DNA from: a virus
IMG/VR virus record: IMGVR_UViG_3300028589_000033
Coordinates: 1-28,805 of that record
Direction: 5' to 3' (one strand)
Length of the DNA: 28,805 bases
This document shows positions 1-28,805 of the stretch, piece by piece; position 1 is the first letter of the stretch, and every line of letters begins with the position of its first letter. Under the pieces are notes generated by a model, which saw only the letters and a program-made list of their open reading frames with translations, was not told the origin of the DNA and made no database searches. The position numbers and the translations under genes are program-made.

Positions 1-160
1 CTCCCGGAGGGATCCATCGTTCCATAAGTCTTATTCTTACCCCCTCCTTGAAAAAAGAGAAAGCAAGAAATTTACATATAATACCGAACCTTACTTTTAG
101 AATAAATTACCCACTCTTCAGTAGGGATGTTATGATCACTTTAAACAACCTAATGAGGGT
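1..160. other. Intergenic leader upstream of the first gene
   Basis: I see no gene here. The stretch is AT-rich from about 50 to 120. It holds TATAATAC at 77-84, one mismatch from the phiKZ early promoter core TATATTAC, and a TATG at 130-133, the short core described for phiKZ late promoters. Either could drive the gene starting at 161, but the second motif is only four bases and is weak evidence. A purine-rich GAGGG sits at 155-159 just before the start codon. Confidence 0.4.
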
Positions 161-1015
161 ATGTCCGTGGCTAACCCAGTCTCATATGCCATCGACCGAG
201 TTATGAACTCGGACATCGATGAATACCTGCTTAAACTGGCTTTTGAACAACCCAATGGAAACACCTTGGGTAACTGGTACAACATGGTCAACATGACTAC
301 TGTTGAACAGGGTATCCGTGAAAAGGTGATCCACCGTGTAGTACTCCCTGCTTGTAACGTGAACGGGGGTAAGACGGAACTCTTGGACCTGAGTGGTTCC
401 AAGATGCGCGACATGGGTAACGCCTGTGTGGAAGTCAACGTTCCCGAGATCACCACTCGGGGTGCCAAGATTGTTTCCGTTACGGAAGTATACCTCGGCA
501 GCATGAACTCGGCTATCGGTCAGCTGTCGGCTGGCGTGAACGAGAACAGCATGTGTGGTAGCGGTGTCCTCAACGACATGATGGACACCCAACTGGCTGC
601 ACTGTCGTCGAACCGCAGTATGCCGATCACGTACACCAACGTGCACATGAACGGTAACAACAGCTTCGTGATCTTTGGGCTGAACGCCGGTACCTTCTCC
701 ATGTCCGCTAAATGTATCATGGAATACGACGAAGGTATGAGCTCGATCCATACCCGCCACTACGAGTACTTCGCTGAACTCGTTGAGTGGGCGGTTAAAG
801 CTCACATCTACCGTGTGTGCAAACGCCCGGTACAGGAAGCAGTGTACCGTGCAGGTGTTCCGTTGGAAGACATCAAGTCGGATATCGAGAACTACCGTGA
901 CGCGTGGCAGTCCTACAAAGACTACCTGAAGAACGAATGGACCCCACGCATGGCATGGAGTGACAAAATGGCGGTGATTGACGGCATTCGCATGTCGACA
1001 CCTCGTCGCATGTAA
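161..1015 (+). CDS. Probable virion structural protein, 284 aa
   Basis: I do not recognise a named domain. The protein is soluble, with no signal peptide or membrane segment, and has a charged, probably helical C-terminal third (residues about 195-260). It is the first of five co-directional genes that end at a hairpin facing the terminase, which places it in the virion morphogenesis block of a phiKZ-like phage; a head, neck or tail role is inferred from position only. The ATG at 161 lies only two bases after GAGG (155-158). The in-frame GTG at 167 has a better eight-base spacing, so the true start may be two codons later. The next gene follows after about a dozen bases, with its ribosome binding site in the gap, so the two are probably co-transcribed. 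Confidence 0.75.
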   Translation: MSVANPVSYAIDRVMNSDIDEYLLKLAFEQPNGNTLGNWYNMVNMTTVEQGIREKVIHRVVLPACNVNGGKTELLDLSGSKMRDMGNACVEVNVPEITTRGAKIVSVTEVYLGSMNSAIGQLSAGVNENSMCGSGVLNDMMDTQLAALSSNRSMPITYTNVHMNGNNSFVIFGLNAGTFSMSAKCIMEYDEGMSSIHTRHYEYFAELVEWAVKAHIYRVCKRPVQEAVYRAGVPLEDIKSDIENYRDAWQSYKDYLKNEWTPRMAWSDKMAVIDGIRMSTPRRM

Positions 1016-1027
1016 GAGGAGCTAGCC

Positions 1028-2389
1028 ATGAGCTGTTTTGAACCCAGCATCAGTTTGTTTGAAGTACGCGAAGACCACAACCCACTGTACTGGTCTTCGT
1101 TTGGTGCCCTCCACCTGAATCAAGTGGAAGGTAACGAAGCGTTGGTTGTGGGCGTTAACTTCGAATCGAACAACGCCATCCTGCCAGTCTTTGAGAAACT
1201 GGGTGTTTACCTGGACATCAACGACAAGTGGGCACTGAACCTTCAGAAGTACGTCTACTCGTTCATCACCCGGAAGGTTGGGATGGTAGACCACATGGCC
1301 TTCTTTGGGTCGCCTTACCTCGGCCTGGAGAAGATTACCTTCACCACGGCGGATCGTAACCAGTGGTTCAGTGAGATCTTCGACTGTGACGAAGAAGAAC
1401 TGCGTGAAAACCTGCACGCTTGTTCCGCGATCAACAAGGACTGGGCGGTAGTGGGGGATGCGTTTAACATGACCATCCCTTACTTGCTCTACCGGATCTA
1501 CAAGAGCAAGCTGAACGACCGGGTGAAGCACCGTGCGATGGTGGACGTGGTTTCCATGTACCACTACAAGTGCTTGACCAGTATCGTGCACAACGACTAC
1601 CCCTTCACCGCGCGGAAGGAAGTGGTGCTCGAGACCTACAACCGACTGAGTCTGAAATACGACATCAAGCGGTACGGTAGCTGGCGTGCGTTGATCGAGG
1701 CTCGGGCTGAGTACATCCTTGACCCGAAAACCGGTATTCACTTCCAAGCGTTCACCCGCATGGATGATGACAAGAAGATCGTCTATATGGTCGGCGATAT
1801 TCAGAACCGGCTGCGTCGTGCGATCAACGACATCAACAAAGTGTTCCACGATGTGAAGAACAAGACCAACATCGTGAAACTGGAAAGTGCCCGGGTTAGC
1901 CTCCAGGATGAACTGACTATCAAGTCGGTATCGAAAGAGGTGACCCAGCATGTGCAGTACCTGGACCGCATCCTTACGGAAGAGACGTCGTTCTTCAAGG
2001 AAGAGCTGATGCAGCACGCCGCTGGTGTGTTGGAAGGTGTGCGGATGGATATGTTGACGTATGTCCTCCAGGAGTTCCCGAAGCGGTTCAACAACCCGAA
2101 GAAACCTGAGTACAAGCAATTCACTGAAACTGTCGTCCTCCACATGTTTGAATACCTGCACACCAATGGTATCAAGAAGAGCAACGTGTACAACGTCCTC
2201 ATCAAGATGCGTGGTGCTTATGGGGCCAGCCGCAGTAACAACGACATGGTGAAAGTCATTCGCGAACTGGGAGACCAGATTGTGATTGAGATCACCGGTC
2301 GTAAGACCCCCCAATGGGTATTGACCACTCGTACCGCACTGAGTTTGTACATGGTGCTGCGCGTGGTTTCCAAAGACTATTTCGAATAA
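1028..2389 (+). CDS. Probable virion structural protein, 453 aa
   Basis: No recognised domain. The protein is soluble. From about residue 260 to 400 it has a strongly charged helical stretch (many K, E, R and D with heptad-like Leu/Val/Ile), consistent with a coiled-coil or long-helix region. AGAGGAG lies at a suitable distance before the ATG at 1028, so the start is well supported. It follows the 284-aa gene closely and precedes the small gene at 2415, so it is probably part of the same transcript. In phiKZ-type genomes the region beside the terminase gene encodes virion proteins; a structural role here rests on that position and is not shown by the sequence. Confidence 0.75.
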   Translation: MSCFEPSISLFEVREDHNPLYWSSFGALHLNQVEGNEALVVGVNFESNNAILPVFEKLGVYLDINDKWALNLQKYVYSFITRKVGMVDHMAFFGSPYLGLEKITFTTADRNQWFSEIFDCDEEELRENLHACSAINKDWAVVGDAFNMTIPYLLYRIYKSKLNDRVKHRAMVDVVSMYHYKCLTSIVHNDYPFTARKEVVLETYNRLSLKYDIKRYGSWRALIEARAEYILDPKTGIHFQAFTRMDDDKKIVYMVGDIQNRLRRAINDINKVFHDVKNKTNIVKLESARVSLQDELTIKSVSKEVTQHVQYLDRILTEETSFFKEELMQHAAGVLEGVRMDMLTYVLQEFPKRFNNPKKPEYKQFTETVVLHMFEYLHTNGIKKSNVYNVLIKMRGAYGASRSNNDMVKVIRELGDQIVIEITGRKTPQWVLTTRTALSLYMVLRVVSKDYFE

Positions 2390-2414
2390 CCAACCGTTAC
2401 AAGGAATTTATCCA

Positions 2415-2690
2415 ATGTCCCTCAATCTCGTCAAAGTTAAAGTAACCGAACGTACCGCAATGGCCACCACCCAGATCGAAGTGAAGGGTGCACCGGTGGA
2501 GGTCCTGGTCGTCGGTCTGGCGGAAGAAGGCAATATGGAACAACTGGCTGACAACGGTCGTTTCTACCTGAGTCCGACCATTGCCCACACCGCGTTCGAT
2601 GACATCGAACTGAACCGTAAGGTTACCCCGGTCTTCGAAGGCCGTTCGTACGACGAGATGTTGAGTTACCTGACCAAGAACGCAAAATAA
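2415..2690 (+). CDS. Small protein of the three-member tandem family, 91 aa
   Basis: Unknown function. AAGGAA lies upstream of the ATG at a suitable distance. The predicted fold is beta-rich in the first half, followed by a short C-terminal helix that ends with the pattern GRSYDEMLSYL. Related patterns end the next two proteins (GKTYEDIVRTL and GHTLAELEHALL), suggesting three diverged tandem copies. There is no signal peptide or membrane segment. Its place between two large probable virion genes and the terminase suggests a minor virion or assembly role, but nothing in the sequence proves it. Confidence 0.65.
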   Translation: MSLNLVKVKVTERTAMATTQIEVKGAPVEVLVVGLAEEGNMEQLADNGRFYLSPTIAHTAFDDIELNRKVTPVFEGRSYDEMLSYLTKNAK

Positions 2691-2705
2691 CCAGGTACTG
2701 CCAAC

Positions 2706-3008
2706 ATGTACAAACTAACTGGTAAAGCGTCGAGTCACGGTGACCATGCGGTGGTGAATATCTCAGTGCAGTACGGCCGTGGTAAACACCAGGAAGTCTA
2801 CTTGGTAAACAAGATGGAGTTCCCCACCCGCGACATCGCCAGCATGGTCAGTGCTCAAACAGACGACCATCGCTTTTTCACTTCCCGTGTGCTTGCAGAG
2901 TCGGCAGCCAACACTGCCAACAGGGAAGGCAAATCGGTAAAGGACCTGCGTGCGAACCTCAAGGGTAAAACCTACGAGGACATCGTGCGCACTCTTCAAG
3001 TCGCGTAG
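2706..3008 (+). CDS. Small protein of the three-member tandem family, 100 aa
   Basis: Unknown function. The start at 2706 has only a weak upstream AGG at about ten bases. The reading frame is otherwise clean and tightly packed between its neighbours. The N-terminal half alternates hydrophobic residues, as in beta strands. The C-terminal half is helical and ends with GKTYEDIVRTL, the motif shared with the flanking small genes. The stop codon lies about ten bases before the next start, so the three small genes are probably one transcription unit. Confidence 0.65.
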   Translation: MYKLTGKASSHGDHAVVNISVQYGRGKHQEVYLVNKMEFPTRDIASMVSAQTDDHRFFTSRVLAESAANTANREGKSVKDLRANLKGKTYEDIVRTLQVA

Positions 3009-3018
3009 GGAGATTCCC

Positions 3019-3315
3019 ATGCATGCACTTCCAATGACTCAGCAACTGCTCGGCTCTTGTCATACCCACACCATGATCAGCGTGATGGTGGAAAGTGGGT
3101 CGGCGTCTGTCCGAGCGTTTTTGATCTTCCCGTGGGTCCCAACGCCCATTGGTAAGATCAGCCGTCCTCAGATGTTTGATGTGGAATGTCCGAGTTATAT
3201 GTGGTACCTTGACCACGGTGCTGCTGCCAATGCGTTCGCATTGCTGGCGGATGGTAAGCCAGCAAAAGGCCACACGTTGGCTGAGTTGGAACACGCGCTC
3301 CTCGCAGTTGCGTAA
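3019..3315 (+). CDS. Small protein of the three-member tandem family, 98 aa
   Basis: The frame is open upstream into the previous gene. I chose the ATG at 3019 because AGGGAG (3007-3012) sits six bases before it and because it leaves no overlap with the preceding gene. The protein starts MHALPMTQQ and ends with GHTLAELEHALL, matching the C-terminal motif of the two preceding small proteins. It contains an aromatic stretch near the middle (CPSYMWYLDH). The function is unknown. It is the last gene of the plus-strand block and is followed ten bases later by a strong GC-rich inverted repeat facing the oppositely oriented terminase gene. Confidence 0.65.
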   Translation: MHALPMTQQLLGSCHTHTMISVMVESGSASVRAFLIFPWVPTPIGKISRPQMFDVECPSYMWYLDHGAAANAFALLADGKPAKGHTLAELEHALLAVA

Positions 3316-3324
3316 TAAGACCTA

Positions 3325-3352
3325 CTACCCCTACCCTTGCGGGTAGGGGTAG
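3325..3352. terminator. GC-rich hairpin between convergent genes
   Basis: A perfect 12-bp stem (3325-3336 with 3341-3352) with loop TTGC on the plus strand, GCAA on the minus strand. The core is CCTACCC/GGGTAGG. It lies between the stop of the last plus-strand gene (3315) and the stop of the terminase (3357), so it could end transcription from both sides. There is no clear U-tract on either side. Confidence 0.7.
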
Positions 3353-3356
3353 GGGT

Positions 3357-6300
3357 TTATGCTGCTCTTCGTTGTTGCATGATACGTTTGTTGCGTTCGA
3401 TGCGAGCTTCATCCATGATGGAGTCGATGGTCATCATGCGAGTTTGTTCTGGCGGTAGGAGTTTCACGAGCTTGCGAATCTCTGCTTCCAGTCGCAGTGC
3501 CAACAAGTTATCGTTGGTGGCCATCAGTTCATCGGTGAGCTTAGTGACCTGAGCGCGAATCTTGTTGATCATGTGAACCACGTGAGGCTCCATCTGAACA
3601 ACGTTGCCTTTGGTCTCGTTCATCAAGTTACGCACATCCGTCAGAGCAATGCCAGGTGGGATGTTGTACAGGGACTTGTTTTGTCCCAGCTTAATGAACC
3701 AGAAGCTCAATAGCCATGCGATTACCAAGTCGTCGTGCATCTTGGTATCGTGGTCAATCCGGTCGGCTTTCGTTCTGAGGTTGATCAGTTCGTCCGCCAG
3801 CTTCGGATATGCCAGACCGTAGCCTGTCATACCGACCGCTTCCATGATGAGACCGTACAAGGTTTCCCGGCTGGTCTTGGTGGTGAGGAACCCGAAGTGC
3901 TGCTTGTACTTCAAGTAGAAGTTCTTGCTGCGAGTACCGAACGAAGTCCGACGAACCTCTTCGTACTCTTTCTCGTGGTTCACTGTGTCCTGATACACTT
4001 GGTTGTAAATCCGCGTGAACGGATCCATGCCCTTAGCAGGCAGAGTAATCAACAGGCTGTCGATCATGTGGTGAGCGTAGTTACGCTCGATGATCAGCAT
4101 GCTGTTCTTGATTACGTCCAACAGGTCGACCAGAATCGATGTCACGTCATCCAGATACGTCAATGGATAACGCCCCACCCCTACTACCTTACCAGTCCGC
4201 ATACTGCGCACGATGATGGTACAGGCGTCCTTGTTGATTGCCGACGAGGTATCACACCCGATCAGGAAGAAGTCATTGTACTCCTTCTTGCTCATCTCCA
4301 TTAGCTCTTGCTGTGTGACGAAGAAGTCCATATACAAGTTGCTATCCTTGTACTCCTTACTCCACACAATCTCCCGCTTCACGTTGTTAATCGCTTCACG
4401 GGTTTGGTCATCGAACAGACGGTTCTCGCCATCCTCCACCCACATCAACAACAAGTCGATCTTCGCCTTAGCAAGGCTGAGACCCAGCTCATCGATAACC
4501 GACTTCACCCAGTCCTTGTCTTTACCCAGTTGCAGGTAGTTGTAGACCATGCTCACTTGTGGCGAGGTGGTCTCTTTAGGCGACGCTTTGATCAAGCGCG
4601 ACTTAAGGTGGGATTCGCTGAAGCTGTCGAAGAACTTCTCACGCCACTCGGTAGCAGACATGAGTTTCTTGAACATGAAGTCGCCACTGTCGTGCAATGT
4701 CGTGTTCGGGGTTGTAATGTGACTGATTCCATACGGCAGACCCATGTCACGGCAGTTCGCCATCTCCGTCAGTGCCGAAGGTGCGCAACCGTCGATGATC
4801 ACATCAATGAACTTGATGTACGCACTTTCGTCGTACTTCGTGGTCCCTACCCGCAAACCACGACCCAAGTCACCGGCCGCCTCGATACCCTGCTGTGGAA
4901 CGTTGATGTACAGGGTGTTCGTCTTTGCCTCACCAAAGGCTTTGTACGTCAGGCTGGTACCCGCGTCTTTGTCCTTGTAGGTGGAGTTGATCAGATACTT
5001 TGGAATCGAGTTACGGATCGTCTTGATGGCGTTGATGAACTGTGCCCGGTTATCCGACTTCAGGGTAATCAGATGAGAGGTATACCCCCGTCCCATGATG
5101 TACGTCAGCCAGAAGTTGATCACCTGTACAGCCACGGTGTTGTGGGTCACCAGGAAATCATCGGTCAAGTAGAGGTGCTCCATTGCATCCACTTCGATGC
5201 AGGTGCATTCATCATCCCAAACGAACTTGATGTCCTTGATGTACAGACCGTTGGTGTCACGCAGGGGGCGATCATCAGGCTTGGTCTTGAAGTACGGGAT
5301 GGTTTTCGGCAGGGTAATGTTAATCCCGTTCTTCGCCTTCTTCGCTGTACCCCCCAGACCACGCACCAGATATTGCAGTTGGTTTACAAGCGTGCCCTTA
5401 CACGGCAAATAAACGTTATCCTTCCCTACCACACCCTTAGAGTCCAGAAACGCTTGTAAGACGCTTATACGGTCTTCTAGAGCCCCTTCCAGATACGTTG
5501 GCGGTAACCCGTGGGCTTTATCGACACTCAACGGCAAAGTATCGGTCCGAGCAAGCAGTCGACCTTGGAAAAGTATCAACCCTTCAGGCAGTTGTTTCTC
5601 GACCAGCTCACGTTGCTCAGGGGTCAGGTGCAGTTCAATGCAACCTTCCTTAGACGTGCCCGCCAACATCAACCCCATGAGGTAAGGATTGATTTTGTGG
5701 TTCTGGCTAACTCCTTCCTCCGGTTCGATCAAAGGCAGTTGGAGGGTAGCACCCTTCTTCAACAGCTCGATCATGTCGGCGGTAGAGTAATCACCCCACA
5801 GACCACGACCATTGATCTTGTCCTCAGAGTTCTTCACCGTCCACAGGTGCTCGGCGCCAGCCTCAGTCTTACGACCGTCACTGGTGGTCACCCGGTACAG
5901 ACGCTTAACTCCCTGAGGGTGAACCCCGATGACGTTAGCAGGTTTGCCGAAGCGATCGATAACCTGATCACCCACCACCAGATCCCCGATACGTTTCCAG
6001 GTATCCTGAGGAGTAATGTTCTTGGTCTTCTTCGGAACTACACGCACTTTACTGCCGTTGCTCTGAAGCTTGCCTTGCTGCCGTGGCATGATCATGTACG
6101 TGGTGATGTGGTTCAGGTACGTCCAGATGAAACTGATGTTACCCCGGTTGGCCAAGAAAGGACGGTTGGGGTTCAAGCGGCAGATCTCACGCAGGAAGTA
6201 CCAGAAGTTGGTCTGGGTTTCATACATGATCATCGAGATCGCGGTATCAGTCAGGTCGGGATCGAAAGGATCGACACCTTGCAGCAGTGGGTTGTTCAAC

Positions 6301-6611
6301 TGCAACAGGAAGTAGTAGTTCTTGATCCCCTGCCGACGGAACACTTCTGCAGTACGCAGGAAACTGGTGTTCTTGGTCTTCAGATCAGGGGCGGCTTTGT
6401 ACAGGTGAAAGTCTTTCAGGAACCGGACAGTCTTGATGCTGTACAGGCTGTCTTCCTTGTAATGCGCCAGCAAGGTTTCGTCTTCAGTCCTTGCTTGAGA
6501 ATCGATCCGCTGTTTGCGATCATCGATTAACTCTTTAGGAAGATTGGTAGTCCCCAAGTATTCGAACAGTTTCTTGGAGAATTCCAGAATGCTAGAATCT
6601 GTGGAATCCAT
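3357..6611 (-). CDS. terL: Terminase large subunit (packaging ATPase/nuclease) interrupted by an intein
   Basis: The motor that cuts concatemeric phage DNA and pumps it into the prohead. The 1084-codon frame contains a 310-residue intein (182-491). Removing it joins MPRQQGK to TVAVQ and restores the Walker A motif RQQGKT. The remainder, about 774 residues, is a normal size for a jumbo-phage terminase. Walker B is visible as TKYDES (acidic pair 594-595) and a coupling motif as ISHITTPNT (629-637). The C-terminal RNase H-like nuclease has its acidic residues in IGCDTSS (D787), IIERN (E842) and MHDDLV (D960/D961). The ATG at 6611 is preceded by AGG at about eight bases. It is transcribed away from the 573-aa gene, after a palindromic hairpin at 6647-6678, so a separate promoter is possible; a TATG lies on this strand at 6639-6642. 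Without splicing, the ATPase would be inactive. Confidence 0.95.
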   Translation of the reverse strand: MDSTDSSILEFSKKLFEYLGTTNLPKELIDDRKQRIDSQARTEDETLLAHYKEDSLYSIKTVRFLKDFHLYKAAPDLKTKNTSFLRTAEVFRRQGIKNYYFLLQLNNPLLQGVDPFDPDLTDTAISMIMYETQTNFWYFLREICRLNPNRPFLANRGNISFIWTYLNHITTYMIMPRQQGKLQSNGSKVRVVPKKTKNITPQDTWKRIGDLVVGDQVIDRFGKPANVIGVHPQGVKRLYRVTTSDGRKTEAGAEHLWTVKNSEDKINGRGLWGDYSTADMIELLKKGATLQLPLIEPEEGVSQNHKINPYLMGLMLAGTSKEGCIELHLTPEQRELVEKQLPEGLILFQGRLLARTDTLPLSVDKAHGLPPTYLEGALEDRISVLQAFLDSKGVVGKDNVYLPCKGTLVNQLQYLVRGLGGTAKKAKNGINITLPKTIPYFKTKPDDRPLRDTNGLYIKDIKFVWDDECTCIEVDAMEHLYLTDDFLVTHNTVAVQVINFWLTYIMGRGYTSHLITLKSDNRAQFINAIKTIRNSIPKYLINSTYKDKDAGTSLTYKAFGEAKTNTLYINVPQQGIEAAGDLGRGLRVGTTKYDESAYIKFIDVIIDGCAPSALTEMANCRDMGLPYGISHITTPNTTLHDSGDFMFKKLMSATEWREKFFDSFSESHLKSRLIKASPKETTSPQVSMVYNYLQLGKDKDWVKSVIDELGLSLAKAKIDLLLMWVEDGENRLFDDQTREAINNVKREIVWSKEYKDSNLYMDFFVTQQELMEMSKKEYNDFFLIGCDTSSAINKDACTIIVRSMRTGKVVGVGRYPLTYLDDVTSILVDLLDVIKNSMLIIERNYAHHMIDSLLITLPAKGMDPFTRIYNQVYQDTVNHEKEYEEVRRTSFGTRSKNFYLKYKQHFGFLTTKTSRETLYGLIMEAVGMTGYGLAYPKLADELINLRTKADRIDHDTKMHDDLVIAWLLSFWFIKLGQNKSLYNIPPGIALTDVRNLMNETKGNVVQMEPHVVHMINKIRAQVTKLTDELMATNDNLLALRLEAEIRKLVKLLPPEQTRMMTIDSIMDEARIERNKRIMQQRRAA
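5139..6068 (-). other. Class 3-type intein with a degenerate LAGLIDADG endonuclease, inside TerL
   Basis: A protein-splicing element of 310 residues (TerL 182-491). The N-terminal block reads LQSNGSKVRV, which aligns with canonical blocks of the CFAKGTNVLM type but has Leu instead of Cys or Ser at position 1. Further splicing blocks are visible: IGDLVVGDQVI (208-218), SDGRKTEAGAEHLW (244-257) and the C-terminal CIEVDAMEHLYL...FLVTHN, followed by Thr as the +1 residue. Trp257 (two after the block B His), Cys471 (block F position 4) and Thr489 (before the penultimate His) form the WCT triplet that defines class 3 inteins, in which the block F Cys replaces the first-residue nucleophile. Between the splicing halves are two LAGLIDADG-like helices, YLMGLMLAGTS (310-320) and LQAFLDSKGV (385-394), with Gly and Lys where the catalytic Asp residues should be. 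Confidence 0.9.
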
Positions 6612-6646
6612 AGGTCGGCCTAATGATTAGTAAAACTCATAGAAAT

Positions 6647-6678
6647 AGTAATCCTACCCCGATCGGGGTAGGATTACT
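6647..6678. terminator. Perfect 32-bp palindromic hairpin
   Basis: Arms AGTAATCCTACCCC (6647-6660) and its exact complement (6665-6678) flank GATC, so all 32 bases are palindromic. It lies just after the stop of the minus-strand 573-aa gene and before the terminase start. On the minus strand it is followed by ATTTCTATGAGTTTT, which is U-rich but not a clean U-tract. It shares the CCTACCC core with the hairpins at 3325 and 15234. A terminator between two late units is the most likely role. Confidence 0.7.
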
Positions 6679-6693
6679 CTGGGTCTATAGAAT

Positions 6694-8415
6694 TTAAACC
6701 AAATCGACCGTTACACCAGTCGTTGCCAGTTGCAGCTCTTTACCGGCTGCGTCGCGGATCACCCAACGGATGTACCACGTCTTACCGCGTTGCAACTCGA
6801 TGTTGATGGCGTTCTGCTTGTTCCAGTCAGCAATCGAGTAGAGCCACTTACGCCCGTCTTCGTGCACCATGTAGAAGTGCGTCGGATCCGGCGCTTGTTC
6901 TTCGTCGAACCGGTTGTAACTTGGTTCGACTGCACGGTACAGACCAGTCAGCCATGCAGTCTGAGTGGTATAACCGTTGGTGACGTTGAACTTGGTGTTG
7001 GCACCAGCGTTGGTAACCTTGACGAACTGTGCCCCGTAGAACGGTTTGTTGAACGAGAAGGAAACATCCCAACGCTTGCCTGCCGTCGTGAGATCCTTGT
7101 GCAGCACGATGGTGGTGTGCTGAATGAAGATCACGCTCTGGTAGAGCATCGACACATCACGCAGGTTCAGGTTGAAGATCAGGCTCTGACTTACGCCGTA
7201 TGCCGACGGACGCCATGGCTCGCTCTTGTCGTTGAACTTGACCAGGTCGGTAACGTCGATCACCGCTTTCCGATCCAGGTCATGCAGCCAGTGTTGCAGG
7301 CGGTAGCCAGAGATCGTCGCATCCCATTGCGGGAAGGTGTACAGCTTCGGCGAGTAAGCACCCTTGACCGCAGCGGCTTCGACCTTGTAGATCTTGCCTT
7401 TGAAGTCGGGGTTGCCCGGATTGGCGGTGTAGTGTTGTTCGTTAGGCTGGAGTTTGTAGATGAGGTTGATCTCACCTTCTTGCCCTGGCCAGGTCGGACG
7501 GTATTCACTGACGCCGTACAAACTGAACCGCTCACCGTTGACCGGGAAGGGATCACTGACCGAACCATCAGAGTAATGCACCACCGCACGCAGTTCCACT
7601 GCGCTGATCAGAACGTTGATCGGGATGATCAGACGCTCTGGGTCCATGGTGTTGGTGAACCATGGGGAGATCAGTTCGATCTCGGTCACGTACTTGATAC
7701 CGATCTGGTGATCGCGCATGTAGGCCGAGTGTTGAACCATCAGCGGTTGAGCCGGAGGAATGAAGTTACCACCCTCGTCGTAGAACACCAACCAGCAACG
7801 GGTACCGTCAGGCAGCGCTTCAGCGTTTTCCGTAACAGAGAACGCACCGGTGGTCATGATCGACACGTTGGTACGGTCGACAATTTCCGCCAGCTTACAC
7901 GGGACCTTGTTCGAGGTCATGTTGACACTGAGGTCGTACTGAGCCGAGATGATCTTGCCGTTCTCGCTTGCATCGTTGCCTTGGAAGACCTTGGCATATG
8001 CCGCGCCCGGGCGCATGATGGTGGAATCCACCCGCGCTACGTTCGGACGAACACTGTAGTCGATCGCCAGCAGTGCTTCACCGGCCAGAGGACCGCCACG
8101 CAGACCATAGATCCAGTCTTGCTCGGTAGTCGCATCTTCGTTGGCGTTGGTGAATACCCATGGAACCAGCGTCGACTTGTTGGTCGCTTGCCAGTCCACA
8201 TGCGCCACCCGGTAAATCACGCCGTTGGTGACATCGAACACCAGTTCGTTTTCCCGAGGGACAACGTACTTCTTGATGTCTTCTGGTGGATGCTTATCAG
8301 GATCGAAGATGTCTTCGATGTAGTGGAGCCGTTTACGTTCACCATCGTTCTGCGTTTCGATTGCAGTACCGGCAACCGCTCGCGTAGTCTCCGTGCTAGG
8401 GGTACTATCGAACAT
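6694..8415 (-). CDS. Probable virion protein, 573 aa
   Basis: I recognise no enzymatic motif. The sequence is beta-rich with many aromatic residues and Asp/Asn/Pro loops, and lacks a signal peptide, which fits a multidomain virion protein. AGGA lies eight bases before the ATG at 8415, so the start is well supported. It is one of three large minus-strand genes between the terminase and the sheath. In phiKZ, gp26-gp28 occupy the same place between terminase gp25 and sheath gp29, and this gene would be the counterpart of the terminase-proximal one by order only. The gene is followed by a palindromic hairpin. A tail or baseplate component is plausible but not shown. Confidence 0.7.
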   Translation of the reverse strand: MFDSTPSTETTRAVAGTAIETQNDGERKRLHYIEDIFDPDKHPPEDIKKYVVPRENELVFDVTNGVIYRVAHVDWQATNKSTLVPWVFTNANEDATTEQDWIYGLRGGPLAGEALLAIDYSVRPNVARVDSTIMRPGAAYAKVFQGNDASENGKIISAQYDLSVNMTSNKVPCKLAEIVDRTNVSIMTTGAFSVTENAEALPDGTRCWLVFYDEGGNFIPPAQPLMVQHSAYMRDHQIGIKYVTEIELISPWFTNTMDPERLIIPINVLISAVELRAVVHYSDGSVSDPFPVNGERFSLYGVSEYRPTWPGQEGEINLIYKLQPNEQHYTANPGNPDFKGKIYKVEAAAVKGAYSPKLYTFPQWDATISGYRLQHWLHDLDRKAVIDVTDLVKFNDKSEPWRPSAYGVSQSLIFNLNLRDVSMLYQSVIFIQHTTIVLHKDLTTAGKRWDVSFSFNKPFYGAQFVKVTNAGANTKFNVTNGYTTQTAWLTGLYRAVEPSYNRFDEEQAPDPTHFYMVHEDGRKWLYSIADWNKQNAINIELQRGKTWYIRWVIRDAAGKELQLATTGVTVDLV

Positions 8416-8493
8416 TGTTAAATTCCTATGAAGTTAGTTTCTTAGGGTTCCTGACATATTTACCAAGGTTTGCCCGAATACCATCCGAGACAC

Positions 8494-11109
8494 CTACCTC
8501 ACGTTGTTGTTCACCTCGAAATGGCCTTCAATCGCACACACCCCGTTGAGGTAGCTGTCGTTGACCTGTTTAATGAAAATCAGCTCGCTGGATGTAACCG
8601 TTACCTTGCCGACGTTAGCGAAAGGCATGATCGCGAAATAACGGCGATCGAAGTTCAGGATCACGGGGTCGTACTTCAACCACCAGAGGTAGCTGGCCAC
8701 CGAGTCACGAATGAACTGTTCCGAGTACCCAGTCGCTGTACCTGACAGTTTGCCGATCGGCAACAGACGGTTCAGGATGGCGTTGACTACCACACTGAGG
8801 AACGGACTGAACAGACGGTACTTATCTTGCAGGTTTGGCAACACCGGCGATACCGAAGGTTTCGGCAAGTACAGGGTCATGTAGTCACTCACCCGCTGGT
8901 CCACCGCACGGCTTTCCTCGTAACCCGGGAAGTTGTCATACGGCTCAACGTACTTCGTCGGGCAGTAGACGTGCTTCACCATGTACGGTTTACCGTTCAA
9001 CAAACTAGCTGGATCGTCAGGTGACTGGTTCTCCGCACTCGGGACTTCATCCGTCATGTAAAGAGCGCCATTGATTACCGTACGAGTAACCCGGTCTTCA
9101 CGCAGGTTGTAGCGACGCATGCGACCGATCACGCCGCCGTCCACATACCCCAACTCGGTTTCCTGTTTAGGTCTTTCCATATCCACGCTGAACTGATGAC
9201 CCCGGAAGGTAATCGTCTGTGCGCCAGCTTTCAGGAACTCTTTGTTGAAGATGTAGCAACGCTGACCGTCAAACACCCAGTCCACGTTATCGATCAACGG
9301 GTGACCGTTCAGGAACAGATCGATGTTGGCAAACGCCAGTGGGAAGATCAACCCACCGCCTTCATAGATCTCGGTGATCGCAAACGACAACGACTTGTCG
9401 ATGTGATCCATCTCGAACGTGTAACACAGCGACTTGGTGTTGAAGAGGATGATACCCCGTTGGTTCACCGTGTCCAGTCCGGTCCAGTTCAACGTTCCGT
9501 CAACGATCACGTACACCGAGTCATCCCCGGTCACATCCGTCAGCTCACCGGTGATGGTCTGAAGGTCGATGTTGAAGTAACTGGTGTAGACGCGTACGTC
9601 GTTCACCGGGTTGATCTGAATCGGTTTGTTGGTGATGATGTACTCGAGTTCCCGATCCGCTTCACCCGACGTGAATTCCACCATCGCACACGTTGTGTTA
9701 CGCGGGGTGAAATAACGGGTGTTGATCAGGTTCCAGTAGTCGATGAGTTGACCCTTGGCGTCGTATTCCCACGCCGTGAAGTTCTCCCGGTACGAGATCG
9801 GAACTTCAATACCACGAGCGCCTGGACGACTATCCGTTCGCATGGGGGATTCACTCAGCACACGCGTTGCTGCGTTGTAACCCATCGCCAAGTGAGCATT
9901 GACACGGTCCAAGTCCCGGAACTGTTTCCGAGTAAAGCTCATCACCGGACCTTGCTCCAGATTGGCGGCAGTCCATTCAGGAACTGTTGCACGGTCACCA
10001 GTCATCGCCCGGAGGATGTCGGTGTCGTTGAACCGGTACAGGTAGCGGATGCGCTGATGCTCATGCGGCCACTGGTATTCCCACTCGGTCTTGCGAACCA
10101 ATACCAAGATGCGGATGTCCGACACCTTCTTCAACGCAGGATGGTATTCGCTCATCATCTGAATGCGGTCGTCAGCGATGGAGACGTCCACATGAGTCAA
10201 CTGACGAATTGCGGTTTCATCGTTACGGTTGAAGTACAACCCGTAAGGCGTCTTGCCCAGCAGGTAGTAGTCGTTGTCGTCAAAGTACCGGATGGTGAAA
10301 TCACCAGGACGTTTCGGCGGGTGGATAATCAGCTTACGCTTCTTGTCCATCTCCGAGTAAAAGTCCTTCAGGTTCTTGTACGCGTAGAGTTCTGCACGGA
10401 TGACGGTTGGGTCATGGAAGATCTCCACGATGTCACCTACCGCTAACCCCGGGATGCCGTTTGGCGCACCGTGGTAGTAAGCGCCGTTGTGCGTGACCCC
10501 GGTGAAACCTGGTTGGGCTTTGTAGAACTGGTAACGTGCAGTGAATACTTGGAGCTCCTGAGGGTTCTCGTAGACCATGGTCTCGTAACCGAACGGATTG
10601 CTCCCCACTACATCTACCTGCTCATTGCGAGCAACCGGGACACTTGGAGTGTAGCAGCGGAAGAACATCTCCGCACCCGTTGGCATCGGGTAGGTCCGGG
10701 ACTTCTCCAGCGCAATGAACGTCAACCCGTCGTAGGTGGTCATCATCCACGACTTACCCAGTGCGTATTTAAAGCCTTGGGTGTTGTAGACATCCAACTG
10801 GATACCGCGCCGTTTGCACAGGTCGGAGAAGTTCACCCAACGGTCCAGCGGGTTACGCCGCAATACGTTGGTGCGGAAGTTCCAGTACCCAGGGTCCAGA
10901 CCCTGCACCGAGAACACGTAATAGAACGTATCCTTCTTCGGCAGGGTCCGCCACTTGTTCATGTACTGGAAGTTGTCCGTGTCCCCGTAGTAGTCACTGA
11001 GCCGTACGGTGTGAACTTGGTACTGGTGGTTTTCTTCGGGGTTACCCCAGAGATGGTCGGTCGCGTATGCCAACAAGGGGTTTTCAGTGTCAAACCCTTT
11101 CATGATCAT
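8494..11109 (-). CDS. Large probable virion protein, 871 aa
   Basis: The second of the three genes between terminase and sheath. The sequence is long, soluble, very rich in Tyr, Phe and Trp, and predicted to be mostly beta. That fits a tail-associated or baseplate protein, although no named domain is recognised. The start begins MIMKGFDTEN; the upstream site (GGG about eight bases before the ATG) is weak. The preceding gene's stop lies five bases upstream, so translational coupling with the 292-aa gene is likely. The corresponding position in phiKZ is held by gp27. Nothing was seen in the 78 bases that separate it from the 573-aa gene except a TATG-containing AT-rich stretch. Confidence 0.7.
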   Translation of the reverse strand: MIMKGFDTENPLLAYATDHLWGNPEENHQYQVHTVRLSDYYGDTDNFQYMNKWRTLPKKDTFYYVFSVQGLDPGYWNFRTNVLRRNPLDRWVNFSDLCKRRGIQLDVYNTQGFKYALGKSWMMTTYDGLTFIALEKSRTYPMPTGAEMFFRCYTPSVPVARNEQVDVVGSNPFGYETMVYENPQELQVFTARYQFYKAQPGFTGVTHNGAYYHGAPNGIPGLAVGDIVEIFHDPTVIRAELYAYKNLKDFYSEMDKKRKLIIHPPKRPGDFTIRYFDDNDYYLLGKTPYGLYFNRNDETAIRQLTHVDVSIADDRIQMMSEYHPALKKVSDIRILVLVRKTEWEYQWPHEHQRIRYLYRFNDTDILRAMTGDRATVPEWTAANLEQGPVMSFTRKQFRDLDRVNAHLAMGYNAATRVLSESPMRTDSRPGARGIEVPISYRENFTAWEYDAKGQLIDYWNLINTRYFTPRNTTCAMVEFTSGEADRELEYIITNKPIQINPVNDVRVYTSYFNIDLQTITGELTDVTGDDSVYVIVDGTLNWTGLDTVNQRGIILFNTKSLCYTFEMDHIDKSLSFAITEIYEGGGLIFPLAFANIDLFLNGHPLIDNVDWVFDGQRCYIFNKEFLKAGAQTITFRGHQFSVDMERPKQETELGYVDGGVIGRMRRYNLREDRVTRTVINGALYMTDEVPSAENQSPDDPASLLNGKPYMVKHVYCPTKYVEPYDNFPGYEESRAVDQRVSDYMTLYLPKPSVSPVLPNLQDKYRLFSPFLSVVVNAILNRLLPIGKLSGTATGYSEQFIRDSVASYLWWLKYDPVILNFDRRYFAIMPFANVGKVTVTSSELIFIKQVNDSYLNGVCAIEGHFEVNNNVR

Positions 11110-11114
11110 AGAGG

Positions 11115-11993
11115 TTACCCATTAAGGTCGTAAGTGTAGTCGATGTTCTTGAGGAAGGTTTCGAGAACGCCCTTGTTGTATTTCGGATCGAGGGTCATGC
11201 CCAACGGAGTTTTGCTCAGTGCCTTGAAACGAGCGGCGCCGTAAACGAACGCGGTCAGCAGGCAGGCGTGTTCCGATGCAGCACCCACCACCGGAGCACC
11301 CAGACCGGTAAAGGTCAACGAGCTGCACACCGAGATCAGGTCCTTCAGGGTCAGACCTTTCAGCTTGTACAGAATCGAGTTGGCATGGATTGCCGCCAAC
11401 AGATCAGCCAAGGTGTTGAGGTGAGGAACATCTTCAACCACACCTAGGATGAAATCTTTCTCCATGCCGTAGATGGAGCGGATCACGTTCTCGGTGACGA
11501 ACACCAAGTCAGTGTTCGGTTGTTCCGACAGACACACCACGTAATGCGCCAGCAGACACTTCAGGGTGGTGGCTTCAGTGATGTCCAAACCGGCACGGGT
11601 AATGAAGCGATGGGTCAAGGCTTCCGAGTAGGCCTTGGCGGTCATCTGGCGTGCAGCTTTCAGAGGAGTCAAGCGCAGCTCCGCCAAGTCTTGTTGCAGG
11701 AACGCTGCCAGCTTCATGATGGCGATGTCGTTCGGGTTGGTCGCGCGGTTCTGCTTGTCGCGGTAAGGACGCTCGTCGTAGACCGTTACCGTTTTACGGG
11801 TGTGGGTCTGCAACGTGATAGGGAAGGCCAGCGCAGAGAAAGGAACAGCAGTCGCGTTGGTAATAACGAACACGTTCTCTTTCTTGGTGGGGGTCAGGTT
11901 GTTACTCAGGTGGAGGGTCTTGATAACCTCATCGACGCGATGAGTGGAACGCAGAACTCTTCCGACCGTGGTGTCATAGGCGTTGATCAACAT
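11115..11993 (-). CDS. Probable virion protein, 292 aa
   Basis: I placed the start at the ATG at 11993 (MLINAYDTTVGRV) because AAGGA lies upstream of it at 12005-12009. The frame is open for 25 more codons, but that part overlaps the divergent promoter region and has no ribosome binding site. The protein is mostly helical, with an Ala/Leu-rich C-terminal half. It is divergent from the sheath gene and the first gene of the minus-strand unit that continues into the 871- and 573-aa genes. Its position matches phiKZ gp28, next to the sheath. The function is unknown; a tail-related structural role is inferred from the neighbourhood. Confidence 0.65.
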   Translation of the reverse strand: MLINAYDTTVGRVLRSTHRVDEVIKTLHLSNNLTPTKKENVFVITNATAVPFSALAFPITLQTHTRKTVTVYDERPYRDKQNRATNPNDIAIMKLAAFLQQDLAELRLTPLKAARQMTAKAYSEALTHRFITRAGLDITEATTLKCLLAHYVVCLSEQPNTDLVFVTENVIRSIYGMEKDFILGVVEDVPHLNTLADLLAAIHANSILYKLKGLTLKDLISVCSSLTFTGLGAPVVGAASEHACLLTAFVYGAARFKALSKTPLGMTLDPKYNKGVLETFLKNIDYTYDLNG

Positions 11994-12104
11994 TTGACAG
12001 TTTTCCTTAAAATAACATGTTATGTGCCAGTTGTATATGACACTGTACGGCCCTGAAAATGGGTACATACGATTGCTTCAACCTAATTCCACATGAGGCT
12101 CCCC
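11994..12104. promoter_or_regulatory. Divergent promoter region with a 12-bp palindrome
   Basis: About 110 bases between the divergent 292-aa and sheath genes. They contain a perfect palindrome ATAACATGTTAT at 12012-12023. TATG occurs on the plus strand at 12021-12024 and again in TATATGAC a few bases further on; TATG is the short core reported for phiKZ late promoters. Transcription must start in both directions from here or nearby. Which of these sites is used cannot be decided from the sequence. Confidence 0.4.
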
Positions 12105-14264
12105 ATGACCGTTTTCCAGAATATCGTTCCGGGTGCGGTGGACAATGGCGGGATCAACGATAAATCGATCCCTGCGTATACCACCGTCACCCCGACTGCA
12201 CCGCTGCATTTGCCGGTGGTGCACGTAGTGACTCCAAAGGGTAAGCTGGCCTCCAAGGCAGGTACCCAGTGGATTTCCCCAGGTTCCTTCACGCAGATCT
12301 TCGGCGATATCTTCGACGAGAAAACTGCCTTCTACGGCCCGACCTCGGTGCTGATCAAAGCACTCGCTGCTGGCGGTCAAGCGACCATCGGCGTACGTCG
12401 TCTGTCGGTGAACGAAGAAGTTGCCCGTGTGCCCCTGTCGGCATTCGTCAGCAAAGTCACCGTTCCTGACTACGAGCGTGACACCGCCGGTCGCTTCAAG
12501 TACGACACCAACGGCGAGCGTATCCCGGTTGTCGGTAAAACCTTCCAAGGTATCGACATCGTCATCCAGCCTGACCCGCTGGCGGCTACCACCGTTCCTG
12601 GTGGTCTGCAAGTCCGCACCATCGCGGCTACTGGCGACACCCCCGAAATCGTGGTTCTGCCACTCTTCGAAAGTCTGGCCGGTGTGGGCGACGACTACAA
12701 CCGTTCCGGTCTGAACATGGGTGTTCGCAACGACACCCTGAACTGGCGCTCGATCGCCGAGTTCGTGCGTGCTACCGGCGTGTTCCCGTTCGACCTGCGT
12801 GAGTTCGTCGACGCACCCAACGGTGAGCGCTCGTACTACAAGACCACCACTGGTCGCGAGTCGGCGAAGTTCACTCTGTTCCCAACCGAGATGAACAACA
12901 CCCAGTACAGCCTGAAGTTCGGCTTTGGCCAGTTCACTGGTACCAACGCCAACCGTCCGGTCAACCCGGTTCCGGCTCCGTTCAACGACCTGATCGTCTA
13001 CGAGGAAAACATCGACACTCTGTGCCAGATGATGTACTCGGTCGAGAAGGACAACAACGAGTCGCTGGTTGAAGTCGGCAACGCCGGTGAGTTCTACAAG
13101 CAGATGAACCCGTTCACCTGCGTGAACCACAACGGCGCGCCGTACTACGCCATCACCTCCAGCTCCACCATCAAGTGGGACCTGTCGGGTTCGGTCAAGG
13201 CCTCCGGCGGCGTTTCGCCGTTCCTGGACAAGCTGGGCAAACTGCCGGACTACGTGTCCAAGCCGGTGGTGAACGATCCGTTCAACCTGCTGACCAACGT
13301 GGAACGTCCGATCAGTGTCCTGCAAGGCTGGGAGATCAACAACAAGTTGATCGAAGCTGACCTGACCACTTACGTGGTTGGCAAGGACATGAAAGACGTC
13401 ACCCGTAACAAGCAGTCGCTGTTCTGGGACGTTGGCTACCACCAGCCTGTCAAAGAGCTGGCCGTACAGATGCTGGGTGCCCGTAAGGACATCATCGTCA
13501 TCCCGTGCGGTACTGTCTGGGTACCTGGTAAGGTCAACGAAGTCGAGGACGTCTACTCGCGTGCTGCCACCATGACCGCTCTGCTGCGTATGACTCCGGA
13601 ATCGGAAAAGTGGGGTACCCCTGCTTGCCGCGCCGCGGTCAACCTGATCGAGATGAAGGTCATGAACGAGAAGACCGGCTGGTACTTCTCGGGCAACATC
13701 GATCTGGCCCAGCGTTTCGCCAGCTTCGCGGGCAGCGCTTCCGGTCTGATCTCCACGCCGCTGTCTCCGGACCACGGCGACAACCGCATCGTCAGCACCA
13801 TGCACTCCCCGACCATCGTGTTCGAGGAAGACGAAGTGGCTGCGGAGAACTTCGCCAACGGTCACATCACCCTGCGTCCGTACGACTGGAACGCGCAAGT
13901 GTTCCGTCCGGGTCTGCCGACCGTGTACACCAACCCGGATTCGGTGCTGAAAGACCTGATGACTCCTTTCCTGTGCGTCTGCATGGAAAAGATCTCGGCC
14001 GAGCAGTGGAAACTGGTTGTTGGTGATACCACCATCACCCAGGACAACTACGCCGCGATCATGAAGGACAACATCGAGCGTAAGTGCCGTGCGGCCGTTG
14101 GTGGTATGGTTAGCCAGATCACCGCCGAAACCTCTTACGAGGAAGGCATCCCGGGCTCCCGTGCAAAACTGAAGGTCGTGCTCCACGCTTGGTTCAACAA
14201 GGCCAAGTACATGATGGAGTTCGATCTGTACGCCTACAACTCGCAGGATCTGGCTGCGGCCTGA
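12105..14264 (+). CDS. Tail sheath protein
   Basis: The contractile sheath subunit that surrounds the tail tube and drives DNA injection. At 719 aa it is close to phiKZ gp29. Sheath-like features are the C-terminal segment with RAAVNLIEMKVMNEKTGWYF followed by a conserved C-terminal beta domain, and the immediate pairing with a tail tube gene. I chose the ATG at 12105 (MTVFQNIVPGA) rather than the one at 12093 because GAGG (12095-12098) sits six bases before it. Codon use is strongly biased to C-ending and G-ending codons, unlike the small genes around it, as expected for a very abundant protein. The tube gene follows after ten bases and must be co-transcribed. Confidence 0.88.
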   Translation: MTVFQNIVPGAVDNGGINDKSIPAYTTVTPTAPLHLPVVHVVTPKGKLASKAGTQWISPGSFTQIFGDIFDEKTAFYGPTSVLIKALAAGGQATIGVRRLSVNEEVARVPLSAFVSKVTVPDYERDTAGRFKYDTNGERIPVVGKTFQGIDIVIQPDPLAATTVPGGLQVRTIAATGDTPEIVVLPLFESLAGVGDDYNRSGLNMGVRNDTLNWRSIAEFVRATGVFPFDLREFVDAPNGERSYYKTTTGRESAKFTLFPTEMNNTQYSLKFGFGQFTGTNANRPVNPVPAPFNDLIVYEENIDTLCQMMYSVEKDNNESLVEVGNAGEFYKQMNPFTCVNHNGAPYYAITSSSTIKWDLSGSVKASGGVSPFLDKLGKLPDYVSKPVVNDPFNLLTNVERPISVLQGWEINNKLIEADLTTYVVGKDMKDVTRNKQSLFWDVGYHQPVKELAVQMLGARKDIIVIPCGTVWVPGKVNEVEDVYSRAATMTALLRMTPESEKWGTPACRAAVNLIEMKVMNEKTGWYFSGNIDLAQRFASFAGSASGLISTPLSPDHGDNRIVSTMHSPTIVFEEDEVAAENFANGHITLRPYDWNAQVFRPGLPTVYTNPDSVLKDLMTPFLCVCMEKISAEQWKLVVGDTTITQDNYAAIMKDNIERKCRAAVGGMVSQITAETSYEEGIPGSRAKLKVVLHAWFNKAKYMMEFDLYAYNSQDLAAA

Positions 14265-14274
14265 GGACTGAAAC

Positions 14275-15213
14275 ATGGCAAATGAAAGCAACTACCCACA
14301 CCGCGGTACCGACACGCTGTTGCCGTCGTCGGACGCGTTCGTGCAAGCGTTGGACCTGGCGGCTCGTCCGGTCATCAACGCCGAGAAAGGCGGTCAGTAC
14401 GGTTGGGCGGGTAACGTCTTCGAGTACCTGACCGCTCAACCACACGTCAGCCAACTCGGCTGGTGCATCATGCTGTCGTCTCCAGCAGGCTTCTCCCGCC
14501 TGCCGGGGGCAACCCAGCTGCACTCCCTGTGCAAATCCTGGTTCGAGAACCGTTCGCAATCCTTCGAGGGTCTGCGCAACTCGATCGAATTCAGCTTCGG
14601 CACCATGGAGTGGACCGGTCACGTGCTGTCCATCCCGACCGGCGCGACCCGTTCGCAAGGCCAGGTCAGCCACACCGGCTACGATGTCGAGGGTGAGGTC
14701 TTCACCAAGATGTTCGACATCTGGGGCCGCTGGCTGGTCATGGACCCGGAGATCCAGAACGCCAAGATGGTGATCCTGGACGATCCGGGCGACATGCTGC
14801 TGGACGACCAATCGGCCTCGTGCATCTACTTCGAGCCGACCCGCAACATGAAGGACATCGCGCACGCTGCGATCGTCGTGGGCATCATGCCCCGCAACAA
14901 CGTGCCAATCGAGATCAAGCGCAACAAGTCGGAAGAAAACCAGATCCGTCAGATCCAGATGGAGTTCACTGGTCTGGTCGAATTCGACACCCTGGCTGTG
15001 AAGCAGATCGCTCGTCAGATGCTGAAGCTGCTGCCGCTCTACAACCCAGACGCCATCGCTGCGCCGCAAGGCTTCCAGGATCGTTCGGCTGCGGTCAAGA
15101 GCTCCAAGTCGGGTACCATCGAGCGCATGGTCGAGCAGAAAGCAACCATCGCTCCGAGCGGCTCGTTCGCCGGTGCTGTTGGTGCTGGCAACGGCTCGAG
15201 CTACATGGGCTAA
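14275..15213 (+). CDS. Tail tube protein
   Basis: The inner tube of the contractile tail, 312 aa, equivalent by order and size to phiKZ gp30. It starts at ATG 14275, with GAGGA in the short gap after the sheath stop. The sequence alternates beta strands with short helices, as in tube proteins of this group, and ends in a Gly/Ser/Ala-rich flexible tail. It shares the extreme codon bias of the sheath gene, so both are likely to be produced at high level late in infection. A strong hairpin follows twenty bases after the stop. The tube call rests mainly on the sheath-tube pairing and size; I did not find a separately diagnostic motif. Confidence 0.8.
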   Translation: MANESNYPHRGTDTLLPSSDAFVQALDLAARPVINAEKGGQYGWAGNVFEYLTAQPHVSQLGWCIMLSSPAGFSRLPGATQLHSLCKSWFENRSQSFEGLRNSIEFSFGTMEWTGHVLSIPTGATRSQGQVSHTGYDVEGEVFTKMFDIWGRWLVMDPEIQNAKMVILDDPGDMLLDDQSASCIYFEPTRNMKDIAHAAIVVGIMPRNNVPIEIKRNKSEENQIRQIQMEFTGLVEFDTLAVKQIARQMLKLLPLYNPDAIAAPQGFQDRSAAVKSSKSGTIERMVEQKATIAPSGSFAGAVGAGNGSSYMG

Positions 15214-15233
15214 CCTGTGCGTGCATAGGTACA

Positions 15234-15267
15234 CTAACCTCCCTACCCGCAAGGGTAGGGAGGTTAG
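15234..15267. terminator. GC-rich hairpin between convergent genes
   Basis: A perfect 15-bp stem (15234-15248 with 15253-15267) with a GCAA (GNRA) loop on the plus strand. It carries the CTCCCTACCC core related to the hairpins at 3325 and 6647. It lies between the tube gene stop and the stop of the oppositely oriented 136-aa gene, so it can serve both. No U-tract follows on either strand. Confidence 0.75.
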
Positions 15268-15277
15268 GCTTATGCCG

Positions 15278-15688
15278 CTACTTCGGAAATTTGCAAATCC
15301 GCCCGTTAACACAGGACAGGGCGAGATTGTTTTTGATCATAACCTCACGATACACATACAGGTCTTTCGCATGAGAGCGATCGCCTGCAAGTGGGGGGTT
15401 ATTCTTCATGATGAAGTCATTAACCTCATCGTCGTCGTAAGCCATAGGGAAGACTATCTCCCAACCGTCGACGTGTCTGATAAACCAAGGCTTAACGCAA
15501 CTTACCTTTCGTGTTATTCGTACTGTCCCCGCATAAATCCCGAGGGAGAACTTGAACACGGTTCCATTCGGTACAGCGGTTACCGAATAAGTCATCTCTC
15601 TTGCTTCCATGCACCGTTGGAAGATTAGTAGACCGATAGTTGCGCCAATACCTAAAAGCAGCGCATTGCTGACTAGGTCATACGCCAT
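15278..15688 (-). CDS. Small membrane-anchored protein, 136 aa
   Basis: Unknown function. The N-terminus contains one clear transmembrane segment (residues about 7-24, LLLGIGATIGLLIF) with few charges before it, followed by a soluble domain of about 110 residues. This suggests an inner-membrane protein with a single N-terminal anchor. AAGGAG precedes the ATG at 15688 at a good distance. The gene follows the 223-aa gene closely on the same strand and ends at the hairpin shared with the tube gene. Base composition is more AT-rich than in the neighbouring tail genes, as for other accessory genes here. Lysis or superinfection-exclusion roles are possible for such proteins, but no motif supports either. 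Confidence 0.6.
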   Translation of the reverse strand: MAYDLVSNALLLGIGATIGLLIFQRCMEAREMTYSVTAVPNGTVFKFSLGIYAGTVRITRKVSCVKPWFIRHVDGWEIVFPMAYDDDEVNDFIMKNNPPLAGDRSHAKDLYVYREVMIKNNLALSCVNGRICKFPK

Positions 15689-15704
15689 TGGTAGCTCCTT
15701 TATA

Positions 15705-16376
15705 TCAATGGTCCCCTATCGCTGATCCCACCTCACGTTTGAAGAGATCGATGTCTGTTGCAAATACCGCCATAGCAGAATCAGAAACCGTTCTCCATAG
15801 ATTACCCCCACGTCCATAGTGTTCCAAGAAAAGTCGTTTAATGTCTTCGGGGGAAGCCAACCGATTATGGTCCTCCACGAAGGTTTTGTATAACTTTTCA
15901 TACCGCTGGTTGACTACATCCGTGAGTCGCTGGGTGTTGTGGACAATCAGCTGAACCCGCAAACGAACACTCGGTTTCAAAGTTTGCGGTTTTAAAGGGC
16001 GACACGATTGGGTTATGAAACGCTCTTCCTCCCTGTTAAATACGGTGTTGGCATACAACCGTAAATACATCCATCCCACACCAGGCGAAGCCTCGTAGGG
16101 ATAATCCCGTGTTAAAGGATGACCCGTTTCCATCAGTGCGATGATTGCATAGACCAATCGCTTATCGTGTTCGCTGATGGCTTTTTCGGCGTTGATCAAC
16201 CTCTGGGCTACAAACAGACTGTCACGAAGGTACGTATGATCGTAGAGGTCCTCCTCGTTATTCTTCATGTGGTTGAAAACCGCATTGATGAAGTTCTCTG
16301 GGAGATAAGGTTCCAACACCAACGTAATATCTTGGTGGAGCTTAATGTCCCTCAACGTTTTGGTCTGAGCTTCCAT
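15705..16376 (-). CDS. Unknown protein, 223 aa, with a faint HD-phosphohydrolase-like pattern
   Basis: The start is placed at ATG 16376 (MEAQTKTLRD), with AGGA six bases upstream. An earlier TTG in frame would run through a ten-base A/T tract and lacks a site. The protein is largely helical. Residues about 78-105 (ALMETGHPLTRDYPYEASP) resemble the pattern ALxHDIGKPxTRDYxxHEASP of HD-domain hydrolases, but the metal-binding His-Asp pair is replaced by Glu-Thr. If the relation is real, the domain is probably catalytically dead. This similarity was judged by eye and is weak. The gene lies between a probable membrane protein and a secreted protein on the same strand. Confidence 0.55.
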   Translation of the reverse strand: MEAQTKTLRDIKLHQDITLVLEPYLPENFINAVFNHMKNNEEDLYDHTYLRDSLFVAQRLINAEKAISEHDKRLVYAIIALMETGHPLTRDYPYEASPGVGWMYLRLYANTVFNREEERFITQSCRPLKPQTLKPSVRLRVQLIVHNTQRLTDVVNQRYEKLYKTFVEDHNRLASPEDIKRLFLEHYGRGGNLWRTVSDSAMAVFATDIDLFKREVGSAIGDH

Positions 16377-16388
16377 CTGGAATCCTAG

Positions 16389-16429
16389 AAAAAAAAAATG
16401 AAGCAAGGGGAGGGGTGCCTAAGCACCCC
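16389..16429 (-). terminator. Possible terminator after the secreted-protein gene
   Basis: A 7-bp stem GGGGTGC/GCACCCC (16412-16418 with 16423-16429), followed on the minus strand by a G/C-rich spacer and then ten consecutive T (16389-16398). The gap of about 13 bases between stem and T-run is longer than usual, so termination may be partial. The following gene's ribosome binding site lies just beyond the T-run. Confidence 0.45.
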
Positions 16430-16438
16430 CTAACACCG

Positions 16439-16882
16439 TCAATCCACGACGGTGAAATTCTCGAACATCTGAGGATTGGAGAAGTTGCTGTAGAACGTTT
16501 TGTTCACACATTCTCCATAAGTTTCTTCTTCCCCTGGCTTCTTCACTTCGATGTAACCGCTGATGACGCCCTGGCGGTCCATGCGACCGAGAGTAAACAA
16601 CCCCTCGGGAGTGTTAAAATAAATCTCGGCAGTCGCTACACCTTCTGCCGTGTGGAGGTGCTCACTGAGTCCCAGATCGTTACCGACCTTGGGTTTGGTG
16701 ATCGGTTCCTTACCTGGTCTTTCGAAGTCAGGGGTGAACACGTCACCGTTCTGGCTCCAGCTCAGGTGGTAGGAACTACCGTCCGGCAAGTCACACCGGT
16801 AAATCAGGTCTTCAGCTTTCGCTTTCAGCGAAGGTGCGGCCAGAGTGGCAAACAGACCAATAGCGATCAATAGCTTTTTCAT
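16439..16882 (-). CDS. Secreted or periplasmic protein, 147 aa
   Basis: The N-terminus is a textbook Sec signal peptide: MKK, a hydrophobic core (LLIAIGLFATLAAP) and a probable signal peptidase I site after AKA at residue 23. The mature part, about 124 residues, has two cysteines (C30 and C125) that could form a disulphide in the periplasm. The segment after the first cysteine (YRCDLPDGSSYHLSW) loosely recalls the YxCxDG pattern of MliC-type periplasmic lysozyme inhibitors, but the likeness is too short to name it. AAGGAG precedes the ATG at 16882. The 122-aa gene ends about ten bases upstream, so the two are probably co-transcribed. An exported protein in this block suggests interaction with the host envelope. 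Confidence 0.65.
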   Translation of the reverse strand: MKKLLIAIGLFATLAAPSLKAKAEDLIYRCDLPDGSSYHLSWSQNGDVFTPDFERPGKEPITKPKVGNDLGLSEHLHTAEGVATAEIYFNTPEGLFTLGRMDRQGVISGYIEVKKPGEEETYGECVNKTFYSNFSNPQMFENFTVVD

Positions 16883-16892
16883 GACGTGCTCC

Positions 16893-17261
16893 TTATGCAG
16901 TCAAACGAAAGGGAGGGTGGATATATTCAACCCCAACGATGTTAGAAATGTATTCCACTGTGAGATCAACGTTACGGACGAACCAACGCAACTCAGCCGG
17001 AGCTTCCACCACCAGTTCAAACCGGTGACCAGGAAGACCCGCTTCGCGTTCGTATACCACAACGTTACCGACAACAGTGCTCAGGATGATGATCTGGCGA
17101 CCTTTAGGGTCGATGGAGACGTACACCTGACCAACTGCACGCGTATCGGTGATAGCGTGCGCCAGCGACCCGTCGCGAGCTTCCCAGCGGAAGTCATACG
17201 GGATGTAGTTATCGATTACAGCAATGGCGCGTTCGAACGCGACCTTGAGTTCCATGTTCAT
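16893..17261 (-). CDS. Tandem paralogue, short copy, 122 aa
   Basis: Unknown function. It is clearly related to the 165-aa protein encoded just upstream. Both share, in order, a YDxxW/FDxxW motif, AVGxV..S.D, GxVVVYE and a xFxLxxxxP segment followed by a [DN]L[TN]V motif. GAGGG lies about nine bases before the ATG at 17261. The fold appears mixed alpha/beta, soluble, with no signal peptide. A hairpin terminator lies between the two paralogues, so this copy may be transcribed partly by read-through or from its own start in the 80-base gap. It is followed closely by the secreted-protein gene. Confidence 0.6.
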   Translation of the reverse strand: MNMELKVAFERAIAVIDNYIPYDFRWEARDGSLAHAITDTRAVGQVYVSIDPKGRQIIILSTVVGNVVVYEREAGLPGHRFELVVEAPAELRWFVRNVDLTVEYISNIVGVEYIHPPFRLTA

Positions 17262-17298
17262 ACCGTGAATCCCTCACTAAACAGGTAACAAGAAGAAA

Positions 17299-17339
17299 CC
17301 CCAAGCCAGTAGGTTACCAGCGAGTTTAAAAGCTTGGGG
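17299..17339 (-). terminator. Terminator after the long tandem paralogue
   Basis: Inverted repeat CCCCAAGC/GCTTGGGG (17299-17306 with 17332-17339) with a 25-base loop. On the minus strand it is followed by TTTCTTCTTGTT. It starts three bases after the stop of the 165-aa gene. The long loop makes it weaker than a classic intrinsic terminator. Confidence 0.55.
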
Positions 17340-17341
17340 AA

Positions 17342-17839
17342 TTACTTTGGGCGAGCAGAGCTCAGGCAAACGGTGGTCTGAGTCGCCCGGTACTCAGATT
17401 CCGGAGTTGCTGGAACCCCACCAGTTTCAACGGCGTTCATGGCGGCGTTCAGGCCGGCCAAGTGAGTGCCGATGTTTTCGGTGGGGTCGAAGTCCGTAAC
17501 GATCAGAGAGAACCGACCCACGTTGAGGTTACTACCACCCAACATGAATTCGATTTGTTTCGGAACGTTGTACTTCAAGGCGAACTTCTCTTTGCTGTCC
17601 GATGGGTTGGCCTCATAAACCACCACCGTACCGAGAGAAGTACCTACCAGCACCAGACCGCGGTTGGTGCGTTTGTCGAGACTCTGGGCAACTTCACCCA
17701 CAGCCAGTTTCACCAAGGAGACAGCGTGAGGATAACCCACGGTGTCAGCCCACTCTGGATCGAACTCAATGTTCTTACGAACCTTGTTCAACAGAGTAGC
17801 GAAACGTTTTTTCAGTTCACTGCTTTCGTCGTAAATCAT
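17342..17839 (-). CDS. Tandem paralogue, long copy, 165 aa, probably early expressed
   Basis: Unknown function; paralogue of the 122-aa protein downstream, with a C-terminal extension of about 40 residues rich in Ala, Thr and Ser. The frame opens with an ATG eleven codons further upstream, but that codon has no ribosome binding site and lies only a few bases after the TATATTAC promoter motif. The ATG at 17839 (MIYDESSELKKR) has GGGGG just upstream and leaves a short leader, so I prefer it. A hairpin terminator follows the stop. With a promoter and a terminator of its own, it looks like a one-gene early unit. The conserved GTVVVYEANP segment suggests a beta-hairpin core shared with its paralogue. 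Confidence 0.65.
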   Translation of the reverse strand: MIYDESSELKKRFATLLNKVRKNIEFDPEWADTVGYPHAVSLVKLAVGEVAQSLDKRTNRGLVLVGTSLGTVVVYEANPSDSKEKFALKYNVPKQIEFMLGGSNLNVGRFSLIVTDFDPTENIGTHLAGLNAAMNAVETGGVPATPESEYRATQTTVCLSSARPK

Positions 17840-17876
17840 GTTAACCCCCAAAGATGAATGTGGTTTATTCATGGGA

Positions 17877-17884
17877 GTAATATA
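17877..17884 (-). promoter_or_regulatory. Early promoter motif TATATTAC
   Basis: An exact match to the core of phiKZ early promoters, in the context GCCTATATTACTCCC, about 38 bases upstream of the preferred start of the 165-aa gene. It follows directly after the T-rich end of the terminator at 17924-17949. The same context, GCCTAYATTACT, recurs upstream of the 146-aa gene. Confidence 0.65.
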
Positions 17885-17923
17885 GGCCTGAGAAAGACCA
17901 TAGGTTAAAAAAAAAGAATAACC

Positions 17924-17949
17924 CCCAGTACGCCCGGAGGCGTACTGGG
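17924..17949 (-). terminator. Intrinsic terminator after the 62-aa gene
   Basis: A perfect 11-bp stem (17924-17934 with 17939-17949) with a four-base loop. On the minus strand it is followed by GGTTATTC and then nine T. It starts 12 bases after the stop of the 62-aa gene. This is the cleanest host-style intrinsic terminator in the window. Confidence 0.8.
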
Positions 17950-17960
17950 AGAAAGAGGAA

Positions 17961-18149
17961 TCAGATTACCGGGTCCGGGCTGTGCGCAAACGTTTGCGCT
18001 TCTTCCGGAGTAGGGACTTGCGCGCTATCGCTACCCGTATTTCCCGGGCGATCACTTTGACCAGAACGTTCGCGATCGAGTCCATTACTTCCTGGTTGTT
18101 TTCCTTCGGAAGGTCGTGCAGATGAATTGTTCTCGTTTCCTGCATTCAT
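17961..18149 (-). CDS. Small hydrophilic, probably disordered protein, 62 aa
   Basis: Unknown function. I set the start at ATG 18149 (MNAGNENNSS) because AAAGGAG lies just upstream, immediately after the kinase stop codon; the open frame further upstream overlaps the kinase gene. The product is rich in Ser, Gly, Asn, Pro, Asp and Arg, with almost no hydrophobic residues until the last ten, so it is predicted to be unstructured. It closes the unit that contains the thymidylate kinase and is followed by a strong intrinsic terminator. It might be a short regulatory or binding peptide, but the sequence gives no specific clue. Confidence 0.6.
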   Translation of the reverse strand: MNAGNENNSSARPSEGKQPGSNGLDRERSGQSDRPGNTGSDSAQVPTPEEAQTFAHSPDPVI

Positions 18150-18159
18150 TGGAACTCCT

Positions 18160-18858
18160 TTAACCGCACATGGTGGCGCGAATACCGCCACTACCGTAAG
18201 TAGCCATGTTGCTCTTCCACAGGGTGATGCTGTCGATCATGTGGGCAAGCACTTGCTCCGCTACCACTTCAGGATCTTGGGTAGCGTCGATCACCACGTA
18301 ACGACCAGGGTAACGACGGGCCAGAGTCAGGTAAGCTTGGCGCATGGCTTCCTGCTTCTCGACACCGGCACGGTCGAATTGGTCACGGGCCTTCTCTTCT
18401 GGGGAAACACGCGCGGTAGCGATTTCACCCGGGCAGTCCAGTAGATAGGTCCAGTCCGGCCACAGACCGATTACGTCGGCATGCAGTTCAGTCAAGTTGT
18501 GCATGTCCAGACCATTGAACACGCTCTGGTACACGAAGGTGGTGTCACAGTAACGGTCCGTGAGCACCACCTTGCCTTCAGCCAAGGCAGGGCGGATGAT
18601 CTTGTTGGTCAAGTCAACCCGGCAGGCGTTGAACAGCAGCGCATAACCCATAGGGTCCAGAGCTGGTTCGTTTTCCAGACCAGGGAAACCGGTGTTGACC
18701 AATTTGCGGATAAACTCCGCGTGAGGAGTACCACCTGGTTCACGCACACTGACCCACGGGATCTCACCGTGTTCAGCCAGCCATGCGTTCAGCTTTTCCC
18801 AGACGCCAGTCTTACCGGCACCACCGATACCTTCTAATGCAAAGAAAGGAGCATTCAT
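18160..18858 (-). CDS. tmk: Thymidylate kinase (dTMP kinase)
   Basis: Phosphorylates dTMP to dTDP with ATP, supplying dTTP for phage DNA synthesis in the cytoplasm. The P-loop is visible near the N-terminus (EGIGGAGKT), followed by the TMP-binding REPGGT motif around residue 40, the DRYCDTTFVYQ segment that corresponds to the family DRY/DRF motif, and a lid region with several Arg (RVSPEEKARDQFDRAG) and a typical VVIDA near the end. At 232 aa it is slightly longer than bacterial enzymes because of a C-terminal tail of about 20 residues after the last helix. The start at 18858 has GGGGAATAAGTA before it, partly inside the end of the preceding 63-aa gene. The gene is coupled to that gene and to the 62-aa gene. 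Confidence 0.9.
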   Translation of the reverse strand: MNAPFFALEGIGGAGKTGVWEKLNAWLAEHGEIPWVSVREPGGTPHAEFIRKLVNTGFPGLENEPALDPMGYALLFNACRVDLTNKIIRPALAEGKVVLTDRYCDTTFVYQSVFNGLDMHNLTELHADVIGLWPDWTYLLDCPGEIATARVSPEEKARDQFDRAGVEKQEAMRQAYLTLARRYPGRYVVIDATQDPEVVAEQVLAHMIDSITLWKSNMATYGSGGIRATMCG

Positions 18859-18861
18859 TAC

Positions 18862-19053
18862 TTATTCCCCGGGGGTACCCAATTCGATACCAAAACCAAA
18901 TTGTTTCGGTGGATCCATGTTCTTCATGATGTTGCCATCACCCTTCGGATTAGAAGGGTTGTACGGCAAACGCTCTGGTGGTACGTGATCGTAAACACGA
19001 GTCCCCAGAGTCTTCAGAATTTCAGGTTTAATTTCGTAGCTGTTTTCACTCAT
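18862..19053 (-). CDS. Small unknown protein, 63 aa
   Basis: Unknown function. GGAGG lies seven bases before the ATG at 19053, a strong site. The product is polar and rich in Pro, Asn, Lys and Gly (for example PPERLPYNPSNPKGDG), so it probably has little fixed structure. It ends three bases before the thymidylate kinase start, and the two genes are very likely translated from the same message. No signal peptide or membrane segment is present. Confidence 0.6.
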   Translation of the reverse strand: MSENSYEIKPEILKTLGTRVYDHVPPERLPYNPSNPKGDGNIMKNMDPPKQFGFGIELGTPGE

Positions 19054-19089
19054 GACAAACCTCCACTGGTTACATTCGTAACATGGAGA

Positions 19090-19443
19090 TTACTTCAATG
19101 AGTTAATCATCTCTTTGAGCTTTTCTTGAATATCCTGCTCGGTGATGCTGAAACGACTACGACTAAACTTACCTATCTGGTAAGTCACCAAGGTCATGGA
19201 ATCACCTTGGTTAGTGATGCGAGCCACGGGAGTGTCCATGTGGTCGAACCGATAGAACAGCAAGTCGTAATGCATCGTGGCAGGGCGATGTACAACCGCT
19301 ACTGTCAAACCCAATGACTTGTCCGGGTAGACGTCAGGACGCGAGTATTTACCGTCCTTAGCCTTTGCCAACATGAACTGGTCATACAGGTCATAGGTAA
19401 CTTCATCTGGTTCTTTCACCAGACTACTGACTTCCTTCCCCAT
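19090..19443 (-). CDS. Unknown protein, 117 aa
   Basis: AGGAG lies eight bases before the ATG at 19443. The protein appears to fold as beta strands in the middle (GLTVAVVHRP, DLLFYRFDH, TLVTYQIG) and ends in a charged helix (EQDIQEKLKEMINSLK). No family is recognised. The gene starts about 30 bases after the UUCG-loop terminator that ends the Nudix-like gene, so it probably has its own promoter or depends on read-through. It leads the run of co-directional genes that includes the thymidylate kinase. Confidence 0.6.
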   Translation of the reverse strand: MGKEVSSLVKEPDEVTYDLYDQFMLAKAKDGKYSRPDVYPDKSLGLTVAVVHRPATMHYDLLFYRFDHMDTPVARITNQGDSMTLVTYQIGKFSRSRFSITEQDIQEKLKEMINSLK

Positions 19444-19470
19444 TGCCTTTCTCCTAATACAAAAATAGAA

Positions 19471-19492
19471 GTGGTGGGCCGAAGCCCACCAC
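19471..19492 (-). terminator. Intrinsic terminator with a UUCG tetraloop
   Basis: A perfect 9-bp stem GTGGTGGGC/GCCCACCAC closed by C(UUCG)G in the minus-strand transcript, an extra-stable tetraloop. It is followed by TTCTATTTTTG. It begins eight bases after the stop of the Nudix-like gene. Confidence 0.85.
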
Positions 19493-19500
19493 CCGGGATG

Positions 19501-20301
19501 TCACTGACCGTCGAACGCTTGCCAGAGCACTTGTTCAACCTTCTCGATCTGACCAATGATCATTTCAGACCATGGCTCGAACGGTACCGGGCCGTTCTCA
19601 CCGTCAGCCAGAGATTTCTTGCCGAGGACGTGATCCAGCAGATCTTCGGCGATCATCCAGCCGACCGAGGTGTTGTACTCGTCTTTCATGACGAAACCGG
19701 CGTCACTCGGAACTTGAGCAGCGTGGATGATACCGATGTGGGTGTTGCCAACGAAACCGATTTCAGGTTTGCTGTCCATCACGAAGCCGATCGCCTTCGC
19801 ACCAGCGGAAGCCATCAGGCCGATGTGGCGTTCGGTGTGTTCGAAGTACTTGCTGGTGAAGTCGACTTCTTCACACAGTTCACGGGTCATGTTGCGCATC
19901 AACGTGTCGCCCCAGCAGATGGTGTCAGATTCGACCATCAGACCGGTGCCATCGTCGATCATGTAGTAGGACAGGTCGCGACCTTCGATGTGTCCACCAG
20001 GAGCCAGGCTCAGCTTTTCAGCCAGACGACCTTCGTTGTTACGCTTGGTGCGCTTGTAGACGAGGAAGTGCAGCTTGCCTTCGTGGAGCTTGAACGGCAG
20101 GGTGTAGGCGATGCCTTGACGCAGGAGCTCGTAGGTGTCGTTCAGGGAACGAACAGAACCCATGAGCATACCGCTCATCTTCTCCAGCACGCTTGCGGCT
20201 TCAGCCGGTTCCATGATGGTCGCTTTGTTGTCTTTGACCAGACCCAGTACCGAGCGAGCGTGAACACCGTAAGTGAATTCAGAACCTTTTGGCAACGACA
20301 T
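19501..20301 (-). CDS. Nudix-superfamily-like protein with a split Nudix box, 266 aa
   Basis: Probable hydrolase of a nucleoside-diphosphate-linked substrate. A Nudix box is visible in two parts: GGHIE (residues 102-106) and, after an insertion of about 23 residues (107-129), WGDTLMRNMTRELCEEVDF (130-148). Compared with the consensus GX5EX7REUXEEXGU, the helix part REL.EE that binds metal is intact, while the first Glu is replaced by Asp and the Gly after EEV by Asp. The N-terminal 100 residues include a helix and a beta segment typical of Nudix folds. AAGGA precedes the ATG at 20301, only ten bases after the end of the 109-aa gene, so the two are co-transcribed. A UUCG-loop terminator follows. 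The substrate cannot be told from the sequence. Confidence 0.72.
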   Translation of the reverse strand: MSLPKGSEFTYGVHARSVLGLVKDNKATIMEPAEAASVLEKMSGMLMGSVRSLNDTYELLRQGIAYTLPFKLHEGKLHFLVYKRTKRNNEGRLAEKLSLAPGGHIEGRDLSYYMIDDGTGLMVESDTICWGDTLMRNMTRELCEEVDFTSKYFEHTERHIGLMASAGAKAIGFVMDSKPEIGFVGNTHIGIIHAAQVPSDAGFVMKDEYNTSVGWMIAEDLLDHVLGKKSLADGENGPVPFEPWSEMIIGQIEKVEQVLWQAFDGQ

Positions 20302-20310
20302 GTGCTTTCC

Positions 20311-20640
20311 TTAGTGCTTGACTTGTTGAGCCGAGATGGCGGTCATTTTGTTGGCGATTGCATCACCGATCAGACCCATGGCCTTTTCGGTATCAGCGCG
20401 GTTGAACACAGGGTTCACTTCAGAGATGATGACACGCATCCCCAAAGGAGTGCCGTGAATGGTCAAGAGGATGTTGCTACCTTTCCCCTTTTCCGTCACG
20501 TACATCTTGTAATGCCCAGGCTTGGGTTTGAACTTGGGAGCCGGTTTAACCAAGAAAGTGCGAACACCGGACAGGTCACCCTGAATAGGCATTTCGATTT
20601 CAAGAGTAGTGCTCTCGTCCACACGTTGTTTAGCGGTCAT
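20311..20640 (-). CDS. Unknown protein, 109 aa
   Basis: I chose the ATG at 20640 (MTAKQRVDES). The ATG nine codons earlier lies inside the stem and T-rich tail of the terminator for the preceding gene. The chosen start has only a weak upstream GGTG. The protein is soluble and mixed alpha/beta, with a basic Lys/Pro-rich stretch (KPAPKFKPKPGHYK) and an Ala-rich C-terminal helix. No family is recognised. It leads directly into the Nudix-like gene after a ten-base gap, suggesting a two-gene unit. Confidence 0.55.
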   Translation of the reverse strand: MTAKQRVDESTTLEIEMPIQGDLSGVRTFLVKPAPKFKPKPGHYKMYVTEKGKGSNILLTIHGTPLGMRVIISEVNPVFNRADTEKAMGLIGDAIANKMTAISAQQVKH

Positions 20641-20667
20641 AAAACACCAAAAATAAAAAGACAGCAT

Positions 20668-20702
20668 AAAGGGACAGCTAGGTGTTACCCTAACTGTCCT
20701 TT
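20668..20702 (-). terminator. Intrinsic terminator after the 146-aa gene
   Basis: An imperfect stem of about 14 bp (20668-20682 with 20688-20702) with a bulge and a short loop. On the minus strand it is followed by ATGCTGTCTTTTTATTTTT. It starts 15 bases after the stop of the 146-aa gene. Confidence 0.65.
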
Positions 20703-20716
20703 ACTAGGCCGCTGTA

Positions 20717-21157
20717 TTAACCGAACAGCTTGGCCGCGAGATCTTGGCTGGCAGTGCGCTGGTCGCTCAGCCACTGAGCTTGTTCCGGCGCGTGCATGTA
20801 GTCGACCGCGGTGGTCGATTGGCCGTAGAGGAATTCCTCGCCGACTTGCTGCTTGAGGTGGTACTGGGAGTTGATGGTGAAGGCGCCCATGTCCAGAGTA
20901 CCGTCCAGGGTGGTCAGGTCCTTGTTGTGCTCGTACTGTTCATGCGCGATACGCTGGGTGGCGACTTCGGCCTGGGCGCTCAGGTTGTTGATCACGGTGA
21001 CGTGATCTTTCAGGGACTCCACGGTAATACCCTCGGGGAGTTCCAGCTTGCTGGCGTCATAGGTGACGTGGTTGGTAGCCTTGTTGAACTTGGAGTGTTC
21101 GACCAGACCCTTCACACCAGTTTCCATGAACTCGCCGAAATCTTTATTTACAGACAT
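20717..21157 (-). CDS. Unknown protein, 146 aa, probably abundant and early
   Basis: No family recognised. The protein is soluble and mostly helical, with central segments rich in Gln, His, Ala and Glu (AQAEVATQRIAHEQYEHNKD). Codon use is strongly biased to C- and G-ending codons, comparable to the sheath and tube genes and unlike the small genes downstream, which points to high expression. AGAGG precedes the ATG at 21157. Upstream lies GCCTACATTACTA (21263-21270 core), nearly the same as the early promoter of the 165-aa gene, although a terminator-like inverted repeat sits between that motif and the gene. An intrinsic terminator follows. It looks like a one-gene unit making a lot of a small cytoplasmic protein. 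Confidence 0.65.
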   Translation of the reverse strand: MSVNKDFGEFMETGVKGLVEHSKFNKATNHVTYDASKLELPEGITVESLKDHVTVINNLSAQAEVATQRIAHEQYEHNKDLTTLDGTLDMGAFTINSQYHLKQQVGEEFLYGQSTTAVDYMHAPEQAQWLSDQRTASQDLAAKLFG

Positions 21158-21191
21158 GTTAAACCTCTTCGTTCTAAAAGTATTTAAAAAT

Positions 21192-21254
21192 CCAGCATCA
21201 AGACAAGCAAGGGAAGTATGTCACTCCCCCCGTCAGGTATGCTCCTGATGCTGG
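21192..21254 (-). terminator. Inverted repeat after the 241-aa gene, possible terminator or leader structure
   Basis: Arms CCAGCATCA and TGATGCTGG (21192-21200 with 21246-21254) are separated by 45 bases. On the minus strand the closing arm is followed by ATTTTTAAAT. This could be a terminator with a large loop, or a structured leader for the 146-aa gene if transcription starts at the promoter-like site at 21263-21270. Confidence 0.45.
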
Positions 21255-21262
21255 TCACCCTA

Positions 21263-21270
21263 GTAATGTA
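21263..21270 (-). promoter_or_regulatory. Early-promoter-like motif TACATTAC
   Basis: One mismatch from TATATTAC, within GCCTACATTACTA. The flanks match the motif at 17877 (GCCTAYATTACT), which makes chance less likely. It lies about 105 bases upstream of the 146-aa gene and downstream of the stop of the 241-aa gene. Confidence 0.45.
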
Positions 21271-21289
21271 GGCTTGAAATTTTTTAGCC

Positions 21290-22015
21290 TCAGCCTTTGA
21301 AGCGAGCCTGAATCAGCGCCAGCGCGTCGTTGCGGGCGGCGTCGTATTCCGGGTAACGGATGGTCACGTCATCCAGCATGGAGTCCATGCGATCGATCGG
21401 ATCCAGATCACAGTCTGGATTCTCGTTGTAGTGGCGCAGGGTGTCTTCCACCAGACGGTCGAACAGAACATCGTTCAGCAGACCGTGCTTGTTCAGCATG
21501 GCGGTGAGGGCAACCATCTCGAAGTAGACGCTGGAAGGCTCGTCAGCTTCGTCGTTGATCCAACCGAGGTAGTTGATGACATGAGTCGCCTTGGCGGTGA
21601 AGTCTTCACCAGCGACCGCTGCGGCGACGATAGAGGCATCGATACCCAGGCCGCGAGTGGTGACCAGCGCGAACAGTTGATCGTTGCTGGTGATGTCCAG
21701 GGTGCAGATACGGTCGATCACCGCACGGGTCAGGGTGTCTTCACTGGCCAGAGTGTGTTTGGTCCAGCAGCTCGATTGAGTGCCGTAGCTTTCCATGTAC
21801 AGCTTGACGATCTTGGAGACGTAACCACGGATCAGGTCAGTCTTCATCGACGAGTGCTGAACACCTTGGATCAGGTGGGTGCCGTCGGTCGCGTTCTTCG
21901 CGTTCTCCCAGTCTTTCTGAGCGACGGAGTACAGGGATTGCAGGATGTCGATACCACCCAGTACTTCACGGAAACGCAGGACGCTGGTCAGGAAGTTCAG
22001 TTTTCTGGACTGCAT
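21290..22015 (-). CDS. Unknown protein, 241 aa
   Basis: AAGGAG lies nine bases before the ATG at 22015, a strong site. The protein is predicted to be all helical and acidic, without a signal peptide or membrane segment. It carries an Asp-rich stretch near the C-terminus (NPDCDLDPIDRMDSMLDD). No family is recognised. Codon use is C/G-rich at third positions, suggesting good expression. It is separated from the protease-like gene upstream by about 118 bases that contain a GNRA hairpin with a T-run, so it is probably transcribed from its own promoter, which I could not identify. Confidence 0.65.
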   Translation of the reverse strand: MQSRKLNFLTSVLRFREVLGGIDILQSLYSVAQKDWENAKNATDGTHLIQGVQHSSMKTDLIRGYVSKIVKLYMESYGTQSSCWTKHTLASEDTLTRAVIDRICTLDITSNDQLFALVTTRGLGIDASIVAAAVAGEDFTAKATHVINYLGWINDEADEPSSVYFEMVALTAMLNKHGLLNDVLFDRLVEDTLRHYNENPDCDLDPIDRMDSMLDDVTIRYPEYDAARNDALALIQARFKG

Positions 22016-22091
22016 TGGAATATCTCCTTGAGTAAAAGCAGTAGGGGTCCAATAACAATAAGTGTTAGTGGAATAAAAAAGTGAAAAGTAT

Positions 22092-22119
22092 CCCAGGCCC
22101 GGGTTGCCCCGGACCTAGG
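22092..22119 (-). terminator. Terminator after the protease-like gene
   Basis: A 12-bp stem (22092-22103 with 22108-22119) including two G-U wobbles and a GCAA loop on the minus strand. It is followed by ATACTTTTCACTTTTTTATT. It begins 14 bases after the stop of the 285-aa gene. Confidence 0.7.
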
Positions 22120-22133
22120 TATACAATGATGCC

Positions 22134-22991
22134 TTAACGGAAGGCGCCGAGCGAGTTCGTAGCGATCAGCTTGACTTGCTGATCTTTGCGTGGAGCACGC
22201 TTCTTGAGGTCGGTCAGCATGGCGCGAACCTTGTCAAGACTTTCAGTACCCTGGTAGCGCTCAACCACTGCCGGGTTCTTCAGCTTCTGGTCACAGACGA
22301 AGAAGAGTTCATCGAAAGTAGTCGAGATCACAGGGCTGGCGGTGTCTTGCGGGTCGTACCCTTCCAGGAGGCTCTCCAAGCCCGCTGTGAGGTGTTTGCA
22401 CGCCCGGTAGATGCCTTGGTCGATCACGGCGTCGTACGTGCTCCAGTAGTCAACCTGGCGCTCTTTGTCACCGAAGTTCTGAGGCTTGGTGACGGTACGG
22501 ATGCTGAGGGCGGTGTTGATGTCAGGGTTCGGCAGGCTTTGCGCCAAGAACTCGCCCTTAGGACCGAAGGGAATGATTTCCACATCGTTGTACACCGGCC
22601 CACGGTCACCACTTTCCATGATCCAGTGAATCTTGCGAATGTGACCACAGACATTATCCATGTCGATGGTACGCAGACGGTTGATCCACTCGAACAGTTC
22701 AGTGATAGGCTTGCGCACTACCTGACCGTTGATCAGCAGAAGGTAGTACTGCGGAGGATGACCCAGTTCGCAATAAACCTGACCTTCTTTAATACGACGA
22801 TCCAGATCGCTGCCTTCCCGCATGCACTCACGCAGGTAGTCATTGATCGGATAAGTCACACCGTGACGGTTGGGGATGTTGAACCCACCGGCGTTCATCC
22901 GGTAATAACCGGACGAGTCCATGGGCTTGAGAGAGCCACGTTTACCAGCATTCGCCAGCAACGTGTTTTCGAACGTGATGATTTGACTCAT
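22134..22991 (-). CDS. Probable prohead (capsid maturation) protease
   Basis: A serine protease that would cleave scaffold and capsid proteins during head maturation, comparable in role to phiKZ gp175 and T4 gp21. Evidence is the motif order of phage prohead proteases: NRHGVTYP (41-48), then GQVYCELGHP with the candidate catalytic His (H78), then a strand leading through PFGPKGEFLAQ to NTALSIRTV with the candidate Ser (S163), where the pattern hxSxR recurs in this family. At 285 aa it is of the expected size. The gene overlaps the preceding 241-aa gene by four bases (ATGA), indicating translational coupling, and is followed by a GNRA-loop terminator. It sits among probable virion genes, as expected. 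I judged the similarity by eye; the third catalytic residue is not assigned. Confidence 0.68.
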   Translation of the reverse strand: MSQIITFENTLLANAGKRGSLKPMDSSGYYRMNAGGFNIPNRHGVTYPINDYLRECMREGSDLDRRIKEGQVYCELGHPPQYYLLLINGQVVRKPITELFEWINRLRTIDMDNVCGHIRKIHWIMESGDRGPVYNDVEIIPFGPKGEFLAQSLPNPDINTALSIRTVTKPQNFGDKERQVDYWSTYDAVIDQGIYRACKHLTAGLESLLEGYDPQDTASPVISTTFDELFFVCDQKLKNPAVVERYQGTESLDKVRAMLTDLKKRAPRKDQQVKLIATNSLGAFR

Positions 22992-23713
22992 CGTGGAACC
23001 CCTTTGATGACCTCTTCAAGGTCCGTCACTTTCGTATCTGGGTTGATGATGGCAGAGACCGTGTTATCTTGCAGGAAACCACCCGTGATCTTGGAGAACG
23101 TCCCGTCGATGAGCATCGCACCATTGTTCAAACCAACAATCACAGGAGGCCGACCCTCCAACATGGCCTTGCTGTTTCTGTACGCGTTGTCCAGATTGTC
23201 GGGGTCACGCATCATCAGCGACGCATAAACACGCATGTGCTGAGGGGTACCACCTAACCCAGCACCCGACTCCTTCGCTGCATGGTCGTACAACGCAGTG
23301 AAGTCTTTATCGGACATGTACCAAGGTAGCTTCGCATACAGGTCGAACTCCATGAAGTACGCGTAGTTCTTGTTGGGGTCCTGGATATAGCGGAGGTTTT
23401 CGATCAGGACATCACCTTCTTCGAATTCCATCACCACATACTGAACACCATTAATCCCTACTTCGCGCATCCCCATTGGAGCCATGATCACGTCAACCAA
23501 AGCAATCCAGGGGGAGTAAGCCTCCCCCGGGATTACCAAACCTGCCACCAAGGTCGTGGTTACCTTGTCCCCGACAATCGCCATACCGTTTTCGGTAAAG
23601 CGCTTTGGGATGTGGACCTCCAAGCGACGATTCGCCGTTACCGAAAAATCGTCGTTGATGGTGTAGGCTTTACGGATCTTCGCCCTGTCGCGTTTAAGTC
23701 CGCTGACATCCAT
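22988..23713 (-). CDS. Probable virion protein, 241 aa
   Basis: No recognised domain. The protein is soluble and predicted to be beta-rich in the first half (TTTLVAGLVIPGEAYSPWIAL), with helices around residues 130-190. It starts four bases after the end of the 519-aa gene and its stop overlaps the protease-like gene by four bases, so the three are one coupled unit. Genes next to the prohead protease in phage genomes often encode head proteins, which is the only basis for the structural assignment. Confidence 0.65.
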   Translation of the reverse strand: MDVSGLKRDRAKIRKAYTINDDFSVTANRRLEVHIPKRFTENGMAIVGDKVTTTLVAGLVIPGEAYSPWIALVDVIMAPMGMREVGINGVQYVVMEFEEGDVLIENLRYIQDPNKNYAYFMEFDLYAKLPWYMSDKDFTALYDHAAKESGAGLGGTPQHMRVYASLMMRDPDNLDNAYRNSKAMLEGRPPVIVGLNNGAMLIDGTFSKITGGFLQDNTVSAIINPDTKVTDLEEVIKGVPR

Positions 23714-23717
23714 TCGA

Positions 23718-25277
23718 TCAACCTACCAGCTTGCTGGCCAGCATTTCGATCAGAGCGGCGTGCAGACGCTGGCGTTGGCCAACCAGGTTGTCTTCGACTT
23801 CCTGGGAGACGTAGGTGATCTCGAGGATCTCCGCGGCCAGATCACAGCCCAGCAGACGCAGGAAGTTCGGAACTACCTTGGTCTGCAGAACTGCGGTGAT
23901 GCAACGCTCCCGCTCAGGGTCCGGGCCGTCAACACGAACCTCGTTGCTGGAGTAGGTGTTGCTGCTCGAGCTGAACAGGTGGAACAGCTTCTCGATGTCG
24001 TTCGACATGCGCTCACGGATCAGGGTCAGTACCGAGGTACCGTCGCCACCCGTGGTTTTCATCAGCGCTTGCTGAGCGGCTTCGTTCTCGCTCACGAACT
24101 TGGCCATGGCGCGCAGAGCCGATTCGTGGAAGTAATCGTGGGAACGACCTTCCATCGAGTTGTGCAGCGAGCTGTGGTAAGCACCCAGCACTTCTTGCAC
24201 CAGCTCCTTGTTAGCCAGCATTTCGGTCGGTGCTACGTTCTTGCCGGAGACACGCGCCAGCATGCAGGCGGTAACTACGTCAGCCAGCGACACACCCAGG
24301 CCTTCCGCTTCTTTCAGCACTTCGTTGGTGAAGTACACAGTCACGTCAGCCGACAGGACCTTCAGGGCAACACCCAGTTCCTCGTTCGGAGTGATGGTGA
24401 CCATTTCAATCGCTTTGTTATCCACGATGGTCAGTTTACGACCACGGTAGACTTCAGCGATCTTCTTCAGGTTGATCAGGTACACGGTCAACGCGTTCCA
24501 GATCAACTCGACGAAGGTACGGTAGTCTTCCAGCGAGCCTTTCATCAGCCAGTCAACTGGCTTGTCAGAAGCGTACATCTTCGAAGCGATGATGTACATC
24601 TTCATGATGAGGTTGATGTCGATCGACTTGACACGGGTGAAGTCGAACGCCCCACCTTCGGTGCAGTGGAACTTGTCCTTCAGCTGACCGATGCCAGTGA
24701 GTACTTCCGCTGCATAACCCAGCGAGCAGTCCTTGTTGTCGATGATCGCCAGGACTTCAGGGTGGCTGGTTGCCAGGAACTCTTTGATGGTGTCATCGGA
24801 AACCCAGTTGAACTCCAAGCGCTGGAGAACTTCCAGGCCAACACCATCGAAGTTCAGCGCGGTGTTACGCACTTCGGTCGGGTAGATGCTGGAGTGGAAG
24901 AACGGATCGTCCACGTTGGCGAAGCGGATGCACAGCTCGCGGCTGGACAGACCCGACAGACGCTCAGGGGTGTAGAGCAGACTCACGCCGTCAGCGATGG
25001 CAGTAGCCAGCGGGATGCCGTAGGTCTTGACCATCTCGAACGAACCGCGGATGATCTCGGCCATACGGGTGGTACCCGCTTCCATCACTTCACTGTGCGA
25101 GGTGATTTCACCGGTGACTTCGGCGATCTGCTCGCGCCAGCCTTCAGGGGTGTAGGCCAGAGCGCCGTAGCTTTCTTCGTTCAGACCCGCCAGCAGCGGG
25201 CTTGCAGGTACAACCTGCTCAGGAGCCAGGTGAGCGGCAATGTTCTCAGCCAAGGCAATGCTGTCACGACTGATCAT
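23718..25277 (-). CDS. Probable virion protein, 519 aa
   Basis: No family recognised. The protein is mainly helical and acidic, without signal peptide or membrane segments. It has a Ser/Asn-rich loop near residue 430 (LFSSSSNTYSSNE), typical of a surface linker. Codon use is strongly biased, approaching that of the sheath gene, which suggests an abundant product. The start at 25277 overlaps the stop of the 59-aa gene (ATGA), so it is translated by coupling. The cluster 59 aa - 519 aa - 241 aa - protease suggests head components or scaffold, but this is inference from position and expression level. Confidence 0.65.
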   Translation of the reverse strand: MISRDSIALAENIAAHLAPEQVVPASPLLAGLNEESYGALAYTPEGWREQIAEVTGEITSHSEVMEAGTTRMAEIIRGSFEMVKTYGIPLATAIADGVSLLYTPERLSGLSSRELCIRFANVDDPFFHSSIYPTEVRNTALNFDGVGLEVLQRLEFNWVSDDTIKEFLATSHPEVLAIIDNKDCSLGYAAEVLTGIGQLKDKFHCTEGGAFDFTRVKSIDINLIMKMYIIASKMYASDKPVDWLMKGSLEDYRTFVELIWNALTVYLINLKKIAEVYRGRKLTIVDNKAIEMVTITPNEELGVALKVLSADVTVYFTNEVLKEAEGLGVSLADVVTACMLARVSGKNVAPTEMLANKELVQEVLGAYHSSLHNSMEGRSHDYFHESALRAMAKFVSENEAAQQALMKTTGGDGTSVLTLIRERMSNDIEKLFHLFSSSSNTYSSNEVRVDGPDPERERCITAVLQTKVVPNFLRLLGCDLAAEILEITYVSQEVEDNLVGQRQRLHAALIEMLASKLVG

Positions 25278-25453
25278 TCCGATTTCTCCTGTTGACCGGC
25301 CACACGCTTGGACAGGGCTTTGCTGATCTTTTCAGATTGCACAGCTTCATCCAGCGGAGCGATGAACTCAAGACCCACCTTGCGGATGGTATTCTTGATG
25401 AAGTCGGCCGCGTTGGCCAGACTCACAGTGTTGGTGATGAGATTTTGACTCAC
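25274..25453 (-). CDS. Small GTG-start protein, 59 aa
   Basis: A short gene filling the gap between endolysin and the 519-aa gene. It begins with GTG at 25453, preceded by AGGGGGA seven bases upstream, and reads MSQNLITNTVSLANAADFIK, continuing for 39 further codons without interruption. Its TGA overlaps the ATG of the 519-aa gene in ATGA. It is helical and amphipathic in the middle and ends in a charged Lys/Glu/Gln segment. The function is unknown; the tight coupling at its 3' end is the main support that it is real. Confidence 0.7.
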   Translation of the reverse strand: MSQNLITNTVSLANAADFIKNTIRKVGLEFIAPLDEAVQSEKISKALSKRVAGQQEKSE

Positions 25454-25465
25454 GGTACGTCCCCC

Positions 25466-26380
25466 TTAAGGATTTACAACCCGATTAGCAGGGTCCATAC
25501 CCTGGTAATAGATGTCATAGATGGTAGTGCAGATTTCGCCAATGGTGATGACGTCATCCTTGTTCTTGTCGAAGCCGTTGTTCTGGAGGAACGATTTGGC
25601 TTCCATGCGATCGGTCGAGTTCTTACGGAAGAGGGTTTCATCCGCTTTACGACCGACAGCCGCCGGATAGAAGATGGTGAGGTAGAAGTCTTCCAGTTGG
25701 GTATACTTCTTACCGCGCTTCTCCCACATGTCGAAGTACTTGAACACCCACTCCAACTGTTCCAGCTGAGACATCTTCTTCAGCTTGTCGAGTGTGATGT
25801 CAGCCTTGTAGGTTTGCGCAAGGTCTTTCGCAGCGAGATCACCGAACTGGATCAGACCGAAGTAGTTCGACCCGCCGTTGTTCTGCTTGCTCGGGCTGAA
25901 CGTACGACCCGATTCGAACGCCATGCAACCCATCAGCCAGTGAGCAGCTGCTTGTGGGTAACCGCGTTGAGCACAACCCACGGTAACCTTGCGGGCGAAC
26001 TCGGTAGGAACTAACTTACTCCAGCACAGGTCATAGGAAGGCACCCGATGCTTGGACACGTAGAGACCAGCCGCTTTAGCGATGCCGTCAGCCGTACCCT
26101 TACCCCAGACACCGTCAACCTTGGCCAGATACAGACCGATCGACGCCATGGCTTGTTGCAGTGCGATGACTGCGATTTTGCCGTCCTCGCCACCACGGGA
26201 AGGAAGGCTGGCCGCATCCAAAGGACCACGGCCAATGTGTTCGACGTACGGGCGCAATAAAGCAACAGTGGCGGAGGCCGTGCCCGGCCCCCACTCACCG
26301 TCGATTACTCCGCCGTACAAGCCCAGCTCCTTGAGGACCACTTGCAGGTCCCGGAAGCCGTTCTTAGTACGGAAGTTCAT
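25466..26380 (-). CDS. Endolysin: tandem peptidoglycan-binding repeats plus lytic transglycosylase-like domain
   Basis: Degrades the cell wall to release progeny; the modular order resembles KZ144 of phiKZ and EL188 of phage EL. The N-terminus has two peptidoglycan-binding repeats: residues about 8-45 (DLQVVLKELGLYGG...DGEWGPGT) and about 70-105 (ALQQAMASIGLYLAKVDGVWGKGT). KZ144 has one. The C-terminal catalytic domain carries LMGCMAFESGRTF, with E156 as the expected catalytic acid, and NYFGLIQF as in soluble lytic transglycosylases. There is no signal peptide, so it probably needs a holin to reach the wall or acts after membrane rupture. At 304 aa the size is usual. The ATG at 26380 lies two bases after the stop of the polymerase gene, with AGGGG inside that gene, so expression is tied to it. 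Confidence 0.9.
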   Translation of the reverse strand: MNFRTKNGFRDLQVVLKELGLYGGVIDGEWGPGTASATVALLRPYVEHIGRGPLDAASLPSRGGEDGKIAVIALQQAMASIGLYLAKVDGVWGKGTADGIAKAAGLYVSKHRVPSYDLCWSKLVPTEFARKVTVGCAQRGYPQAAAHWLMGCMAFESGRTFSPSKQNNGGSNYFGLIQFGDLAAKDLAQTYKADITLDKLKKMSQLEQLEWVFKYFDMWEKRGKKYTQLEDFYLTIFYPAAVGRKADETLFRKNSTDRMEAKSFLQNNGFDKNKDDVITIGEICTTIYDIYYQGMDPANRVVNP

Positions 26381-26382
26381 AA

Positions 26383-28785
26383 CTATTTACCCCTGTAAGC
26401 CTTGATAGCTTGTTGAGTGAACTGGTAGGTGAGCTCGTTGGTCACCAGCTTGTTACGGAAGCTGAGTACCATTCGGTTGAACATACCTTTAAAGCTCGCC
26501 TTGATGTCAATCACCCAACCACTCTTCGTGGTCATTGGTTTGCCCATGATCCGACCTACGGTCGCCTTCATCTGGTTACCCAACACGTACTTGTCCGCAT
26601 TGGTACTGGCGTCCAGAGACTCGATGTAGATCATCACGTAAGCCATACCCGGTGCAATTGACGGACGGTTCACGTTAGACAGTGTAGAGATGGCGTTGTC
26701 CACAACCCCAGAGTTTTCAATCGAACCCTTGCGCTTCGTCTCCTTGTTCTTAGCGAGTACGAACTTGCGCACCGAATCCGACATCTTCTCCAGAGGGGAG
26801 TTATAGCGCACCTCAATGGCAGTAATCTTGCCATGGTGTTTGGAACGGATCTGCTTGATACCGTATTTGTTGAGCTCTTCCCTGAACCCATCTTGAGCTT
26901 CGCCCTCCACCAAGTGGGGCTCTTCAAGGTTGCATAAAATCGCATCCCGCTCAACGGTATCTCCGACTTTAACCTTCAAATCCAGCACGTGTTCCACGTT
27001 AACAGGGAACCGCGCTTGTTTAATGAAGGGAGTACGGAATTCCTGCGCCAGCTCCATGGAAATGGCGATGGAGTCCTCGTACACGTCTTGGTCTTCCACC
27101 ATGGCAATGCGGCAGATCTTACCGACCTTAAGCGCCACTTGACCTGGACAGAAGACGTCCCGAGCAAACCAATCATCGTCCCAACCGACCACATCACCCT
27201 TACGGAACTTGTCACCCACCTTCAAGTCAGTAACCCGAGTGTGACGGTGGTATTCACCCGCTGCTTCCCCGACCACCATCCCCAGTGGGTACTTGTCTTC
27301 CGTGCCGTCCTTATAGGTGATGGTCAAGCAGTCATCCTCAACCGCCGTAACCTTACCTTCATCTTTGGCGACCTTGCTGTACAGCTCGGAGGTCCGGTGC
27401 GCCACGACGTTCTCGTAACCCGTACGCAGAGTGTTAATCTGGTAGTTCTGCGCGGTAACTGCCTGCGAAGCCTGGGTCGAGGTAAAGGACACACGTTTCG
27501 GGTCGTCGTGTGTGCCGCCGTACATCAGGTTCATCGTCACCGAACCGTCGCCCGTTGCCGTGCGTTTGTTCTTCGGATCGATGTTACCCCGGAAGTCAGC
27601 AATGCCAGGGTCAGACGTCAGGTAAGTAACGAAACCTACTTTACCGCTGTCCTTGTTCGCGTCACTGATCACACCCTTGTAGCTTTCGAGCTGGGTACGT
27701 GCACGCTTGACCATGGTGATCTCGCTACGCCCACCGTCACCACCAAAGGTCACTTCCTCTTGGTCTTTCAGCTGGTGGATAGGGTTAACTTCCTCCACTT
27801 GGTTAACCGAGGTGTCCTTACCGATATTCTGCAAGACCGCATCCGGGTTGAAGTCCAGCTTGTGCTTACGACCTTTGCCCTTGTTGCGGTACTGACGGTT
27901 AGCCCGGCAGAACTCGGTGTACATGTGACCTGCAAACCGCTCGTAACCAACAACACGCTGTTCCTCGATCTCCACCTCATGACGCGCGTAGTCGTTGTCC
28001 AACGCCTTCGCTGCATCGATCAGCAGGTAGTGGAAGGAATCCGAGAGGTGCATCTTCTGCAACTCTTCCTTCGTGATCGGGTCGATGAAGAGGTCAAACA
28101 AGTTCTTCATTTCTTGGAACTGCGACGGACGAACCTTCGGATCACCCATCAGTGCAGGCCAGATCGCGTTGTTGTTCAGGTCGCTACGGCTGAAGTTCCC
28201 GATGTTGTTTAACCGCGGCATCCCACCGAAGATCAGCGTGGTGAGTTTCTCGCGACGGTTGAAGATCAGGTACTCGTCGTTGAACTGGATCGCGTACTCG
28301 TCGCTGGCCAGCTTAGGGCGTGTCCCAATCGGCACGGTACGGGTAGTGGCCTTGATGGTCTTCAGCAACTTGTCAATACCGAAGTAGTAACACAACACAA
28401 CACCCAGCGGGAACGGATAACCACTGATGTTGATTACCGCGTGTTCCAACGGTGCCTTCTTCAGATCGATTCCCAGCAAGTCCTCAATAGTCCCGGTCTC
28501 AGTTTCACCCTGGTAGAGGTTGCCGTAAGGATCGATGGTCAGCGGCTGGTTACCCTTAACACCGATCAGGAAACGTTCCTTCTTGGTGTACTGCTTGAAC
28601 TCAGGGTGTTTCGCCAGCAAGTCCTCGATCTGGAAGTCCAGTGTAGTGTCGCCCACCTTGATGTACTTGTACTGCTTTGCCAGCATCGAGTAGATACGCG
28701 GGCTGACATAATGACGGCTGAACCCGCTACCCTTCGAGAAGGTGTAACCACGGGCTTTGCTCTGAAGAGCAATTTGCTTCACCAT
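26383..28785 (-). CDS. RNA polymerase beta subunit, C-terminal half (phiKZ-type split polymerase)
   Basis: Part of a phage multisubunit RNA polymerase in which beta and beta-prime are each split. Motifs of the bacterial beta C-terminal half appear in order: NPIHQL (334-339) and FGGDGG (347-352), matching NPLxxL and LGPGGL; a segment corresponding to the rifampicin-region follow-on (GFVTYLTSDPGI); YEDSI (E570-D571), matching NFEDSI; then DKYVLGNQMKATVGRI (731-746), where the two lysines equivalent to E. coli K1065 and K1073 are kept at the same eight-residue spacing although the GRHGNKG between them is lost; and GMFNRM near the end. The ATG at 28785 lacks a ribosome binding site and the frame stays open to the window edge, so the gene probably begins outside. 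Position next to the endolysin, as for phiKZ gp149 near gp144, hints at the virion polymerase, but the virion or non-virion identity is not settled. Confidence 0.87.
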   Translation of the reverse strand: MVKQIALQSKARGYTFSKGSGFSRHYVSPRIYSMLAKQYKYIKVGDTTLDFQIEDLLAKHPEFKQYTKKERFLIGVKGNQPLTIDPYGNLYQGETETGTIEDLLGIDLKKAPLEHAVINISGYPFPLGVVLCYYFGIDKLLKTIKATTRTVPIGTRPKLASDEYAIQFNDEYLIFNRREKLTTLIFGGMPRLNNIGNFSRSDLNNNAIWPALMGDPKVRPSQFQEMKNLFDLFIDPITKEELQKMHLSDSFHYLLIDAAKALDNDYARHEVEIEEQRVVGYERFAGHMYTEFCRANRQYRNKGKGRKHKLDFNPDAVLQNIGKDTSVNQVEEVNPIHQLKDQEEVTFGGDGGRSEITMVKRARTQLESYKGVISDANKDSGKVGFVTYLTSDPGIADFRGNIDPKNKRTATGDGSVTMNLMYGGTHDDPKRVSFTSTQASQAVTAQNYQINTLRTGYENVVAHRTSELYSKVAKDEGKVTAVEDDCLTITYKDGTEDKYPLGMVVGEAAGEYHRHTRVTDLKVGDKFRKGDVVGWDDDWFARDVFCPGQVALKVGKICRIAMVEDQDVYEDSIAISMELAQEFRTPFIKQARFPVNVEHVLDLKVKVGDTVERDAILCNLEEPHLVEGEAQDGFREELNKYGIKQIRSKHHGKITAIEVRYNSPLEKMSDSVRKFVLAKNKETKRKGSIENSGVVDNAISTLSNVNRPSIAPGMAYVMIYIESLDASTNADKYVLGNQMKATVGRIMGKPMTTKSGWVIDIKASFKGMFNRMVLSFRNKLVTNELTYQFTQQAIKAYRGK

Positions 28786-28805
28786 CCAAGTGCTCAGGTT
28801 GTCGA

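Follow-up and report, generated by a model that had tools for sequence, protein, structure and literature searches.

The terminase gene and its insert

The window, that is, the whole stretch of 28,805 bases analysed, was a fragment of a virus contig. Judged from the genes on these 28.8 kb, it belonged to an Elvirus-like, phiKZ-related jumbo phage, with a large terminase subunit (TerL), a tail sheath, structural proteins and a multisubunit RNA polymerase. PHROG matches were obtained for the RNA polymerase beta subunit (5e-294) and the tail sheath (3.5e-200), and thymidylate kinase and several structural proteins matched PHROG families at very low E-values. Among the DNA of the phage collection, phage EL and EL-like phages came nearest, sharing about 72% identity with the window.

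The open reading frame at nt 3357–6611 (minus strand) encoded a TerL precursor of 1084 amino acids, a phiKZ-type large terminase containing an intein. The predicted protein was 69–70% identical to the TerL of phage EL over 100% of its length, and residues 33–984 matched the terminase large subunit family phrog_2 (7.4e-41), a match spanning both exteins. The intein, 310 amino acids long, occupied TerL residues 182–491 (nt 5139–6068, minus strand), codon 182 (Leu) beginning at nt 6068 and codon 491 (Asn) finishing at nt 5139. Upstream of it lay the N-extein (residues 1–181, nt 6069–6611, minus strand), which was aligned to intein-free TerLs and ended in the Walker A half RQQGK; downstream lay the C-extein (residues 492–1084, nt 3360–5138, minus strand), which, by the PHROG match and by comparison of filled and empty genes, comprised the remaining ATPase and the nuclease domain. 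The insert thus lay within Walker A (RQQGK|T), with junctions Lys181|Leu182 and Asn491|Thr492, and the first residue of the C-extein, Thr492 (+1), was the Walker A Thr itself.

The junctions were fixed by two independent intein-free relatives, which aligned without gaps to filled TerLs. TerL of Vibrio phage pTD1 reads ILPRQQGKTVTAQ (ILPRQQGK|TVTAQ), and in its congener phiKT1028 the insert lies exactly between K and T, a natural filled/empty pair; TerL of Kosakonia phage Kc263 reads LMPRQSGKTVGMQ (LMPRQSGK|TVGMQ) and was compared with filled TerLs of Klebsiella and Aeromonas phages. An earlier note, made from the letters of the window, had placed an intein at nt 5139–6068 in the TerL P-loop, and these empty sites show its splice points to be right to the base. 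Trp257, Cys471, Thr489, His490, Asn491 and Thr492 were likewise found where it had put them, and the junction expected in the mature protein, RQQGK-TVAVQ, was the one it had given.

Such inserts are overlooked by the Pfam intein model. When the complete TerL was scanned against Pfam and NCBIfam, nothing exceeded the cut-off, Hom_end_hint being the only family to appear (E 0.0027), and the window gave no match to the Pfam intein-splicing family. Several TerL genes of the group are also misnamed in public records. The RefSeq name 'DarB-like antirestriction' was observed on TerLs or helicases bearing class 3 inteins in N1M2, PDCC-1, PS1, Aphrodite1, YC, EFP01 and DAC15 and on EL gp166, and is probably a misannotation carried by the common intein.

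Class 3 signature and predicted splicing

The defining residues of class 3 inteins are Trp B:12, Cys F:4 and Thr G:5; these inteins lack a nucleophile at position 1, and Ser or Thr usually follows at +1 (PMC5222942, PMC5050341, PMC3196547). All of these residues were present in the window intein, as Trp76, Cys290, Thr308 and Thr+1 in intein numbering, with Leu1 at the start. The block A region, LQSNGSKV (nt 6045–6068, minus strand), was read from the sequence and its relatives; the other blocks were located by alignment, also on the minus strand. Block B contained H-L-W (TerL 255–257, nt 5841–5849), with the catalytic His (B:10) and the class 3 Trp (B:12), neither of which varied in an alignment of 68 class 3 inteins; block F, CTCIEV (nt 5190–5207), supplied the nucleophile Cys F:4 (TerL 471) and an extra Cys at F:2; block G read T-H-N|T (nt 5136–5147), with Thr G:5, His, the terminal Asn and the +1 Thr. 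Across the 33 distinct Elvirus-like TerL inteins, H(B:10), W(B:12), C(F:4), T(G:5), H and N did not vary. Position 1 in these was L, Q, M, P, Y, F or A and never Cys, Ser or Thr, most other class 3 inteins starting with Ala; a variable position 1 beside an invariant signature is expected of a mechanism in which residue 1 takes no part.

So that the grouping would not be driven by the signature itself, columns A:1, B:12, F:4 and G:5 were masked in a tree of the splicing blocks. The window intein fell within a clade of Elvirus-like TerL inteins (100/99) and was set apart, together with class 3, from six class 1 inteins by a branch with 98/98 support. This split is strong but imperfect, as the long-branched class 1 intein gp41-1 also stood with class 3. 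A PDB profile search gave its best matches to variants of gp41-1 and to two class 3 DnaB inteins, 6bs8 and 6rix, the class 3 inteins at about 1e-18. The AlphaFold model of the intein had a mean pLDDT of 93, and its splicing domain superposed on the M. smegmatis class 3 DnaB intein 6bs8 with Z 18.4 and 1.4 A over 123 residues; class 1 Hint domains superpose too, the Hint fold being common to all intein classes and alone not decisive for class. Thus the signature, the signature-masked tree and the structure support the assignment of the TerL insert as a class 3 intein. The earlier note had proposed this class from the Leu start and the WCT triplet, naming a profile search and a phylogeny as checks; the phylogeny agreed with it, with the caveat of gp41-1. 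Chance origin of the intein signal was excluded by the PHROG match across both exteins, by relatives of the intein in 510 phage records, by the PDB profile matches and by the model confidence.

In the chemistry described for the class 3 family, Cys F:4 attacks the N-terminal junction, the N-extein is transferred to the +1 residue, and Asn cyclises (PMC5222942, PMC7664689). By this chemistry, Cys290 would, after translation, attack the Lys181-Leu182 bond, aided by His74 and Thr308; the N-extein would be transferred to Thr492; and cyclisation of Asn310 would leave RQQGK joined to TVAVQ, with the ATP-binding loop restored. PMC6195587 cites the P-loop intein of P. horikoshii RadA as disrupting ATPase function; by this analogy, normal ATP binding would be denied to the unspliced motor, and TerL would be activated on splicing.

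A remnant LAGLIDADG endonuclease

Between blocks B and F, nt 5247–5825 (minus strand) encoded a remnant LAGLIDADG endonuclease domain, as indicated by a PI-SceI profile match, by Foldseek and VIA-align comparisons and by dN/dS. The whole AlphaFold model superposed on PI-SceI with Z 23.5 over 301 residues, so that the predicted LAGLIDADG fold is complete. An active enzyme of this type has two catalytic acids, one each in blocks C and E, and in the window intein the two positions held Gly and Lys. The first LAGLIDADG helix (block C, nt 5652–5687, minus strand) reads PYLMGLMLAGTS, versus a ...GDG ending elsewhere, and was aligned with PYLLGVLLGDGS among others; the second (block E, nt 5427–5462, minus strand) reads VLQAFLDSKGVV, ending in LDSKG versus ...DTDG, and was aligned with LLQGLMDTDGTA among others. 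From the absent acids, the endonuclease of the window intein is presumed dead, a loss that the earlier note overlooked. Both acids were kept in none of the 33 distinct Elvirus-like TerL inteins, versus 116 of 134 other class 3 inteins; 32 of the 33 had neither, and the one apparent acid lay in a gapped stretch of a single sequence (L046). The acid loss therefore spans the phage clade and is not peculiar to one contig.

Pooled dN/dS was 0.15 for the endonuclease remnant, 0.124 and 0.049 for the N- and C-terminal splicing blocks, and 0.057 and 0.065 for the N- and C-exteins, these being rough in absolute value, as they come from a simple pairwise count over 15 independent close pairs in which synonymous sites were partly saturated. 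The remnant is under purifying selection and far from neutral. A dead but folded endonuclease domain is known from PhoVMA, and in some inteins this domain aids splicing independently of cutting (PMC8966425); by analogy, the remnant is probably kept for its support of splicing, which is the simplest reading of a domain both dead and constrained.

Three other readings of the insert bear on class, splicing and mobility. A class 1 or class 2 identity, the first residue having been set wrongly, is suggested only by the unusual Leu at position 1, where Ala is the commonest start in other class 3 inteins, but the junction is set by the empty sites, no relative among the 33 has Cys, Ser or Thr there while W, C and T are invariant, and the masked tree contradicts it; class 1 inteins carry Cys, Ser or Thr at position 1, and we regard this reading as extremely improbable. 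A non-splicing intein, the gene being a dead or altered terminase, is very improbable: a decayed class 3 intein is known in Arth_1007 (PMC3196547), which is indirect evidence, whereas all catalytic splicing residues are conserved, the frames are open in all relatives, and extein dN/dS is about 0.06 in a gene of essential function. Continued homing by an active endonuclease would agree with the intact predicted fold and with the different intein alleles of close phages, but the replacement of the block C and E acids and the lack of either in nearly all relatives argue against it, and it too is very improbable. The phiKZ-type TerL very probably carries in its Walker A motif a class 3 intein that splices, has lost its nuclease, is immobile, passes mostly by vertical descent and is kept.

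Distribution, inheritance and retention

At the same site, the TerL intein was found in phage EL, Risingsunvirus, Tidunavirus and jumbo phages of Klebsiella and Aeromonas, dozens of jumbo phages in all. The intein of EL gp11 (NC_007623 / AJ697969) agrees with that of the window in gene, site, class 3 signature and acid loss, their diverged sequence (about 52% identity) being the only difference. The EL record annotates no intein feature in the gp11 TerL gene. InBase presumably listed inteins of EL ORF11 and ORF39, and the 2005 genome paper of EL reportedly mentioned inteins. No description of an EL-type TerL intein was found in the literature searched, which did not extend to Tori and Perler 2011 or the EL genome paper. 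The suggestion of the earlier note that the window intein would extend the range of class 3 to a phiKZ-like terminase is thus overtaken by EL and its many relatives, and its view of class 3 as a small group does not hold, with 310 confirmed stretches in a genome scan and at least 579 in a viral scan. A class 3 intein at a P-loop (M. smegmatis DnaBi1, PMC6195587) and phage TerL P-loop inteins (PMC5050341) have already been published. Class 3, P-loop, phage TerL and dead-endonuclease inteins are each known, and EL carries the very same intein; what is of interest is that a whole clade has retained class 3 inteins with dead endonucleases in the P-loops of its motors.

Several known inteins share parts of this arrangement. 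DnaBi1 of M. smegmatis (6bs8; PMC6195587) and DnaB1 of M. chimaera (6rix; PMC7664689) have the class 3 residues and a splicing fold like that of the window intein (Z about 18), and DnaBi1 is also inserted in the P-loop; unlike the window intein, both are bacterial DnaB mini-inteins without an endonuclease, and redox control is established on the DnaB side only. Mycobacteriophage inteins likewise reside in TerL, TerL1-a lying between Lys and Thr of Walker A and TerL1-c and -e grouping with class 3 DnaB-b inteins, but they belong to another terminase family and other phages, and the endonucleases of BAKA TerL1-b and Bethlehem TerL1-c tested active, whereas the acids of the window intein are lost (PMC5050341). 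In PhoVMA, too, the LAGLIDADG architecture is intact and the catalytic acids are gone; in contrast, PhoVMA is an archaeal VMA intein, not of class 3, and its splicing is independent of the dead domain (PMC8966425).

Nineteen large genomes were hand-picked from TerL matches found by extein patterns, so that the proportions are indicative only: the TerL intein was present in 18 of the 19, pTD1 being without it; a class 3 P-loop intein in the EL gp40-type helicase in 10; one in the EL gp166-type helicase in 14 (3 empty, 2 records unscorable); and the RNA polymerase beta intein (gp39), with both acids intact, in EL only. EL thus has four class 3 inteins, in TerL gp11, RNA polymerase beta gp39 and the helicases gp40 and gp166 (loci L253, NC_007623 44000–50500; L254, NC_007623 167500–171500; and L002). 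Judged by eye, the gp40- and gp166-type inteins have lost recognisable LAGLIDADG acid motifs. The TerL, gp166-type and gp40-type inteins grouped mainly by site, which suggests separate acquisitions; there was no support for one intein having been copied from motor to motor inside a genome, the three sets forming mainly separate groups.

Trees of the intein and of TerL had 15 of 29 splits in common, the conflicts lying mostly among close phages. Strict vertical inheritance was rejected on this count and because some close phages differ in endonuclease-remnant alleles; the intein was inherited mostly with the gene, plus some allele exchange between close phages. Near-identical TerL C-exteins with different remnant alleles were observed for L016 and L030 versus L015, L033, L044 and L047, and for L011 versus L009 and L041, which suggests exchange inside the intein.

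Under the homing-cycle model, fixation of an intein is followed by loss of its nuclease and then by shrinkage or loss of the intein. Here, dozens of diverged phages of one clade have lost the nuclease acids, yet in an essential motor gene they keep the intein with its domain at nearly full size. Close relatives that lack the intein can serve as controls, and the group offers a way to test whether dead inteins persist through some function or simply because they are difficult to remove. The LAGLIDADG domain would formerly have driven homing, both acids since having been lost across the group. The intein probably persists because only exact removal would be tolerated in an essential gene, imprecise loss killing the motor, and support of splicing by the remnant fold would be a second reason for retention.

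Alternatively, the intein may be domesticated, conditional splicing of TerL, for example by redox through Cys F:4 and Cys F:2, timing the packaging motor and so accounting for retention. The prevalence of the dead-nuclease TerL intein compared with the acid-intact beta intein of EL agrees with this, as does the purifying selection on the remnant, which would however be expected too if the remnant merely has to fold. Oxidation reversibly blocks the class 3 intein that M. smegmatis carries in the P-loop of DnaB (PMC6195587), and Cys F:2 occurred in 23 of 33 Elvirus-like TerL inteins versus 26 of 134 other class 3 inteins, a count uncorrected for relatedness in which 10 of the 33 lack this Cys. 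On the other side, the two helicase P-loop inteins of the same phages decay alike, as fits a general end stage of the homing cycle, and splicing was quick in the five phage terminase inteins that have been tested elsewhere (PMC5050341). Quick splicing of mycobacteriophage TerL inteins, among them Bethlehem TerL1-c and Gaia TerL1-e, whose sites that paper discusses with class 3 DnaB-b, also favours a TerL intein that splices. Nothing in the analysis supported such a packaging timer, which the earlier note had raised, and we consider it unlikely. Still more doubtful is the broader proposal that Elvirus-like phages domesticated independently acquired, endonuclease-dead class 3 inteins in TerL and two helicases as P-loop gates delaying ATPase activation. 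The TerL intein is most likely an autocatalytic, immobile and fixed element, with a regulatory role possible.

The Cys-x-Cys formed by F:2 and F:4 (nt 5190–5207) may be a site for redox control or a metal. Against a redox switch in the Elvirus-like TerL inteins stands the fact that the F:2 Cys is not universal among them.

Further inteins outside this set were observed in the scans. The annotated intein in TerL of Caulobacter phage phiCbK (L072, 1986–3008) starts with Pro and has Cys at F:4, Phe for Trp and Val for Thr; it is neither clearly class 1 nor fully class 3. A class 3 intein with the full WCT set at L225 (3001–4098) starts with Cys after GLGK and possibly has two candidate nucleophiles. 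At L273 (G031:C1:38000–41000), a 314-aa intein-like ORF, in which the final THN is replaced by TR-stop, had no recognisable helicase extein and is a possible relic or assembly fault. Many class 3 inteins on actinobacterial contigs (L076–L149) shared one site, MRGR|T, of an apparent PhoH-like protein. An actinobacterial RecA (L238) carried a class 1 intein (Cys1) at the Lys|Thr position of Walker A, indicating that this site is a hotspot for both classes.
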